This document shows, piece after piece, positions 1 through 64,000 of a stretch of DNA of 64,000 bases (its first letter is position 1; every line of letters starts with the position of its first letter). Both the position numbers and the translations under genes were made by a program. The DNA lies in assembly GCF_000807775.2 (NCBI RefSeq), contig NZ_CP047385.1, forward strand, positions 62,001-126,000, written 5' to 3'. The DNA is from Pandoraea fibrosis (lineage in GTDB: Bacteria; Pseudomonadota; Gammaproteobacteria; Burkholderiales; Burkholderiaceae). Below the pieces are notes generated by a model, which was not told the DNA's origin, did no database searches, and worked only from the letters and a program-made list of their open reading frames with translations.

Positions 1-770
1 TTCTGCTCTTCTACGTAGCGGCCATTCTGGTGATCGGTCTGCTGATTCCGTACACCGATCCGCATCTGCTGCGCAACGACGTGACCGACATCAGCGTCAG
101 TCCGTTCGCCCTCATCTTCGAGCGCGCCGGCTTGCTCGGAGCCGCTTCCGTCATGAACGCGGTGGTGCTGACCTCCGTGCTTTCGGCCGGCAACTCCGGC
201 ATGTACGCGGCCACACGCATGCTCTACAGTCTCGCGCGCGATGGCAAGGCACCCCGTGTCTTCGGCCGCATCTCGCGCAACGGTGTGCCGTTGTGGGCGC
301 TGCTGGCAACGGCCGCCGTCGCGGCGTTGTGCTTCTTCACCTTCGTGTTCAGTCCCAACGCCGTCTACATCTGGCTGCTGAACACGTCCGGCATGACGGG
401 CTTCATCGCATGGCTGGGCATCGCGATCAGTCACTACCGGTTCCGTCGCGGATATCTCAGGCACGGCCATCATCTGGCAGATCTGCCTTACGTCTCCCCC
501 TACTTCCCGTTCGGCCCGATCTTCGCGTTCGTGCTCTGCCTGATCATCACCCTAGGCCAGAACTATCAGGCGTTCCTGCAGGACAGGATCGATTGGGGCG
601 GCGTGGTCGCGACCTACATCGGCATCCCGCTGTTCCTGCTCATCTGGGCGGGCTACAAGCTCGTGCGCGGCTCGCGCTTCGTGCGCTATCGCGACATGCA
701 ATTCCCGATAGCACCGAAGCGCACCACGGAAGACCTATCGGCTTCCGGGGTGGCGACCGAGACGGCTTAG
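1..770 (+). CDS. Amino-acid permease, AAT/APC family (LysP-like), 3' part
   Basis: The 5' end lies outside the window; the open frame is already running at base 3 and stops at 770. The visible 256 residues form the C-terminal half of an APC-superfamily amino-acid/proton symporter of the inner membrane. They include the hydrophilic loop with the family pattern SVLSAGNSGMYAATRMLYSLA, the motif GVPLWALL, and four to five hydrophobic segments before a charged cytoplasmic tail. The LysP/GabP-type subfamily is a reasonable match, but the substrate cannot be read from the sequence. The gene converges on the minus-strand cupin gene, leaving only 9 bases between them. It may serve the neighbouring amine/amino-acid oxidase. 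Confidence 0.88.
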   Translation, partial: LLFYVAAILVIGLLIPYTDPHLLRNDVTDISVSPFALIFERAGLLGAASVMNAVVLTSVLSAGNSGMYAATRMLYSLARDGKAPRVFGRISRNGVPLWALLATAAVAALCFFTFVFSPNAVYIWLLNTSGMTGFIAWLGIAISHYRFRRGYLRHGHHLADLPYVSPYFPFGPIFAFVLCLIITLGQNYQAFLQDRIDWGGVVATYIGIPLFLLIWAGYKLVRGSRFVRYRDMQFPIAPKRTTEDLSASGVATETA

Positions 771-779
771 GGCGCGGCG

Positions 780-1145
780 TTAATTCGTCAGCGAGACGAA
801 CCAGACTTTTTTCACGAAGGCGTCGACCTCCCAGTGCCCTTTGTAGCCCTCAGGCATGACAAAGGGATCACCGGTGCGCAGGGCGTGTACCGTGCCGTCG
901 GGGTCGACCACACGGCAATCGCCTTCCAGGATGTATCCGAACTCGATATAGCCCGTGGTATCCGCACGGAACTTGCCCGCCGTGCTTTCCCAAATGCCGG
1001 ACGACGCGCGCCCGCCATTGCCCTCGAATCCCGTCATGCTGCGAAATACCGTGTCACCTTCCATCGGACGGCGCGGCTTGCCGATCTCGGGATTCTGCAA
1101 GGGCCCCGCGCTAAAGCGCACCAGACGCGAATGACTTTCGGCCAC
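780..1145 (-). CDS. Small cupin-domain protein (DUF861/EutQ-like)
   Basis: The protein has 121 residues and a single cupin barrel. The first half carries the characteristic GYILEGDCRVVDPDGT strand, where an acidic Glu follows the Tyr-Ile-Leu. The second carries a GDPFVMPEGYKGHWEV strand, typical of the cupin_3 (DUF861) family found beside amine and amino-acid oxidases. No catalytic activity is established for such stand-alone proteins; binding of a small metabolite or metal is usual. It is the last gene of a minus-strand unit, 105 bases after the FAD oxidoreductase. Its position suggests a role in the same catabolic step, which is inference. Confidence 0.82.
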   Translation of the reverse strand: MAESHSRLVRFSAGPLQNPEIGKPRRPMEGDTVFRSMTGFEGNGGRASSGIWESTAGKFRADTTGYIEFGYILEGDCRVVDPDGTVHALRTGDPFVMPEGYKGHWEVDAFVKKVWFVSLTN

Positions 1146-1249
1146 AACTCACCTCTCTCTTGATTAAGACGGATTACTAAATGAATGAATAATTCGAGCG
1201 GGACGCGGCACCTTTGAGTTAGCCGTTCCCCGCTCTAAGTACGCCGGAT

Positions 1250-2521
1250 TCAATGTCGGGTGTACTTCGAGAGCCGGAAAGCATGCGGATCGACCTTCGG
1301 GGTGTTGCCCTGCACGAGATCCGCCATCAGCGCCCCCGCTGCCGGACCGATGCCGAAGCCATGACCCGAGAAGCCGGACGCAAGGAAGAATCCCGGCACC
1401 TCGTCCACACCCGAAATCACAGGAATCGCGTCGGGTGTCACGTCGATAAAGCCGGCCCAGGCATGCGCGATCTGTGCCGGCTCAAAGGCCGGGAACGCTT
1501 GCTTGAGCTTATCGAGCGCCACGCCAATCGATTTCATCCCCGGCGCCGGATCGAGCGTGCGATGCGCTTCGAACGGCGTTGGGCTATCAGCGCCAAAGCG
1601 CGTGGGCATCCTCAACTCATCGAGGAAGCGCTTGCCGACGCGCAGCTTCAGATACTTCTTTTCCGATAGCCACGCCGGGAAGAACTGGCGGCACAGGCGA
1701 ATACTGTCAGGGGTGAGATCGGCGACCGATGCCCCCAATTGCGACACCGAATAGCCGCCGTCTGCCCGCTTGCGGCATGTGAAGTCTTTGCCGTTGACGG
1801 CGAGATCCAGTCCGGCGTCCATCGGTGTGGTTCGCAAGACCGATGCATGCACCTTCAACTGCGGGAAGTTCACCCCCGTATTGCCGCAGAACAGACGCGA
1901 CCACGCGCCGCCGGCTAACACGACCGCATCGGCGGCCACACGTCCCCGTTCGGTCACGATGCCGCTCGCCCGTCCCCCCTGCCGATCGAGACAACGCACG
2001 GCGGTCTGCTCGAACACCTGCGCACCGGCAGCCACCGCCAGCGCCGCAATCGCTTTGGTCGCGCGTTCCGGCTCAGCCACGCCGTCCACCGGACAATGCA
2101 GCGCGCCGATCCAGCCACGCGCCGATGGCGTGTTGAACAGGTCGGGGAGTTGCTCGCGGTTCAGCAATTGCGCCGGCACACCCAATGGCAAGGCTTTGTC
2201 GAGCCACTTGCGATAACCGGCCATGTCGGCGTCGGACTCGGCGAGGTACGCCACGCCAGTCTGGCGGTAGCCGACATCGTGCTGCGACTGAATTTCCTTC
2301 CACAGGTCGATGGCCTGCATGGCCAGCGGCAGTTCCTTGTGATCGCGTCCGACCGTGCGAATCCAGCCCCAGTTGCGCGACGACTGTTCGCCGGCAATCA
2401 CACCTTTCTCGAACACTGCCACGCGCAGACCGGCCTTTGCCAGCGCCCACGCGGTACTCATTCCGATGATGCCTGCGCCAATGATCGCAACATCGACCTG
2501 CTTGGGGAGAACGCTAGCCAT
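1250..2521 (-). CDS. FAD-dependent amine/D-amino-acid oxidoreductase (DAO family)
   Basis: The 423-residue protein opens with a Rossmann dinucleotide-binding motif (IGAGIIGMSTAWALAKAG, then an acidic residue at the end of the second strand, VFEKG). It continues with the DAO-fold substrate domain. A second FAD-contacting motif near the C terminus reads FLASGFSGHGFGIGPAAG. These features place it with DadA, PuuB and sarcosine-oxidase-like enzymes, which oxidise a secondary amine or D-amino acid to an imine. The exact substrate is unknown. It sits 62 bases downstream of an XRE/cupin regulator resembling PuuR and upstream of a small cupin. This is a common layout for polyamine or amino-acid oxidation units. 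Confidence 0.9.
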   Translation of the reverse strand: MASVLPKQVDVAIIGAGIIGMSTAWALAKAGLRVAVFEKGVIAGEQSSRNWGWIRTVGRDHKELPLAMQAIDLWKEIQSQHDVGYRQTGVAYLAESDADMAGYRKWLDKALPLGVPAQLLNREQLPDLFNTPSARGWIGALHCPVDGVAEPERATKAIAALAVAAGAQVFEQTAVRCLDRQGGRASGIVTERGRVAADAVVLAGGAWSRLFCGNTGVNFPQLKVHASVLRTTPMDAGLDLAVNGKDFTCRKRADGGYSVSQLGASVADLTPDSIRLCRQFFPAWLSEKKYLKLRVGKRFLDELRMPTRFGADSPTPFEAHRTLDPAPGMKSIGVALDKLKQAFPAFEPAQIAHAWAGFIDVTPDAIPVISGVDEVPGFFLASGFSGHGFGIGPAAGALMADLVQGNTPKVDPHAFRLSKYTRH

Positions 2522-2583
2522 AAATCACCAATCGACAGAAGAGGAAACAGTCAGCGGGGACATTCGCGCGACAGACGTCGCGC

Positions 2584-3282
2584 TCATACGTAGAAGTGGT
2601 TGCTGTTCACGACCATGAACACAGTGGGTTCGTCCCACGCGTTTTCCCAGCGATACGGCCGGTTGCCGGTGAAGCCATAGGTGTCGCCGGGGCCAAGCAC
2701 CAACGTGGTGTCGTCGATGAACACGCGCAATTTGCCGGCGAGCACGTACCCCACTTTGTCCCCGGTCTGCACCAACAGATTCGAATCGGACGCGGCACCC
2801 GGCTCGAGCTCCATCATGAATGCCTCGAGCGACGCACAATTCGATGGCGTGATGCGCGACTTTGTCACGCCGGAGCCTGCCAGCCGTAACGGTTTGCGTT
2901 GGTTTGCCCACACCACGAACTCGTTCGGCTCGGTGCTGTTCGGCGCGTCGTCCGTTTGCGCCGGGGCCGACGTGAACAGCGCGGCGCCGTCCACGCCCAG
3001 CGCATGACACAACTGACGCAGCGAACGCATCGAGGGCGAACTTACGCCGCGCTCGATCTGGCTCAACATGCCGATCGACATGTTGGTGCGCGCTGCCAGA
3101 TCCTTCAGCGTGAATTTGCGTTCGGTACGCATGGCCCGCAGGCGCATCCCCAGCTCCTTGTCGCTGGCCTGCACTGCGGGATCGTCGGGCAGATCGTCGG
3201 CCAGACGGAGAACCCCGTCGGGTTCCGGCGCTGAAGACGCGGTCGGGGTCTGAGGAGGGACAGCTTTCGGCTTCGATGACAT
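2584..3282 (-). CDS. XRE-family regulator with C-terminal cupin (PuuR-like)
   Basis: From the ATG at 3282 the protein has 232 residues. A helix-turn-helix of the XRE type occupies roughly residues 45-100 (ELGMRLRAMRTERKFTLKDL followed by SIGMLSQIERG). A small-molecule-sensing cupin_2 barrel follows at the C terminus (GYVLAGKLRVFID, GDTYGFTGNRPYRW). This two-domain design is that of PuuR and SutR-type repressors, whose cupin senses the pathway substrate. An upstream TTG at 3306 would add eight residues; the ATG is preferred, although neither start has a strong Shine-Dalgarno. It heads the FAD-oxidoreductase/cupin unit and probably regulates it and itself. Confidence 0.88.
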   Translation of the reverse strand: MSSKPKAVPPQTPTASSAPEPDGVLRLADDLPDDPAVQASDKELGMRLRAMRTERKFTLKDLAARTNMSIGMLSQIERGVSSPSMRSLRQLCHALGVDGAALFTSAPAQTDDAPNSTEPNEFVVWANQRKPLRLAGSGVTKSRITPSNCASLEAFMMELEPGAASDSNLLVQTGDKVGYVLAGKLRVFIDDTTLVLGPGDTYGFTGNRPYRWENAWDEPTVFMVVNSNHFYV

Positions 3283-3348
3283 GGCGAAAGGGAATCGGAG
3301 ACGCAACGGGACGGAGGCGCGTGAAACGTACGCTCGACGAATTTCAAT

Positions 3349-3373
3349 ATCACTTCAAAAAGCTTAGAGTGAT
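3349..3373. promoter_or_regulatory. Inverted repeat upstream of the XRE/cupin regulator
   Basis: ATCACT (3349-3354) is mirrored by AGTGAT (3368-3373) in an AT-rich patch about 70 bases upstream of the regulator start. It is a plausible autoregulatory operator, but a six-base arm can arise by chance. Confidence 0.35.
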
Positions 3374-3474
3374 TTCGATATAGCGTCAATTCGGAAAGGC
3401 CCGCCTTTGTCGTCATCGCCACGAATTTGCAACGGCTCGCAACGCGATGTCACGGCCGTCACTGCGTCATGACG

Positions 3475-3978
3475 TTAATAGGCCGCCAGCGGGCTGCTGC
3501 GTGCAAACGTGCGGTCGTGCCAGAGCAGGCAGCCGGCGTTGGCCGTATCGCCGACCTTTGTGGCGGCTACGGCGCCCACGATGATCGTGTGCGAGTAGCC
3601 GTCGTGCGTGTCGAGCAACGTGCAGTCGAGCGTGAGCGCGGCATTGCTCAGGGTGGGGGCGCCTGTCTTGAGCGGGGCCCACAGCGCCGGCTCGAAGCGC
3701 GCGGCGCCTCGCTGCTGCGAAAAGCGGGCGACGAGCGCCTGGTGGCGGGTGGACAGCAGATTTACGGCGAAGCAGCCGGCATCGAGAATGGCGTCGTGCA
3801 CCGACGCATGCTTGTGCACGCAGACCAGAATCGATGGCGGTTCTGCCGAGAGGCTGCATACGGCGGTCGCGATGATGCCAATGGGGCCGTCGGTGCTGTG
3901 TGTCGTGACGGCCGTAATGCCGCCGGGGAACGAGGCCATCGCCTGCTGAAAATCGGGGACTTGCACGGTGGAGATCAT
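3475..3978 (-). CDS. Flavin reductase (FMN reductase domain) partner of a monooxygenase
   Basis: The 167-residue protein belongs to the flavin-reductase-like family: FPGGITAVTTHSTDGPIGIIATAV near the N terminus, then SLSAEPPSILVCVHK, CFAVNLLS and a final GDTANAGCLLWHDRTF. Such enzymes use NAD(P)H to supply reduced FMN to a partner monooxygenase. It lies 41 bases after the LLM-class monooxygenase on the same strand, forming the usual two-component pair. It acts in the cytoplasm. Cofactor preference (NADH or NADPH) cannot be read from the sequence. Confidence 0.9.
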   Translation of the reverse strand: MISTVQVPDFQQAMASFPGGITAVTTHSTDGPIGIIATAVCSLSAEPPSILVCVHKHASVHDAILDAGCFAVNLLSTRHQALVARFSQQRGAARFEPALWAPLKTGAPTLSNAALTLDCTLLDTHDGYSHTIIVGAVAATKVGDTANAGCLLWHDRTFARSSPLAAY

Positions 3979-4019
3979 GATGTCGGACTGCCTGTGTCGT
4001 GAGTTGCTCTGCCGTTGCG

Positions 4020-5348
4020 TCAGTCCTGCCGGAACGTCAGCGGTCTGAGGCCGAGGTTCGCGCGCAGCGTCGCGCCCTCATATTCGGTGCGGAACAGCCC
4101 TCGACGGCGCAACTCCGGCACCACCAGTTCCGCCATGTCGTCGATGCCATGCGGCAGCGTCGCCGGGCAGATGTTGAATCCGTCGGCGGCCTCGCTCCGG
4201 AACCATGCCTCCATCTGATCGGCAATGTCGGCGGGCGTGCCGATGACCATGCGCACGGTATAGGTCGCCGCCACGCGCTGGTATAGCTGGCGGATCGTGA
4301 GATTTTCGCGGTGTGCCATGGCCAGCAGATTCTCGGCGATGCTGCGGATGCTGCCGCCGGCCTCGATCTGTGGCACCGGCCCGTCGACCGGATAGCCGGA
4401 CAGATCGCCCAGCGCGTCGTACAGGCTGGCAAGGCCGCTGATCGGGTCGATCAATTCCTGCAACTGGTCGAACTTATCCTGCGCCTCCTGACGGGTACGC
4501 CCCACGAAGGGCGTGAGCCCCGGCATGATCAGCAGATCGTCCGGTGCGCGCCCTTGCGCCGCGAGCCGCGCCTTCAGATCCCGGTAATACGCCTGGGCGT
4601 GTTCGAGGTTATGCGAGTTGCTGTAGACGAGATCGGCCTCGCGTGCCGCCAGTGCCCGCCCTGCCTCGGACGCCCCCGCCTGTACGATCAGCGGCCGTCC
4701 TTGCGGCGTGCGCGCGGAGTTCAATGGGCCGCGCACCTGAAAGTGTTTGCCCACGTGATTCGGAACGTGCAGCTTGTCTTCGTCGTAAAACACCCCACTG
4801 GCCTTGTTGCGCACGAAGGCATCGTCTTCCCAGCTCTGCCAGAGCGACTTCACGACCTCGACGAACTCGTCCGCGCGCTCGTAGCGGGCTTCGTAGCCCA
4901 GATGCTCGTCACGGCCGAAATTGCGGGCTTCCTCGTTGGACCACGACGTGACAACGTTCCAGCCCGCGCGCCCGCCGCTGATGTGATCGATCGAGGCAAA
5001 TTTACGGGCAACGTGAAAGGGCTCGTTGTAGGTCGTCGATGCCGTGGCGACCAGACCGATATGCGACGTGTGTGCGGCAATCGCAGCCAGCAGCGTGAGC
5101 GGTTCCAGTTCGGCGTTGCGCATGTCGCGGGCCAGCGCACCGCGTGGATTGTCCTGGGCGCGAATGCCGAGTCCGTCGGCGAAGAAGATCATGTCGAACT
5201 TGGCGGCCTCGGCCTTCTGCGCGTTTGCCAGGAAGTAGCGGTAGTCGAGCGCACCGCCCGCCGGTACCTCGGGGTGACGCCACGCGGCGACGTGGTAGCC
5301 AAGGTAGCGCATCGACAGGCCGAGCTTCATTTTGCGAGCAGTCGTCAT
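4020..5348 (-). CDS. FMN-dependent monooxygenase, NtaA/SnaA/DszA family (LLM class)
   Basis: The 442-residue length is normal for nitrilotriacetate, pristinamycin or dibenzothiophene-sulfone monooxygenases. Family hallmarks are KFDMIFFADGL near residue 55, EPLTLLAAIAAHTSHIGLVATAST near residue 90, and HISGGRAGWNVVTSW around residue 125, plus RPLIVQAGASEAGRALAA. It uses reduced FMN and oxygen on an organic substrate. The reductase is encoded immediately downstream. A LysR gene is immediately upstream on the same strand, so the three genes may form one unit. The substrate is unknown; homologues often act on sulfur- or nitrogen-containing xenobiotics and in sulfur scavenging. Confidence 0.92.
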   Translation of the reverse strand: MTTARKMKLGLSMRYLGYHVAAWRHPEVPAGGALDYRYFLANAQKAEAAKFDMIFFADGLGIRAQDNPRGALARDMRNAELEPLTLLAAIAAHTSHIGLVATASTTYNEPFHVARKFASIDHISGGRAGWNVVTSWSNEEARNFGRDEHLGYEARYERADEFVEVVKSLWQSWEDDAFVRNKASGVFYDEDKLHVPNHVGKHFQVRGPLNSARTPQGRPLIVQAGASEAGRALAAREADLVYSNSHNLEHAQAYYRDLKARLAAQGRAPDDLLIMPGLTPFVGRTRQEAQDKFDQLQELIDPISGLASLYDALGDLSGYPVDGPVPQIEAGGSIRSIAENLLAMAHRENLTIRQLYQRVAATYTVRMVIGTPADIADQMEAWFRSEAADGFNICPATLPHGIDDMAELVVPELRRRGLFRTEYEGATLRANLGLRPLTFRQD

Positions 5349-5400
5349 GGGAGGGGGCCTTCAGGAAACGTTGAGAAAGTGGGATGTCCGGTGGGCGGCG

Positions 5401-6312
5401 CTAGGCACCGCAGCGCGCCGAGACTTCGCTAAAGCAGCGGTCGCGGGATTCGCGCAGGAAAGCGATGAACGTGCGGCACACCTTCGAGAGCGGCCGATGG
5501 CGCGGGTACAGCAATCCCACCCCGAAGTCGAGGCTGGGGCGCAGCACACGCGCCTCGACGCGATCGAGGTTGGCATGCACCGTGAACGGATCGGCCAGCG
5601 CGACGCCCATGCCGAGATGCACGAACTCGCCGACCGCCTGCAGGTAGGACGTCTCCAGATGCGTCACGCGGCGCACGCCATGCGTGTCGAAGAACTGATC
5701 GACGTGATGGCGTACCTGACACACGCTGGTCATCGAGATGAACGGCAGGCCGTCGAAATCGCGCGGCTGCAGTTCGCGCCGGGCTGCCAGTGGGTGGCCC
5801 GGTGGCACGATGGCGTAGTAAGGCACCCGGCAAAACTCGTCGACGGCGACGTCTGCCCGCGAGAACGGCAGCTCGGCCAGACCAAAATCCGTTTGCTGCG
5901 CGGCGATCCAGTCTTCCACGCGTGCCGACGACTGGATCTCGAGCGAGATGCTCACGCCGGGATACTTGTCGCAGAACGCCTTGACGACGCCGGGCAAAAA
6001 GCTCAGGCCCAGCGCCGGCATGCACGAGATGGCAATCTGTCCGACCCGGTTTTGCCGCACGTCGGCCGCAAGTTCCTGGATACGCGCGTGAGCGCGATGG
6101 GCGTGTTCGGCTTGCTCGAAGATCAACTGCCCTTCGGGCGTTGGCACCAGTCGGCCGTTGGCGCGATCGAACAGCGCCAGCGCCAGCGAACGCTCGAGAT
6201 GCCCGATCAGGCGGCTGACGGTGGACTGCGAGGTCCCGAGCATTTCCGCCGCCCCGTTGACGGTGCCGGCGGTGACGGTGGCGCGGAAGGCTTCGAGTTG
6301 TCGAATGTTCAT
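5401..6312 (-). CDS. LysR-family transcriptional regulator
   Basis: The protein has 303 residues and a standard LysR layout. An N-terminal winged helix-turn-helix (MNIRQLEAFRATVTAGTVN through STVSRLIGHLERSL) is followed by a two-lobed effector domain. The ATG at 6312 has a GGAG Shine-Dalgarno seven bases upstream. It lies 52 bases upstream of the FMN monooxygenase on the same strand, rather than divergently as is typical for LysR genes. It is the obvious candidate regulator of the monooxygenase/reductase pair. The inducer is unknown. Confidence 0.93.
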   Translation of the reverse strand: MNIRQLEAFRATVTAGTVNGAAEMLGTSQSTVSRLIGHLERSLALALFDRANGRLVPTPEGQLIFEQAEHAHRAHARIQELAADVRQNRVGQIAISCMPALGLSFLPGVVKAFCDKYPGVSISLEIQSSARVEDWIAAQQTDFGLAELPFSRADVAVDEFCRVPYYAIVPPGHPLAARRELQPRDFDGLPFISMTSVCQVRHHVDQFFDTHGVRRVTHLETSYLQAVGEFVHLGMGVALADPFTVHANLDRVEARVLRPSLDFGVGLLYPRHRPLSKVCRTFIAFLRESRDRCFSEVSARCGA

Positions 6313-6467
6313 CGTGAACTCCGGGAGGGGGGGCGCAGGCGCGTGAAACCATCTTGGGACTCGCGCGCCGTGCAGGCAATGACATCAATATGGGTTGGCA
6401 TTGCAAAAACTGCATATGCCGGACGAAACACCGCCGGTGGCATGGGGCAGTGGCATCGCCAAGACGC

Positions 6468-6501
6468 AAAAGCCCGGCAACCCCTGAAGGGCTGCCGGGC
6501 T
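6468..6501 (-). terminator. Rho-independent terminator after the MHS transporter
   Basis: AGCCCGGCA (6471-6479) pairs with TGCCGGGCT (6493-6501), with an inner CCC/GGG extension. Read on the minus strand it runs into TTTT. It lies about 50 bases beyond the stop of the transporter gene. Confidence 0.85.
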
Positions 6502-6551
6502 GCGCTATCTCCGAGCAGGCTAACCGGTGTCTGGCGCCGGGCGCCACACCG

Positions 6552-7847
6552 TCACTTCACGTGCTTGCGGCTGGCGTACAGCCCGATCAACGCGAACACC
6601 GCGATGATCACGATGTAGTACGCCGGCGCCATGACGCTCCCCGTGGTCTTGACCATGAAGCCGACCACCAGCGGCGTAATACCGCCAAAGAACGTCTGCG
6701 CGATCACATAGGCGATCGACACGCCCGTCGTACGGCACGACGTCGGAAACAACTGCGACAGCAGCGACCCGATCGGCGAGTAGTAGAAGCTGTAGAACAC
6801 GAATGACAGCGTGCACTGGAAGATCGCGAGCGTGAGCAGCGAAGGCGAGCGCGTCAGCATCTGAAACAGCGGGAAGACCAGAATTACACCGACGATCAGC
6901 GCCGTGCGCATCACCTTGATGGTGCCGAGGCGGTCGGCGGTTATTCCGCCGAGCATGGGCACCAGCGTGCAGACAACGCCGCTGCAAATCGATGCAATGA
7001 AGGCGTCGTCCTTGGTCAGACCGAGGTTGTTGATGGCGAACGTCGGCATGTAAAGGTTCAGAAAGCTGGCTACCACGCCGGCGGCCGCCACCATCGCGCC
7101 GATCAGCACGAAGCGCTTGTGCGACCGGAACGTCTCCGCAAGCGGGTTCTGCACCGTGGCGCCCGCATGCTTGACCTTCTCGAAGTCAGCGGTTTCCTCG
7201 ATCTTCGAGCGGATGTACAGCCCCACCGGTCCGATCAGACAACCGAACAGGAACGGCAGACGCCAACCCCATGCGTTGATCTGATCCTGCGTGAGCGAAT
7301 GGTTGCAAAAGTAGGCGAACAGCGATGCGGCCAGCACCGCGAGGCCCGACGCCGAGAACTGCAAGCTCGCGAAAAACGCCTTTCGCGAGGCGCTTTGTTC
7401 CGTCAGGTACGAGTTCGCGGTGCCGAATTCTCCCCCCACGGAGAAGCCTTGCAGCAAACGGCCCGTGACGAGGATCACCGGCGCCCAGACGCCGATTGCG
7501 TCGTAGGTCGGCGATACGGCGATCAGGACCGTGCCGGCCAACATCAGCATCGCTGCGAAGCTCAGCGTGGCGCGGCGTCCCACCTTGTCGGCCATGATGC
7601 CCAGTACCACGGCCCCGACCGGTCGGATCAGGAACGAACTGGCGAACGTCATCAGGCTGAACAGCAATGCCGACTGCGGATCGCCCTGCGGGAAGAACAG
7701 CTTGGAGATGGTGATCGCGAACATCGCGTACACCAGAAGATCGAACCACTCAAAAAACGTGCCGAAGTTCGCCGCGATCACGTCGCGGGTCCGGTTGCCC
7801 TTGCGGGCCTTCGGTGCCGGGAAACTGCCGATTTTGGTGGTGTCCAT
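6552..7847 (-). CDS. MFS transporter, metabolite:H+ symporter (MHS) family
   Basis: The ATG at 7847 is chosen over an upstream start at 7892 because GGAAGG lies 6 bases before it. This gives 431 residues with about 12 hydrophobic segments. MHS signatures are visible: NFGTFFEWFDLLVYAMFA near the N terminus, the loop GIMADKVGRRATL (MFS motif A), RLLQGFSVGGEFG, and a duplicate loop GGITADRLGTIKVM midway. The family (ShiA, ProP, KgtP and relatives) carries organic acids, osmolytes or aromatic acids with protons. The substrate is unknown. The gene has its own terminator and is divergent from gdhA, so it is probably monocistronic. Confidence 0.92.
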   Translation of the reverse strand: MDTTKIGSFPAPKARKGNRTRDVIAANFGTFFEWFDLLVYAMFAITISKLFFPQGDPQSALLFSLMTFASSFLIRPVGAVVLGIMADKVGRRATLSFAAMLMLAGTVLIAVSPTYDAIGVWAPVILVTGRLLQGFSVGGEFGTANSYLTEQSASRKAFFASLQFSASGLAVLAASLFAYFCNHSLTQDQINAWGWRLPFLFGCLIGPVGLYIRSKIEETADFEKVKHAGATVQNPLAETFRSHKRFVLIGAMVAAAGVVASFLNLYMPTFAINNLGLTKDDAFIASICSGVVCTLVPMLGGITADRLGTIKVMRTALIVGVILVFPLFQMLTRSPSLLTLAIFQCTLSFVFYSFYYSPIGSLLSQLFPTSCRTTGVSIAYVIAQTFFGGITPLVVGFMVKTTGSVMAPAYYIVIIAVFALIGLYASRKHVK

Positions 7848-7925
7848 ATACGACCTTCCAGTGCGAGACGTCACAGTGACCTGAGCCTGCATTCTGAGCA
7901 GCCGAATTAGGTGTCGATATTAGAG

Positions 7926-7943
7926 ATTTCACCTATGTGAAAT
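7926..7943. promoter_or_regulatory. Perfect inverted repeat in the MHS transporter promoter region
   Basis: ATTTCAC-CTAT-GTGAAAT forms a perfect 7+4+7 inverted repeat about 80 bases upstream of the transporter start. Further half-sites (GAATTTC, GATGAAATTTC, TTGAAATT) follow within 50 bases in an AT-rich stretch. It looks like an operator; the regulator is not identified. The rest of 7848-8245 holds no gene that I can recognise. Confidence 0.5.
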
Positions 7944-8190
7944 TTTCATGCGAATTTCGATGAAATTTCTTTCTCATTGAAATTATTTTGAAGTCGGATG
8001 CCGGGCGACCGGATGTGGCCACGGATCGCGACAGACGTTGCCGGCCGGCGATCGTTGAGAAGGTTGCAAATCGGGAGCCTGATTGCCTGATGCGTCAGGG
8101 ACCTTGGGGTCGTGCCATTGGCAGGAGAACAAGGGGGACGTCAGGCGTTCACTCGGCACATTTCTTTTTTTGATTAGCTCGTGATCCTAA

Positions 8191-8230
8191 ATGGTGCAAA
8201 ATGCTTTTTCTTCACAAGAATAAGCACCAT
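8191..8230. promoter_or_regulatory. Inverted repeat just upstream of gdhA
   Basis: ATGGTGC (8191-8197) is mirrored by GCACCAT (8224-8230), separated by 26 bases and ending 15 bases before the gdhA start. GGTGC/GCACC elements resemble NtrC half-sites, which would suit a nitrogen gene. The spacing and order are not canonical, so the assignment is weak. Confidence 0.3.
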
Positions 8231-8245
8231 CGATGGGCATCCGAG

Positions 8246-9589
8246 ATGAAATATCAATCACTTGACGATTTTCTGCGCTCCACCGCCGAGCGCAACCCCG
8301 GCCAACCGGAATTCCTGCAAGCTGTCACGGAGGTGATGGAAAGCCTGTGGCCGTTCATATCGCAGCATCAGAAATATGCCGAGCATGGTTTGCTCGACCG
8401 TCTGGTCGAACCCGAGCGCATCGTCATGTTCCGGGTGTCGTGGGTCAACGATCACGGTGACGTTCAGGTCAATCGCGGTTATCGCATTCAACATAGCTCC
8501 TCGATCGGTCCTTACAAGGGCGGTCTGCGCTTCCATCCGTCGGTCAATCTCTCCATCCTGAAATTCCTGGCCTTTGAGCAGACGTTCAAGAACGCGTTGA
8601 CCACACTGCCCATGGGTGGCGGCAAAGGCGGCTCCGACTTCGATCCGAAGGGCAAGAGCCCCGGAGAAGTCATGCGGTTTTGTCAGGCGTTCGTGACCGA
8701 GCTGTTCCGCCATGTCGGCAGCGACACGGATGTGCCTGCGGGCGACATCGGCGTGGGAGGGCGCGAAGTCGGCTTCATGGCCGGCATGATGAAGAAGCTC
8801 TCGAACCGTGCCGATTGCGTATTTACCGGCAAGGGACTGTCGTTTGGCGGCTCGCTGATTCGTCCGGAAGCCACCGGCTACGGCACGGTGTACTTCGCCG
8901 AGGAAATGCTCAGGCAGACCGGCCGCAGCTTCGACGGCTTGCGAGTGAGCGTGTCCGGTTCGGGCAACGTGGCGCAGTACGCGGTGGAGAAAGCAATGGC
9001 GCTTGGCGCCAAGGTTGTCACCGTCTCCGACTCAAGCGGCACGGTCGTCGACGAAGCGGGCTTCACTACCGAAAAGCTCGCCGAGCTGATGGACGTGAAG
9101 AACCATCACTATGGCCGCGTCAGCGACTACGCAAAGCGCACCGGCCTGGAATTCCTGGCGGGGCAGCGCCCGTGGCATATCCCCGTTGACGTCGCGCTGC
9201 CCTGCGCCACGCAGAACGAACTGAATGCCGACGACGCGGCAACCCTCATCAAGAACGGGGTGATCTGCGTGGCGGAAGGGGCCAACATGCCCTCGACCAA
9301 CGAGGCCGCCAAGCGTTTTGAAAGCCACGGCGTTCTGTACGCGCCGGGCAAGGCGAGCAACGCCGGCGGGGTCGCGACCTCGGGGCTGGAAATGAGCCAG
9401 AACGCGATGCGCATCTCGTGGCCGCGCGAGGAAGTCGATGCACGTCTGCACGACATCATGCGCAGCATCCACGAGGTCTGCCTGCAACACGGTCGGCGTG
9501 CCGATGGCTCGGTCAGCTACGTGAACGGTGCGAACGTCGCCGGCTTCGTGAAGGTTGCCGACGCCATGCTCGCCCAAGGCGTGATCTAA
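8246..9589 (+). CDS. gdhA: NADP-specific glutamate dehydrogenase
   Basis: The 447-residue enzyme catalyses reductive amination of 2-oxoglutarate to glutamate with NADPH. It tracks E. coli GdhA closely from end to end: QVNRGYRIQHSSSIGPYKGG, then the catalytic-lysine segment TTLPMGGGKGGSDFDPKGKS, then GDIGVGGREVGFM and TGKGLSFGGSLIRPEATGYG. The nucleotide fold shows VSGSGNVAQYA and the end reads AGFVKVADAMLAQGVI. The ATG at 8246 matches the family N terminus (KYQSLDDFL); an upstream in-frame start at 8201 would add 15 unrelated residues. The gene is monocistronic, with a hairpin directly after it. Confidence 0.97.
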   Translation: MKYQSLDDFLRSTAERNPGQPEFLQAVTEVMESLWPFISQHQKYAEHGLLDRLVEPERIVMFRVSWVNDHGDVQVNRGYRIQHSSSIGPYKGGLRFHPSVNLSILKFLAFEQTFKNALTTLPMGGGKGGSDFDPKGKSPGEVMRFCQAFVTELFRHVGSDTDVPAGDIGVGGREVGFMAGMMKKLSNRADCVFTGKGLSFGGSLIRPEATGYGTVYFAEEMLRQTGRSFDGLRVSVSGSGNVAQYAVEKAMALGAKVVTVSDSSGTVVDEAGFTTEKLAELMDVKNHHYGRVSDYAKRTGLEFLAGQRPWHIPVDVALPCATQNELNADDAATLIKNGVICVAEGANMPSTNEAAKRFESHGVLYAPGKASNAGGVATSGLEMSQNAMRISWPREEVDARLHDIMRSIHEVCLQHGRRADGSVSYVNGANVAGFVKVADAMLAQGVI

Positions 9590-9600
9590 GCTGCTGGCTA

Positions 9601-9628
9601 ACGTCGGCATTGAGTGAAATGCCGACGT
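9601..9628 (+). terminator. Long perfect hairpin downstream of gdhA
   Basis: ACGTCGGCATT (9601-9611) and AATGCCGACGT (9618-9628) form an 11-bp perfect stem with a 6-base loop, 11 bases after the gdhA stop. There is no T tract, so termination would be weak or Rho-assisted; it may instead stabilise the mRNA 3' end. No gene is recognisable from here to 9900. Confidence 0.6.
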
Positions 9629-9900
9629 GCGCGATCTAACGCCCGCGGAATCTGTGAAGGAGCAAACGAGCGGCGAAGTGCTGGTCTTCGGTCATCGCCT
9701 CGCCGAGCCGGGAGTGCGTCTGCGTCATGCTCATCGTTGGCCAGTTCGGCCACTCGTGTGATGAACTATAACGACGCATACTCGTTCGAAGGATTGACGA
9801 CGCACTTGCCGCGCAAATGACCGGGCATCGTTCGATCACGATAGCCTTTGTCGCCGGCGCACTCTCGACACACGCCAACCTCCCAAAGCTGAACTGCCCC

Positions 9901-10449
9901 ATGACAGAAACACCACCGCCGACAGAGGGCAGTCACACATATCTTTGGACTTTCCAACACGTTGCACAATTAGACGCGTTGTTGCGACATGGTGTGTTGT
10001 ATGGGGATTGGAGGCATGTCGATCCTCATTGTGAGCAAGCGTACCGGTACATGTGCGGAGTCATGGAGAAGTGCGGGTTGGATTGTGGGACTGCCCCTCC
10101 GATTTGGGCATGGCACTCCTGCTGGGGAAATCAGAAAGCACCTGATCGTGAGGTTGCGACGCAGCTTCTCAGCCTCGCCCAGCTAGCTGAAGACAATATG
10201 GTGATGCTTACCCTGGCGTGCCCCGATGACCAGTATCTGCTCTCCAGCTATCACCAGTGGTGTGACCTGGTCTACTTCCCGTCATTACAGGAAGGGGGGC
10301 ATTGCGATTTGGAAACGACGTGGCAGGAAGCGAACGAAACGGAGCGGCGCATCCTTGAAATTGATTTTTCTTCCCTCGAAGATGACATGGTCCAAGCCAC
10401 ACTGCCCCGTGTTCGCAAGGAATGGCTAAGGCAGGTTCATCGAGTCTGA
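9901..10449 (+). CDS. DUF3841-type protein of unknown function
   Basis: From the ATG at 9901 the protein has 182 residues, beginning MTETPPPTEG. It resembles DUF3841 proteins: an opening LWTFQHVAQLDALLRHGVLYGDW, a central GTAPPIWAWH, and a C-terminal acidic segment with QATLPRVRKEWL. It is rich in Trp, Cys and His and has no signal peptide or membrane segment. No activity is known for the family that I can name. Codon use is visibly less GC-biased than in neighbouring genes, which hints at recent acquisition. An in-frame start at 9817 exists, but its extra residues look unrelated. The 3' end overlaps the converging regulator gene by 13 bases. Confidence 0.7.
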   Translation: MTETPPPTEGSHTYLWTFQHVAQLDALLRHGVLYGDWRHVDPHCEQAYRYMCGVMEKCGLDCGTAPPIWAWHSCWGNQKAPDREVATQLLSLAQLAEDNMVMLTLACPDDQYLLSSYHQWCDLVYFPSLQEGGHCDLETTWQEANETERRILEIDFSSLEDDMVQATLPRVRKEWLRQVHRV

Positions 10450-12452
10450 CTTTGATCGACAGACCGCATCAATCGCCAGAACGTTGTCCGGCTGATGCCC
10501 AGCGCGCGGCTGGCGGCGGCCCGATTACCGCCCGCAGCCTCCAGCGCGGCGAGTGCAGCGGTGTATGTGACAGGCGCGGCCGTTGCGCCCGCTTCGGCAG
10601 CCTGCTGCACGGGTTGCGGTTTCCCCGTCGAAACTCGCAACAACTCCGGAAATACCTCATGCAGCGTCTGCGCGTGACGCGCCACATCGTTATCGAGATA
10701 GATCGCGGCACGTGCCAGCAAATTCTCCAGCTCACGCACATTGCCCGGCCAGTCGTAGCGATCGAACAGCGGCGAGAGCGCCTTGAGAATCCGTTTCGAT
10801 GCGGTGGCATCCAACCCGTACTGCGCGGCGTTTCTCGAGAGTAACGTCTGCGCGAGCAGACGAATATCCTCGCGACGTTCGCGCAATGCGGGCAGTGTCA
10901 CCTGCAATAGATTCAACCGGAAATACAGATCCGCGCGAAAGCGACCTTCCGCGACCAGCGCGTTCAGATCGCGATGCGTTGCCGCAATGACCCGGACATC
11001 GATCGGCACCGGACGCCCCGATCCCAGCCGCATCACCTCGCGTTCCTGCAACACGCGCAGCAATCGGCTTTGCAGGGCGGCCGGCATCTCGCCGATCTCG
11101 TCGAGAAAGATAGTGCCGGTGTGCGCGATCTCGAACAGCCCCGCCTTGCCACCGCGCCGTGCGCCGGTGAACGCGCCCTCGTCGTGTCCGAACAGTTCGC
11201 TCTCGATGAGCCCCTCGGGAAGCGCTGCGCAGTTGAAGGCGACGAACGGATTGCCGCGTCGCGCACTCGCGTTATGAATGCCCTGCGCGACCAGTTCCTT
11301 GCCCGTGCCGCTCTCGCCGGTCAGCAGCACCGTTGCATCGTGCGATGCGCCAGTGCGTGCGAGCCGCCTCACCTTTTCGATCTGCGGCGAGTCGCCGACC
11401 AATTCGGCCAGTTCATGTTTCGCCACCAGATGTCTGGGCCGTTGCGTTGTGCGCAACGATCGGTCGATGCGCTGCGCCATTTGCGCGTCCTGCACCGTGA
11501 CCACCGCGCCCGAGCGCATCCCGTGCTCGTAGATCGGCACACAACTCACGATGAACGGGCGGGCGTCGATATGGGCCAGACGCTCCTCGATGGCGACGCC
11601 GTCGTCCGACAACTCGCGCAACATCGGCCCGAGTTTTCGCGTCAGTTCGAATTGCCGCGCACCCTGCGTTGCGACTCGCTCGGCGTCGATGTCCAGCAGC
11701 GAAAACATCGCGGGATTCACCGCTTCGAGTTGTCCGTTTTCGTCAAACGCGGCGACACCGTCGCGCATGTGCGCCACGATGGTGTTCAGACGCATGCGTT
11801 TTGATTCCTTCTCGCGGCTCACCCGCGCCAGCTCGACCGATCGCTCGAAGGCTTCTTCCACCGCGCCGAGCGAGTAGAGGAAGACGTGTTCGAGCCCCGC
11901 CTCTTGCGCCAGATCGCACGCCATCCCGGGGCCGATGATGACCTTGCACCCCTGCGCCGCCAGTGCGTCGACCGCCGCCTGAACTTCGTCCACGGAACGG
12001 TAAGCGCGCTGCCGAAGCTGAATCTTCAGCAACTCACCCAGATCGTCCAGTTCGCGCGACACCGTTTCGTGAAGCACCAGGCCCAGCGGCTGATCCGGCC
12101 AGGTTGTGGTCGCACGCGTGATCGCGCTGAGGACGTCGAAGCCATTGACCTTGACGGTCACGACCGGCACCGACAGGTTTTCGCGCAGGTACGCGCCGTT
12201 CGATCCTGCCGCCAGCACGACGTCGACAGCCCCGGATTCCACATACGACTGCAACGCGGCGACGGCCGCACCGTAGCCTTCGCGCACCGAGTAAAAGCGT
12301 GCGCGGTCGGTGTAGCGCGGCGCGACCGTCTCACAAAGGGTCTGCAATCGGCTGATGCTCACGAGGGCGATGCCCGGACGGCGTGCGCGGGGATCAAGCG
12401 GTGCGGATGTGCCTGAATGCGGTGGCACGGCACCGGAAAGGCTGGGGGGCAT
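10437..12452 (-). CDS. Sigma-54-dependent activator, PrpR-like
   Basis: The ATG at 12452 has GGAG eight bases upstream and gives 671 residues; an in-frame start at 12473 is less well placed. The layout is an N-terminal PrpR_N sensor domain (to about residue 200), then a PAS-like segment (VAAFDENGQLEAVNPAMFSLL). Next comes an AAA+ sigma-54 interaction domain with Walker A GESGTGKE, the GAFTGA loop (residues DEGAFTGARRGG) and Walker B GTIFLDEIGEM. A Fis-type helix-turn-helix ends the protein (AASRALGISRTTFWRLM). PrpR of Salmonella senses 2-methylcitrate. Here prpC and prpD are absent, so the ligand may differ. It is divergent from the lyase gene and a sigma-54 promoter. Confidence 0.92.
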   Translation of the reverse strand: MPPSLSGAVPPHSGTSAPLDPRARRPGIALVSISRLQTLCETVAPRYTDRARFYSVREGYGAAVAALQSYVESGAVDVVLAAGSNGAYLRENLSVPVVTVKVNGFDVLSAITRATTTWPDQPLGLVLHETVSRELDDLGELLKIQLRQRAYRSVDEVQAAVDALAAQGCKVIIGPGMACDLAQEAGLEHVFLYSLGAVEEAFERSVELARVSREKESKRMRLNTIVAHMRDGVAAFDENGQLEAVNPAMFSLLDIDAERVATQGARQFELTRKLGPMLRELSDDGVAIEERLAHIDARPFIVSCVPIYEHGMRSGAVVTVQDAQMAQRIDRSLRTTQRPRHLVAKHELAELVGDSPQIEKVRRLARTGASHDATVLLTGESGTGKELVAQGIHNASARRGNPFVAFNCAALPEGLIESELFGHDEGAFTGARRGGKAGLFEIAHTGTIFLDEIGEMPAALQSRLLRVLQEREVMRLGSGRPVPIDVRVIAATHRDLNALVAEGRFRADLYFRLNLLQVTLPALRERREDIRLLAQTLLSRNAAQYGLDATASKRILKALSPLFDRYDWPGNVRELENLLARAAIYLDNDVARHAQTLHEVFPELLRVSTGKPQPVQQAAEAGATAAPVTYTAALAALEAAGGNRAAASRALGISRTTFWRLMRSVDQSQTR

Positions 12453-12475
12453 GACGATGTCTCCGGACGGCACTT

Positions 12476-12524
12476 ATGAAACGCAAGACCCACCGTTTCA
12501 AAAGCGTTTCATGAAACGTTTCAT
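12476..12524. promoter_or_regulatory. Palindromic cluster, probable binding site of the PrpR-like activator
   Basis: Two overlapping perfect palindromes, CGTTTCATGAAACG (12505-12518) and TGAAACGTTTCA (12512-12523), are accompanied by further GTTTCA and ATGAAAC copies at 12494-12500 and 12476-12482. The cluster lies about 100 bases upstream of a sigma-54 promoter, a typical enhancer distance. It directly abuts the regulator's own start region, so it may also serve autoregulation. Confidence 0.7.
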
Positions 12525-12626
12525 TTTCTGCCCGGCGATTCTGCCACATCCGTGGAAAACGGGCTGTGCAGCGCAAGTCCATGATTTGACGACGATTTGC
12601 GCAACGTTCTCAAAGCGAGTGACGAC

Positions 12627-12641
12627 TGGCACGCGGCTTGC
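12627..12641 (+). promoter_or_regulatory. Sigma-54 promoter of the lyase/transporter unit
   Basis: TGGCACG-CGGC-TTGC matches the -24/-12 consensus (TGGCACG-N4-TTGC) exactly. It lies 64 bases before the lyase ATG, with a divergent sigma-54 activator gene and an upstream palindromic cluster. Confidence 0.88.
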
Positions 12642-12705
12642 GAACGGTAGACCCATTGACCGACACCGCAGGTGCCACTGGCACCACCGATAGGAGACAA
12701 ACATC

Positions 12706-13587
12706 ATGACCACCGCGACCGCGCAACGCCGCGCCGAATTCCGCCGTAAAGTCGAAGCCCGCCGGGGGCTGCTCGTGCCTGGCGCCTTCAATGCCCTTTC
12801 GGCTCGCGTCATCGAAGACGCTGGCTTCGAAGCGCTGTACCTCACTGGCGCGGGCGTCACCAATATGTCGCTGGGCCTGCCCGACCTTGCGTTCGTTGGG
12901 CTCGCCGAGATGGCCGAGCACACCGCACGCGTGCGCGACGCCGTGTCGTTGCCGATCATCGTCGACGCCGACACCGGGTTCGGCAACGCGCTCAACGTGC
13001 GTCATACGGTGCGCGTGCTCGAGCGCAGCGGTGCCGACGCCATCCAGTTCGAAGATCAGGTGTTGCCGAAGAAGTGCGGTCACTTCAACGGCAAGGCCGT
13101 GATCGGTGCCGACGAGATGGCCGGCAAGATCCGCGCTGCCGTCGATGCGCGCGAAGACGCCAACCTGCAAATCATTGCGCGCACCGACGCTGCGGCCGTC
13201 GAAGGAATTGAAGCCGCCATCGAGCGCGGTCGCCGCTTCATCGAAGCCGGCGCCGACATTCTGTTCATCGAAGCGACGGAAACGCTGGCCGACATCGAAC
13301 GCCTGCCCGCGCTGTTCGATCGTCCGCAGTTGATCAACATCGTGATCGGCGGAAAGACACCGACGCAATCGCAGCCGCGTCTGGCCGAGCTGGGCTACGG
13401 CATCGTGCTCTATGCCAACGCGGCGTTGCAAAGCGCCGTGCTCGGCATGCAAAAGGCGCTGGGCGCACTGCGCGACAGCGGCCGTCTGGATGAAGATCCG
13501 ACGCTTGTAGTGCCCTTCGCGGAACGCCAGCGTCTGGTGAACAAGCCGTTCTACGACGCGCTCGACAAGCAGTACGCCGCCGACTGA
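12706..13587 (+). CDS. Isocitrate lyase/PEP mutase family carbon-carbon lyase (PrpB-like)
   Basis: The 293-residue protein is a PEP-mutase/isocitrate-lyase superfamily barrel. It has LLVPGAFNALSARVIEDAGF at the N terminus, the metal-binding strand PIIVDADTGFGN, and the catalytic loop QVLPKKCGH. The Cys in that loop is the general acid used by lyases of the family, and IIARTDA follows. These features support a lyase cleaving a 2-hydroxy acid such as 2-methylisocitrate or dimethylmalate, rather than a mutase. GGAG precedes the ATG. Without prpC/prpD nearby it is probably not part of a classical 2-methylcitrate cycle operon. It is transcribed from a sigma-54 promoter together with an MHS transporter. 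Confidence 0.9.
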   Translation: MTTATAQRRAEFRRKVEARRGLLVPGAFNALSARVIEDAGFEALYLTGAGVTNMSLGLPDLAFVGLAEMAEHTARVRDAVSLPIIVDADTGFGNALNVRHTVRVLERSGADAIQFEDQVLPKKCGHFNGKAVIGADEMAGKIRAAVDAREDANLQIIARTDAAAVEGIEAAIERGRRFIEAGADILFIEATETLADIERLPALFDRPQLINIVIGGKTPTQSQPRLAELGYGIVLYANAALQSAVLGMQKALGALRDSGRLDEDPTLVVPFAERQRLVNKPFYDALDKQYAAD

Positions 13588-13712
13588 GCGTACTGCGCGC
13601 CACGCCCCCCGAATACGCATGACAGTGACGCCGGCCGTGCGCGGCGTCGCTCGTATTTCCAGCAGCACGGCATGACTGCACGACTGCACCACACAACAAG
13701 TATTGGAGACAG

Positions 13713-15050
13713 ATGTTGACGCCCCCCTCGGATTCCCTCGCCGCTCGCCCTTCTCAAACAACACTTCCGACTCACGCGACTTCCGGCGCGCGTGCGCCAG
13801 TCAAGATCGGTTCCATCGTCGGCGGCCTCGCGGGCAACCTGATCGAGTGGTACGACTTTCTCGCGTACAGCATCTTCTCGATCTATTTCGCCAAAGCGTT
13901 TTTCCCCGGCGATAACCCGACCGTTCAACTGATGAATACTGCGGCGATTGCAGCAGTCGGCTATGTCGCACGCCCGCTGGGCAGTTGGTTGATCGGGCTT
14001 TACGCCGACCGGCGCGGCCGCAAGGCCGCCCTCACGGGATCGGTGCTGGCGATGAGCGTCGGCTCCATGATGATTGCGCTCACTCCCGGCTACGCGAGCA
14101 TCGGCATCTTCGCGCCGATGGTGCTGATTGCGGCGCGTCTGCTGCAAGGCCTTTCGATGGGTGGCGAGTACGGCACCAGCGCGACCTACCTGAGCGAAGT
14201 CGCGCCGGAGCATCGCAAAGGCTTCTACCTCGGGTTCCTGCAAGTGAGCGTGGTGGCCGGACAACTCGTGGCGCTCGGCCTGATGCTGCTGATGCAGCGA
14301 GTCTTGCTCACGTCGGCGCAAATCGAACATTGGGGATGGCGTATCCCATTCGTCATCGGTGGTGTGCTGGCGCTCTTTGCCCTGTATATGCGTCGCAACG
14401 TGACGGAGAGCGAGGCGTTTGTCGATAGCGCGAAGAAGCGCGAGACGTCGATTGCCCGCGAGGTGCTCGGACACTGGCGTCAGATTCTGCTGGCGATCGG
14501 CATCACCATCGGCGGCACGGTGGCGTTCTACACGTTCACCGTCTACATGCAGAAGTTTCTGGTGAACTCCGTCGGCCTGTCGAAAGAGTCGTCGACGTTC
14601 GTCTCCGCGCTGGCGCTGTTGCTGTACATGCCGCTGCAACCGCTGTTCGGACTGCTCTCGGACGTGATCGGACGACGCAAGGTACTGATGATCTTCGGCG
14701 TGAGCACGACGCTGTTCTCAGTGCCACTCTTCACGGCGCTCAGCCACACGAAGGACCCGGTCGTGGCGTTTGCGCTGTCGTTCGCCGGATTGGTGATGCT
14801 CTCGGGCTTCACGTCGGTGCACATGCTGGCCAAGACGGAATTGTTCCCGCCGCGCATCCGAGCGCTCGCGGTCGGCTTCCCGTATGCGCTGACCACGGCG
14901 ATTCTCGGCGGCACGACGGAGTTCGTCGCATTGCGTTTCAAAGCCAGCGGTCACGAATCGTACTTCTATTGGTACGTCACGATCTGCGCGGCCATCTCGC
15001 TCGTCGTCTATCTGAAGATGCCGGAGACGCGCGGCCGACGCTTCGACTGA
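13713..15050 (+). CDS. MFS transporter, MHS family
   Basis: The 445-residue protein has about 12 hydrophobic spans. MHS hallmarks are GGLAGNLIEWYDFLAYSIFS, then SWLIGLYADRRGRKAALTGS (motif A), RLLQGLSMGGEYGTSATYLSE, and the repeated loop FGLLSDVIGRRKVL. GGAG sits a few bases before the ATG. It probably imports the organic acid handled by the lyase encoded 125 bases upstream, with which it would share the sigma-54 promoter. It differs clearly from the MHS protein at 6.5-7.8 kb, so the two are separate paralogues. The substrate is unknown. Confidence 0.92.
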   Translation: MLTPPSDSLAARPSQTTLPTHATSGARAPVKIGSIVGGLAGNLIEWYDFLAYSIFSIYFAKAFFPGDNPTVQLMNTAAIAAVGYVARPLGSWLIGLYADRRGRKAALTGSVLAMSVGSMMIALTPGYASIGIFAPMVLIAARLLQGLSMGGEYGTSATYLSEVAPEHRKGFYLGFLQVSVVAGQLVALGLMLLMQRVLLTSAQIEHWGWRIPFVIGGVLALFALYMRRNVTESEAFVDSAKKRETSIAREVLGHWRQILLAIGITIGGTVAFYTFTVYMQKFLVNSVGLSKESSTFVSALALLLYMPLQPLFGLLSDVIGRRKVLMIFGVSTTLFSVPLFTALSHTKDPVVAFALSFAGLVMLSGFTSVHMLAKTELFPPRIRALAVGFPYALTTAILGGTTEFVALRFKASGHESYFYWYVTICAAISLVVYLKMPETRGRRFD

Positions 15051-15164
15051 ATACCGACGGAACCACGCTCAACAATTTCGCTGCAAATTGCGTTGACTTT
15101 GCGCGGATGCGACGACGGCACGAAGGCATCGCGTCTGCCATCGTCGCGCCCGCCGTTCGTCTCG

Positions 15165-15800
15165 CTACATCTCGTCGACGGCCGTGCTGAGCGTGGGTTG
15201 ACCGCGCTCTTGCTCCAGCGAGAATCGGTTGCGGGTATCGACGTAGAAGCTCGCACCGAAACGTCCCACGGGAAAGTAGTTCTGCAACCGGACACGCCAT
15301 TGCTCGGTATCGATCAGTTCGTCGCGGGCGTGCATGCGCTCAACGCGTCCGATAAAGATATGACGGCTCGGCGTCTCCAGCGTTTCCCAGAGCGTGCATT
15401 CAAACGCGACCGGCGCCTCCGCAATGCGGGGTGGTGCGACGAGACTGCTTGCCACCGGCGTGAGGCCTGCGTGCGTCAACTCGCTCTCGCTGGGAGGCAA
15501 CCGGTCGCCACACACATGCATGCGCGCCGTCATCGCTTCGTCAGTCAGATGCACCACGTATTCGCGGCTACGCAGAATATTGGCGGCAGTGTCCTTGAGC
15601 GAGTCGTCGTCGCGCCGGTTGATGGATAGCATCACGATGGGCGGTTCTTCGCCGAGCATGTTGAACATCGAGAACGGGGCGGCGTTGACGGCGCCACCAT
15701 CGTTGATTGTCGTGACCAGCGCAATCGGACGCGGCACGATCAGACTCGCCATCAGTTTGTAGCGTTGGTACGCCGTGATTTCACGGAAATCGATTTCCAT
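15165..15800 (-). CDS. Flavin reductase / FMN-binding split-barrel protein
   Basis: The 211-residue protein has the DIM6/NtaB-like split barrel: SLIVPRPIALVTTINDGG, then NAAPFSMFNMLGEEPPIVMLSI, and a later HIFIGRVERMHARDELID. These features indicate FMN binding and possible NAD(P)H:flavin reductase activity. No partner monooxygenase is encoded beside it; the nearest is 10 kb away with its own reductase. It may therefore be a flavoenzyme in its own right. It is the last gene of a minus-strand trio with the GntR regulator (9 bases apart) and the deacetylase-like hydrolase. Confidence 0.85.
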   Translation of the reverse strand: MEIDFREITAYQRYKLMASLIVPRPIALVTTINDGGAVNAAPFSMFNMLGEEPPIVMLSINRRDDDSLKDTAANILRSREYVVHLTDEAMTARMHVCGDRLPPSESELTHAGLTPVASSLVAPPRIAEAPVAFECTLWETLETPSRHIFIGRVERMHARDELIDTEQWRVRLQNYFPVGRFGASFYVDTRNRFSLEQERGQPTLSTAVDEM

Positions 15801-15809
15801 GCGTTGTCC

Positions 15810-16775
15810 TCAGCTTTTGCGGCGGCGTTCGCGTTTGACGGGAGCGTCCGGTGGTGCAGCCTGCTGCGGCAATGCCACCTCCGGCAAACCCAGCAGCGAC
15901 GCCAGACTTTTCTCGCCGCGCATGCGGGTCGTCTCGATGCGCCGCTCGAGTTCTTCGAGATGCGCTTGCATGCGAGCAATGGCGCCCGCGGCGTCGCGCC
16001 GGGCGATGCAATCGACGATTGCCGAATGTTCGTCGTGTTCGCACGGGGCGTAGCCGGGCGGTTCGTACAAGCCGACGATCAGCGAGCAACGCGAGATCAA
16101 CTCGGTGAGATAGCGCAGCAGCACCGCGTTGCCTGCCAGCGCAGCGACGCGCAAATGAAAGTCGCTCGCGAGGCGCGCCCACGACGGCTGATCGAAACGA
16201 TGCATGGCGGCATGCTCGGCGTCGAGTTGACGGCGCAGCATCGCGAGATCGTCGTCGTTCACGTTGGCGACCGCCAATTCGACGAGCGCGCGCTCCAACG
16301 CGCGCCGCGCCTGAAAGATCTCGCGGGTTTCTTCGGGCGTCGGCTCGGCGATCACCGCCCCTTTGTTGGGGCGCAACGTGACGATGCCGTCATGCGCCAG
16401 TCGCTCCAGCACGCGACGTACCACCGCACGCCCCACATCGAAGAGCTGGCACAGCTCAGGCTCAGGCAGTTTCGTGCCGGGGGTAAGCCGATGCGCAAGC
16501 ACACCATCGACGATGGTGCGATAGATATGCGTCTCGATCCGCATTTCGGCGCTCTGATCGCCGAGGTCCTGCGTGGCTGGAGTATGCAGAGACAGCAGAC
16601 GGGATTCCGTATCGTTCGCAGACATCGAAGTGCTGGCGGCGGACACGCGCTGTGCAGCGCTTGCGGCGGTGCGACGCGAAGGGGGCGACGATTTTTCGGC
16701 AGGCATAGACGGCGACGGTAACAAGGTCGAGGGCAGGCAGTCGGGACACGCGGGGCAATGCAGCTTGAGCGTCAT
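15810..16775 (-). CDS. GntR-family regulator, FadR/FCD subgroup
   Basis: A winged helix-turn-helix (IYRTIVDGVLAHRLTPGTKL, then ELCQLFDVGRAVVRRVLERL and GIVTLRPNKGAVIAEP) is followed by an all-helical FCD ligand domain. That domain has metal-ligand-type residues (DFHLRVAALAGN, and a final EHSAIVDCIARRD). The full frame gives 321 residues, but about 50 N-terminal residues are low-complexity. A start at 16625 (MSANDTES, 271 residues) is closer to the family size, so the true start is unsure. It sits between the deacetylase-like hydrolase and the flavin reductase on one strand and probably controls that unit or the adjacent importer. Confidence 0.9.
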   Translation of the reverse strand: MTLKLHCPACPDCLPSTLLPSPSMPAEKSSPPSRRTAASAAQRVSAASTSMSANDTESRLLSLHTPATQDLGDQSAEMRIETHIYRTIVDGVLAHRLTPGTKLPEPELCQLFDVGRAVVRRVLERLAHDGIVTLRPNKGAVIAEPTPEETREIFQARRALERALVELAVANVNDDDLAMLRRQLDAEHAAMHRFDQPSWARLASDFHLRVAALAGNAVLLRYLTELISRCSLIVGLYEPPGYAPCEHDEHSAIVDCIARRDAAGAIARMQAHLEELERRIETTRMRGEKSLASLLGLPEVALPQQAAPPDAPVKRERRRKS

Positions 16776-16783
16776 GTCGCACC

Positions 16784-17761
16784 TTACCCCATGAGGGTGT
16801 CGGGTTGCGTCACGCTCACGGTGGCGACGTGCAATGCGATTTGGCCCGGTGTGGCGAGCCAGATTTCACCGCGTCGCGCCGCGTCGGCAATGGGCGTGAG
16901 CACACGGCGCAAATGACGCAGGCGATACGGTTGCCCGACGAGATACGGATGCAAGGCGATCCCCATCACCAGTGGCTGCGCCCGCGTCGGGTGTTCCGCC
17001 TGTGCGTACATCTCGTCGAACTGGTCGGTAATCATGTCGGCAAAAGCCGCTCCGTCGAGATGACGGCCGACGATCATCGGAATGTCGTTCACCTCCTGCG
17101 GATACGGCACCGACCACAGCGTGCCGTGCGCGGTGCGCATGCGCACCGGCCGGTCGTCGTGACACCAGTTCAACGTGTAGCGATAGCCGGTGCGCGCGAG
17201 CAGATCCGGCGTGTGGTGTGTCTCCGATATCCACGGCGACAGCCATCCCGTCGGCGCGTAGCCCGCCTCTGTCGTCAGGCGTTCCCGGCAATGGGCCAGC
17301 AGGTCGTGCTCATGCGCAAACTCGAAGTCGCTCTGCCGATGCGCGTTCGTATGTCCGTGTCCGATCAACTCGTCGCCACGCGCGACACACGCATGCACGA
17401 GCGCGGGGCAGTGATCGAGCAACGACGTATTGAGCACCACGCCAGCCGGCATCGACAGATCGTCGAACAGGTCGAGACAGCGCCATGCCCCCACACGATT
17501 GCCGTATTCGCGCCAACTGAAGTTGAGGACGTCCGGCTGCGGCGAGAGCGGGCCGAGGTTCGCCCCTAATCCTTCCCCAAAAGCGAAGTGCTCCAGATTG
17601 AAGCCGAGGTAGACGGCCAGGCGCGCGCCATTGGGCCAGCGATAGGTGTCGCGCGCCGTGATCGGCAGATAGTCGAAGCGGTCGTGGGTACGAAGCGCGC
17701 CGAAGCGGGTGTCGGGGCTCGCGCGGTCGTCGTGTTCCGGAAGCGTCAGGGCAGAAGTCAT
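16784..17761 (-). CDS. Polysaccharide-deacetylase-family hydrolase (PuuE/allantoinase-like)
   Basis: The 325-residue protein has a NodB-type barrel. Metal-site residues are visible in VVLNTSLLDHCPALVHACV, the histidine cluster ELIGHGHTNAHRQSDF, and GWLSPWISETHHTPDLL. Cytosolic members with this layout (no signal peptide, GHG-x-N/T signature) include the PuuE-type allantoinases, which hydrolyse cyclic amides rather than polysaccharides. An amide or hydantoin-like substrate is therefore more plausible than a cell-wall glycan. The stop lies 8 bases before the GntR start on the same strand. It is divergent from the ABC importer, with about 360 bases between them. Confidence 0.82.
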   Translation of the reverse strand: MTSALTLPEHDDRASPDTRFGALRTHDRFDYLPITARDTYRWPNGARLAVYLGFNLEHFAFGEGLGANLGPLSPQPDVLNFSWREYGNRVGAWRCLDLFDDLSMPAGVVLNTSLLDHCPALVHACVARGDELIGHGHTNAHRQSDFEFAHEHDLLAHCRERLTTEAGYAPTGWLSPWISETHHTPDLLARTGYRYTLNWCHDDRPVRMRTAHGTLWSVPYPQEVNDIPMIVGRHLDGAAFADMITDQFDEMYAQAEHPTRAQPLVMGIALHPYLVGQPYRLRHLRRVLTPIADAARRGEIWLATPGQIALHVATVSVTQPDTLMG

Positions 17762-18012
17762 CGGGTGTCGTCTTTGCCTCGCGAGGTTCGCCAGGCGTGC
17801 TCACTGTCAGGGGCCATTCATTCATCGTTCGTGCTCACGTCGTGGGCCGACTTGAAACATTTGCGCACCGCGACTGTGCGGGCGCGTTCCGAGTTGGCGC
17901 AAAACCTATCGTCAACGAACGTCATAACCAATCGTTCGCAATTTCAATGCCAGATCGTCAACACATCGCGATGCGTTTCGTACCGGGCGATTCACGCGAA
18001 ATGTCGACGACG

Positions 18013-18027
18013 TGGCACGCCTCTTGC
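18013..18027 (+). promoter_or_regulatory. Sigma-54 promoter of the ABC importer/GGT operon
   Basis: TGGCACG-CCTC-TTGC matches the -24/-12 consensus exactly, 95 bases upstream of the importer's binding-protein gene. It mirrors the promoter at 12627. A clear copy of the GTTTCATGAAAC palindrome is not visible nearby. Candidates upstream are the palindrome CATCGCGATG just before it and partial GTTTCG/CGAAAT half-sites at about 17973-18005. The remainder of 17762-18122 contains no gene. Confidence 0.82.
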
Positions 18028-18122
18028 GTGAGGCGGTGACATGTCCGGGCGATGTCCCGGCACCGGGACTGTGATCGGTCCGCTCTCGATTCGCTTCTGA
18101 TGCTTCCTCACGGAGATTGCTC

Positions 18123-19388
18123 ATGTCTGCATCTGTACGTTCTCACGCTGCCTGCGCCAACGACTCGACGGTGGCGTCGACCTCACCTCGCCGGCGTTGG
18201 CTGCGCGCGGGTGCACTTGCGCTGGCAGCGGCCGGTATGTCGCTCGTCGGTGTCACGAGCTATGCGGCGGACACGATCAAGATCGGTCTGGTCACCGCGC
18301 TCTCCGGGCAATCGGCACGTGCAGGCGAAGCGCTCACACGCGGGATGACGATCGCCATCGACGAAATCAATGCGAGTGGCGGCGTGCTCGGCGGTCGCAA
18401 GCTCGAACTGGTGCGTCGCGACGACGAGGGCAATCCCGCCAAAGGCGTGCTCGCGGCACGTGAGCTGATTTACAAGGACAAGGTGGCGGTGCTGTTCGGC
18501 GGACTCGACACGCCGGTGTCGATGGCCATTGTGCCCATTGCCAATCAGGAGAAGGTGCCGTTCATGGGCCCGTGGGCGGCGGGCACGCCGATCACCCGCA
18601 ACGGTGCCAATCCGAACTATGTGTTCCGCGTGTCGGCCGTCGACGAGATCGTCGACAGTGCCATGGTGGTGCACGCGCAAGAGACCTTCGGGGCGAAGAA
18701 GCTTGGCCTGATTCTCGTGAACAACCCGTGGGGCGAATCGAACGAGAAAGGCATCGTGGCGGCGCTGGCAGCGAAAGGCATGAAGCCCGCCGGCGTGGAG
18801 AAGTTCGAAGCGAACGACGTGGACGTCACGCCGCAGCTTGGCCGCCTCAAGGCCGCCGGGGCCGACACATTGCTGATGGTCGGCAACGTCGGGCCGTCGG
18901 CGCAGGTGGTGAAGTCGCTCGACCGCATGGGGTGGAAGGTGCCTATCGTGTCGCACTGGGGCCCGGCGGGCGGACGCTTCACCGAGTTGGCAGGTCCCAA
19001 CGCCAAGGCCGTGCATTTCGTACAGACGTATAGCTTCTTCGGCGCGACATCGCCGGTGAGCGCGCGCGTCGTTGCCGCGCTCAAAGCGAAATATTCCGAC
19101 GTGAAGGGCGTTGACGACATTACCCCGGCCGTGGGGGTGGCGAACGCTTACGACGCCATGCGTCTGAGCGCACTTGCCATCGACAAGGCCGGCTCGACCA
19201 ACGGCGACGCAATTCGCAGCGGCTTCTACAAGATCGACCGCTATGAGGGGCTCATCAAGACTTATGTGAAGCCGTTCAGCGATCAGCAGCACGACGCGCT
19301 GTCTGCACAGGACTACGTGTGGGCGCAATTCATCGACAACCGCATTGTCCCGGTGCCTGCTGCCGGCGCGAAGGTCGCGGCGAAGTAA
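18123..19388 (+). CDS. ABC importer substrate-binding protein, branched-chain/amide type
   Basis: The ATG at 18123 has GGAG seven bases upstream; a TTG two codons earlier is disfavoured. The 421-residue precursor has a long twin-Arg-containing N region (SPRRRWLRAGALALAAAGMS) and a hydrophobic core ending around VTSYA-ADT. It therefore probably enters the periplasm, possibly through Tat. The mature part is a two-lobed Peripla_BP_6 protein: IKIGLVTALSGQSARAGEAL, then GGVLGGRKLELVRRDDEGNP and VAVLFGGLDTPVSMAI. The ligand is unknown. It is the first gene of an operon with two permease units, two ATPase units and a gamma-glutamyltransferase. Confidence 0.9.
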   Translation: MSASVRSHAACANDSTVASTSPRRRWLRAGALALAAAGMSLVGVTSYAADTIKIGLVTALSGQSARAGEALTRGMTIAIDEINASGGVLGGRKLELVRRDDEGNPAKGVLAARELIYKDKVAVLFGGLDTPVSMAIVPIANQEKVPFMGPWAAGTPITRNGANPNYVFRVSAVDEIVDSAMVVHAQETFGAKKLGLILVNNPWGESNEKGIVAALAAKGMKPAGVEKFEANDVDVTPQLGRLKAAGADTLLMVGNVGPSAQVVKSLDRMGWKVPIVSHWGPAGGRFTELAGPNAKAVHFVQTYSFFGATSPVSARVVAALKAKYSDVKGVDDITPAVGVANAYDAMRLSALAIDKAGSTNGDAIRSGFYKIDRYEGLIKTYVKPFSDQQHDALSAQDYVWAQFIDNRIVPVPAAGAKVAAK

Positions 19389-19410
19389 GTCACACCTCAC
19401 CGGTATTGAG

Positions 19411-19432
19411 GGATGCCGCACGGCGGCATTCC
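19411..19432 (+). other. Intercistronic hairpin between binding-protein and permease genes
   Basis: GGATGCCGC pairs with GCGGCATTCC (one bulged base) around an ACG loop, just ahead of the livH-like Shine-Dalgarno. Such hairpins after a binding-protein cistron commonly protect the upstream mRNA and lower expression of downstream membrane genes. Confidence 0.5.
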
Positions 19433-19444
19433 GGAGGACATCTC

Positions 19445-20323
19445 ATGCAATGGATTTCGGCGCTCGTCGCCGGCCTGGGGCTCGGCAGCATGTATGGGCT
19501 CATGGCGCTCGGCTTTCATCTGACCTTTGCGGTGAGCGCGACGGTCAACTTCGCGCAGGGTAGCTCGATGATGCTGGGCGCCGTGCTGGCGTACACGTTC
19601 GCGCAGACGCTTGGCTGGCCGATGCCGTTGGCGATCGTCGTCGCACTCGCGCTGTGTGCCGTGTACGGGCTGGTGGTCGAGCGGCTCGCCGTGCAGCCGT
19701 TCGTGCGGCGCGGGTCGAGCGCGTGGCTGATGGCGACGGTGGCGTTGGGTATCGTGCTGGACAACGTGGTCATGCTGACCTTCGGCACGGAGCCGCGAAG
19801 CCTGCCGTCGTCGCTGGCGCAAAGCTCGTTGCACATCGGCGACGCAGGACTCGGCGTGTATCCGCTGCAACTGGTGATCCCGGTGGTCGGCCTCGCGCTC
19901 GCAGGGGGATTGCACTACGTGCTGCGCCGCTCGCGCTGGGGCGTGGCGATGCTCGCCGTGGTGCAGAACCGCGACGCCGCACGACTCATGGGCATTCCCA
20001 TTCAACGCACCATTGCCGCCGCGTTTGCGGTGTCGACGCTGCTCGCAGGCGTAGCCGGCGTGCTGATCGCGCCGCTCTTCAACGTACAGGCCGATATGGG
20101 GACGGTGTTCGGCCTGAAGGCGTTCGCCGTGGCGATTCTCGGCGGACTTTCCAGCGCGTGGGGCGTGATGATCGCGGGACTGCTGTTCGGCGTGAGCGAA
20201 GCCATGATTACCGCGACGCTGGGCTCGAGCTACACACAAATCATCACGTTCGGTCTGGTCATCGTGTTGCTTGCGATGCGTCCGGAGGGCATGTTCGGTC
20301 GCGCGGAGGTGCGCAAGGTATGA
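19445..20323 (+). CDS. ABC importer permease, LivH type
   Basis: The 292-residue inner-membrane permease starts at the ATG preceded by GGAGG seven bases upstream. An in-frame frame extending back to 19319 is rejected. About eight hydrophobic helices are visible. LivH signatures include GLGLGSMYGLMALGFHLTFA, then NFAQGSSMMLGAVLAY and KAFAVAILGGLSSAWGVMIAGLLFG (the EAA-type ATPase-contact loop). It pairs with the LivM-like half of the next gene. Its stop overlaps the start of that gene (ATGA), indicating translational coupling. Confidence 0.92.
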   Translation: MQWISALVAGLGLGSMYGLMALGFHLTFAVSATVNFAQGSSMMLGAVLAYTFAQTLGWPMPLAIVVALALCAVYGLVVERLAVQPFVRRGSSAWLMATVALGIVLDNVVMLTFGTEPRSLPSSLAQSSLHIGDAGLGVYPLQLVIPVVGLALAGGLHYVLRRSRWGVAMLAVVQNRDAARLMGIPIQRTIAAAFAVSTLLAGVAGVLIAPLFNVQADMGTVFGLKAFAVAILGGLSSAWGVMIAGLLFGVSEAMITATLGSSYTQIITFGLVIVLLAMRPEGMFGRAEVRKV

Positions 20324-22920
20324 GTGATTCTCCTTTGCGGCTGGCGTCGCATGCTATGAAGCCGGGCGTGTCGGGCATGATGACCGCCCGACACCGTGAC
20401 GGCATCGCCCTCGCGGCCATCCTTGCCGTCGTACTGCTCGCAATGGCGGGGGCGGCGTGTGTGGTGAACGGCTATTTCGTCGTCGTGATCGCGGGTGTGG
20501 CATTGCTCGCGATCTGCGGCGTGGGCCTGAATCTTCTGCTGGGACTCACCGGGCAAGTGTCGTTCGGGCACGTGGGTTTTTACGCGATTGGCGCGTATGC
20601 GGTTGCGATTCTGACGACACAGGCGGGGTGGCCGTTCTGGCCCGCGTGGCTTGCGGGCGGGATGATGGCTGCGCTGACCGGCGCGTTACTGGCGCTGCCG
20701 GCGCTGCGGGTTCGGGGACCGGGCCTTGCCATGGTGACGATTGCCTTTGGTTTCATCGTCGAGCATGGTGCGGTGGAGTGGCGTGCGCTGACCGGCGGGC
20801 AGAATGGCTTGATGGGTGTCATGCCGCCGGGGGTGTTCGGCATGGCCGGAAGCGAGCGCGTGGTGGCCGTGGCGGCGCTCGCCGTGCTGGGCGTGGCGCT
20901 GCTGATCTATGCACGTATCTCTCGCGGCGCCTGGGGCGCCGCCATGCGCGCCGTGCGCGACAGCGAGACGGCGGCGGCATCGATTGGGGTCAATCCGTTG
21001 GTCGTCAAAGCGGTGGCGTTCGCCTTCTCGGCGGCCCTTGCCGGGTTGGCGGGCGGCTTGTTCGCGCCGTTGCAGGGCATGGTTACGCCGGGCATGTTCT
21101 CGTTCCTCCAGTCGCTGTTGTTCGTCCTGGTCGTGATGATCGGCGGCGCAGGCACGATTGCCGGGCCGCTGGTCGGCGCGGTCGTCGTCGGGTTGCTGCC
21201 GGAGTTGCTGGCGAGCCTCGAGAATCTGCGTCTGCTGTGTTTCGGCGTGCTGCTGCTCGTGGTGTTGTGGGGCGCACCGAATGGCGTGATTGGTGTGTTG
21301 GGAAGCTGGTGGAAGTCGCGGCGTGGCGTGTCGTCGGGAGACGTTCAAGCCGATGCAGCGGCGTCGCTGACGCTGCCGGTGCTTGCACAAGCGCAGCGCA
21401 AGAGCCTCGCGGCGCAAGGTCTGGCCATGACGTTCGGTGGTGTGAAAGCCGTGGCCGATCTGTCGTTCGAACTGCCGGCGGCGAAGGTCACGAGTCTGAT
21501 CGGCCCGAACGGCGCAGGTAAATCGACCGTCCTCAATATGTTCTCGGGCTTTTATCGACCGCAGGCGGGCACGCGCGCACTCGGTGGCGACGCCCTTGCC
21601 GCGCGAGGCGCATGCGACAGTGCACGGCATGGCGTGGCGCGCACGTATCAGACGTCGCAACTGTTTGGCGGCATGAGCGTGCTGGATAACGTAACGCTCG
21701 CGCTGAGTGCCGGAAGACTCGGTGGCTTGCTTGGCGTTGCGCGCATGCGCAGCAAGACACATCGCGACGCGGCAACCGCGTTGCTGCGGGCGTGCGGGTA
21801 TCACGGCGATGTGGAATTGATGGCCGCCGATCTTGCGCACGTCGATCGTCGTCTGGTGGAGATCGCCCGTGCATTGGCAACGCGTCCGGCCGTTCTGCTG
21901 CTCGACGAACCGGCCGCCGGGTTGTCGACGCAGGACAAGGCGCAGCTAGGCAAACTGCTGCGCGAGATCGCCGACAGTGGTGTAGCGGTTGGGCTGGTGG
22001 AACACGACATGTCTCTGGTGATGGGCGTGTCGGATGGGATCGTCGTGATCGATGCGGGACGCTTTCTTGCGCAGGGATCGCCCACGGCGATCCGGCATGA
22101 CGAGCGCGTCCGCGAGGCTTACCTCGGGGCATCGGCGGCGGCATTGGACAAGCCGGTTCAGCGCGACGCTGCGATCACTCAGGAAGTGCTGGGCGTTGGC
22201 AAACTGACCGCAGGATATGGCGCCGCGCCGGTGCTGCACGACGTCTCGATTCAGGTCCGCGAGGGCGAACTGGTCGCACTGCTCGGCGCCAATGGTGCGG
22301 GCAAGTCGACCCTCATGCGTTCGCTCGCGGGATTGCATCGCCCGGTGAGTGGCGGCATCACATTCGACGGACGCGATCTGTCGCGACTGGATGCGGCGAA
22401 GATCGCGGCGCTGGGTGTGGTACTGGTGCCGGAGGGCCGGCAGGTGTTCGCGGAACTCTCGGTGCTCGATAATCTTCGGCTCGGTGCCTTTCCGTGCGGA
22501 CGTCTGCCGCGCGCGACGCGCGACGCCCGTATCGAGCAGATGTTCACGCGCTATCCGCGCTTGCGGGAGCGGCAGCATCAGCGCGCTGGCTTGCTCTCGG
22601 GTGGGGAGCAACAGATGCTCGCCATTGCGCGTGCGCTGATGTCTGCACCGCGCGTGCTGTTGCTCGACGAGCCGTCGCTCGGGTTGGCCCCGAAGGTTAT
22701 TGCGGAGTTGTTCGCGTCGCTCGATGCGTTGCGGCGCGAATCGCTGTCGATGTTGCTCGTCGACCAGATGGCGGCCATGGCGCTGTCGATTGCAGATCGC
22801 GGCTACGTGCTCGAAGAGGGGCGCGTGAGCGTGAGTGGCGCCGCGAGCGAACTGGCGGGCGATGCCCGGCTGGCGGCGGCGTATCTCGGTGGACAACACG
22901 GCGCAGGAGCCGCCGCATGA
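20320..22920 (+). CDS. Fused ABC importer subunit: LivM permease + LivG ATPase + LivF ATPase
   Basis: A single uninterrupted 866-residue frame begins at the ATG overlapping the LivH stop. Residues about 20-340 form a LivM-type permease (GVGLNLLLGLTGQVSFGHVG, MVTIAFGFIVEHGA). Residues about 365-610 form a LivG-type ATPase with Walker A GPNGAGKS at 395-402 and VLLLDEPAAGLS. Residues about 625-866 form a LivF-type ATPase with Walker A GANGAGKS at 656-663, LSGGE at 759-763 and VLLLDEPSLGLAP. In the LivG half the ABC signature is degenerate: L-A-H-V-D at 505-509, where LivG proteins normally have a Gly at 508. Permease-LivG fusions are familiar; the addition of LivF in the same chain is unusual. 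Its stop overlaps the next start. Confidence 0.93.
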   Translation: MSDSPLRLASHAMKPGVSGMMTARHRDGIALAAILAVVLLAMAGAACVVNGYFVVVIAGVALLAICGVGLNLLLGLTGQVSFGHVGFYAIGAYAVAILTTQAGWPFWPAWLAGGMMAALTGALLALPALRVRGPGLAMVTIAFGFIVEHGAVEWRALTGGQNGLMGVMPPGVFGMAGSERVVAVAALAVLGVALLIYARISRGAWGAAMRAVRDSETAAASIGVNPLVVKAVAFAFSAALAGLAGGLFAPLQGMVTPGMFSFLQSLLFVLVVMIGGAGTIAGPLVGAVVVGLLPELLASLENLRLLCFGVLLLVVLWGAPNGVIGVLGSWWKSRRGVSSGDVQADAAASLTLPVLAQAQRKSLAAQGLAMTFGGVKAVADLSFELPAAKVTSLIGPNGAGKSTVLNMFSGFYRPQAGTRALGGDALAARGACDSARHGVARTYQTSQLFGGMSVLDNVTLALSAGRLGGLLGVARMRSKTHRDAATALLRACGYHGDVELMAADLAHVDRRLVEIARALATRPAVLLLDEPAAGLSTQDKAQLGKLLREIADSGVAVGLVEHDMSLVMGVSDGIVVIDAGRFLAQGSPTAIRHDERVREAYLGASAAALDKPVQRDAAITQEVLGVGKLTAGYGAAPVLHDVSIQVREGELVALLGANGAGKSTLMRSLAGLHRPVSGGITFDGRDLSRLDAAKIAALGVVLVPEGRQVFAELSVLDNLRLGAFPCGRLPRATRDARIEQMFTRYPRLRERQHQRAGLLSGGEQQMLAIARALMSAPRVLLLDEPSLGLAPKVIAELFASLDALRRESLSMLLVDQMAAMALSIADRGYVLEEGRVSVSGAASELAGDARLAAAYLGGQHGAGAAA

Positions 22921-24575
22921 CGGCGCGGGAGATTGCCGGGGTTGCCGATGCCGACGAGGTGGCCGCAGCGGCCCTCGCCTGCGGCCGCGCCGGATTGGTC
23001 ACCAGTCCGCATGCGCTGGCCAGCGCGGCGGGGCGCGATGTGCTGCAACAGGGCGGCAATGCCATCGAAGCGGCCATCGCCATCGCGGCCATGCTGTGTG
23101 TCACGATGCCGCACTTCACCGGACTTGGCGGCGATGGCTTCTGGCTGATTGCCGACAGTGCGCCGGGCGATGCGCCACCGCTTGCGATTTCCGGCATTGG
23201 ACAAGCGGCGCGGCACCTCCCGTCGGCGTTGCTCGATGGTGCGACGATTGCCTCACGCGGCCCGGCTTCGGCGCTCACCACTGCGGCGACGGTCGCGGCA
23301 TGGGAGGCCGCGTATTGCGTGAGCCGCGACGCATGGGGCGGCACGATGTCGTGGGCGTCGCTGCTCGCACCGGCCATTGCCGCTGCCGAGGAGGGTTTCG
23401 CTGTTAGTCGTTCGCAAGACTTCTGGTATGGCTATCGCGCGAACGAGATGGGCGATGCCACGACGTGGCATGGGTTTGCGAAAACGTTTCTGCCGGGCGG
23501 GCGCGCACCGGCCTTGGGCGAACGGTTTCGACAACCGGCATTGGCGCACACACTCCGGTGCGTGGCCGATGGCGGTGCGCGCGAATTCTATGAAGGTGAA
23601 TTGGCGGCCCGTATGGCGAAGGGCCTGCAAGCGGCGGGCTCGCCACTGACGCGAAACGATCTTGCCGCCACGCGCGTGTATGTGTCGTCTGCACTGACGA
23701 TGCCGTATGGCAATGGCGTGCTGGCGACCTTACCGCCGCCGACGCAAGGCGTGACGACGCTGCAAATCATGGGAATACTCGCGCGACTGGGGCTGGACGA
23801 CTGCGCCCACGGGAGCGCGACGTATTACCACCGTCTTGTCGAGGCGGTGAAGCAGGCGTTCATCGATCGCGACCGCTTCGTGGCGGACCCGGAATATGCC
23901 GATGTCCCCGTGCAGACGATGTTGTCCGAGGCGCATCTCACGGCGGCTGCGTCGCGTATCGACGACCACGCTGCACTCGACTGGCCGCACCGCTTTCGCG
24001 AGGGCGATACGGTGTACTTCGCCGCGACGGACGCCGCCGGGCGTGCCGTCAGTGTGTTGCAGACGATCTATTTCGATTGGGGAAGCGGTGTGATGGCGGG
24101 CGACACGGGCGTGTTGTGGCACAACCGGGGGGCGGCGTTTCGTCCGGTGGGCTGCGCGCATCCCAATGCGTTGATGCCCGGCAAGCGACCGTTCCATACG
24201 CTCAATCCCGGCATGTATCTGGAAGGCGGTCGCCCTCGCCTGCTGTACGGCACGCAAGGGGCGGACGGTCAGCCGCAAACGCTATGTGCACTGCTCACGC
24301 GGCTGATCGACTACGGCATGCGTCCGCACGAAGCGCTTTCGCAACCGCGCTTTCTGCTGGGGCGTACCTTCTCCGATAGTCGGGACAATCTGAAGCTGGA
24401 GTGCGACGCGGGAGAGGACGTATTTGCCGACTTGACGCAGCGCGGCCATGCGTTGGCGGCGCTACCGAGGCACAGTCCCCTGGCGGGGCAGGCCGGGGTG
24501 ATCGCGATGGACGCGCACGGGTGGGCGACGGGCGCTCACGACCCGCGCAGCGATGGGGCGGCGTTGGCCGTCTAG
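22917..24575 (+). CDS. Gamma-glutamyltransferase-family hydrolase
   Basis: The 552-residue protein starts at an ATG overlapping the transporter stop (ATGA). It has the Ntn-hydrolase GGT layout: VTSPHALASAAGRDVLQQGG, then NAIEAAIAIAAMLCVTMPHF and TGLGGDGFWLI in the large subunit. The predicted autocleavage threonine is Thr365 in GDTVYFAATDAAG. Further on are GSGVMAGDTGVLWHNRG and a C-terminal GTQGADGQPQ. No signal peptide is visible, unlike the classical periplasmic GGT, so it probably acts in the cytoplasm on what the importer brings in. A gamma-glutamyl compound or related amide is suggested by family and coupling, not proven. Confidence 0.9.
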   Translation: MTAREIAGVADADEVAAAALACGRAGLVTSPHALASAAGRDVLQQGGNAIEAAIAIAAMLCVTMPHFTGLGGDGFWLIADSAPGDAPPLAISGIGQAARHLPSALLDGATIASRGPASALTTAATVAAWEAAYCVSRDAWGGTMSWASLLAPAIAAAEEGFAVSRSQDFWYGYRANEMGDATTWHGFAKTFLPGGRAPALGERFRQPALAHTLRCVADGGAREFYEGELAARMAKGLQAAGSPLTRNDLAATRVYVSSALTMPYGNGVLATLPPPTQGVTTLQIMGILARLGLDDCAHGSATYYHRLVEAVKQAFIDRDRFVADPEYADVPVQTMLSEAHLTAAASRIDDHAALDWPHRFREGDTVYFAATDAAGRAVSVLQTIYFDWGSGVMAGDTGVLWHNRGAAFRPVGCAHPNALMPGKRPFHTLNPGMYLEGGRPRLLYGTQGADGQPQTLCALLTRLIDYGMRPHEALSQPRFLLGRTFSDSRDNLKLECDAGEDVFADLTQRGHALAALPRHSPLAGQAGVIAMDAHGWATGAHDPRSDGAALAV

Positions 24576-24582
24576 CGAGGGA

Positions 24583-24966
24583 TTAGCGTGGGCCGTCGCT
24601 GTCGTCGAAATCCGCGTCGGACGACGGATTCGCATCGCCCCTTGTCGTCGCGCGTTTGTGCTTGACCTGATAAGCGGTCATCACGAGCGTGGCGACCAGA
24701 TCGAGCGCGGGACGCGTTTCGCCATTGCGGTCGGTCCACACCTTCGGCGTGAGCGAGCCGGATATCGACACGCTATCGCCGTCTTCGAGCGCCAGCAGCG
24801 CGTTGCTCGCGGTCTCGCTGAAGGCGATCACGTTGACGAAGATCGCGTCGCCATCGCCGTCCCCGCCAGTCGCGCGAACTTTGGCGGTGACGAAGGGGTG
24901 TCCGTTCTGTCCGGTGCGTTGCGATGCCTTGCCGTACAGTTTGCCGCCGATCAGGCCGTCAATCAT
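24583..24966 (-). CDS. Short single-stranded DNA-binding (SSB-like) protein
   Basis: The ATG at 24966 with GGAG eight bases upstream gives 127 residues; an in-frame extension to 25032 is rejected. The protein is essentially one OB fold (IDGLIGGKLYGKASQRTGQNG, then FVNVIAFSETASNALLALED and SISGSLTPKVW) with a short acidic tail (SDADFDDSDGP). It lacks the canonical DMPF tail used to recruit partners. It resembles accessory SSB proteins of integrated elements more than the housekeeping SSB. It lies beside hicAB and converges on the GGT gene. Confidence 0.75.
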   Translation of the reverse strand: MIDGLIGGKLYGKASQRTGQNGHPFVTAKVRATGGDGDGDAIFVNVIAFSETASNALLALEDGDSVSISGSLTPKVWTDRNGETRPALDLVATLVMTAYQVKHKRATTRGDANPSSDADFDDSDGPR

Positions 24967-25102
24967 TGTGATTCTCCATGGCGATTCGGCTGAGCGTCTC
25001 GCGCAATGCTGCGTGTGTGATCGCACCGGCAATGCCGATGCGAGTCGGATGGGCTTTCATGTTGCCCGATGTCTGACCGACACCTGGCACCGTCCCTGAT
25101 GG

Positions 25103-25438
25103 TTATGCGTGGGCTGCCTGTTCGAGGGTGTCTGCCACCCATTGGTTGAGGCTTTGTCCATGCGCTGCCGCAGCAATGGCTGCCGCTTCGTGAGCCTTAG
25201 GATTCAGGCGAATGACGAACTTGCCGGAAAATTGCTTTTGGGGCTCGACACCCCGTCGGGCGCACTCCTCCAGAAAGACTTTCAACGACAGTTCGCCTTC
25301 GCGCCGCAACCCGGAAACATCATCCGCATAAAAGTCTGCGCCGCCATTCAGGCCGACAAATTCGCCCCTGAACATGTCTATCTCCGGGTCAAAGGAGATA
25401 ACTGCCTTATGTCCACCGATGATCATGACATTGTTCAT
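25103..25438 (-). CDS. hicB: HicB-type antitoxin
   Basis: The 111-residue protein has a partially degraded RNase-H-like N-terminal HicB fold (SFDPEIDMFRGEFVGLNG, LSLKVFLEEC). A ribbon-helix-helix DNA-binding end follows (KFVIRLNPKAHEAAAIAAAA, then SLNQWVADTLE). It neutralises the HicA RNase and represses the operon. Its start overlaps the end of hicA by four bases (ATGA), so translation is coupled with toxin first, the usual hicAB order. Confidence 0.9.
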   Translation of the reverse strand: MNNVMIIGGHKAVISFDPEIDMFRGEFVGLNGGADFYADDVSGLRREGELSLKVFLEECARRGVEPQKQFSGKFVIRLNPKAHEAAAIAAAAHGQSLNQWVADTLEQAAHA

Positions 25439-25689
25439 GGTTGCACCCCATTATCTTCAAGCCATTTGCGGATCGACGCTATCGCCCCTTTGTCCATATT
25501 TGGCGAGGGGTGAGGTCGATGCATGACCTTGATTTGGTCGAACAAGTACACGGCGACACGGGAGCCTTCCCGCTCACTCAACGCTCCACCAAGTTCAAGA
25601 AATAACGCCACAACGTCGGCCCACTTGACGCTCGCCGGGGTCGGGCGGGAAAAAATCAGATCAAGAGTTCGTCTTGATTTGGATTTCAT
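25435..25689 (-). CDS. hicA: HicA-type mRNA-interferase toxin
   Basis: The 84-residue protein has a small double-stranded-RNA-binding-like fold. Family features are the N-terminal KWADVVALFLELGGALSERE and the HicA signature histidine region VMHRPHPSPNMDKGAIASIR near residue 60. HicA cleaves mRNA when not bound by HicB. The catalytic His normally lies in a GSH-like position; here the segment reads EREGSRVAVYLF with Arg after the Ser, as seen in some HicA subfamilies. Activity is therefore likely but not certain. The AT-rich promoter lies immediately upstream. Confidence 0.88.
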   Translation of the reverse strand: MKSKSRRTLDLIFSRPTPASVKWADVVALFLELGGALSEREGSRVAVYLFDQIKVMHRPHPSPNMDKGAIASIRKWLEDNGVQP

Positions 25690-25695
25690 AAACGA

Positions 25696-25724
25696 ATGAT
25701 ATTAAAAAATAGTACTACCGTCAA
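25696..25724 (-). promoter_or_regulatory. Sigma-70-type promoter of hicAB with palindromic operator
   Basis: On the minus strand TTGACG (25724-25719) and TATCAT (25701-25696) are separated by exactly 17 bases. The palindrome TAGTACTA (25710-25717) sits inside the spacer, where HicB could bind. The -10 ends only six bases before the hicA ATG, so the transcript would have almost no leader. Confidence 0.7.
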
Positions 25725-25729
25725 GCGCA

Positions 25730-26160
25730 ACGGAGGTGGGGGCCTGAGGTTGCTCGGGCGGTGTAGCGGGAGTCAGTCGGACGGGGCAGTATGGGGCACC
25801 GAACGCGTGCCGTTTCGAGGCGTCGCGGTTTATGCGGTCGGAAGATTATCGATCTCGATTCGTTCGCGCCCGTGAGCGCTTGAGTGGCGGCAACGCGGCG
25901 GACCATCATGAAGGGCGAGGCCCGATAAAGAGTCGGAGCACTCCCATGAGCGAACGCAAGGGTTCGGACTCGCTTGCGCTGGGCCCAGCGAACGTCTCGC
26001 AAGGAGATCTTGCCTGTGGTGCCTGATTGAATGTTGGCTTGTCTACTACCAACGCTGCATTTCAGCGTCTGACAGTCCGCGATGGTGGGGAGATTGTGGC
26101 TACGGTCCGACGTGCGCTGGTGCTGCAAGCTACACCAAAATCACGCCAAATCGTCAGGGG
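25730..26160. other. About 430 bases without a recognisable gene between hicAB and tRNA-Leu
   Basis: I see no supported coding region. The stretch contains a 14-bp perfect palindrome CGCTGGGCCCAGCG (25977-25990) and short open frames with no family resemblance. Its position beside a tRNA gene and a toxin-antitoxin pair is typical of the scar of a past integration, but no integrase or direct repeat of the tRNA end was found. Confidence 0.4.
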
Positions 26161-26163
26161 GAG

Positions 26164-26186
26164 GCGCTATTGGAAATAGCGCTTTT
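26164..26186. terminator. Hairpin directly after the tRNA-Leu 3' end
   Basis: GCGCTATT (26164-26171) and AATAGCGC (26175-26182) form a perfect 8-bp stem with a GGA loop, next to TTTT on the plus strand. For the minus-strand tRNA it follows the CCA end within a few bases. The T run favours plus-strand termination, but the hairpin could also mark the tRNA transcript end. Confidence 0.55.
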
Positions 26187-26270
26187 GGTGCCCAGGGCGG
26201 GACTCGAACCCGCACGCCTCTCGGCGCTACCCCCTCAAGATAGTGCGTCTACCAATTCCGCCACCTGGGC
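26186..26270 (-). tRNA. tRNA-Leu (anticodon GAG)
   Basis: The 85-base gene on the minus strand encodes its own CCA. The acceptor stem GCCCAGG/CCTGGGC is perfect. The D-arm carries GGAATTGGTAGAC. The anticodon stem CTATC/GGTAG encloses loop TTGAGGG with anticodon GAG (codons CUC and CUU). A long variable arm (GCGCCGAGAGGCGT) and the T-arm with GGTTCGAGTCC are typical of tRNA-Leu. Confidence 0.97.
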
Positions 26271-26393
26271 AGGGGACGGCGATTGTAACGGGAAAATCGG
26301 ATTTTGTGAATGCTTCGCGTGCGAAGCGCCCCGATGGCTGCGAAGCCCGTTTCCCGAACACAATGTCGCGCTCGCCCAATGCCGGCTCAGCCC

Positions 26394-28280
26394 TCAGGCG
26401 GCCAGACGCTGCGCCGATCCGACCACCGACAGCGACGGCGATTGCGGCGCGCCAACGCCGTGCGAGTCGCTGCGATGCCCTTCGCGCAGACGGAAGCGCG
26501 CCACGGTTTCGGCGAGCATGCGGGCCTGCTCGCTCAACATCGCCGACGCAGCAGCAGACTCCTCCACCAGTGCCGCGTTCTGCTGCGTCGCCTGGTCCAT
26601 TTCCGAGACTGAGCGGTCGATCTGGCTGATCCCCGCGCTCTGCTCGGTCATCGCGCCGTGGATCTCGCTTACCAGACGCTGCACGCGCGTAATCCCATCG
26701 ACGATCTCGTTCATCGTCGTGCCCGCCGCCTGCACGCGCTCCGTGCCGCTCTTCACGTTATGTACCGACGTTTCGATGAGGGCCTTGATTTCCTGTGCCG
26801 CGGCGGCGCTGCGCTGGGCCAGCGTGCGCACCTCGCCCGCCACCACGGCGAAACCGCGTCCCTGCTCGCCCGCGCGTGCGGCTTCCACCGCGGCGTTGAG
26901 CGCAAGAATGTTGGTCTGGAACGCAATGCCGTCGATCACGCCGATGATCTCCGTGATGCGCTCCGACGATTGCGTGATCGCCGCCATCGTGCCGACCGCA
27001 TCGGTTACGACCTGACCCCCGCGCGCAGCAGCGGCGCTCGCGTCGTTAGCCAGACGCGTGGCGTGCTCGGCGGTGTCGGCCGTCTGTTTGACGCTGGAGG
27101 TCAGTTCGGTGAGCGCAGACGACGTTTCCTGCAACGACCCCGCCGACGCTTCCGTGCGTTGCGACAGATCGCGGTTGCCCATCTCGATCTCGCTGGTGGC
27201 CGACGTCATCGACGACACTCCGGCGCGTACATCGAGCATCACCGAACTGATCTTGTCGACGAACGCATTGAACGACTTCGAGATTTGCGCCACTTCGTCG
27301 TGACCGACGACGTCGAGGCGTTGTGTCATGTCGCCGTCGCCTGAACCGATGGTGTCCATGGCGTCGCGCACGGTCGACAGGCGCTTGAAGGCGCGCGATG
27401 TGAAGATCGAGGCAATCGCCAGCGAGATCAGCGTCAGCACGATCAGCGTGATGACCGTCGCGCCCAGCACATGGGTCAGGCCGGCAGTGGCTTCCGCGCG
27501 GTCGAGGGCGACCACGAGATACCAGTCCGTACCCGGAATGCGCTTGGCCTTGAGCAGCTTGGGCGCGCCGGCGAGTTCCATGGCGACCGGTGCGGCGCCG
27601 TCGGCGGCCATGCCCGGCAACGAATCGGCGGTAAGCGCGGCGGCGACTTCCGTAGACGGCTTGAGAGAGAACTTGTTGTCCGGGTGGGCAATCACCTGCC
27701 CGTCGCTCGCCACGACCAGCGCGAGGCTCGACGGCGTGGGGTGCACTGCCTTGATGATGTCCTGCACGCCGGTGAGCGCCACGGCGCCGCTGATGGCGCC
27801 GGTGGTCTGGCCGTCACGCACGAGCGGCGCGGTGAAGGCCACGTAAGGAATACCCGTCGACGAATCGCCATACGGCTTGGTGACGGTCAGCTTGCCTGCG
27901 GCGACCGCGCTTTTGTACCAGGGCCGGGCGGTGGGATCGTAGTCCGCCGGGGTGGGCGCGGTCGAGAAGAAGGTCTTGTCCGACCAGCCGATGCTCGTGA
28001 TCGGAAAATCGTTGGTCTTGCCCATGAGCTTCACCAGCCCGGCCGGGTCTCCCTTCTCGACGACCTGCGACGTCGCCACGACCGCCTGCGCCTTGTCGGC
28101 CGACCAGCGCTCGATGGCGCTCGCATTGCCGTTGGCAACGGCCGAGAGCGTGTGCGCAATGCTCGACATCATGCTATCGCGCACGATCACGTAAGTCGTG
28201 ATGCCAGAGAGAATCAGGGCCCCCACCACCGTGAGGCAGGTAATGAGCAGAATCCGGGTTCGCAACGAAGTGACTTTCAT
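26394..28280 (-). CDS. Methyl-accepting chemotaxis protein with dCache sensor
   Basis: The 628-residue chemoreceptor has a first membrane helix at about residues 8-32 ([20 protein letters not shown]). A periplasmic double-Cache-type domain runs to about residue 275 ([30 protein letters not shown]). A second membrane helix at about 280-302 is followed by a HAMP domain. The cytoplasmic signalling coiled coil holds the hairpin tip [20 protein letters not shown] and [19 protein letters not shown]. It ends without a CheR-binding pentapeptide. The ligand class is unknown, though dCache domains often bind amino acids. The gene stands alone. Confidence 0.95.
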
Positions 28281-28506
28281 GGGCTTTCATCGTTAGGCTC
28301 GCGCGCGAGCCGTTGATTGGGGGGGGCCGCTCAGGCGGTGCTGCCGGTGCCGTCGCATCGTGGCATGGCTGCGTGACTTCTTCACTCTCTGCGCTTACGG
28401 CCCGTCGGACCGATAACTTTAATGAGCGCAGATCAATGCACGCGTGCCGTGTTTCAACGGCGGTCCAGATGGCCTGACACCCTGCCTGACAACCCCTCTC
28501 CCCGCT

Positions 28507-28965
28507 TCACCCATCCTTGCGCGTATTGCCGCGAGTGTTTTCATCGTCATCGTCGCCGGCGATGAAGGGGGAGTCGGTGTCCACAACCCCTTGCTTCAGT
28601 GCAATCCGTGCCGCCTCGGCAAGACTCTCGTAGCGCTTGCGGAAGCGGTTCAGCTCCTTCTCGTCGAGTTCTTCGAGATCGAGCAGCGCGTTGTGGGCGC
28701 CCTCCATCGCACGGATCAACTCGTCGAGCTTGATCTGCATGGCCGCCGTGTCGCGGTTCTGCGTATTCTGGATGAGGAAGACCATCAGAAACGTGACGAT
28801 GGTGGTCGAGGTGTTGATAACCAACTGCCACGTATCGCTGTAGTGAAACAGTGGGCCCGTCGCTGCCCAGATCAGGACCAGCGTGACGGCCAGGACGAAC
28901 GAAACCGGCCGGCCGGTTACGGTGGAAAGGTAGCTCGAAAACTTCGAAAACCATTTGCCGCTCAT
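28507..28965 (-). CDS. Low-affinity iron permease family membrane protein
   Basis: The ATG at 28965, with GGAG upstream, gives 152 residues; a start at 29037 adds an unrelated Arg-rich leader and is rejected. The protein has two hydrophobic spans (VSFVLAVTLVLIWAATGPLF and LVINTSTTIVTFLMVFLIQN). The family pattern NTQNRDTAAMQIKLDELIRA follows, then an acidic Asp/Glu-rich C-terminal tail. It resembles the bacterial Iron_permease (PF04120) group. Iron transport is established for some fungal members only, so the function here is tentative. It is 78 bases downstream of the orphan ABC ATPase. Confidence 0.82.
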   Translation of the reverse strand: MSGKWFSKFSSYLSTVTGRPVSFVLAVTLVLIWAATGPLFHYSDTWQLVINTSTTIVTFLMVFLIQNTQNRDTAAMQIKLDELIRAMEGAHNALLDLEELDEKELNRFRKRYESLAEAARIALKQGVVDTDSPFIAGDDDDENTRGNTRKDG

Positions 28966-29043
28966 GACCGTCTCCCGTGATTGGAACGATAGACGGATGA
29001 TGGCACAGACGCGTCGAAAGACGCGAGCGATGGGCAAACCGCC

Positions 29044-29673
29044 TTAGACGACGCGGTGGCGTGCGAGATCGGGGAAGCCGATCGTGGTGGCGTGACAGCC
29101 GTCGGCGAGTTCGTCGTCGTGCGTCGAGAAGAACACGCAGCGATCCTTGCCGAGGGTCGTGAACAGCTCGATGAGCACGGCGCGTGATCCGGCATCGAGG
29201 CCGCCGCTGGGCTCGTCGGCGAGAATGACGCTCGGCGTGCCGAATAGCGTCGCCGTCAAATAGAACTTGCGTCGGGTGCCGAGCGACATCTGATCGAACC
29301 GTTTTTCGCGATGTGGCGTCAGCCCGAAGCGCTCGGCCAGATCGAGGACATGGGCGTCGACACTCGACTGCGTTTCGCGGGCGCGTTGCTCAAGAAAGCC
29401 TTGGCCGGTTTGCGAAGGATCGGCAAGGCAGTCGAACGGCACGACGGCAAGCGACGCCTTCGCGGCAGCCGGGGCTTCGTGCATGGCGTGATCGTCAATC
29501 CAGACCTTGCCGCCCTCCGGGTCGGCGGTGCCTGCAAGCATCGCCAGCAACGTGGTTTTGCCACCGCCGCCCTCATCGCGCAAGGCGAAGCATCCACGCG
29601 CCGCGTGGAAACTCAGGTTCTCGAAAAGGGTGAAGTCGCCGAAGCGGCGGGTGAGATTTTCAAAGCGGAGCAT
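29044..29673 (-). CDS. Orphan ABC ATPase
   Basis: The 209-residue single nucleotide-binding domain has a Walker A variant (DEGGGGKTT, with Asp-Glu where GPNG is usual) and signature region MSLGTRRKFYLTATLFG. The Walker B segment is VILADEPSGGLD and the H-loop is FFSTHDDE. No permease gene is adjacent. It begins 13 bases after rcnR stops and is probably co-transcribed with it, followed by the iron-permease-like gene. It may energise a transporter encoded elsewhere or have a non-transport role. Substitutions near the Walker A leave activity uncertain, although the Lys-Thr pair is intact. Confidence 0.85.
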   Translation of the reverse strand: MLRFENLTRRFGDFTLFENLSFHAARGCFALRDEGGGGKTTLLAMLAGTADPEGGKVWIDDHAMHEAPAAAKASLAVVPFDCLADPSQTGQGFLEQRARETQSSVDAHVLDLAERFGLTPHREKRFDQMSLGTRRKFYLTATLFGTPSVILADEPSGGLDAGSRAVLIELFTTLGKDRCVFFSTHDDELADGCHATTIGFPDLARHRVV

Positions 29674-29686
29674 AGCGGCGTGAGGG

Positions 29687-29956
29687 CTACTTCAGATAGG
29701 CCTTGATGACATGAAGCACGGGCGCCAGCTCGGCTTCGCGATTCGCCTGTTCGGGTTCATTGACGAGGTGATCGACGAGATGGCCTTCGATGACCGCGCC
29801 CATCAGACCGTTGACCGCTCCGCGAATGGCCGCGATCTGCTGGAGGATCTCGACGCAGTCGCTCTCCTCATTCAATTGACGCTCCAATGCTTGCGCCTGT
29901 CCTTGAATGCGACGCACGCGTGCCAGCAACTTGTTCTTGTCTCGAATCGTGTGCAC
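29687..29956 (-). CDS. rcnR: Ni/Co-responsive repressor RcnR
   Basis: A GTG start at 29956 gives 89 residues closely matching E. coli RcnR: HTIRDKNKLLARVRRIQGQ, then QQIAAIRGAVNGLM and GHLVDHLVNEPEQA. The nickel/cobalt ligands are all present, shifted by one position: His2, Cys34, His59 and His63. The His next to the start is diagnostic of RcnR, as opposed to CsoR or FrmR. It represses rcnA until metal binds. It is divergent from rcnA, with a perfect operator between them. A longer in-frame ATG at 30067 would place the operator inside the gene and is rejected. Confidence 0.95.
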   Translation of the reverse strand: MHTIRDKNKLLARVRRIQGQAQALERQLNEESDCVEILQQIAAIRGAVNGLMGAVIEGHLVDHLVNEPEQANREAELAPVLHVIKAYLK

Positions 29957-30007
29957 GGTCTGCCGCGCTCCTGTCTGTGACGTCAACGGATGAAAAATGC
30001 TAACACG

Positions 30008-30030
30008 AATATACTGGGGGGTAGTATATT
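30008..30030. promoter_or_regulatory. RcnR operator with symmetric divergent -10 elements
   Basis: TACT-GGGGGG-T-AGTA at 30012-30026 equals the E. coli RcnR site (TACT-G6-N-AGTA). The arms extend to AATATACT and AGTATATT, so TATATT, a good -10 hexamer, is present on both strands at the edges. Bound repressor would occlude both rcnA and rcnR promoters. Confidence 0.93.
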
Positions 30031-30065
30031 CCGGATTCACCGTCCCACCTCTCGAATCGTGCGTC

Positions 30066-30866
30066 ATGACTGAGTTCTCGACTTTGCTTCAGCAAGGCAA
30101 TGCCTGGCTGTTCCTCCCCAGCGCCATCTTGCTTGGTGCGTTGCATGGACTGGAACCGGGGCATTCGAAAACGATGATGGCGGCGTTCATCGTTGCCATT
30201 CGCGGTACCGTGGGACAGGCCGCGTTGCTCGGCTTATCGGCGACGGTGTCGCATACTGCGGTCGTCTGGCTGGTCGCGTTGGCCGGGCTGTACTTCGGAC
30301 GTAACTGGAACGCCGACGCCTCCGAACCGTACTTCCAACTCGCCTCGGGCGTGCTGATACTCGGCGTCGCTGGCTGGATGCTCTGGCGCACGTGGCGCGA
30401 CAACGCACAGACGCACACGCACGATCATGACCATGCGCACGGGGCACACGCGCATGCCGCTCACGTGTCCTCGGATGGCTATCAGGACGCTCACGAACGC
30501 GCCCATGCCCGCGACATTCAGAAGCGCTTCACGGGACGCGACGTCACGACTGGTCAGATCGTCGTGTTTGGCCTGACCGGCGGTCTGGTCCCATGCCCGG
30601 CATCGATCACGGTCTTGCTGCTCTGCCTGCAACTCAAGCGGTTCGCATTGGGCGCGGGCCTCGTGCTGTGCTTCAGCATCGGGCTGGCGGTCACGATGGT
30701 CGCGTCCGGCACATTGGCAGCGCTCAGCGTGCGGCACGTTTCTCGCCGGTGGAGCGGTTTCGGCGACTTCGCGAGAAAGGCACCTTACTTTTCGGGCGCG
30801 TTGATCATCCTGGTAGGACTGTACGTCGGCTATCAAGGCGCATCGCACCTCTTCTTCAAGGCGTAG
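30066..30866 (+). CDS. rcnA: Nickel/cobalt efflux permease RcnA (NicO family)
   Basis: The ATG at 30066 gives 266 residues and reproduces the RcnA N terminus (TEFSTLLQQGNAWLFLPSAI, then LLGALHGLEPGHSKTMMAAF). The family HX4D-like motif HGLEPGHSK, a central cytoplasmic His-rich loop (HTHDHDHAHGAHAHAAH) and the second-half FGLTGGLVPCPASITVLLLC are all present. About six membrane helices are visible. It exports Ni2+ and Co2+ from the cytoplasm. The His loop is shorter than in E. coli. Expression is expected to be induced by Ni/Co through the RcnR site. Confidence 0.96.
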   Translation: MTEFSTLLQQGNAWLFLPSAILLGALHGLEPGHSKTMMAAFIVAIRGTVGQAALLGLSATVSHTAVVWLVALAGLYFGRNWNADASEPYFQLASGVLILGVAGWMLWRTWRDNAQTHTHDHDHAHGAHAHAAHVSSDGYQDAHERAHARDIQKRFTGRDVTTGQIVVFGLTGGLVPCPASITVLLLCLQLKRFALGAGLVLCFSIGLAVTMVASGTLAALSVRHVSRRWSGFGDFARKAPYFSGALIILVGLYVGYQGASHLFFKA

Positions 30867-31097
30867 TGGATTGGGCCGGATGGTAAAGCGGCCCTCGCCA
30901 ACGCGCGGAAGTTGATCGCGATGGCGGACGCTTCCTGCATACCCGTCTTTCAGATTCAGCCTGTCGCGCCTGTCGGTGCGCGCGTTCATCGATGTCATGA
31001 CGGAACACTATCGTCGGCCGTGAACGATTGCCCGGCACGGTCGACGGGGCTGTGCAAAAATCGGCACATCCCGCATCGATTTCGTGAGATAGGCATC

Positions 31098-31958
31098 ATG
31101 ACCGATTCCAAAGACATCGCTCCCGAGAGCACGGCGGCGCGCGTGGCGCTGTGGCGTGCGCTGCATCTCGAACTCGACGGCGCGCCGCCCATTCTTGCCG
31201 ACGACGTGGGTCTGAAGCTGCTCGACCCGCCAGACGACTGGCGCGAGCGTGGCGACATGGACCCCGTGTTCACCCGAGCGTTTCGCGCGTCCATCGTTGC
31301 CCGAGCGCGCTTCATCGAAGACCTTGTGCTGGCGCAAATGAAGCAAGGCGTTACCCAGTACGTGATTCTTGGGGCGGGCCTCGACAGCTTCGCACAGCGG
31401 CATCCCGAACTCGCGGCATCGCTCACGATCTTTGAAGTCGACCGGCCAGGGCCGCAGCGCTGGAAACACGACCGGCTTATCGCGCTGGGCTACGGTGTGC
31501 AAGACTGGCTGCATTTCGTGCCGGTGGATTTCGAAGCCGGCCAGTCGTGGCGTGACGCCCTCTTGCAACATGGCTTCGACGCCAGCCGGCCGGCGGTGAT
31601 CGTGTCGACTGGCGTCAGCATGTATCTGACGCGCGAAGCGAATGCTGCGACGTTGCGCGAAGTGTCGTCGTTTGCGCCCGGCTCGACATTGGCGATGACG
31701 TTTCTGCTACCGCTGGAGATGGCCGATCCCGAGGTGCGCCCCGGCCTTGAAATGGCGGAGAAAGGGGCGCGGGCGAGCGGCACGCCGTTCATCAGCTTCT
31801 TCACGCCGCAGGACATGATGGCGTTCGCCCGGGAAAACGGCTTCAGGCATGCAACGCATGTCTCGGCGGCGGCGCTCACCGAGCGCTACTTCGCGAACCG
31901 GGAAGACGGGTTGCGTCCGCCGTCAAACGCCGAGGAACTGCTCATCGCAACAACGTAA
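31098..31958 (+). CDS. SAM-dependent methyltransferase, leucine-carboxyl-methyltransferase-like
   Basis: The ATG at 31098 gives 286 residues. The SAM-binding motif is GVTQYVILGAGLDSFAQRHP, followed by FEVDRPGPQRWKHDRL with the acidic ribose ligand. The pattern VIVSTGVSMYLTREANAATL matches the putative SAM methyltransferase group near LCM/PPM (often called class I SAM methyltransferase, TIGR00027 type). The substrate is unknown, and members are frequent in secondary metabolism. Neighbouring genes on either side appear unrelated. Confidence 0.9.
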   Translation: MTDSKDIAPESTAARVALWRALHLELDGAPPILADDVGLKLLDPPDDWRERGDMDPVFTRAFRASIVARARFIEDLVLAQMKQGVTQYVILGAGLDSFAQRHPELAASLTIFEVDRPGPQRWKHDRLIALGYGVQDWLHFVPVDFEAGQSWRDALLQHGFDASRPAVIVSTGVSMYLTREANAATLREVSSFAPGSTLAMTFLLPLEMADPEVRPGLEMAEKGARASGTPFISFFTPQDMMAFARENGFRHATHVSAAALTERYFANREDGLRPPSNAEELLIATT

Positions 31959-32051
31959 GCGTTCACTGGTTGGCCACGCCTGCTATGCGAAACCGCCGGG
32001 ATCGCGATATGCTGCGTCGCGGATTCCCGACAATAACAACGGAGTAGTGGC

Positions 32052-32624
32052 ATGACGCTGACCGAACTTCTCATCCCCACGTTGTCGCATATGCTGCGCG
32101 GCTTGTCTGCATGGCTGGACAAGGCGGCGGCATACGAGAAATCCAAGGGCAAGGATCCCGATGCGCTGATGACATTGCGTCTCGCGCCGGACATGTACCC
32201 GCTTGCCGCGCAGGTGCGCTTCGTGTGCTATCAGGCGATGGAGCCTGCCTACCGGCTGCGCAGCGAGCCGATTCCGGAAGATGTGCTCGCGGTGCAGCGC
32301 GACGGCTGGAATGCCGAGCAACGTCCGGGCACGTTCGCCGAAGCGAAGACTTGCCTTGCCAACGCCATCGCCTTTCTCGACGCGCTCCCCGGCAACGCGC
32401 TTGACGCGGGCGAGTACATCGACATCTCGCTCTCATTGCCCAATGGGGTGGTCTTCGACATGACGGGCGAACAGTACGCACGCGACTGGTTGCTCGCGCA
32501 GTTCTATTTCCATACCAACATCGCCTATGGGATTCTGCGTCAGCATGGCGTGGAACTGGGCAAAGCCGACTACGTGGCGCATGTGGGCAAATACCTGCGT
32601 CCGGGCACGGCGCCCAAGGGCTGA
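32052..32624 (+). CDS. DUF1993 protein
   Basis: The 190-residue protein matches DUF1993: the opening PTLSHMLRGLSAWLDKAAAY, then LAPDMYPLAAQVRFVCYQAM, and a C-terminal RDWLLAQFYFHTNIAYGILR. The predicted structure is all-helical, similar in size to DinB-like proteins. No signal peptide or membrane span is seen. Function is unknown. Its stop abuts the end of the converging LysR gene. Confidence 0.88.
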   Translation: MTLTELLIPTLSHMLRGLSAWLDKAAAYEKSKGKDPDALMTLRLAPDMYPLAAQVRFVCYQAMEPAYRLRSEPIPEDVLAVQRDGWNAEQRPGTFAEAKTCLANAIAFLDALPGNALDAGEYIDISLSLPNGVVFDMTGEQYARDWLLAQFYFHTNIAYGILRQHGVELGKADYVAHVGKYLRPGTAPKG

Positions 32625-33503
32625 TTACTCGCCAATCAGAAACGGCGGCCCGAAACGCGTGGCGATGTGCTCCGTCGACTCGAACAATTCGCGCAGCACC
32701 TGACTGGTACACGTCGGTTGCACGTAAAGATAGAACGCGACGTCGGGCAGACGTGGCAGACCGTCGGCCTCCGAGAGCACGCGCATGTTCGCGTCGAGCA
32801 GCTCGGTGGTGCGGGCCGTGACACCAAGGCCCGCGCTGATCGCGGCCTTGATGCCCGTGAGTGTCGGCGAGATGAAGCTCGTGCGCCACGCGATACCCGC
32901 CGCGTTCAGGCGCTCGATCGACAGCCGCCGGAACAGACTCAACTCGTCGGCCATCACCAGCGGTACCGGCGCGGACGAATTGAAGATGAAATCGTCCGCG
33001 CAAATCCATACCATCGGCGAGGTGCGCAGCTTGATCCCCGGAAAGCCTTCGTCGTAACGGGTCGAGATCGCCAGATCCAGTTCCTTGTCGCGCAGCGCGT
33101 CCATCAGGTGCGGACTGCGTCCGACGATAATCTCCAACTGCAACTCTGCCGAGAGTTTCGATAGCCGTCGCAACATGCTGGGCAGGATCGAATCGGCCAC
33201 GTCGTGTGGCGAGCCGATGCGCAACTTCTCCGCAGGCCCGCGTGTCTGCATGACCTGCACCGCTTGATCGTTGAGCGCAAGAATCTTGTTTGCATAGGCG
33301 ACGAGCCGCACCCCGTCGGCCGTCATCGTCTTCTGCCGCCCCTGCTTTTCAAACAGCGCACACCCCATTTCCTGCTCCAGCCGCTGCATTTGCTGCGTGA
33401 TGGCGGACTGCGTGCGACCTACGCGGGTGGCCGCCGCCGCGAAGGTTTCGTGCTGCGCAATCGCCACGAAAGTCCGCAGCAGATCGATGTCGAGGTTTCG
33501 CAT
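32625..33503 (-). CDS. LysR-family regulator of the sulfur amino-acid locus
   Basis: The 292-residue LysR protein has the winged helix-turn-helix LDIDLLRTFVAIAQHETFAA through VGRTQSAITQQMQRLEQEM, and a standard effector domain. It is divergent from the ABC importer operon, with about 200 AT-rich bases between them, the classical LysR arrangement. It probably controls the importer and perhaps the downstream dioxygenase, rhodanese and lyase genes. The effector is unknown; a sulfur compound would fit the context. Confidence 0.9.
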   Translation of the reverse strand: MRNLDIDLLRTFVAIAQHETFAAAATRVGRTQSAITQQMQRLEQEMGCALFEKQGRQKTMTADGVRLVAYANKILALNDQAVQVMQTRGPAEKLRIGSPHDVADSILPSMLRRLSKLSAELQLEIIVGRSPHLMDALRDKELDLAISTRYDEGFPGIKLRTSPMVWICADDFIFNSSAPVPLVMADELSLFRRLSIERLNAAGIAWRTSFISPTLTGIKAAISAGLGVTARTTELLDANMRVLSEADGLPRLPDVAFYLYVQPTCTSQVLRELFESTEHIATRFGPPFLIGE

Positions 33504-33702
33504 GGTCGTTAGGCTAATACTTCAGAGGCGCTAATGTTTTCGAGATAAAAATTAAATTGTTCTTGGGAATTTTGGTGGATAACCTGCCTGACACTCAAGC
33601 AATATTTATGTGACCGGGGCATAACGGGTGGATCGCCGGCGCTGACCGGTCCCCCGCTAATCGATTCGCCCCCCCAGGTCGAACTCAAGGAGACTCAGGA
33701 TC

Positions 33703-34527
33703 ATGTGGCAACGACACCTTGCAGCCGCGCTGTTGGCAACCCTCGCCATGACAGGCGTCGCGCACGCCGACCAACTGGCTGACATCAAGGCGCGCGGCAC
33801 GCTCGTTTGCGGCACGCAAAACGCCAGCGAGCCGTATGCGTTTCCCGATGCCGCCACGCGCAAGATCGTCGGCTTCGATGTCGACGTGTGCAGCGCGATC
33901 GCCAAGGGGCTGGGCGTGAAACTCGAACACCGCGCCCTGTCGACCGACGCCCGTATTCCCGAACTCAAGACGCGCCGCGTCGACGTATTGGCCGCCGCTG
34001 TCGCCTGGATGCCCGCCCGCGCCGCACAGGTCGACTTCAGCGATCAGTACTTCGTCGCGCCGATTCGCGTGCTGGTGCGCGCCGACTCGCCGCTGCAAAC
34101 GCTCGACCAACTCGCCGGCAAGAAGATCGCCGCGTCCGAGGGTTCCAGCTCGGCGGCGGTATCGGTGACGCGTCTGCCCGATTCGAACCTGTTGACCTTC
34201 CATGACATTTCGTCGGCGTTCCTCGCATTGCAACAGGGCAAGGTGGAAGGTCTCGTCGCCGGCCAACTGATTCTGGCGCGCTTTGCCAATGAAGCGGCCG
34301 CCAAGGGCGGCCAGCAATATCGTCTGCTGACCAAGCCCGTCTTCGAGGAGCGTTGGGGCGTAGTGATGAACAAGAACGAACCCGCATTGCTCGCTGCTGT
34401 GAACAAGATTCTGGTCGACTACGACAAGTCGAACGGCTTGCAGGAGAGCTTTGACAAGTGGCTCGGCAACAAGTCCGTCTACAAGTTCACGCGCGACTAT
34501 AAGGTCGAGCCGATCAAGGTGCAGTAA
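33703..34527 (+). CDS. Periplasmic amino-acid binding protein (SBP_bac_3), probable cystine/thiol type
   Basis: The 274-residue precursor has a clear signal peptide cleaved around VAHA-DQL. The mature protein is a polar-amino-acid binding protein: GTLVCGTQNASEPYAFPDA, then GFDVDVCSAIAKGLGVKLEH and KKIAASEGSSSAAVSV. It delivers the ligand to the two permeases encoded next. Cystine, cysteine or another sulfur amino acid is inferred from the downstream thiol dioxygenase, rhodanese and cystathionine lyase. The binding-site residues alone do not prove it. Confidence 0.9.
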   Translation: MWQRHLAAALLATLAMTGVAHADQLADIKARGTLVCGTQNASEPYAFPDAATRKIVGFDVDVCSAIAKGLGVKLEHRALSTDARIPELKTRRVDVLAAAVAWMPARAAQVDFSDQYFVAPIRVLVRADSPLQTLDQLAGKKIAASEGSSSAAVSVTRLPDSNLLTFHDISSAFLALQQGKVEGLVAGQLILARFANEAAAKGGQQYRLLTKPVFEERWGVVMNKNEPALLAAVNKILVDYDKSNGLQESFDKWLGNKSVYKFTRDYKVEPIKVQ

Positions 34528-34542
34528 GCGAGACGACGCGCA

Positions 34543-35235
34543 ATGTTCGATCTCTCGTTTTTGCTCGAAGACGGCTACCTGAAGCTGTTTCGCGACGGTG
34601 TGCTCACGACGCTCCGGCTGTTCGTGGTCTCGGGTCTGCTGTCCATCGTGGTGGGCGTCACGCTCACCACGTTGCGCGCCCTGCCGGTCAAGCTCTTCAA
34701 GGGCTTCGTGATCGTGGTGGTGGAGTACCACCGCAACGTGCCTGTGCTGGTGCAGATTCTGGTGTGGTACTTCGGTGTGCCGCAACTGCTGCCCGAAGGA
34801 CTGCGCGACTGGATCAACGCGGGCAACACCGAGTTCTTCTTCGCGACGATCGCGCTGTCGCTCAACGCCGGTGCGTTCATCTCGGAAGACCTGCGCTCGG
34901 GGTTGCGCGCGATCCCGAACACGCAGCAGGAAGCCGCGTGGTCCATCGGTCTGACGTATCTGCAGTCGTTCCGTTACGTGATCCTGCCGCAAGGGATTCG
35001 TGTGGCATTGCCCGCGTTGCTCAACCAGGCGCTACTGCTCTTCAAGAACAGCTCGCTGGCGATGGCGATCGGTGTGCACGAACTGCTGTACCGCACGCGT
35101 CAGATCGATAACCTGACGTTTCGCACGTTCGATGTGTTTCTGGTCGCGACGATCCTGTATCTGATCGGCACGCTGGCCTTGATGGCGCTCTCCGAGCACT
35201 TCGCCAAACGCCGCATGGCGCCCTCGGGAGTCTGA
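34543..35235 (+). CDS. Amino-acid ABC transporter permease 1 (HisM/TcyL type)
   Basis: The 230-residue inner-membrane protein has about five helices and the EAA loop NTQQEAAWSIGLTYLQSFRY followed by VILPQGIRVALPALLNQALL. These are typical of polar-amino-acid permeases. It starts 15 bases after the binding-protein stop and partners the next permease as a heterodimer. Confidence 0.92.
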   Translation: MFDLSFLLEDGYLKLFRDGVLTTLRLFVVSGLLSIVVGVTLTTLRALPVKLFKGFVIVVVEYHRNVPVLVQILVWYFGVPQLLPEGLRDWINAGNTEFFFATIALSLNAGAFISEDLRSGLRAIPNTQQEAAWSIGLTYLQSFRYVILPQGIRVALPALLNQALLLFKNSSLAMAIGVHELLYRTRQIDNLTFRTFDVFLVATILYLIGTLALMALSEHFAKRRMAPSGV

Positions 35236-35239
35236 GACG

Positions 35240-35932
35240 ATGTACGAGATTCTGCATGACTATCTCGCGTTGTTCCTCGTCGGGAGCTGGCCTAACGGCC
35301 CGCTCGGCGGCGTGGCGATCACGCTCATTCTCTCGGCGCTTGGGCTGGTGATTTCGTTCCCGATCTCGGTCGCGATCGGACTGGCACAGGTTTCGCCGTG
35401 GCGCTGGATGCGTCGCGTGGCCGGCGTCTGGACACGACTGGTGCGCGGCATCCCGCTGCTGATGATCATCTTCTGGGCGTACTTCGCCGTGCCGCTGCTG
35501 GTGGGCGCTGAAGTGTCGGCATTCACCACGGCTGTGTGCGCGATCATCGTCTACGAGAGCGCCTTCCTGTCGCAGATCGTGCGGGCCGGTCTCGAGGGGC
35601 TGCCGCGCGGGCAGATGGAGGCGGCGCGCTCGAACGGCCTGTCGTGGCTGCAAAGCATGCGTTATGTGCAACTGCCGCAGGCGCTTGCGAACATGCTGCC
35701 GTCCATCGTCAATCAGTTTGTGTCGATCATCAAGGCGACATCGCTGGCGTATGTGATCGGGGTGCCTGAGCTGACGTATTCGGCCGCACAGGTCAATACG
35801 ATCGTGCTGACCAAGCCGCTGCAGACGTTCCTCGTGCTGGCAGCTTTCTATTTCGTGTTGTGTTTCGCCATTTCGCGCTTCGCTGGCTGGCTCGAGCGTC
35901 GCATCGCCCGTCAGCGCGCGGGGTTGGCGTGA
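35240..35932 (+). CDS. Amino-acid ABC transporter permease 2
   Basis: The 230-residue permease has the family pattern [20 protein letters not shown] and the EAA loop [20 protein letters not shown] followed by [18 protein letters not shown]. It begins 4 bases after the first permease ends, consistent with heterodimer assembly. It ends 29 bases before the ATPase start. Confidence 0.92.
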
Positions 35933-35961
35933 GCGCAGGATTCAAGAAGGAGAACGCGACC

Positions 35962-36735
35962 ATGAGCATGCTCGCATTCGAGAATGTCGATAAGTTCTAC
36001 GGCGAACATCATGTCCTCAAGGGCATCAATGCCACCATTGAACGCGGCGAAGTCGTCGTCGTGTGCGGTCCGTCGGGTTCGGGCAAGTCGACCCTGATTC
36101 GCACCGTCACGCGGCTCGAAGCCATTCAGAAGGGGCGCATCCTCTTCGAAGGCAAAGACGTAAGTGCGCGCGATGTGAAGCTCAATCAGTTGCGCGCCCG
36201 TATCGGCTTCGTCTTCCAGAGCTTCAATCTGTTTCAGAATCTGTCGGTGCGGCAGAACCTGATTCTCGGGCCGACGAAGGTGCTGGGCATGTCGCGCGAC
36301 GAGGCGATCGCTCAGGCAGAGACGCTGCTCGCCAAGGTCGGTCTCGCCCACAAGATCGACGCCATGCCGTCGAATCTCTCGGGCGGTCAGCAGCAGCGTG
36401 TGGCGATTGCCCGTGCGCTTGCCATGAAGCCGCCGCTCATGTTGTTCGACGAGCCGACGAGCGCGCTCGATCCGGAGATGGTGCAGGAAGTGTTGCAGGT
36501 CATGCGCTCGCTGGCTGACGAAGGCCTGACGATGATGATCGTGACGCACGAGATGGGCTTTGCGCGCGATGTCTCGAGCCGCGTCTGGTTCATGGATCAG
36601 GGGGAGTTGCTCGAAGACTCGCCGCCCGCAGCGTTCTTCAGCCAGCCGAAGCATGCGCGCGCACAGCGCTTCTTGCAGGACGTGCTGCGCCCGTCACCGA
36701 TGATCAGCGTCCCGCGCGACCCCGTGCCCGCCTGA
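35962..36735 (+). CDS. Amino-acid ABC transporter ATPase
   Basis: The ATG at 35962 with AAGGAGAA upstream gives 257 residues. It has Walker A GPSGSGKS, a Q-loop [19 protein letters not shown], the signature [15 protein letters not shown], Walker [13 protein letters not shown] and the H-loop [11 protein letters not shown]. It is a HisP/GlnQ-type ATPase that powers the two preceding permeases from the cytoplasmic face. It completes a four-gene importer. Confidence 0.95.
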
Positions 36736-36835
36736 GGGTCGCTGCAACGCCAGGCGAATCAATCCTCACATCAACACACGACAGCGCCCCCTCGGGCACC
36801 TCGCATAACAAAGCACAACGGAGAAGACTCTCATC

Positions 36836-37432
36836 ATGTCCACGCCCACTGTTTCCGAACAACGTCAGGCCGCCGTCAGCGACGCGATCAAGGCCATGAA
36901 GGCCGCATTGGCGCCCGAGGGCGAAACGCGTCCCGCGCTGGCGGCCGTGCTCGATCAGGTCAAATCGCTCGCCGCGCGCAGCGCATTGTGGAGCGAGGCC
37001 GACTTCCCGCCGCCGACCGACGGCGAATTGCAGGCGCGCTATCTGATTCACGAAGATGCCGACAAGACCTACGCGCTGTATCTGAACGTCATGCGTCCGG
37101 GCAAGAAAATCACGCCGCATAACCACACGACGTGGGCCTGCATCGCGGCGGTCGACGGCGTGGAATACAACTACGTCTACCGCCGCACGGACGATGGCAA
37201 GACGCCCGGCGTTGGCACGCTCGAAGTGAGCGACACCGTCGTGGTCGATCCTGGTCACGGCATTGCGCTGGCCTCGGAAGACATTCACGCGGTCGAGATC
37301 AAGGGCGAAGCGCCGATTCGTCACCTGCACATGTACGGCCGTGCGCTGGAAACGCTCACCGAGCGCATCACCTTCGACCTTGCCAAGGGCACGTATCAAG
37401 TGATGGACATCGGCGTGAAAACCCGCCGCTGA
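36836..37432 (+). CDS. Cysteine-dioxygenase-family (thiol dioxygenase) cupin
   Basis: The 198-residue protein has a cupin iron site of the thiol-dioxygenase kind. HxH in [19 protein letters not shown] is accompanied by a Cys where ordinary cupins have Glu, and the third His is in [11 protein letters not shown]. Such enzymes add O2 to a thiol to give the sulfinate; cysteine and 3-mercaptopropionate are the known bacterial substrates. It follows the importer by about 100 bases on the same strand, supporting uptake and oxidation of a sulfur amino acid. Which thiol is used cannot be decided here. Confidence 0.88.
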
Positions 37433-37443
37433 TCGTGCAGTGA

Positions 37444-37463
37444 CCGCCGGGAAAGACCGGCGG
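37444..37463 (+). terminator. GC-rich hairpin after the dioxygenase gene
   Basis: CCGCCGG (37444-37450) and CCGGCGG (37457-37463) form a perfect 7-bp stem with loop GAAAGA, followed by a weak CGAATTT. It may attenuate rather than stop transcription into the rhodanese gene. Confidence 0.5.
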
Positions 37464-37589
37464 CGAATTTCCTGACGGCGCGAATCCGTTTCGCGCTACC
37501 CGCATCACACCGCCCTCGTGGGCGGTGCGGGCCTGCTCATCCCTACGCTTTGGCAAAGGCCGGGCGAAACCTGACAACGACGCAACGCT

Positions 37590-39191
37590 ATGACCTCGTT
37601 CACTCCTCAATTTGTGCCGCCCACCCGTCTCAAGGAATGGCTGCACGATGGCGCCGAGATCGCCGTGTTCGACGTGCGCGAGCACGGCCAGTACGGTGAG
37701 GCGCACCTCTTCTACGGCGTGACGCTGCCTTACAGCCGTCTCGAACTCGATATCGTGCGGCTGGCCCCGCGTCGCGGCACCCGCGTGGTGCTCTACGACA
37801 CCGACGCGAGTGTCGCCGTGCTGGCGGCGCAACGGCTGGCCGCACTCGGCTACACCGATGTGTCCGTGCTCGAAGGCGGCACCAATGCCTGGCAACAGGC
37901 GGGCTTCACGCTGTTCGCCGGGGTCAACGTGCCGTCGAAGACATTCGGCGAACTGGTGGAGATGGCGTATCACACGCCGCGCGTCACCGCTCGCGAACTG
38001 GCGGCGATGCGCGAACGCGGCGACGATCTGGTGATTCTCGACGGACGCCCCGTCAGCGAATATCTGAAGATGACGATTCCGTCGTCGATCTGCTGTCCGA
38101 ACGGCGAACTCGGCTATCGCATCCGGGAGCTGGTGCCGAACCCCACGACGCCCATTGTCGTGAACTGCGCCGGACGCACGCGCAGCATCATCGGCGCACA
38201 GACGCTCATCAACCTTGGCATTCCCAATCCGGTGATGGCGCTGGAGAACGGCACGCAGGGCTGGTATCTGGAAGACCTGCCCCTGGAGCATGGCAGCACG
38301 CGCCGCTACCCGGACGTAGTGACGCCGTCGAGCCTTGCGCAAATGCGCGAAGCGAGCAGCGCGCTGGCCGAGCGATTTGCCGTGCCGGAGGTCGACGCCG
38401 CCACGTTGGCGCAGTGGGCATCGGACACGTCGCGTTCGTTGTTCCTGTGCGACGTGCGCACGCCCGAAGAATTCGCCGCCGGCTCGCTGCCGGGGGCGCA
38501 GCACACGCCGGGCGGTCAGTTGATTCAGGCGACGGATCAGTATGTGGGCGTGCGTCACGCGCGTGTGGTGCTGTTCGATAACGATGGGGTGCGTGCCCCT
38601 ATCGTCGCAAGCTGGTTGCGTCAGTTGGGTCACGATGCCTACGTGCTGCGCGACGGTCTTGCCAGTGGCGCGTCGCTGCCGGCAAGCGAGTCGGTCGTTG
38701 GCACGACATTGCCGGAAATCGACGTGGCAACGCTGGCTGCCGCGCTCGCCGAGGGCACCGTTACCGTGGTCGATGTGCGTCCGAGCATGAGCTACCGTCG
38801 CGCGCATGTGGCTGGCGCACAGTGGGCGATTCGTCCTCATCTGCCGACGCTGCCGGCGTCGCGTAACATCGTGCTCATCGCAGAGGAACGCGGTATCGCG
38901 GAACTGTTCGCGGCCGACTGGCGTCTTGAGCACGCCGGCGATTCGCGTGCGGTCTCGGTGCTCGCGGGCGGCTTCAAGGCATGGGCCGCTGCCGGTCTCG
39001 CCGTCGAGAGCACGCCCGATCTGCCGCCGGATGCCGAGTGCATCGACTACCTGTTCTTTGTCCATGATCGCCACGACGGCAACAAGGCGGCGGCACGTCA
39101 GTATCTGGCGTGGGAGACGGGCCTGCTCGCACAGCTCGACGAACAGGAGCGCGGGGCTTTCCGTATTGGTGAGTCCGCCGCCGCGCAGTAA
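37590..39191 (+). CDS. Four-domain rhodanese protein with one catalytic cysteine
   Basis: The 533-residue protein contains four consecutive rhodanese-like domains, roughly 10-115, 128-235, 260-370 and 375-480. The active-site loop is complete only in domain 2 (VNCAGRTRS, Cys193). Domain 1 has YDTDAS, domain 3 FDNDGVRA and domain 4 IAEERG at the equivalent place, all without Cys. There is no signal peptide. It probably moves sulfane sulfur from a persulfide to an acceptor, with the inactive domains structural or regulatory. It lies between the thiol dioxygenase and cystathionine beta-lyase genes. Confidence 0.9.
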   Translation: MTSFTPQFVPPTRLKEWLHDGAEIAVFDVREHGQYGEAHLFYGVTLPYSRLELDIVRLAPRRGTRVVLYDTDASVAVLAAQRLAALGYTDVSVLEGGTNAWQQAGFTLFAGVNVPSKTFGELVEMAYHTPRVTARELAAMRERGDDLVILDGRPVSEYLKMTIPSSICCPNGELGYRIRELVPNPTTPIVVNCAGRTRSIIGAQTLINLGIPNPVMALENGTQGWYLEDLPLEHGSTRRYPDVVTPSSLAQMREASSALAERFAVPEVDAATLAQWASDTSRSLFLCDVRTPEEFAAGSLPGAQHTPGGQLIQATDQYVGVRHARVVLFDNDGVRAPIVASWLRQLGHDAYVLRDGLASGASLPASESVVGTTLPEIDVATLAAALAEGTVTVVDVRPSMSYRRAHVAGAQWAIRPHLPTLPASRNIVLIAEERGIAELFAADWRLEHAGDSRAVSVLAGGFKAWAAAGLAVESTPDLPPDAECIDYLFFVHDRHDGNKAAARQYLAWETGLLAQLDEQERGAFRIGESAAAQ

Positions 39192-39279
39192 GCTCTGAGC
39201 TCGGCGTGCGCGTCCCGATGCGAACGCCGGGACGCCACCTCCGAATCGTTCGAATCGTTATCAGTCACGCCCCCCGATC

Positions 39280-40485
39280 ATGTCCCGACAATCGTCTCCC
39301 AAACGTCTCGCCACCCGCCTGGTCAAGGGCGGCACGCATACCACCGTCGTTGGCGGCCGCGCCGTCAATCCGCCGGTGGTGCGCGCGTCCACCGTGTTGT
39401 TCGACTCGATGGACGACCTGAACGACGCTCGCCGTCGTCGCGGCACCGAGCGCATGTTCACCTACGGCGCACGCGGCAACCCGACCGGCTTCGCGCTGGA
39501 GGATGTCGTGGCCGATCTGGAGGGCGGCTATCGCACGCGACTCTTCCCGACGGGACTCGCGGCGATCTCGATGGTGTTTCTGGCTTACGTGCGTCCGGGC
39601 GACCATGTGTTGATCTCGGACTGCGTGTATCAGCCGTTGCGGCACTTCGTCGAGACGTTTCTCAAGCCGTGGGGCGTGCACGTGACCTACTTCCGCGCCG
39701 ACGGCAGCGATGCGGACGAGCATTTCACTGCGCGCACGAAGTTGATCTATGTGGAAGCGCCAGGCTCGCTCGTCTACGAGATGTGCGACATTCCGGCGCT
39801 GGCCGATCTGGCGCATCGTCACGGTGCGTTGCTGGTGGCCGATAACACCTGGGGCTCGGGCGTGCAGTGCCGTCCGCTCATGCTGGGGGCCGACGTGTCG
39901 ATCATGGCCGCGACGAAATACCTGAGCGGGCACTCGGACGTGATGATGGGTACCGTCACCACCACGCAGGAGGTCTGGCAGACGCTCTCCACCATGGCCG
40001 ACGCGCAGGGCGTGGCGGTGAGTCCCGACGATGCCTATCTCGTGCTGCGCGGTACGCGCACGCTGGCCGCGCGTTTGCAGATGCACGAACGCCATGCGCT
40101 GGAGATTGCCCACTGGCTCGAGAGCCTCCCCGACGTGGCGCGTGTGTTCTGCCCGGCGCTGCCGACGCATCCCGGCCACGCGTTGTGGCAGCGCGATTGC
40201 CTCGGCACGAACGGCCTCCTCTCGTTCGAGTTTGCGAACGCCACGACGGCGCAGGCGGATCGCTTTGTCGACGCGCTTGAGCTGTTCGGCATCGGCGCGT
40301 CGTGGGGCGGTTTCGAGAGTCTGGCGACGGTCACGAACGTTGCCGGCACGCGTACTTGCGAGGACTGGTCGTCTGCGGGGCCGATCGTGCGCCTGCACAT
40401 CGGTCTCGAAGATCCGCAGGATCTGATCGACGATATGACGGCAGCGCTCGAGCGCGTCTTCGGGCAGCCGTCCCGCGTGGGCTGA
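39280..40485 (+). CDS. metC: Cystathionine beta-lyase (PLP-dependent)
   Basis: The 401-residue Cys/Met-metabolism PLP enzyme carries ASTVLFDSMDDLNDARRRRG and FTYGARGNPTGFALEDVVAD. The PLP phosphate site is FPTGLAAISM and the Schiff-base lysine is Lys213 in IMAATKYLSGHSD. SWGGFESLATV near the C terminus distinguishes MetC-type enzymes. It cleaves cystathionine (or cystine) to pyruvate, ammonia and homocysteine or thiol products. Its place in this locus suggests cystine desulfhydration supplying persulfide to the rhodanese, an inference. Confidence 0.92.
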   Translation: MSRQSSPKRLATRLVKGGTHTTVVGGRAVNPPVVRASTVLFDSMDDLNDARRRRGTERMFTYGARGNPTGFALEDVVADLEGGYRTRLFPTGLAAISMVFLAYVRPGDHVLISDCVYQPLRHFVETFLKPWGVHVTYFRADGSDADEHFTARTKLIYVEAPGSLVYEMCDIPALADLAHRHGALLVADNTWGSGVQCRPLMLGADVSIMAATKYLSGHSDVMMGTVTTTQEVWQTLSTMADAQGVAVSPDDAYLVLRGTRTLAARLQMHERHALEIAHWLESLPDVARVFCPALPTHPGHALWQRDCLGTNGLLSFEFANATTAQADRFVDALELFGIGASWGGFESLATVTNVAGTRTCEDWSSAGPIVRLHIGLEDPQDLIDDMTAALERVFGQPSRVG

Positions 40486-40578
40486 CGGGACGTCGGCATA
40501 TCGGCGCGTTGGCGCATCGACGCGCGCTCGGGTTCGCTTCGATGAAACGGGCGATGGTCTCGATCTCGCCGGACGAGA

Positions 40579-41808
40579 TCACTCTCGCGAGGCGGCCGTG
40601 GCGCGTGTGCCGCCATCGAGCGTCGTCAGGATGTGATGCGCTGCGCGAATGCGCTCGTCCATCGGGTAGTTCTTGTTCGCCAGCAACACAATGCCCATCT
40701 GCTTCGACGGCACGAAGGCGACGTAGGTGCCGAATCCGTTTGTCGATCCCGTCTTGTTGATCCAGACGACGGACGTCGGCGCCATCGGCGGCGAGAGTTC
40801 CCGGGCGGGCGTCGGTTCATACGCCATGTGGTTCGCGTTGCCTTCGAGCAGTGCATCGACGCCGACGGGATACGGATACTGTTCCCAGATCAGGTCCTGC
40901 GTCATCGGCTTGTCGAAGAAATAGCCGGTGTGCGTTGCCTGAATGGCCTTTCGCAACGACTCGTCGCGCACTGGTCCGCCGAGGTTGGCCTGCACGAATT
41001 GCAGCAGGTCGCTCGCGGTGGTTTTTACCCCGTAGGCTTCCTGCTCGAACACGCCCGGGTTGACGCGAATCGGCTTGCCATCCTTCCCGTAGCCCCATGC
41101 GTAATTCGCCTGTTGATCTTCCGGCACGCGGATGAAGGTGTGCTTCAGATCCAGTGGCTTGAAGACATGTTCGGTGACGAGCGTGGAGAAGTCGCCATGC
41201 ATGGCGCGCGCGGTGATCCAGCCCAGCGCGCCGATACTGACATTCGAATAGGTGCGCACGGTGCCCGTCGGTTGCGCCGGTTTCCATGCCTTGAAGTATT
41301 GGACGATCTGGTCGGTGTTGTGGATATCGTCCGGCACTTGCAGCGGCATGCCGCCAGTCGTGTGCGTGCCGAGATTCATCAACTTCACGTCGCCGAAGGG
41401 CGTGCCGGCCAGTTCAGGCACGAAGCGACTCGTCTTGTCGTCGAGCGAGAGTGCGCCGGTCGTTTGCGCGTAAGCCGCGAGCGTAGCGGTGAAGGTCTTG
41501 CTGACCGAGCCGATTTCAAAAAGCGTGTCGGGCGTGACGGGCTTCCTGGTAGCTTTGTCGGCTACGCCATAGTCGAAGACGTAGGTATGTCCGTCGAAGA
41601 CGATGCCCACGGCCATGCCCGGAACGTTCTGCCGGGCCATGAGCGGCGTGATCGTGTTGTCGACCAGCGACTTGATCTCCGCCTGCCGTGGGTCGGCGGG
41701 CGCTGCGGCAGCGGGCTCGGCAGCGTAGCTGCGTGCACTGAATGCCATCCAGCCAATGGCAGCCGTGGCCGCAAGCGCGGCACAAAGGGTGAGGTAGGGT
41801 TTGGTCAT
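40579..41808 (-). CDS. ampC: Class C (AmpC-type) serine beta-lactamase
   Basis: The ATG at 41808 has GGAG upstream and yields 409 residues; a longer frame to 42069 is rejected. A signal peptide ends near SYA-AEP, so the enzyme is periplasmic. Catalytic motifs are all present: Ser101-Val-Ser-Lys104 (SVSK), the Tyr-Ser-Asn motif in RTYSNVSIGALG, and Lys-Thr-Gly in WINKTGSTNGFG. The length is slightly above typical AmpC. No ampR gene is adjacent, so inducibility through the usual divergent regulator is unlikely. It could alternatively be an AmpC-like esterase, but the intact motif set favours a beta-lactamase. Confidence 0.9.
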   Translation of the reverse strand: MTKPYLTLCAALAATAAIGWMAFSARSYAAEPAAAAPADPRQAEIKSLVDNTITPLMARQNVPGMAVGIVFDGHTYVFDYGVADKATRKPVTPDTLFEIGSVSKTFTATLAAYAQTTGALSLDDKTSRFVPELAGTPFGDVKLMNLGTHTTGGMPLQVPDDIHNTDQIVQYFKAWKPAQPTGTVRTYSNVSIGALGWITARAMHGDFSTLVTEHVFKPLDLKHTFIRVPEDQQANYAWGYGKDGKPIRVNPGVFEQEAYGVKTTASDLLQFVQANLGGPVRDESLRKAIQATHTGYFFDKPMTQDLIWEQYPYPVGVDALLEGNANHMAYEPTPARELSPPMAPTSVVWINKTGSTNGFGTYVAFVPSKQMGIVLLANKNYPMDERIRAAHHILTTLDGGTRATAASRE

Positions 41809-41928
41809 CGATGGTCGTCTCCGTGAAGGGCGTAGCACGCACAAGCGGCGGCAGCCCGACTGCGTGCGGGGGATGCGGTCAGCCATGCCCGAAGCGTAAA
41901 CCCAAATCGATGCCTGCCTGAAGGCTAT

Positions 41929-41955
41929 CGACGTAACTGACGTAACCGACGTAAT
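41929..41955. repeat. Three tandem 9-bp repeats
   Basis: YGACGTAAY occurs three times head to tail (CGACGTAAC, TGACGTAAC, CGACGTAAT) about 120 bases upstream of the beta-lactamase start. It may be a regulator site or a slippage product. Confidence 0.7.
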
Positions 41956-42027
41956 GCGCGCAACGAAGTATCGGGCGCAGGTGTCAGGGTCTCGTCGCCG
42001 GCAACGTGGCCCAGATGCATTCAGACG

Positions 42028-42053
42028 AAAAAAAGCCGCTCTCACGGAGCGGC
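42028..42053 (-). terminator. Rho-independent terminator after the DUF3331 gene
   Basis: GCCGCTC (42035-42041) and GAGCGGC (42047-42053) form a perfect stem with loop TCACG. On the minus strand it is followed by seven T residues (42034-42028). It ends the flavoprotein/DUF3331 unit. Confidence 0.92.
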
Positions 42054-42114
42054 AGCACGCTGAAATCAAACGGGGGGAACCGCTTTTCAGCGCGTGGGGT
42101 TGTCGGTCGTGGCC

Positions 42115-42582
42115 TTACGCCGGTTCGAGTTCGCGGCTATGGGCTTCGCGCATGATGCGGATGGCTTCGGCCGAGATCATGGCGTCGGCGTTGAGCGGCG
42201 GCACATCACCGAACAGCGGACGGTAGACGAAGTCGCCCACGTCCATCGTCTCGCCCGTCAACGCGCAAACGCCCGGATGATGGGCGCGGCGGATGCGCCA
42301 GATCTGCGCACCGTAGTTGCCGCCCATCGCGTCGTTCCACGACACGGTGATCGTCAGTTCGCTGGAAATTTCCAGCACCCGGACGATGGGAGCGCGTCGC
42401 GTGTAGGGAATGACCGGCTGGCACACGACAGGCTCGGCATCGAGCATCGCAACGGTGTGCTGCCAGACGCCCTGAGTGCGCGAGGCACTGCGCGATGTGC
42501 GCGGGGTACGGGAGGTCGGGGAGGTTCCCGGGGCGCGGCTGCTGCCGCTTCGGTTGGGGCAATTGGTTCGGTCGCTTCGCAT
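42115..42582 (-). CDS. DUF3331 protein
   Basis: From the ATG at 42582 the protein has 155 residues. An Arg/Ser/Thr-rich N-terminal 40 residues precede the conserved domain: VCQPVIPYTRRAPIVRVLEI, then TVSWNDAMGGNYGAQIWRIR, GVCALTGETMDVGDFVYRP, and PLNADAMISAEAIRIMREA. This pattern is that of DUF3331, which I know mainly from Burkholderiaceae and relatives. Function is unknown; the Cys and charged residues could bind metal. It starts two bases after the flavoprotein stop, so the two are almost certainly co-translated. Confidence 0.85.
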   Translation of the reverse strand: MRSDRTNCPNRSGSSRAPGTSPTSRTPRTSRSASRTQGVWQHTVAMLDAEPVVCQPVIPYTRRAPIVRVLEISSELTITVSWNDAMGGNYGAQIWRIRRAHHPGVCALTGETMDVGDFVYRPLFGDVPPLNADAMISAEAIRIMREAHSRELEPA

Positions 42583-42584
42583 GA

Positions 42585-43877
42585 TCAGGCCAGCCGGATG
42601 CGCGGCCCGCGAAGGCCGCCGAGTTTTTCCGCGCCAAGCAACACGGTCGCGCGGGCGAACCCGTGCAATGCCTGCTGATGACGCCGATACAACATGGCGT
42701 GGCTCCACTGCGCAAACTGTCCGCGCACGATGCCACCTTTGAAAAAGCCGAATCGTCCCAGCGTGCCGAACGCGTTGTAGTCAGACAGCGAAACCAACGC
42801 GCCGGGATCGCGATAGGCGAACGGCGGAATTGCGCGGCCTTCGAGCCACGCACCGAAATGACGGCCCAGATGCGCCGCCTGTTGTGTCGCCACCTGAGCC
42901 GTCGGCGGCAACGCGCTCTCACCTTGTGCGGGGGTGAGCGATGCGCAGTCGCCGAGCGCGAAAATTCGCTCGTCCTGCGCGGTTTGCATCGTATTGCGCA
43001 CCACGATCTGATCGGCCTCGTTGGTGGTCAGGCCACCGATGCCCTTCAGGCAATCAGGGGCTTTCACGCCCGCCGCCCAGACCAGCAGATCGCCGGGAAT
43101 CAACTGACCGTCGTCGCGATAAAAGCCGTCGCGATCCGCACACACGATGCGGGTGTCCGTCAGCACGCGAAAACCCAGACGCTCCAACTGTGCCTGTGAC
43201 GCCTCGCAAACATCAGGCGGAAATGCGCCCAGCACACGCGGGCCGCGCTCGACGAGCGTGAGTTTCAGACGCTCGCAAATCTGGGGATCGCCGTATCCGG
43301 CGGCCAGCGCAAAGGTGCGGCTCAGCTCGGCGGCAAGTGCTACGCCGGTGGTGCCACCGCCAGCGATCACGACACGCAGCGCGTCGTCGTTCACGGCACT
43401 GCGTAACGCCTCGCAACGCAGCGCGTCATGAAAAGCCTCGGCCTGCGGCTGACTGTCGATGAAATGACAGACGTCGCGCACGCCGGGCAGACAGGCGTCG
43501 TCGGCTTGCGAGCCGAGCGCGAGCACCAGCGCGTCGTAGGGTACGCGGCGCTCGCTCAGCAGGCGGGTGCCGTCGGGCGCTTCCATTTCCTCCAGCACGA
43601 TCTCCCGGTGCGCACGGTCCAGTCCGCACATGCGCCCTGCCTGATACGTGAAGCCGTTGCTGCACGCATGGGCCAGATACGCCACCTGGGTGTGCGTGAC
43701 ATCACGCGTGCCGGCCGCCACGGTATGCAGCATCGGCTTCCAAAGGTGGGTAGGATGGCTGTCGACAAGTGTCACGCGCGCAGTCCCGGCGCGTCCGAGC
43801 GTGCGGCCCAGACGCGTTGCCAGCTTGAGGCCGGCGATACCGCCACCGACAATCACGATTCGGTTTGCGCGAGACAT
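42585..43877 (-). CDS. Type II NADH dehydrogenase-like FAD flavoprotein
   Basis: The 430-residue protein starts at the ATG at 43877, giving the usual N-terminal RIVIVGGGIAGLKLATRLGR FAD motif. The second dinucleotide fold is LRVVIAGGGTTGVALAAELS. The FAD C-motif is RIFALGDCASLTP, and a C-terminal membrane-anchor-like segment is SLSDYNAFGTLGRFGFFKGG. It fits the Ndh/NDH-2 group, which passes electrons from NADH to quinone without pumping protons. It is divergent from a TetR regulator, with about 160 bases between them, and forms a unit with DUF3331. Confidence 0.9.
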   Translation of the reverse strand: MSRANRIVIVGGGIAGLKLATRLGRTLGRAGTARVTLVDSHPTHLWKPMLHTVAAGTRDVTHTQVAYLAHACSNGFTYQAGRMCGLDRAHREIVLEEMEAPDGTRLLSERRVPYDALVLALGSQADDACLPGVRDVCHFIDSQPQAEAFHDALRCEALRSAVNDDALRVVIAGGGTTGVALAAELSRTFALAAGYGDPQICERLKLTLVERGPRVLGAFPPDVCEASQAQLERLGFRVLTDTRIVCADRDGFYRDDGQLIPGDLLVWAAGVKAPDCLKGIGGLTTNEADQIVVRNTMQTAQDERIFALGDCASLTPAQGESALPPTAQVATQQAAHLGRHFGAWLEGRAIPPFAYRDPGALVSLSDYNAFGTLGRFGFFKGGIVRGQFAQWSHAMLYRRHQQALHGFARATVLLGAEKLGGLRGPRIRLA

Positions 43878-44034
43878 TCGGGGGGAAAATGTCAAATTCA
43901 ACAAGTGATGAATAAGCGCATAATAGCGACCGTGGCCCCAGCGTGTCAAATAGCAAACGTCTGGGCAGGCAGGCGCGTTCGGGTCGGGTAGACTTGGCGC
44001 ATTGCTGTCGCGAATTCGACCACCCCATCGTTCA

Positions 44035-44694
44035 ATGACTCCAAACAAAGCTGTCTCGCAAGCCGCACCGCCCCGAAAACGCACCCGTGGACGCCCCACA
44101 TGCGACTGCACGCATGGTGCCGACGCGTTGTTGCTCAACGCCAGACGTATTTTTGCGCAACGAGGGTTCTATGCGAGCAGCGTGCGGCAGATCGCGGAGG
44201 CGTCGGGTGTCGACGCGGCGCTGATCTCGCACCACTTCGGCTCGAAAGAGGCGCTGTGGGTCGCGGTCGTCGATCAGATTGCCGCGATCACGCGCTCGCT
44301 CATCGAGCAGACCGATGCCCTGCAACATGCGCCACTGCCGCCGGCCGAGCGTATCGAACAGGCCGTGCGCGTGTTCGTGGAAGTGGTCTTCGAGAATCCG
44401 GACGTCGGCATGTTCTTCTCGACCGCGGCCACCGAAGAGGGCGAGCGGCTCGACATTCTCACGCAGCGGCTCGTGCGTCCGTATCGCGATGCGATGGTGC
44501 CGCTCGTGGCCGATTGGCTCGAAGCGCAGAAGCGTCCCGTGGAAGACGCCGACGTGATGTTCTTCATGCTCACGTCCGCCATCAGCAAGACGGTGTCGTA
44601 TCGCCACATGATGGGGCCGTTCCTGCCGCCCGAAGGCATGGCCGATCTCAAGCGCACCGTGCTCGACTGTGCGATGGCGCTGATCCGGCAGTGA
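44035..44694 (+). CDS. TetR-family transcriptional regulator
   Basis: The ATG at 44035 gives 219 residues. A TetR helix-turn-helix is clear (ARRIFAQRGFYASSVRQIAE, then GVDAALISHHFGSKEALW), followed by a variable helical ligand domain. It is divergent from the NDH-2-like flavoprotein gene and is the natural candidate to repress it. The effector is unknown. A strong terminator follows. Confidence 0.93.
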   Translation: MTPNKAVSQAAPPRKRTRGRPTCDCTHGADALLLNARRIFAQRGFYASSVRQIAEASGVDAALISHHFGSKEALWVAVVDQIAAITRSLIEQTDALQHAPLPPAERIEQAVRVFVEVVFENPDVGMFFSTAATEEGERLDILTQRLVRPYRDAMVPLVADWLEAQKRPVEDADVMFFMLTSAISKTVSYRHMMGPFLPPEGMADLKRTVLDCAMALIRQ

Positions 44695-44745
44695 TCCGCC
44701 GGTCAAGGGGAATGGGGGAATACAGGCGTCGTATAAGATAGCGCC

Positions 44746-44772
44746 CGGGCCGACTCCCGGCCCGTTTTCTTT
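44746..44772 (+). terminator. Rho-independent terminator after the TetR gene
   Basis: CGGGCCG (44746-44752) and CGGCCCG (44758-44764) form a perfect stem with loop ACTCC, followed by TTTTCTTT. It ends shortly before the RidA start. Confidence 0.92.
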
Positions 44773-44788
44773 GTTACGGTGCCCCCCT

Positions 44789-45142
44789 ATGTCGAACGAA
44801 ATCAAGCGTCTGTACACCAACGCTCGCATGAGCCAGATCGTGATCGCCAACGGCGTGGTGTATCTGGCCGGTCAGGTGCCCGATACGGCCGACCTGTCGG
44901 TCACGGAGCAGACCACCCAGGTCCTCGCCCGCATCGATGCGTTGCTCGCGGACGCTGGCGTCAACAAGTCGCGTTTGCTGACGGCCAACATCTGGTTGTC
45001 CGATGCCAAGCACTTCGCCGAATTCAATGCCGTGTGGGACGCCTGGGTGCCCGAAGGCCACGCGCCGACGCGTGCCTGCGTGCAATCGCCGCTGATGCGC
45101 GCCGGCCTCGAAGTCGAAATCGCCGTGACCGCACTGGCGTAA
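44789..45142 (+). CDS. RidA-family reactive intermediate deaminase
   Basis: The 117-residue protein has the YjgF/RidA fold: MSQIVIANGVVYLAGQVPD, then QTTQVLARIDALLADAGVNK, LLTANIWLSDAKHFAEFNAV, and the active-site Arg segment HAPTRACVQSPLMRAGLEVE. It hydrolyses reactive enamine/imine intermediates, protecting PLP enzymes. The subfamily (RidA against Rid4-7) is not certain, although the Arg next to the Ala-Cys is the conserved substrate-carboxylate ligand. It stands alone after a terminator. Confidence 0.93.
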   Translation: MSNEIKRLYTNARMSQIVIANGVVYLAGQVPDTADLSVTEQTTQVLARIDALLADAGVNKSRLLTANIWLSDAKHFAEFNAVWDAWVPEGHAPTRACVQSPLMRAGLEVEIAVTALA

Positions 45143-45221
45143 TGTCTATCTGCCGCAACGCCCATGACGTTCGACGTGTTCGACGCCCTTGGGCCATGGG
45201 CCGATGAGATAACCACGGCCC

Positions 45222-46880
45222 TTATTGCGGCATCTCTTCCGACGAATCGGTGCTTGGCGCTTGCACGGCGTCTGCACCGGCTTCGGTATCGTCACCGCCG
45301 ATCACGCTGATCTCGAACAACGACTTGCCCGCGAGCGAGCGCACCTCCCGATCTTCCGGATAGGTCTTGAGCAACGGCAGGATCACCGAGCCGCCAATGA
45401 CGTTGCGACGGCTGTTATCCGCAGGCGAAAGCCCCCACACGTTCTGATAGGTCATCGGCACACTGGCGCCGTCGCGCTGCGCATTGCCCAGATACAGCAT
45501 GATGTGGCCGTTGATGTGGATCAGCGTCATCAGCGGGCGGCCGCGCTCGGCGAGTGTGCGCAGTCGCGTATCGATGTCGGCCGTGCGCAGATCGGTGCGT
45601 TGGCCCGCGCGTAGCTGATCGGACGAATGTCGTGGCAGCCACACGCCGAAGGGGGCGAAAAGACTGCGCGTCTCTGCCGAGCAATCGTTATAGAACAGCG
45701 TGTTACCCCAGCCGTAGGGGCGTCCGATCTGCTGCTTCATCACCTGAGCCATATGACGCGGCGTCAGCGCCCACGGCATCGGCACGATGGTCGATGTGTC
45801 GAGCACAATGGTGCGAATCTGCGCATGTCGTTCAATGTCGGCCACGGGGAACATCGCCACTTGCCGTGCGTCGCGCGAGGGCATCAGCGGCAGCACCGTG
45901 CCGATCGGCGCGAACGTGCGGTAGATGGGCACACCCGCACCGGCGGCGCCGGATGACACGTCGGCCAGCGCGGTGTCGGCACGCACGATCGCACCGAGGC
46001 TGCGCTGCGCCGCGTTACGCCAGGTCGCAACGAATCGCTCGTCGACCGACGCCACGGTGCGGGCATCCACCCATCCGATCAGATCGGGCGAATAGACGAG
46101 CAGCCATGCGCCGTCGGCGCTGCGCGCGAGCGTGTACACCGGTGTGCCGGGGCGCAGTGCGGAGTCTTGCAGTGCATCGAACGGATAGCCCTCGCCGGCT
46201 TCACGGAAATCGTAGAACGCCGGATCGGCGCTCGGCAGCTGGCGCACAAGCGCATTGTCGACGGTGATGCCGCGACGTCGCGGATCGTATTGCCATGCCG
46301 CGTGATCCGCATTGAGTTGCGCCAGCGCCATGTTGGCTTCGATGGCGCGAATCCATGCGGCAGTGTGCGGCTGAAAATTCTCTCCGTAGGTCGTGCGCAC
46401 GCCGGGCGCGCTGTTGTCGAAACGTCTGACACGACGGCCTTGCGAATCGGCGATCTGCCGGGCACCGGCGGCATTGAGCAGCGAGTTTGAGAGCCATGCG
46501 CCGTTCCACGGCGACGGGTCGCGCGGTGCGGTGCCGAAGTAGCGCGCACGGAACGCGTCGAAGCGTCGGCTTTGTGCTTGCTCGGAGAGGAGCGGTTGAT
46601 CGTAGCCGGGGTCGTCTGGGCGAATCCAGTGATCGACGGTCTGATCGTAATGCTCGATGGGGAAGCGGCTGAGGTTGCCGCGCGCGGCCGTGGTGATCGC
46701 GCCGGACGGCGGTGGCGCCGTGACGCTTTGGGGAGCACCCGCACAGGCGGCGAGCAAGAGGAGCGGCAGGAGTGGCGCGAAGAAGGCGGCGCGGCGGTGG
46801 GTACGGCCCGCGACGTTGCCTGCTGCCTCGTGCGAGGCCGCGCGCAGTGTGGCGCTGCGCGCCGCAAGGATTGCACTCAT
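45222..46880 (-). CDS. SH3-domain NlpC/P60 (C40) peptidoglycan peptidase, lipoprotein
   Basis: The 552-residue protein has a lipobox LLAAC with lipidated Cys46 after an unusually long N region, so it should be membrane-anchored in the periplasm. A P60-specific N-terminal stabilising domain and two SH3b domains (SADGAWLLVYSPDLIGWVDA, RTFAPIGTVLPL) precede the catalytic domain. Catalytic Cys lies in LFYNDCSAETRSLF and His in LIHINGHIMLYLGN. Such enzymes cut between D-Glu and the third residue of peptidoglycan stem peptides. It is about 100 bases downstream of the TonB receptor gene on the same strand. Confidence 0.92.
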   Translation of the reverse strand: MSAILAARSATLRAASHEAAGNVAGRTHRRAAFFAPLLPLLLLAACAGAPQSVTAPPPSGAITTAARGNLSRFPIEHYDQTVDHWIRPDDPGYDQPLLSEQAQSRRFDAFRARYFGTAPRDPSPWNGAWLSNSLLNAAGARQIADSQGRRVRRFDNSAPGVRTTYGENFQPHTAAWIRAIEANMALAQLNADHAAWQYDPRRRGITVDNALVRQLPSADPAFYDFREAGEGYPFDALQDSALRPGTPVYTLARSADGAWLLVYSPDLIGWVDARTVASVDERFVATWRNAAQRSLGAIVRADTALADVSSGAAGAGVPIYRTFAPIGTVLPLMPSRDARQVAMFPVADIERHAQIRTIVLDTSTIVPMPWALTPRHMAQVMKQQIGRPYGWGNTLFYNDCSAETRSLFAPFGVWLPRHSSDQLRAGQRTDLRTADIDTRLRTLAERGRPLMTLIHINGHIMLYLGNAQRDGASVPMTYQNVWGLSPADNSRRNVIGGSVILPLLKTYPEDREVRSLAGKSLFEISVIGGDDTEAGADAVQAPSTDSSEEMPQ

Positions 46881-46983
46881 GTCGTGCGAAAGAGAGCCCG
46901 GATGCCGCCATGCTACTCCATCGCACCAGGCGCGATCCCGGGTGCCCGCAACACGCGAACGCCCCGGGATCTGCCGACGCGTT

Positions 46984-49488
46984 TTACCAGCGCGCCGTCA
47001 CACTGCCGAGCACCGTGCGGCCGGTGCCGTAGTAGCACTGCACCGTGGTGTTGCAGCCTGCCACATAAGTGCGGTCGAACAGGTTGGTCGCGTTGAGTTG
47101 CACACGCCAGCGCCAGCCGATGTCGGCATGCAGCGAGGCGTCGACGAGCGTGACGCCCGGTACCGAGAACGAGTTGGCCGTGTCGCCTGCCGTCTGACCC
47201 AGATAGCGCACGCCTGCGCCTGCGCCGAGCTTCACGTCGCCGACATTGCCGAAGTTGTAGTCGGCCCAGAACGACGCCATGTTGCGCGGCACGCCATAGG
47301 GGCGCTTACCCAGATCGCTGTTGTTGCTGCGAGTGACTTCGACGTCCTGATACGTGTAGCTCGCGACCACGTTGAGCCTGTTCGTCAGGCTCATGCGGGC
47401 TTCGAGTTCCGCCCCGCGCGAGCGCACTTCGCCCGTTTGAATCGTGTTGCGCGTGTTGGCCGGATCGGCGGTCGAGACATTTTGCTGGGTCAGGTTGAAC
47501 AGCGACGCGGTGAAGATCGCATTGGTGTTCACCGGCTGGTACTTGATGCCGATTTCGTATTGCTGACCCGTCGTGGGCTTGAGCGGATCGCCCGCGAGGT
47601 TGGTCGAGAGCGTGGGCAGGAACGACGTCGAATAGCTGAAGTACGGCGACAGGCCGATGGCCGACTCGTACAGCAGACCGGCGCGCCAGGTGAACTTGTT
47701 CGGCGTTTGCTTCACCGACGTCTTGTTGATGTTGTTGTCGGTCGTCGACCACGTGAAATCTTCGCGTCCACCCAGCGTGAGATACCAGCGGTCCCAGCGC
47801 ATCTGATCCTGCAAATACAGACCGAGCTGCGTTTGTGTCTGGTCGGTGCTTGTCGTGGGGTTGGCGGGCAACACGCCCTTCACGCCGTAGACCGGTGCGT
47901 AGAGATCGAGCGACGGTGCCGTGCCCGTCCACACGCGATTCAGGAAACGCTGCGTCTGGAAATCGACGCCCCCGACGACCTTGTGCGCCACGGGGCCGGT
48001 TTTGGTGTCGTATTGCACGTTGTTATCGAGCTGCCAGCCGTTAAGGATCGGCGCGGCCTGATAAGCCGTGCGTTGCAACGTGCGTTGATCGGCCAGCAGT
48101 GCCGTGCCATAGATCGACTTGTAGTCGAGATCCATGTGCGTGAAGCGCGCGGTCGAGCGAAATTGCAGGGCGTCGTTCAGGCGATGCTCGAAGCGGTAGC
48201 CGGTGGCGACCTGCGTTTTGCGATAGCGATCGAACGCCGGGTCGCCGGTGAGCAGGTCGCGGTCGATGCGGCCCCAGCGCGAGGGATTCACCATGCCGAG
48301 CGCCGGGCCATAGCTGACCGACGAGCCCATGTTGTCCTGCATGTAGTTCACGAACCACGTGAGGCTCGTCTGCGCATTGGGACGCCACGTAATCGACGGT
48401 TGAAGCATGATGCGGTCGTCGCTCACGTTATCGGTCTGCGAATTCGAGAGACGCCCGAGTCCTGTGATGCGGTACAGCAGCGTGCCGTCTTCGTTGGCCG
48501 GCCCGGTCATGTCGACGCGCAACTGACGTCGATCGAAGGTGCCGTAGTCGACGCCGATTTCGCGATACGGCTCAGCGCTTGGCGCCTTGCTCACGAGATT
48601 GACGAGACCGCCGAGGTTGCCTGCGCCATAGAGGATGGAACTCGGACCGCGCAGCACTTCCACGCGCTCGAGCGTGTACGGATCGACGCGAATGGCGGCG
48701 TAGCTGCCCGGACGGTTGGCAATCTGCGGCACGCGCAGGCCATCCCAGTAGACGTCGGCATTGAAGCCGCGAATGTAGAACCAGTCGGCGCGGGTGTCGC
48801 TGCCATACGGGTCGGCGTTCACGCCGGCGGCGTACTTGAGCGCGTCGGTCACGGTCTGCACGGCCTGATCGTTCATCTGATCGCGCGGGATCACGCTGAT
48901 CGATTGCGAGGTCGTCATGATCGACGTATCCGACTTGGTCGCCGTGTCGCTGCGCTGCGCGACGTAGCCAACGACCGGCCCGCGAGCGACGTCGCGCTCA
49001 GCGCGGGCGTTCACGTTCGTCTGCGGCAGAGCGACGGCGGCGCCGGTGGCGCCGGCCGCGGCACTCGCGCCGGGCGCGATGAGGTAGCCCCCGTTGGGTT
49101 GGCCGGAAGCCTGCAAGCCGGTGCCTTCGATCAGGATCGCCAGCCCGAGCGACGGCGTGTAGGTGCCCGAGACACCGGCCGTGCGCTTGTCGGCGATCTG
49201 GGCGGCGTCATAGGAAATCATCAGGCCGGTCTGCTGGGCAAAGGCGACGAGGCCCTGTTGCAGCGACCCGGCGGGAATATGCAGCGACTGCGCGGCGCGC
49301 GCCGCTGTGGCCGGGGCGGCGCTGCCGCCGGCCGACTGAGCGTAGGCGCTCAGGGCCGTCAATGCGCTCAGGGCGAATAGCGTGCTGGCGGCCAGCGTGA
49401 CGGCCCGGCGAGCGTTGGCGGTTTCGGCACGCACGAGCGTGCGCACACGTGCGGCACGCATAGGCGTGTGGCTGACGTGAGAAGACAT
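46984..49488 (-). CDS. TonB-dependent siderophore receptor with STN signalling domain
   Basis: The ATG at 49488 with AAGGAA upstream gives 834 residues. After a signal peptide ending near AYA-QSA comes an STN domain (HIPAGSLQQGLVAFAQQTGL, GVSGTYTPSLGLAILIEGTG), then the plug (SVIPRDQMNDQAVQTVTDAL and VEVLRGPSSILYGAGNLGG). A 22-strand barrel ends in the outer-membrane targeting residues VLGSVTARW. It resembles ferrisiderophore receptors of the FpvA/FoxA group. The STN domain relays ligand binding to the FecR-like protein encoded just upstream. The siderophore is unknown. Confidence 0.95.
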   Translation of the reverse strand: MSSHVSHTPMRAARVRTLVRAETANARRAVTLAASTLFALSALTALSAYAQSAGGSAAPATAARAAQSLHIPAGSLQQGLVAFAQQTGLMISYDAAQIADKRTAGVSGTYTPSLGLAILIEGTGLQASGQPNGGYLIAPGASAAAGATGAAVALPQTNVNARAERDVARGPVVGYVAQRSDTATKSDTSIMTTSQSISVIPRDQMNDQAVQTVTDALKYAAGVNADPYGSDTRADWFYIRGFNADVYWDGLRVPQIANRPGSYAAIRVDPYTLERVEVLRGPSSILYGAGNLGGLVNLVSKAPSAEPYREIGVDYGTFDRRQLRVDMTGPANEDGTLLYRITGLGRLSNSQTDNVSDDRIMLQPSITWRPNAQTSLTWFVNYMQDNMGSSVSYGPALGMVNPSRWGRIDRDLLTGDPAFDRYRKTQVATGYRFEHRLNDALQFRSTARFTHMDLDYKSIYGTALLADQRTLQRTAYQAAPILNGWQLDNNVQYDTKTGPVAHKVVGGVDFQTQRFLNRVWTGTAPSLDLYAPVYGVKGVLPANPTTSTDQTQTQLGLYLQDQMRWDRWYLTLGGREDFTWSTTDNNINKTSVKQTPNKFTWRAGLLYESAIGLSPYFSYSTSFLPTLSTNLAGDPLKPTTGQQYEIGIKYQPVNTNAIFTASLFNLTQQNVSTADPANTRNTIQTGEVRSRGAELEARMSLTNRLNVVASYTYQDVEVTRSNNSDLGKRPYGVPRNMASFWADYNFGNVGDVKLGAGAGVRYLGQTAGDTANSFSVPGVTLVDASLHADIGWRWRVQLNATNLFDRTYVAGCNTTVQCYYGTGRTVLGSVTARW

Positions 49489-49601
49489 GACGGCGGATTC
49501 CTTTCTATGGAGCATCGAAACATCGAAATGGGCATTCCTGTCTATGCCCCGCGAGATTCGAAAACCCCTCATCCGACGTCAAAATATTTCCTGCCATTGC
49601 C

Positions 49602-50672
49602 TCAGGTGTGCGGGCGGTCGCCGCCGACGGCACGGTACGTTCGCACGCGCCCCGGGGGTTCGCTCGTGCCCGCGCCGGGCTGTACGCGAACGAACCAGCG
49701 CGTGTAACGCTGCACGTCGACCGGCAATGCGCGCGAGAGCATATCGAGCACGCGGTCGGTGTCGTCGACGGGGTAAATGCCGGAGACGCGCAGGCCGGCG
49801 ATTTCCGGGGCGCATCCGAGATGCCCCCGGCGGTAGCGGCCGAGCTCGGTAAGAAAGGCGCCGAGCGACATGGCGTGGACGACGAGCATGCCTTGTGTCC
49901 ACGCGGCGGCGGCGCTGGCTGCGCTCGGGTCGTCGACGCGTGAGCGCAGCGCGATGGCGTCGAACGTCGCGCCCTGTCCTGCCGTGAGGATGGTGGCGGC
50001 GCTCGCGGCTTTCGCGGGCACGATGCGCACGGCGCCTTCGAGCACCGTGACGGTGGCGCTGTCGTTGTGCTGACGCACGACGAAGCGAGTGCCGAGCGCC
50101 TGAAGACTGCCCTGTGCGGTGTCGACAAAGAACGGGCGGTGGCCACGATCCGCATCGGCGCCGGTCGTGATGGCGATCTCGCCGCGCAAGAGGCGCAGGC
50201 GGCGGGTGTCCTGCAAGAGGCTGACGTCGACGGCGGAGTCGGTATTCAGTGCGAGCGTGGTGCCGTCTGCCAACTGGAGGGTGCGGCGCTCGCCCACGCC
50301 GGTGCTCACGTCGGCTCGCCAGGCACGCACGGCATTGGAGTCGCTGGCGGACCAGACGGCGCCCGCGATACCGCCAAAGGCGATGAGGCTGAGCACGCGC
50401 CGTCGCCCCGGATTCGCTCGCGCACGCACGAGCGTGTGGTGCGCGACGAGGGGCGGGAGGGTGCGCAGATGCGTGCCGAAGTCGACCAGACGCTGCCATG
50501 CGAGGGCGTGGCGGGTATCGGCGTCGTGCCAGTGCTGCCATGCGGCCTGCGTGGCGGCGCGAACGCTGGCGTCGGTGCCGGGCGCATCGTTCGCTTGCAG
50601 GCGAACGAACCACTCGGTGGCCGCGAGCGTGATCGATTCCGGAAGGCGTGCGGAACGCGTGTCGGCACTCAT
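49602..50672 (-). CDS. FecR-family anti-sigma/signal-transducing membrane protein
   Basis: The ATG at 50672 overlaps the sigma-factor stop (ATGA) and gives 356 residues. An N-terminal cytoplasmic segment carries the typical pattern AATEWFVRLQAND and WQHWHDADTRHALAWQRL. One membrane helix lies at about residues 92-110. The periplasmic FecR domain has RRTLQLADGTTLALNTDSAV and LLRGEIAITTGADADRG. It transmits the receptor signal to the ECF sigma factor. The gene lies between the two partners in the standard order. Confidence 0.94.
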   Translation of the reverse strand: MSADTRSARLPESITLAATEWFVRLQANDAPGTDASVRAATQAAWQHWHDADTRHALAWQRLVDFGTHLRTLPPLVAHHTLVRARANPGRRRVLSLIAFGGIAGAVWSASDSNAVRAWRADVSTGVGERRTLQLADGTTLALNTDSAVDVSLLQDTRRLRLLRGEIAITTGADADRGHRPFFVDTAQGSLQALGTRFVVRQHNDSATVTVLEGAVRIVPAKAASAATILTAGQGATFDAIALRSRVDDPSAASAAAAWTQGMLVVHAMSLGAFLTELGRYRRGHLGCAPEIAGLRVSGIYPVDDTDRVLDMLSRALPVDVQRYTRWFVRVQPGAGTSEPPGRVRTYRAVGGDRPHT

Positions 50673-51205
50673 GCGGCGGGGTTCCCGAAGCAGCACGCGT
50701 GCAGCGCCTTGACGATGTGGCGTTGCACCGTGGCGATGGAGATGCCGGTGGCGTCGGCAATATCGCGCTGCGCGAGGCCGTCGAGTTGCGACATCAGGAA
50801 GACGCGGCGCACGACAGGCGGCAGGCCGTCGAGGCGTCGGTCGATATCGATGAGTGTCTGGAGCAGGATCGCACGGGTTTCCGGATCAGGCGCAACGGTC
50901 TCGGGTTGCGCGGCGAGCGCGTCGAGATAGGCGGCTTCGATCTTGCGATGGCGATGCAGGTTGGCGACCAGCCCCTGCGCAACGACGGTGAGAAACGCCC
51001 GGGGTTCGCGTGGGCAGACGGGGGCGTCTTTGCTGAGCAGGCGCACGAACGTGTCGTGCGCGAGGTCGGCGGCGTCGCCGTGATTGCCCAGCTTGCGCTG
51101 CAACCAGTTGCGCAGCCAGCCATGGTGATCGTGATAGAGCGTGGCCACGCCGGACGCGTCGGCGCGTGCGTCGTGTTTGCGTCCCCCGGTGTCGTCACGC
51201 ATCAT
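50669..51205 (-). CDS. FecI-type ECF sigma factor
   Basis: The 178-residue protein has sigma region 2 (LYHDHHGWLRNWLQRKLGNH, then DLAHDTFVRLL) and region 4 (LPPVVRRVFLMSQLDGLAQR, then IATVQRHIVKALHACCF). This matches the FecI group of iron-starvation ECF factors. It should direct transcription of the TonB receptor gene when the siderophore is sensed. A near-consensus Fur box lies about 60 bases upstream. Two consecutive Met codons leave the start ambiguous by one residue. Confidence 0.94.
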   Translation of the reverse strand: MMRDDTGGRKHDARADASGVATLYHDHHGWLRNWLQRKLGNHGDAADLAHDTFVRLLSKDAPVCPREPRAFLTVVAQGLVANLHRHRKIEAAYLDALAAQPETVAPDPETRAILLQTLIDIDRRLDGLPPVVRRVFLMSQLDGLAQRDIADATGISIATVQRHIVKALHACCFGNPAA

Positions 51206-51260
51206 GGTCCTGGCTCGGCCGCGCGAGTACGCAACCTTCGCTGATCTAGCCGCTTTTGAG

Positions 51261-51279
51261 GTTAATGATAATCATTCGC
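51261..51279. promoter_or_regulatory. Fur box upstream of the FecI-type sigma gene
   Basis: GTTAATGATAATCATTCGC matches 16 of 19 positions of the Fur consensus, with the 13-bp palindromic core AATGATAATCATT intact. It lies 56 bases before the sigma start, so the signalling unit is expected to be iron-repressed. Confidence 0.9.
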
Positions 51280-51380
51280 ATCATATCATGAGCGTATCGG
51301 GTGGTGACGCATAGGAAACAATTCGGGAGCCGGGGAGGGCAGCCGGATTAGGAACACCGGCAATGGGGGAATCGATTATG

Positions 51381-51396
51381 CTGTACAAATGTACAG
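51381..51396. promoter_or_regulatory. LexA (SOS) box upstream of the tandem uvrA
   Basis: CTGT-ACAAATGT-ACAG is a perfect palindromic LexA box (CTGT-N8-ACAG, 7-bp arms). A TACAAT hexamer, a plausible -10, follows at 51397-51402, so bound LexA would cover the promoter. It lies 155 bases before the uvrA start. Confidence 0.87.
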
Positions 51397-51551
51397 TACA
51401 ATCGCGGCATGCCGAGCGAAGCGCGGATGCTGCCAGCGACTGTCGTATCGGCCTGATACAGTAGTTCCCCCGAGGCGCGCGTGCGCGCTGTCAGACGTCA
51501 CGCTGTTTATCTTCACGCTGTTCATTGTCAATCAAGCGGCCCTGATACCAA

Positions 51552-54500
51552 GTGGACAAGTCATCCCCGAAATCCGACCCGTCGGCCAGCCACGCCATTC
51601 GCATTCGTGGCGCTCGCCAGCACAACCTCAAGAACCTCGACGTCGATCTGCAGACCGGTGAAATGACGGTCGTGACCGGTCCGTCCGGTTCCGGCAAGTC
51701 GAGCCTTGTCTTCGACACGCTGTTTGCCGAAGGCCAGCGGCGCTACGTCGAAACCTTCAGTGCCTACGCCCGCCAGTTCCTCGATCGCATGGATCGTCCG
51801 CAGGTCGACCATGTGGAAGGGGTGCCGCCTGCCATCGCCATCGATCAGACGAACCCCGTGCGCAGTTCGCGCTCGACGGTCGGCACGATGACCGAACTCA
51901 ACGATCACCTCAAGTTGCTGTTCGCCCGTGCGGCGGCGCTGTTCGATCGCGAGACGGCGCAACCGGTGCGTCACGACACGCCCGAGACGATCTACGCCGA
52001 TCTGATGGCACGTACCGCCGAAGGCGATCCGCGTCTGGTCGTGACGTTCCCGGTCGAACTGCCGGGCAGCGTGACGGCCGATGAAGTCGAGCAGTGGCTA
52101 TCGGCCTCCGGCTATACGCGTGTGCAGGCCGAGCGCGAAGTCGCAACGGCAGATGGCACACGCAAGGTGCTTGACGTCGTGGCCGACCGGTTCCGTTTGC
52201 AGAACACCGAGAAGGTGCGTGCGATGGAGGCCATCGAGTCGTCGCTCAAACGTGGTCGTGGACGTGTGAATGTCTACGTGCTGGCCGACGTGGGCGAGCC
52301 CGACATCTGGCGCTACTCGCAGGATCTGCACTGCCCCGATAGCGACCTGCATTACGCCGACCCGCAACCCGCGCTCTTCTCGTTCAATTCCGCCTATGGC
52401 GCGTGCGAAGCCTGTCGCGGCTTCGGCCGTGTGATCGGTGTCGATCTCGGTCTGGTGATTCCCGACGAACGCAAGACGCTGCGGGGGGGCGCGGTCAAGA
52501 CCATCCAGACACCGGCGTGGAAAGAGATTCAGGACGACCTGCTCGAATACGCCGGCAAGGCCGGTATTCCGCGCGACACGCCCTGGTCGAAACTGTCGCC
52601 CGAGCATCGCGAGTGGGTCATCGAAGGCGATGCCGACTGGAAAGGCGAGTGGAACAAACAGTGGTACGGCATCCGCCGCTTCTTCGGCTATCTGGAGTCG
52701 AAGGCGTACAAGATGCACATCCGTGTGCTGCTGTCGAAGTACCGCAGTTATACGACTTGCGAGACCTGTGGCGGCGCTCGCCTGAAGACGGAAGGCCTGC
52801 TGTGGCGTCTTGGCTCGAAGGCGAACGCCGACGCCGTGATGCCGCCCGCCCAGCGCTTCATGCCGCGTGGCGTGTCATGGTCGCGCGAGCAGCTCGAGGC
52901 GCTGCCGGGCCTCACCATGCACGACCTGATGCTCATGCCGATTTCGCGCGTGCGTCAGTTCTTCGATTCACTCACCTTGCCCTCGAGCCTGCTCGACGAC
53001 GCTCTCAAGCTGCTGCAGGAGGAAGTCGGCACCCGCCTGAAGTATCTGTGCGACGTCGGCATCGGGTACCTCACGCTCGATCGCCAGAGCCGCACGCTCT
53101 CCGGCGGTGAAGTGCAGCGTATCAATCTGACGACCGCGCTCGGTACGTCGCTCGTCAACACGCTCTTCGTGCTGGACGAACCGAGTATCGGCCTGCATCC
53201 GCGCGACATGGACCGCATCGTTGCCGCGATGCATCGTCTGCGCGACGCGGGCAATACACTCGTCGTGGTCGAGCACGACCCGGCGGTGATGCTCGCTGCC
53301 GACCGCGTCATCGATATGGGGCCGGGGCCGGGCGAGCGTGGCGGCCAGATCGTTTTCGACGGCACGCCGGAGGAAGTGCGTCACGCCGATACGCTGACCG
53401 GCAGCTATCTGGGCGGGCGCAAGCATGTGGCCAACGCGTCGAACTGGCGCGCGCGCCCGGTCGATGCCGATACGCCGCGCCTGACGTTGCGTGGCGTTCG
53501 CGAGCACAACCTCAAGCATGTCAACGTCGAGATTCCGCTCGGGCGACTCGTGTGCGTGACTGGTGTGTCGGGTTCCGGCAAATCGACGTTGGTGCAGGAC
53601 GTGCTCAATCCGGCATTGGCGCGTCACTTTGGCGATCCGACCGAGGCGCCGGGCGCGCACGACGAACTCCTCGGTGCCGAGCAACTCTCGGGCGTGGTGT
53701 TCGTCGATCAATCGCCTATCGGCAAAACGGCACGTTCGAACCCGGCGAGCTATGTCGGCGCGTTCGACGAGATTCGCAAGCTGTTCGCGGCCGAGCCGGT
53801 GGCACTGCAACGCGGCTACACCGCCAGCACCTTCAGTTTCAACTCCGGCAACGGGCGTTGCCCGACGTGCGGTGGCTCGGGCTTCGAGCATGTGGAGATG
53901 CAGTTCCTGAGCGACGTCTATCTGCGCTGCCCGGATTGCGACGGCAAGCGCTATCGCGCCGAAGTGCTCGACGTGAAGATTCAGCGCGCCGTGCCGGGTG
54001 AGGCGATGTGCGAATTGAGCGTGTCCGACGTACTCGAGCTGACGGTCAACGAGGCCGTCAAGCTGTTCTCGTCGGATCGCGATGTGCTGCGAGTGCTTCA
54101 GCCGATCGTGGACGTCGGTCTCGAATACGTGAAGCTGGGCCAGCCGGTGCCGACCCTCTCGGGCGGCGAAGCCCAGCGTCTGAAGCTGGCGGGTTTCCTT
54201 GCGGAAGCTGCGCAGAAGAAAACGGCGAGCGGACAGAAGGTCGCGCATCGCGGCCGTCTCTTCATCTTCGACGAACCGACGACCGGGCTGCACTTCGACG
54301 ATATCGCCAAGCTCATGCGGGCGTTCGGCAAGTTGCTCGACGGCGGTAACTCGCTGCTTGTCATCGAACACAACCTCGACGTCGTGCGTGCGGCGGACTG
54401 GATCATCGACCTTGGCCCGGAAGGTGGCGAAGGCGGCGGTGAAGTCCTCTGCGCGGGCACGCTTGCGCAGGTGGTCGCTTGCGAGGGGTCGCATACGGGA

Positions 54501-57482
54501 CGTGCACTGGCCGACTACGAACGCACGGTGGTCGCGCCGGGACAAGCGGCCGCGGTAGCCAAACCTGCTGGCGACCCCGGCATGCCGTTGCAAACGGCGT
54601 TGCGTGCAGCGCGGGCGCATCGCAAGCCCGCCGGTGGCGACGACATTCGCATCGTCAATGCGCGCGAGCACAATCTGAAGTCGCTCGACGTTTCCATTCC
54701 GCGCGGCAAGTTCAGTGTGATTACCGGCGTCTCGGGCTCGGGCAAATCGACGCTCGCGTTCGACATTCTCTTCAACGAGGGGCAGCGTCGTTACCTCGAA
54801 TCGCTCAATGCCTATGCACGCTCCATCGTGCAACCGGCGGGGCGTCCGGAGGTGGACGCCGTGTATGGCATTCCGCCGACCGTCGCCATCGAGCAGCGCC
54901 TGTCGCGTGGCGGGCGCAAGAGTACCGTCGCAACGACGACCGAGGTCTGGCACTTTCTGCGCCTGTTGTACGTCAAGCTCGGCATTCAGCACTGTATCCA
55001 CGACGGTGCGCCTGTCACGGCGCAGAGTCCGGATTCCATCGTTGCGCAACTGATGCGCGACCGTCGCGATCAGCACGTGGGCCTGCTTGCACCGCTGGTG
55101 GTGGGCCGCAAGGGCATCTATACCGATCTGGCGAAATGGGCCAAGGCGCGCGGACATTCGCATTTGCGAGTGGACGGCGTGTTCCTGCCGGTCGACCCGT
55201 GGCCGAAGCTCGATCGCTTCCGGGAGCACACCATCGAACTGCCCGTGGGCGATGTGGTGATCACGCCCGAGAACGAAGGCCTGCTGCGCACGTTGCTGGC
55301 GGCGGCGCTTGAGTTGGGCAAGGGCGTCATGCATCTGCTTGCGCCGCTCGACGGGCTTGGCGACACGATGTCCGACGAACAGCCGGGCGAAGGCGTGGGT
55401 GAGATCGAGGTGTTCTCGGTCAAGCGGGCGTGCCCGGTGTGTGGCACGAGTTATCCCGATCTCGATCCGCGCATGTTCTCGTTCAACAGCAAGCACGGCT
55501 GGTGTACGACGTGCGTAGGCACGGGCCTCGCGCTCACGCGCGAACAACGCGAAGCCTTCGACGACACGGTGCTCAATCAGGACAACCGGGGGCGTGAGCA
55601 TTCGCTGCCGTCGGAGGAGCAGGAACCGGAAGGCGTGGGCGATCAGCCGTGTCCGGATTGTCATGGCGCGCGGCTCAATACCGTCGCCCGCGCCGTGACG
55701 TTCGACGAACACGCGATCTCCGACGTCGCCCAATGGACCGTGAGCGACGTGCGCGAGTGGATTCAGCAACTCGAACTTCGCGGCCGCGATGCGAGCATTG
55801 CGCGCGACCTGATCAGCGAGATTCAGGGGCGTCTGGAGTTTCTGGAGGAAGTCGGGCTCGGTTATCTCACGCTCGACCGTGCGGCGCCCACGCTCTCGGG
55901 CGGCGAGTCGCAGCGTATTCGTCTGGCGGCGCAGTTGGGCAGCAACCTGCAAGGCGTTTGCTACGTGCTGGACGAGCCGACCATCGGCTTGCACCCGCGC
56001 GACAATGGCATTCTGCTCGGCGCGTTGCGCAAGCTGGGCGATCAGGGCAATACGCTGGTCGTGGTCGAGCACGACGAGGACACGATCCGTCGCGCGGATC
56101 ACATCATCGATATCGGGCCGGGCGCAGGCAAACGTGGTGGCACGCTTGTCGCGCAAGGCAGCGTGGCGGATCTTGCTGCGCATCCCGAATCGTTGACCGG
56201 CCAGTTCCTGGCGCACCCGTTGCAGCATCCGCTTCAACCGCGTCGCGAGGTGATCGCGCCCGCCAAGGGTGTCGAAGCGGTGCCGCCGAACTGGCTGACG
56301 GTGCACGGCGCGACGTTGCATAACCTGAAGCACGTCACGGCGTCGTTGCCGTTGTCGCGGCTCACAGCGATCACCGGTGTCTCGGGGTCGGGCAAATCGA
56401 CGCTCGCGCGCGATGTGCTGATGACGAACCTGCTCGATGCCGTGGGGCGTTCGGTGCTGTCGTCGCCAGCCGAGCGACGTGCCCGCAAGGGGACGGTGCG
56501 TCACGCAGTGAAGGCAGACGGCAAGCCGCGCGCGAAGTCGGAGGCGCCCGCAGAACCGCGTCGCCCGGTGGTGCACGCCTGGCATGGCTGCGAGTCCGTG
56601 ACGGGCTGGGAGACGATCGATCGCGTGCTTGAAGTCGATCAGACCCCTATTGGTAAAACACCGCGTTCATGCCCTGCCACGTACATCGGCTTCTGGGACA
56701 CGATTCGACGCTTGTTTGCCGATACGCTCGAAGCGCGTGCGCGCGGTTATGCGGCGTCGCGATTCTCGTTCAATACCGGAGAGGGACGTTGTCCGGCATG
56801 CGAAGGACAAGGCGTGCGCACCATCGGCATGAGCTTCCTCGCCGACGTGAAGGTGCTCTGCGATGTCTGTCACGGTCAGCGCTTCAACGCCGAAACGCTC
56901 GCCGTCACCTGGCGTGGCAAGAGCATTGGCGATGTGCTGACGATGGAAGTGGACGAAGCCGTCGAGTTCTTCGCGTCGATGCCGAGCATCGCGCATCCGC
57001 TGCAACTGATGCAGGACGTCGGGCTCGGTTACCTCACACTGGGACAGCCGTCGCCGACGTTATCGGGCGGTGAAGCGCAGCGTATCAAGCTGGTGACGGA
57101 GTTGACCAAGGTGCGCGACGATATCACGCGTCGCGGACAGAAGTCGCCGCACACGCTGTACGTGCTCGACGAACCGACCGTCGGTCTTCACATGGCAGAC
57201 GTGGCGCGACTTATCAACGTGCTGCATCGGCTCGTGAATGGCGGGCATACCGTGGTCGTCATCGAGCACAACCTCGATGTGATTGCCGAAGCCGACTGGA
57301 TCGTCGACATGGGACCGGAAGGCGGCAAGAACGGCGGGAGCGTGGTGGCGACGACATCCCCCGATGCGCTGACGAAGGTCGCGGCAAGTCACACCGGCAT
57401 TGCGCTCAAACCGGTGCTCGCGCAAACCACGGCCTCGGGGACGTCGACTAGGAAGTCGGAGGAAGCTGCCACAGCGAAGTAG
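51552..57482 (+). CDS. uvrA: Double-length excinuclease UvrA (two fused UvrA units)
   Basis: The 1976-residue protein is twice the normal UvrA length (about 940). Both halves read as complete UvrA units. There are four Walker A motifs, at Gly43 (GPSGSGKSS), Gly671, Gly1059 and Gly1609 (each GVSGSGKST). LSGGE signatures follow (TLSGGEVQRINL, TLSGGEAQRLKL, TLSGGESQRIRL, TLSGGEAQRIKL). The zinc module C-x2-C-x19/20-C-x2-C is present in each half (CPTCGGSG to RCPDC; CPACEGQG to CDVCHG). It should recognise bulky DNA lesions for UvrBC as a covalently linked dimer. The start is GTG at 51552 with only a weak Shine-Dalgarno, so the exact start is unsure. A perfect LexA box lies upstream. Confidence 0.95.
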   Translation: MDKSSPKSDPSASHAIRIRGARQHNLKNLDVDLQTGEMTVVTGPSGSGKSSLVFDTLFAEGQRRYVETFSAYARQFLDRMDRPQVDHVEGVPPAIAIDQTNPVRSSRSTVGTMTELNDHLKLLFARAAALFDRETAQPVRHDTPETIYADLMARTAEGDPRLVVTFPVELPGSVTADEVEQWLSASGYTRVQAEREVATADGTRKVLDVVADRFRLQNTEKVRAMEAIESSLKRGRGRVNVYVLADVGEPDIWRYSQDLHCPDSDLHYADPQPALFSFNSAYGACEACRGFGRVIGVDLGLVIPDERKTLRGGAVKTIQTPAWKEIQDDLLEYAGKAGIPRDTPWSKLSPEHREWVIEGDADWKGEWNKQWYGIRRFFGYLESKAYKMHIRVLLSKYRSYTTCETCGGARLKTEGLLWRLGSKANADAVMPPAQRFMPRGVSWSREQLEALPGLTMHDLMLMPISRVRQFFDSLTLPSSLLDDALKLLQEEVGTRLKYLCDVGIGYLTLDRQSRTLSGGEVQRINLTTALGTSLVNTLFVLDEPSIGLHPRDMDRIVAAMHRLRDAGNTLVVVEHDPAVMLAADRVIDMGPGPGERGGQIVFDGTPEEVRHADTLTGSYLGGRKHVANASNWRARPVDADTPRLTLRGVREHNLKHVNVEIPLGRLVCVTGVSGSGKSTLVQDVLNPALARHFGDPTEAPGAHDELLGAEQLSGVVFVDQSPIGKTARSNPASYVGAFDEIRKLFAAEPVALQRGYTASTFSFNSGNGRCPTCGGSGFEHVEMQFLSDVYLRCPDCDGKRYRAEVLDVKIQRAVPGEAMCELSVSDVLELTVNEAVKLFSSDRDVLRVLQPIVDVGLEYVKLGQPVPTLSGGEAQRLKLAGFLAEAAQKKTASGQKVAHRGRLFIFDEPTTGLHFDDIAKLMRAFGKLLDGGNSLLVIEHNLDVVRAADWIIDLGPEGGEGGGEVLCAGTLAQVVACEGSHTGRALADYERTVVAPGQAAAVAKPAGDPGMPLQTALRAARAHRKPAGGDDIRIVNAREHNLKSLDVSIPRGKFSVITGVSGSGKSTLAFDILFNEGQRRYLESLNAYARSIVQPAGRPEVDAVYGIPPTVAIEQRLSRGGRKSTVATTTEVWHFLRLLYVKLGIQHCIHDGAPVTAQSPDSIVAQLMRDRRDQHVGLLAPLVVGRKGIYTDLAKWAKARGHSHLRVDGVFLPVDPWPKLDRFREHTIELPVGDVVITPENEGLLRTLLAAALELGKGVMHLLAPLDGLGDTMSDEQPGEGVGEIEVFSVKRACPVCGTSYPDLDPRMFSFNSKHGWCTTCVGTGLALTREQREAFDDTVLNQDNRGREHSLPSEEQEPEGVGDQPCPDCHGARLNTVARAVTFDEHAISDVAQWTVSDVREWIQQLELRGRDASIARDLISEIQGRLEFLEEVGLGYLTLDRAAPTLSGGESQRIRLAAQLGSNLQGVCYVLDEPTIGLHPRDNGILLGALRKLGDQGNTLVVVEHDEDTIRRADHIIDIGPGAGKRGGTLVAQGSVADLAAHPESLTGQFLAHPLQHPLQPRREVIAPAKGVEAVPPNWLTVHGATLHNLKHVTASLPLSRLTAITGVSGSGKSTLARDVLMTNLLDAVGRSVLSSPAERRARKGTVRHAVKADGKPRAKSEAPAEPRRPVVHAWHGCESVTGWETIDRVLEVDQTPIGKTPRSCPATYIGFWDTIRRLFADTLEARARGYAASRFSFNTGEGRCPACEGQGVRTIGMSFLADVKVLCDVCHGQRFNAETLAVTWRGKSIGDVLTMEVDEAVEFFASMPSIAHPLQLMQDVGLGYLTLGQPSPTLSGGEAQRIKLVTELTKVRDDITRRGQKSPHTLYVLDEPTVGLHMADVARLINVLHRLVNGGHTVVVIEHNLDVIAEADWIVDMGPEGGKNGGSVVATTSPDALTKVAASHTGIALKPVLAQTTASGTSTRKSEEAATAK

Positions 57483-57545
57483 CCGCTCGCTTTCCCGGTC
57501 GACTCGACCCTCGACCCTCGTTCACGGCCAGTTCGTGGGCGATAG

Positions 57546-57573
57546 ACGGGACGCCTGATGGCGTCCCGTTTTT
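57546..57573 (+). terminator. Strong Rho-independent terminator after uvrA
   Basis: ACGGGACGCC (57546-57555) and GGCGTCCCGT (57560-57569) form a 10-bp perfect stem with a TGAT loop and a following TTTT. Confidence 0.95.
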
Positions 57574-57842
57574 CATTTGGCACCGCGATTCATCGTATAC
57601 GGTTTTGTATATTTTAAATTCCCCCTTCTGTTCATCACTGTCACGGCCAGCCGTGCGTCATTTGATGTAAGTGTGTGCACACTTGCTCTGATACGTCGGG
57701 AATATCTCGCCTTAATTGTTTCTAAAATAGCAATTAGAAATAGACAATTATCGACTTTATTGCGATTGATGGTGGCAATAGACTGCAACTGTCGACGATG
57801 AATTGAACATCGCCGCGTTTTAAATAGACAGGAGAAAACACC
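57574..57842 (+). promoter_or_regulatory. AT-rich leader region of the DUF4148 gene
   Basis: This gene-free stretch is strikingly AT-rich for the window, with runs such as TATATTTTAAATT and AAAATAGCAATTAG, and holds the perfect palindrome GTGTGCACAC (57673-57682). It probably contains a strong promoter with a long 5' leader before the AGGAG site at the DUF4148 start. An exact -10/-35 pair cannot be chosen with confidence. Confidence 0.5.
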
Positions 57843-58145
57843 ATGAAGCGCACTCTTATTACCTCTGCCCTGATTTCCGCGATGTTGGCTGTGTCGGCCG
57901 GTTCGGCTTTCGCCAGCGACGCTTTCGAAGGTCCGTCGGAATTCTCGTGGGTTCCCCAAACCAGCGTGCTGACCCGCGCCCAGGTTCGTGAAGAACTCGT
58001 GCAAGCTCAGCAAGCCGGTCTGCTGCAACAACACGATTCGGTCTATCCGAAGTCGGTTGCCAAGGTTGGCGGTGCCACTGCCGTTGTGACCCCGGGTTCG
58101 GTCGGTAACATCGCACAAGCGGGTACCACGTACTTCGGTAGCTAA
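57843..58145 (+). CDS. DUF4148 small exported protein
   Basis: The 100-residue precursor has a clean signal peptide (MKRTLITSALISAMLAVSAG, cleavage near AFA-SDA). The DUF4148 core follows: LTRAQVREELVQAQQAGLLQ. The protein is predicted to be periplasmic or secreted. DUF4148 proteins are abundant in Burkholderiales, often as many small paralogues, and have no assigned function. AGGAG precedes the ATG, and a strong terminator about 90 bases after the stop makes it monocistronic. Confidence 0.93.
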   Translation: MKRTLITSALISAMLAVSAGSAFASDAFEGPSEFSWVPQTSVLTRAQVREELVQAQQAGLLQQHDSVYPKSVAKVGGATAVVTPGSVGNIAQAGTTYFGS

Positions 58146-58236
58146 TTCCCGCTACCTGTCGCTGCACTTGCTGTAACCCCCGTGAGCCAGCGCCGTCAGG
58201 GCGCATTGCGACTCCGGGTAGCAGTCTCCGATGACA

Positions 58237-58270
58237 AATCGGCCGCAATTCTGGCGGCCGATTTTGTTTT
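58237..58270 (+). terminator. Rho-independent terminator after the DUF4148 gene
   Basis: AATCGGCCGC (58237-58246) and GCGGCCGATT (58254-58263) form a 10-bp stem with a 7-base loop, followed by TTGTTTTG. Confidence 0.92.
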
Positions 58271-58297
58271 GTGCGCCGCATTCCTTCGCGCATCGGT

Positions 58298-58553
58298 TGT
58301 GGACAAGTCTGTCGATAACCCTGTTGGCAAACTGTGATTCGACTGTGGGCAACCCTGTGGATGACGAGGGGATAGCCGGTGGATAGGCGGGGGAAAAGTG
58401 TCCGATATCCGTGGGATAACCAGTGGATATCCCGTGGATAAGGGGTGGATATGTAGTGGAAATACCTTGGATAACTCAGGGGAAAACCAGTGAATTTCCT
58501 GTGGGGATCTCCGGTTTTTCTGTGATTAAGCTGTGGATTCCCGGTGGATAAAT
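58298..58553. repeat. 11-bp-periodic array of degenerate DnaA-box-like units
   Basis: About 23 same-orientation units related to TGTGGATAA (the complement of DnaA box TTATCCACA) start at 58298, 310, 322, 333, 344, 356, 367, 378, 389, 400, 411, 422, 433, 444, 455, 466, 478, 489, 500, 511, 521, 532 and 543. The step is almost always 11 or 12 bp. Twelve units match at least 7 of 9 bases, and the best (8 of 9) are TGTGGACAA, TGTCGATAA, TGTGGATGA, CGTGGATAA and GGTGGATAA. None is a perfect TTATCCACA. The unit at 511 is barely recognisable. The array is non-coding and lies between two converging genes. Confidence 0.85.
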
Positions 58554-58635
58554 TTCGTTGCACCCGACGGCCACGACCACCGGGCGGGCATCTCCACCGC
58601 AATGCCGGGAATGCCTCGCCGAATGCGCAAGAAAA

Positions 58636-59598
58636 TCACGTTCCGAAAACTTTTGCAAGAAACGTCGTCACGCGTGCGATAGCGTCATCGCGTGCTTCCG
58701 GCTGGGTGCCGGTAACTGGCACGACGTGAGTGCGCGGGTTGGTGAATTCCGGACGACTGCGCACGGGGAGATTCGGATAGTCGAAATCGTGCACCGCGCC
58801 CGGATAGATGTGGAATGTGATCGGTGCGCTCTGTGCCATCACGCTGTGCACGAAGGCGTCGCAAGGGGCGGGCTTCGACCACACGTCGTCGGCACCGATG
58901 AGGAGCAGCAACGGGATGCGCGTCGTCCAGTCGGCACCTTGCGCCGTCGCGTTGCACCAGCCGGGATAGAACGCGATGGCCGCAACGAAGTCCGGCGCCG
59001 GTTTGGCATCCTGCGAGCGGCCGGGACCCTTCGGGCCGATCGAGAACAGCACTGTGCCGCCGCCATGCGACCAGCCCATCAAGGCAATGCGATCCGGCTG
59101 GATGGCCGGTAAGGTCTGCAAGTAACGCAATGCCCCGTAGGCATCGCGCGGGCGCTCCACGGATGGGCGCACCGGTCCGCCCCTGGCACACTCGCTGGAC
59201 TGTCCGCGCGAGGTGAAGCTGTCCACGGCCAGTACCGCGTAGCCTTGCGCATTCAACCGGTGTGCCCAGTCGAGTTCGCGGCTGTCGATGTTGCCCTTGC
59301 GCGTGAACATGCCGTTGCAGCCATGCATGAAAACGACGGCAGGTGTGGGGCCGGTGGCGTGGGTCGCGCGGAACAAGTAGGCGTCGATCATCACGGGCGC
59401 GCCGTTGTTGTCGGTGTCCAGCGAAGGGAGGCTCACCTTCTCCTGCGCGAACGCTGTGCCAAACCCACTCAACGAAAGACAGATGAGCGCGACGGCAAGG
59501 GATGACGTCACAGGGTGTGCGGACCGACTGACAAAACGGTGAGAGACGCGATCCACAGGACGCATGAGACCTGTGAGACCCATAAAGCCAGTCGCCAT
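58636..59598 (-). CDS. Exported dienelactone-hydrolase-family alpha/beta hydrolase
   Basis: The 320-residue protein begins at the ATG at 59598 after GGGAGAGG. A signal peptide with a long N region ends near AFA-QEK, so it is exported. The alpha/beta-hydrolase core shows the oxyanion segment VVFMHGCNGMF and the nucleophile elbow GWSHGGG. The acid is in GADDVW and the catalytic His in GAVHDFDYP, the order typical of dienelactone hydrolases. These usually hydrolyse esters or lactones; the substrate is unknown. It stands alone, divergent from metY. Confidence 0.9.
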   Translation of the reverse strand: MATGFMGLTGLMRPVDRVSHRFVSRSAHPVTSSLAVALICLSLSGFGTAFAQEKVSLPSLDTDNNGAPVMIDAYLFRATHATGPTPAVVFMHGCNGMFTRKGNIDSRELDWAHRLNAQGYAVLAVDSFTSRGQSSECARGGPVRPSVERPRDAYGALRYLQTLPAIQPDRIALMGWSHGGGTVLFSIGPKGPGRSQDAKPAPDFVAAIAFYPGWCNATAQGADWTTRIPLLLLIGADDVWSKPAPCDAFVHSVMAQSAPITFHIYPGAVHDFDYPNLPVRSRPEFTNPRTHVVPVTGTQPEARDDAIARVTTFLAKVFGT

Positions 59599-59834
59599 GA
59601 GATGCCTCTCCCGGAAGCCGCCGCCGCGGCGTGTGCGAACGAGTATAGCCAGCGGCTCAAGCCTCCGATAGCGCAGCGGTCACGCCTGATATTACGAAAG
59701 GTTGCGGGTCGTGTCTCGCTAAGCATCTGCCAATCGGAGATAAGCCCGGATCATGTCGCCGTTTAGAATGCCGTTGGATACCTAATCAAATCGTTCCGCC
59801 CGTGGAGCGTCATGCTTATCCGGAGACATTCGAC

Positions 59835-61151
59835 ATGACCGACAAGACCAACGCATCATCGCAAGCCCCGCAATGGCGTCTCGAGACGCTTGCCGTTCAC
59901 GGTGGCTACCGCCCTGACCCGACCACGCGCGCCGTGGCCGTGCCGATCTACCAGACGGTGGCCTACGCCTTCGACGACACGCAGCACGGTGCCGACCTGT
60001 TCGACCTCAAGGTGCCGGGCAATATCTACACGCGCATCATGAACCCGACGCAGGACGTGCTGGAACAGCGCGTCGCGGCGCTCGAAGGCGGTGTGGCGGC
60101 GCTGGCGCTGGCGTCCGGTCAGGCGGCCGTGACTTACGCCATTCAGACGATTGCCGAGGCGGGCGACAACATCGTGGCCGCCAGCACGCTGTATGGCGGC
60201 ACCTATAACCTGCTGGCGCACACGCTGCCGCTCTCGGGCATCACCACGCGCTTCGCCGATCCGCGCGAGCCGGAATCGTTCGAGCCGCTCATCGACGCGA
60301 ACACCAAAGCGATCTTCGCAGAGTCGGTCGGCAATCCGCTGGGCAACATCACCGATATCGCGAAGCTCGCGGAGATTGCGCACCGTCACGGCATTCCGCT
60401 CATCATCGACAACACGGTGCCGTCGCCCTATCTGCTGCGTCCGTTCGAGCATGGCGCAGACATCGTCGTGCACTCGCTCACGAAGTATCTCGGCGGCCAC
60501 GGCACGAGCCTGGGAGGCGCCATCGTCGACTCGGGCAAATTCCCGTGGGCCGATCACAAGGTGCGTTTCAAGCGTCTGAACGAGCCGGATGTGAGCTACC
60601 ACGGCGTGGTGTACACCGAGGCCTTCGGCCCGGCGGCGTATATCGGTCGTGCTCGCGTGGTGCCGCTGCGCAACACGGGCGCGGCGATCTCGCCGTTCAA
60701 CGCGTTCCAGATTCTGCAAGGCATCGAAACGCTGGCGCTGCGGCTCGATCGCATCACCGACAACGCGCTGAAGGTCGCGCAGTTCCTCAAGACGCATCCG
60801 AAGGTGGAGTGGGTGAATTACGCGGGGCTGCCGGAGCATCCGGACCACGCTCTCGTGGCGCGCTACCTGTCGGGGCGCGGTCCGGGCATTCTGACCTTCG
60901 GCGTGAAGGGCGGCCGCGAAGCCGGCGCCGCGTTTCAGGACGCGTTGCAACTCTTCACGCGGCTGGTCAACATCGGTGACGCCAAGTCGCTCGCGACGCA
61001 CCCGGCATCGACCACGCACCGCCAGCTCTCGCCCGAGGAGCTGCGCAAGGCCGGGGTGAGCGAAGAGACGGTGCGTCTGTCGATCGGCATCGAGCACATC
61101 GACGATCTGATCGCGGACCTGGATCAGGCACTGGGACGTCTGAAGGGCTGA
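59835..61151 (+). CDS. metY: O-acetylhomoserine sulfhydrylase (PLP-dependent)
   Basis: The ATG at 59835 with GGAG upstream gives 438 residues; a GTG at 59802 would add 11. It matches MetY-type Cys/Met PLP enzymes: [20 protein letters not shown], then [20 protein letters not shown] and [16 protein letters not shown]. The Schiff-base Lys lies in [18 protein letters not shown]. The long insert and C-terminal [15 protein letters not shown] are typical of this group rather than of MetB. It makes homocysteine from O-acetylhomoserine and sulfide in methionine synthesis. No riboswitch was recognised upstream. Confidence 0.95.
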
Positions 61152-61309
61152 TTGCCCGGGGACCCAATACCTCATTTCCTGCCAATTCTGTGGGAGTATC
61201 ATTCGCGGCAGCCGGTTGAGGGCAGGCAACCGGCGCCGGCGTCATGTGACTGTCACGAAAATGTCACGAGTCCGGCGTACTGTCCTTGCCCATTTCCCAG
61301 GGATTACGC

Positions 61310-62161
61310 ATGGATTATCTGCAAGTACTCGTGCTCGCCATTGTGCAGGGCGTGGCGGAATTGCTCCCGGTGTCGAGTTCGGCACACGTCATCATGGCCG
61401 AGAAGCTGATGGGGCTCGATCCGTCGGCCCCAGAGATGACGTTGTTGCTGGTCATGCTCCACACCGGCACGATGCTCGCCGTCATCGTCTATTTCTGGAA
61501 GTCGTGGCGCGAGCGTTATTTCTCGTCAAAGTACGATTTCATTCACAACGCCAAACAGGTGATCATCGCCACCGCCTTCACCGGCGTGATCGGACTGGCG
61601 CTGATGTTCTTCATCGAGAAGGTGCTGATGCGCGGCACCCAGCATTCCGAGATCGAGCATCTATTCGGCAACCTGTACATCATCTCGGCCGGTCTCGCGA
61701 TGGCGGGCATTCTGATTCTGATTTCGGGCACGCGGCGCCCACCGATGGGCGACCGTCCGATGCGTGCCGCCGACTCCGCGTGGATCGGTGCCGTGCAAGG
61801 CATTTGCCTGCCCTTTCGTGGCTTCTCGCGCTCCGGCTCGACCATCTCGACGGGCATGATGCGCGGACTCGATAAGGTGCGTGTCGAAGAATTCAGCTTC
61901 GCGCTGGCCGTGGTGCTCACGCCGCCGGTGATCGTCAAGGAGGCTTACCGTCTGTACAAATCGGGGGGCGCGCAGTCGTTCTCGGGTCATTACATGACGG
62001 TGCTCACGCCGAGTCTCGTCGGCATGGTGTTCAGCTTCCTCGCCGGTCTGGTGGCGCTGCGCTGGCTCTCGCGCTGGCTGGAACATGGCCGCTGGTACCT
62101 GTTCGGCATCTACTGTCTCGTGGCCTCGGCCGTGGTGCTGGCAGCAAGCCAGTTTCTGTAA
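61310..62161 (+). CDS. uppP: Undecaprenyl-diphosphate phosphatase (UppP/BacA)
   Basis: The 283-residue integral membrane protein has the two family motifs: QGVAELLPVSSSAHVIMAEK near the N terminus (the (E/Q)xxxE motif) and LPFRGFSRSGSTISTGMMRG (PxxxRSGxT-like) in the middle. About eight hydrophobic helices are present. It recycles undecaprenyl diphosphate for peptidoglycan and other envelope polymers, and excess gives bacitracin resistance. AGGG lies ahead of the ATG. It stands alone downstream of metY, with about 160 bases between them. Confidence 0.95.
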   Translation: MDYLQVLVLAIVQGVAELLPVSSSAHVIMAEKLMGLDPSAPEMTLLLVMLHTGTMLAVIVYFWKSWRERYFSSKYDFIHNAKQVIIATAFTGVIGLALMFFIEKVLMRGTQHSEIEHLFGNLYIISAGLAMAGILILISGTRRPPMGDRPMRAADSAWIGAVQGICLPFRGFSRSGSTISTGMMRGLDKVRVEEFSFALAVVLTPPVIVKEAYRLYKSGGAQSFSGHYMTVLTPSLVGMVFSFLAGLVALRWLSRWLEHGRWYLFGIYCLVASAVVLAASQFL

Positions 62162-62231
62162 CGCGAGATGTTTCGGGGGCAGCCCATCCGGCGCTGCCCT
62201 CGCGATGCTCGATGCCCGATGCCGCCAGGCA

Positions 62232-63095
62232 TCACACCAATCCCGCCACCACTTCCAGAAACGCCGCGATCGCGCGCGATTCGCGCCGTTCCGCCAGACA
62301 CACGACGACGGTGGTCGTCTCCACGCGGGCGTCGCTGATCGCCACCGTGGCGAGCCGCTCGTCGGGGGTGTGCTCACGCGCCGACACCGCCGCAATCCCC
62401 AGTCCCAGAATTACCGCCTCGCGGATGGCTTCGCGACTCCCGATCTCCATCGCCACGCTCGGCGTCACGCCAGCGCTCTGCAACGCGGCTTCGAGTGCGT
62501 GACGCGTGGTCGAACCCGGCTCGCGCATGAGCATCGGCACGTCGGCCAGCGCGGCGAGCTTCACGCTGCGGTGCCGCGCGAACGGGTGCGAGCGTGGCAC
62601 GAGCAGCACGACCGGATGCGTGCGATAGGGCACCACATGCAGCCGGGCGTCGTCGTAGTAGCGCGCGAGCACCGCCACGTCGGTGCGATAGGCCAGCAGG
62701 CTCTCGATCATCTCTTCCGAATTGCCCGGGCGCATCGAAATGCGCATGCCGGGATAGCGCGGCTGGAAGGCCGCCACGATCTCCATCGCGTGATGCGGGC
62801 CGACGGCACCCAGACGTAACTCCCCCGTGCGCAGCCCGCCATGCTCCTTGAGCAGGCCGAGGGCCTCGGCCTCGTCGGCAAAGATGCGCAGACTCACGGC
62901 GTACAACGCTTTGCCGGTCGGGGTCAGCGTCAACCCGCGCCCGTGCCGGTAGAACAGCTCGACCCCGTAGGTCTCCTCCAGCGCACGAATCTGCGTGGTC
63001 ATCGTGGGCTGACTGACATGCAGGGCTTCTGCTGCGCGTGTCACGCTGCCATGACGCGCCACGGCGTGGAACGAGCGCAATTGGGTAATCCGCAT
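62232..63095 (-). CDS. LysR-family regulator, probably of aminoethylphosphonate catabolism
   Basis: The 287-residue LysR protein has the winged helix-turn-helix [20 protein letters not shown] through [20 protein letters not shown] and a standard effector domain. The N terminus resembles the LysR group associated with 2-aminoethylphosphonate catabolism. The neighbouring gene, an iron-dependent alcohol dehydrogenase of the phosphonoacetaldehyde-reductase type, supports that reading. It is divergent from that gene, with an inverted repeat 22 bases from its own start. Confidence 0.9.
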
Positions 63096-63116
63096 CGATG
63101 ACGCTCCGGTGACGAG

Positions 63117-63135
63117 GTATAGGTTTTACCAATAC
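63117..63135. promoter_or_regulatory. Inverted repeat between the LysR and alcohol-dehydrogenase genes
   Basis: GTATAGGT (63117-63124) and ACCAATAC (63128-63135) are mirror arms with one mismatch and a TTT spacer. The size and position fit a LysR binding site controlling both divergent genes. Confidence 0.55.
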
Positions 63136-63244
63136 AACGGCGAAAAAATGTGAATTGGAAGTATAGGACGGCGCTCACCATAATCCAGCTCAATCTTCGT
63201 CAATTGATCGCATCGCCTGCGGGCGCGGCGGCACCGTCCTCACC

Positions 63245-64000
63245 ATGACTGCACGTTCACGTTTTCATAATCCGGTCGACGTTCACTTCGGTGCGGGCGC
63301 CCTCGCCCATTTGCCCGAACTGGTCGGCAACCGCCGCGCGGTACTCGTCACCATGCCCGAGGCGCGTGCGCTGGGCATGTCCGGTCAGATCGAAGCGCTG
63401 CTCGGGCACCGCCTCGCCGGGGTCATCGATCAGGTCAGCCCGAATCCCGATGTGCGCGAGCTCGCACCGATGTACGGCGACTTCTGGCGGCGCTACGGTC
63501 AGTGCGAAGTGATTGTGGCGTTGGGCGGCGGCAGCGCGCTCGACACGGCCAAGCTGCTCATGGTGGCGGGTGACGACGATCGCTTCGCCACGCTTGTCGA
63601 CGCGCTCGATGCGGGCGAGACCTTCCGGCCAGCGCGCACGAAACGCCTGATCACCGTGCCCACGACGGCCGGTACCGGCAGCGAAGTCACGCCGTGGGCC
63701 ACGTTGTGGGATCGCCATGTGAAGCGCAAGAAATACTCGCTGCATCTGCCCGAGACGTGGCCGGAAGCGGCCATCGTCGATCCGCGTCTGACACGTTCGT
63801 TGCCGCGCGCCGTCACATTGCAAAGCGGTCTGGACGCCCTCTCGCATGCGCTGGAGGCGATCTGGAACGTCAACGCCAATCCGATCTCCGACACCTTCGC
63901 CGTGAGCGCAGCGCGCGACATGATGCGCGTGCTGCCACGACTCATGGCGTCGCTCGACGATGAGGATCTGCGTGCGCAGGCCGCACTTGCCGCGCTGCAA
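63245..64000 (+). CDS. Iron-dependent alcohol dehydrogenase, phosphonoacetaldehyde-reductase-like (5' part)
   Basis: The gene starts at the ATG at 63245 and runs off the window after 252 codons. Family III iron-ADH features are visible: an opening NPVDVHFGAGALAHLPELVG, then the nucleotide motif VALGGGSALDTAKLL, PTTAGTGSEVTPWATL, and the metal-ligand segments IVDPRLT and LDALSHALEA. Context with a phosphonate-type LysR suggests reduction of phosphonoacetaldehyde or oxidation of the corresponding alcohol. Closely related Fe-ADHs acting on other aldehydes cannot be excluded. Confidence 0.88.
   Translation, partial: MTARSRFHNPVDVHFGAGALAHLPELVGNRRAVLVTMPEARALGMSGQIEALLGHRLAGVIDQVSPNPDVRELAPMYGDFWRRYGQCEVIVALGGGSALDTAKLLMVAGDDDRFATLVDALDAGETFRPARTKRLITVPTTAGTGSEVTPWATLWDRHVKRKKYSLHLPETWPEAAIVDPRLTRSLPRAVTLQSGLDALSHALEAIWNVNANPISDTFAVSAARDMMRVLPRLMASLDDEDLRAQAALAALQ

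Follow-up and report, generated by a model that had tools for sequence, protein, structure and literature searches.

An origin-proximal array of 23 tandem DnaA-box-like units in Pandoraea fibrosis, conserved across most of the genus, as a candidate DnaA sink

We analyzed a window of 64,000 nucleotides from Pandoraea fibrosis (contig NZ_CP047385.1, positions 62,001 to 126,000 of the forward strand), part of a single-contig chromosome of 5.59 Mb on which dnaA starts at base 1. On the + strand, the gene of a DUF4148 protein of 100 amino acids (57843..58145) is followed by its intrinsic terminator (58236..58264, + strand), which parts it from an array of short repeats at 58298..58551 (+ strand; chromosome positions 120,298-120,551). 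A terminator-like sequence was also seen by eye in several relatives. On the other side, a gene of the dienelactone-hydrolase family (58636..59598) lies on the - strand and ends at 58636, so that both neighbors converge on the array. Neither is a replication gene. No sigma-70-like promoter site was detected within 58100-58700 and, since both neighboring genes point towards the array, promoter control by it is unlikely. Upstream of the DUF4148 gene, window positions 51552-57482 encode a double-length UvrA-like protein of 1976 amino acids with two UvrA interaction-domain stretches. An earlier sequence-only reading had placed the array between a terminator and a converging gene, which these coordinates bear out; its description as far from any replication gene is misleading, as the distance to dnaA is 120 kb, or about 2% of the chromosome.

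The array is composed of 23 units that resemble TGTGGATAA, share the consensus TGTGGATAACC, and follow one another in a single orientation (+) in steps of 10-12 bp, mostly 11, over about 255 bases. They start at 58298, 58310, 58322, 58333, 58344, 58356, 58367, 58378, 58389, 58400, 58411, and 58422 (units 1-12) and at 58433, 58444, 58455, 58466, 58478, 58489, 58500, 58510, 58521, 58532, and 58543 (units 13-23). Read on the minus strand, they resemble DnaA boxes of the TTATCCACA type. The best 23-unit chain with steps of 10-12 bp scored 149 out of 207 against TGTGGATAA, whereas 1000 dinucleotide shuffles gave a mean of 93.7 (sd 3.3) and a maximum of 106. Autocorrelation peaked at lags of 11 (z 8.2) and 22 (z 8.5), values that none of the 1000 shuffles attained, and the best 10-unit chain scored 66 in the array versus 48 (+ strand) and 45 (- strand) elsewhere in the window. 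The sequence-only reading had reported about 23 units of one orientation at 11 or 12 bp, none of them a perfect TTATCCACA, and both statements hold (0 of 23 units are perfect). Exact matches to TTWTNCACA were likewise absent from the 23 units, and 5 units differ from the box at no more than one base. Many units are two or three bases off the DnaA box, and affinities, here and below, are those that we infer.

The quality of the units varies along the array. Units 1-3 (58298..58330, + strand) are spaced by 12 bp and begin with TGTGGACAA (unit 1) and TGTCGATAA (unit 2); across the 24 long arrays described below, unit 1 has the top mean score (9.2) and is a perfect TGTGGATAA in 7. The weak unit 4 (58333..58341, + strand; mean score -0.2, sd 2.0, 24 arrays) has kept TGTG and lost GATAA. 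Next are units 5-9 (58344..58397, + strand), unit 10 (58400..58408, + strand), which is weak on average (mean score -0.7, sd 4.7, 24 arrays), and units 11-19 (58411..58508, + strand), mostly of the GGGATAA and GTGGATAT types. Unit 20 (58510..58518, + strand) is weak and contains a T run, with a score of -0.5 in the window's array; the fourth unit from the right has a mean score of 1.9 over the 24 arrays. Units 21-23 (58521..58551, + strand) form the right-end block. Units 4, 10, and the fourth from the right, all three weak on average, break the array up into four blocks (about 3, 5, 9, and 3 units) and leave about 20 plausible boxes among the 23 positions. A role at the RNA level was considered and rejected: no Rfam family was identified at E-values up to 1 in 57450-59700, and the fold had a z-score of -1.8, a stability matched by 12 of 200 shuffles. 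We also discarded a CsrA-type GGA sponge, since the central G of the GGA is less informative than the positions next to it.

Using a 551-base query, we matched the array in 28 of 32 Pandoraea genomes, including its own. The four genomes with no match are G017, which measures 1.2 Mb, and G023, G025, and G030; the latter three also had no match to the unit model described below at E-values up to 0.1, and G017 had a single weak one (E up to 0.1) that by eye resembles 23S rRNA. The DUF4148 gene lies beside the array in 26 of the 28 genomes and the hydrolase gene in 20, and each of the 28 arrays has one or both of them as neighbors; the DUF4148 gene is present in all 8 genomes in which the hydrolase gene is not adjacent. 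Long arrays, with 17-26 units from the common left end (median, 22.5), were observed in 24 of the 28 genomes. Three arrays are short (G008, G011, and G029; 7 units each), and that of G028 has 16 units and may adjoin another copy of the DUF4148 gene, as its neighbor is just 56% identical. Since 4 of 32 genomes have no match and three retain just 7 units, the array is dispensable and cannot be essential. No relatives were found among 72,556 plasmid records.

The spacing and the position of the array are also conserved. Among 518 gaps between units in the 24 long arrays, 399 measure 11 bp, 96 measure 12 bp, 20 measure 10 bp, and 3 measure 9 or 13 bp, so that 495 of 518 are 11 or 12 bp. The array is located 34-128 kb from dnaA, on its downstream side, in all 20 genomes that carry both on one contig (they are on different contigs in the other 8 of 28). 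Its orientation with respect to dnaA is reversed in 4 of these 20 genomes (G014, G015, G019, and G022). The conserved position may be mere synteny.

The variable unit number and the four genomes in which the array was not found would fit a neutral degenerate satellite, and the sequence-only reading had listed a satellite, possibly one bound by another protein, among its options. We considered this reading, in which the repeats are neutral or serve as sites for an unrelated protein, in the light of phase and sequence constraint. Array length, taken as the distance between fixed left and right anchors, was measurable in 22 of the 24 long arrays and had nine values between 145 and 245 bp; modulo 11 it was 2±1 in 22 of 22 and exactly 2 in 19. 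The kept phase by itself is no proof of selection, because repeat exchange also yields changes by whole units and could preserve the 11-bp register. Constraint was compared in 23 arrays in which the first nine units are identically spaced. The mean difference between genomes was 0.09-0.18 at unit positions 2, 3, 4, and 8, versus 0.39-0.42 at positions 7, 10, and 11, and the five-column core (positions 2-5 and 8) had a mean difference of 0.151, the lowest among all 11 registers. As a divergence yardstick we used the hydrolase gene, with 19 orthologues among the 23 compared loci, in which codon positions 1+2 differed by 0.136 and the 76 four-fold sites by 0.464. In variability, the box cores match the first two codon positions of the neighboring gene, and the spacers come close to its silent sites. 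A column permutation reached the observed difference between positions in 504 of 20000 cases, so that the support for core constraint is moderate.

To search other genomes we used a sequence profile (R1), trained on 46 four-unit stretches of the genus arrays with no oriC input. The underlying alignment (A2) includes 46 of 62 candidate 44-mers; since the 16 omitted ones are mostly right-end windows or poor units, R1 is biased to good units. An earlier 66-nucleotide alignment (A1; 31 of 32 pieces) was discarded, as it contained a row shifted by MAFFT and was dominated by one part of the array. The profile was preferred over a pattern of three GTGGAT motifs, because the latter matched 25 of 299 family genomes mostly in what by eye appeared to be simple or coding repeats. 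The E-values of R1 are rough, and stricter filters were applied in large searches. R1 matched 47 of 200 family genomes, 18 of the genus and 29 others. In the chromosome of P. fibrosis, the array is the sole match at E-values up to 0.1.

At the same threshold, 35 genomes contained 38 matching places, 31 of them outside the genus; these genomes were mostly picked for earlier matches, and the 31 places are thus no fair sample. Ten are at oriC (two each in G194, G160, G042, and G062, one each in G065 and G045), as assigned by position with respect to dnaA and contig ends with contigs treated as circular. Two are upstream of nrdA (L161 and L179), one adjoins a plasmid replication gene and parA (L175), five are in the intergenic region between ybdK and marR (tested for L177 and L181, seen by eye for L176, L178, and L180), three are near prkA (tested for L162, seen by eye for the loci in G212 and G251), and ten have no tie to a known replication locus. 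In a genus with small genomes (g12), the profile finds oriC, either with dnaA and dnaN (L166-L168) or upstream of dnaA (L164 and L170), and the unit types resemble those of the array. Wider searches at E-values up to 3e-4, on a genome sample drawn automatically, retrieved matches at both higher ranks: of 398 further genomes in the order 7 had one, and of 368 further genomes in the class 8 did. Six of these 15 matches adjoin dnaA or dnaN (oriC; L197, L203, L206, L207, L209, and L210), three are upstream of nrdA (L200, L201, and L211), three are at dnaB or rplI (L199, L202, and L212), and three are at other genes (L198, L208, and L213). A profile trained on a non-oriC array alone thus finds replication loci in 12 of the 15 distant genomes with a match, which is the strongest reason to regard the units as DnaA boxes. 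Such matches at oriC, nrdA, and dnaB/rplI argue, together with the core constraint, the kept phase, and the conservation in 28 of 32 genomes, against a neutral satellite or the sites of an unrelated protein, a reading that we consider quite improbable.

Arrays of the same kind were also observed elsewhere. Another genus of the family harbors one of 13 units at 228 kb from dnaA, between an SIS-domain gene and a BON-domain gene (L158; G175:C6:57698). Two arrays in genus g10 (L162 and L068) were segmented into 6 units each; that of L162 lies upstream of a prkA-like gene, and L066 is similar by eye. In two distant genomes of the class (L206 and L207), the gap between dnaA and dnaN contains two facing tandem arrays of near-perfect boxes, mostly at 11-12 bp. 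The longest oriC array among the segmented loci has 10 units, versus 23 in the array of the window.

On sequence grounds, the units of the array are very probably DnaA boxes, as the earlier reading had proposed. They are TTATCCACA-like 9-mers of the same orientation, 2-3 bp apart, and a pitch of 11 or 12 bp, made up of a 9-mer and a gap of 2 or 3 bp, fits cooperative DnaA spacing. In E. coli, DnaA is reported to occupy in vivo mostly paired boxes with 2 or 3 bp between them, and adding 1 bp to a 3-bp gap strongly cut binding, whereas removing 1 bp did not (PMC11317965). The weak sites of E. coli oriC are described as spaced by 2 bp and filled from a strong box (PMC6070618), and for Thermotoga DnaA a same-orientation pair is reported to bind best at a spacing of 2 bp (PMC10316083). 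The consensus is given as TTWTNCACA with a loose box position 3 (PMC12371093), which corresponds to the variable unit position 7; the N position of this consensus shows no special variability in our arrays, which counts against a perfect fit to the DnaA box. The dnaA product of the strain (509 amino acids) matches solved DnaA structures, including the isolated DNA-binding domain 1j1v. Hda is also encoded in the genome, so that control of DnaA by its ATP state is likely.

Given that arrays of the same kind belong to oriC in other genera, we considered whether the array is a relic, cryptic, or alternative origin that has retained its DnaA-binding half, a cryptic or relic origin also having been suggested in the sequence-only reading. 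The cumulative GC skew, followed over 406 kb around dnaA, has its minimum 13.9 kb before this gene and rises through the array region, and the skew is not negative in the 10-kb bins that flank the array on both sides. As the turn of the skew is near dnaA and thus 120 kb from the array, the latter is not the working origin. Furthermore, no strongly AT-rich block adjoins it: the 100-bp windows between 58001 and 58900 contain 46 to 64% GC, with the lowest value inside the array and 54-64% in the adjacent windows. A low-GC stretch is located about 0.6 kb to the left of the array, ahead of the DUF4148 gene. These data, together with the two non-replication neighbors, make an origin of any of these types very improbable. 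Elsewhere in the 406 kb around dnaA, the densest 400-bp stretches contain 4-5 boxes with at most one mismatch, and the last 3 kb before dnaA have at most two units in tandem.

Two further loci close to dnaA on the P. fibrosis chromosome (G000) contain DnaA boxes. Near G000:C1 5517643 (L129), 74 kb before dnaA, five near-consensus boxes within 400 bp adjoin GTTTCACGTGAAAC, presumably a parS-like site. The ybdK-marR intergenic region (G000:C1:5571875-5572097), 20 kb before dnaA, has four near-consensus boxes and the motif TAGTAGTAG, which we take to be DnaA-trio-like, and measures 38% GC over a 100-bp stretch. In two genomes, this element is closer than dnaA to the GC-skew minimum of the stretches examined: the minimum lies at -14 kb in G000, and in G107 it lies at -80 kb with the element at -94 kb. 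For the family as a whole, the ybdK-marR region may represent the true oriC; in one report, the exact origin of Burkholderia cenocepacia chromosome 1 is left open (PMC4948915).

We propose that the array probably serves as an origin-proximal DnaA sink, in which tandem boxes of mostly low affinity limit re-initiation; we infer the occupancy by DnaA, the strengths of the boxes, the dependence on ATP, and the influence on timing. The array would be a one-way tandem of mostly weak DnaA boxes, separated for the most part by gaps of 2-3 bp and headed on the left by a single strong box. DnaA would first occupy this strong box and then spread over the weak boxes as a cooperative, probably ATP-dependent oligomer. 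As the locus would be copied early, the sink would double in each replication round, and the doubled sink would pull free DnaA away from oriC and thus delay or limit re-initiation. The position near dnaA and the reversal in 4 of 20 genomes fit a sink that works in either orientation and is duplicated early in every round. The same reversal argues against a polar barrier. A structural element of this or another type (fork barrier, domain boundary, or origin positioning), acting through DnaA or another protein, would be in accordance with a long, likely protein-binding array in a gap near the origin that appears poor in transcription, and we regard it as improbable.

A more specific version of the sink is conceivable, and we put it forward tentatively. 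The array would be an orphan oriC-like array acting as a dedicated ATP-DnaA counter that fills one way from its strong end box, with initiation timed by filament occupancy and not by a switch of the datA/DARS type. It would then represent the longest scaffold for a DnaA filament that the unit model finds in the chromosome, placed away from the origin. The sequence-only reading had proposed a DnaA-titrating or DnaA-reactivating locus; titration stands as the best remaining function, whereas an assignment to datA meets with the lack of a strict IHF site. The strict IHF consensus was absent from window positions 57500-59000 and from 26 of 27 loci (the own locus and 26 relatives, positions 1200-2300), and the sole match among the 27 falls outside the array. 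A divergent IHF site could escape this strict E. coli consensus. The result bears on the possibility that the array is a nucleotide-switch site, at which a DnaA oligomer would, beyond mere sequestering, stimulate either the hydrolysis of ATP, as at datA, or the release of ADP, as at DARS. The array is non-coding, origin-proximal, and made of probable DnaA boxes, Hda is present, and a comparison of E. coli genomes reports datA as always near oriC (PMC4585315). However, datA is described as requiring IHF (PMC10950094), and the boxes of the array all have one orientation, so that we consider a nucleotide switch rather unlikely.

In open-licence PMC papers, we found none that joins Pandoraea and the DnaA box and none that describes datA or DARS for this beta-proteobacterial genus, nor was the array described in the titles and abstract starts retrieved there for DnaA-box clusters, datA/DARS, and Burkholderia/Betaproteobacteria. 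Initiation control by DnaA titration is debated, and the cases that we found are mainly from E. coli and Bacillus subtilis. If the proposed function is true, this compact, separable, and conserved array, with the spacing of a DnaA filament, would allow titration to be tested by the removal of one 255-bp piece, and would be an example of platforms for DnaA oligomers that selection keeps away from oriC and from promoters.

Several known systems resemble the array in part. Like the low-affinity arrays of E. coli oriC, reported as weak sites 2 bp apart that are filled from a strong site (PMC6070618), it combines close spacing with weak boxes; E. coli oriC has clusters of four sites, whereas the array has 23 units and no unwinding element was seen. 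The double DnaA boxes of the E. coli DnaA regulon share the preferred spacing of 2-3 bp (PMC11317965), but these are pairs and the array is a long run between converging genes. DARS1 and DARS2 of E. coli are also non-coding DnaA-box loci outside oriC; they possess a three-box core, with DARS2 reported to need IHF and Fis (PMC4585315), in contrast to about 20 tandem boxes here, and the array is set apart from them by this general layout. The datA locus of E. coli, which is reported to lower active DnaA (PMC4585315, PMC10950094), is likewise non-coding, near oriC, and equipped with DnaA boxes; its boxes number four or five, and it depends on an IHF site at set spacing; the array is not filed as datA because it has no strict IHF site. 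DnaA boxes in E. coli are reported to be enriched near oriC, with evidence of titration (PMC12371093). The DnaA-box clusters of B. subtilis are, like the array, origin-proximal boxes outside oriC, although there are several clusters in that species and one long single-orientation run at 11-bp pitch here, and we do not claim homology. According to a review, loss of six of these clusters caused early initiation, which fits DnaA sequestration, and the same review states that clusters with significant roles were not identified (PMC5295017). Given that its units are DnaA boxes, the array lies outside oriC and near the origin as such clusters do, and it is best read as a long variant of the extra-oriC DnaA-box clusters, with a single orientation and a near-constant pitch.
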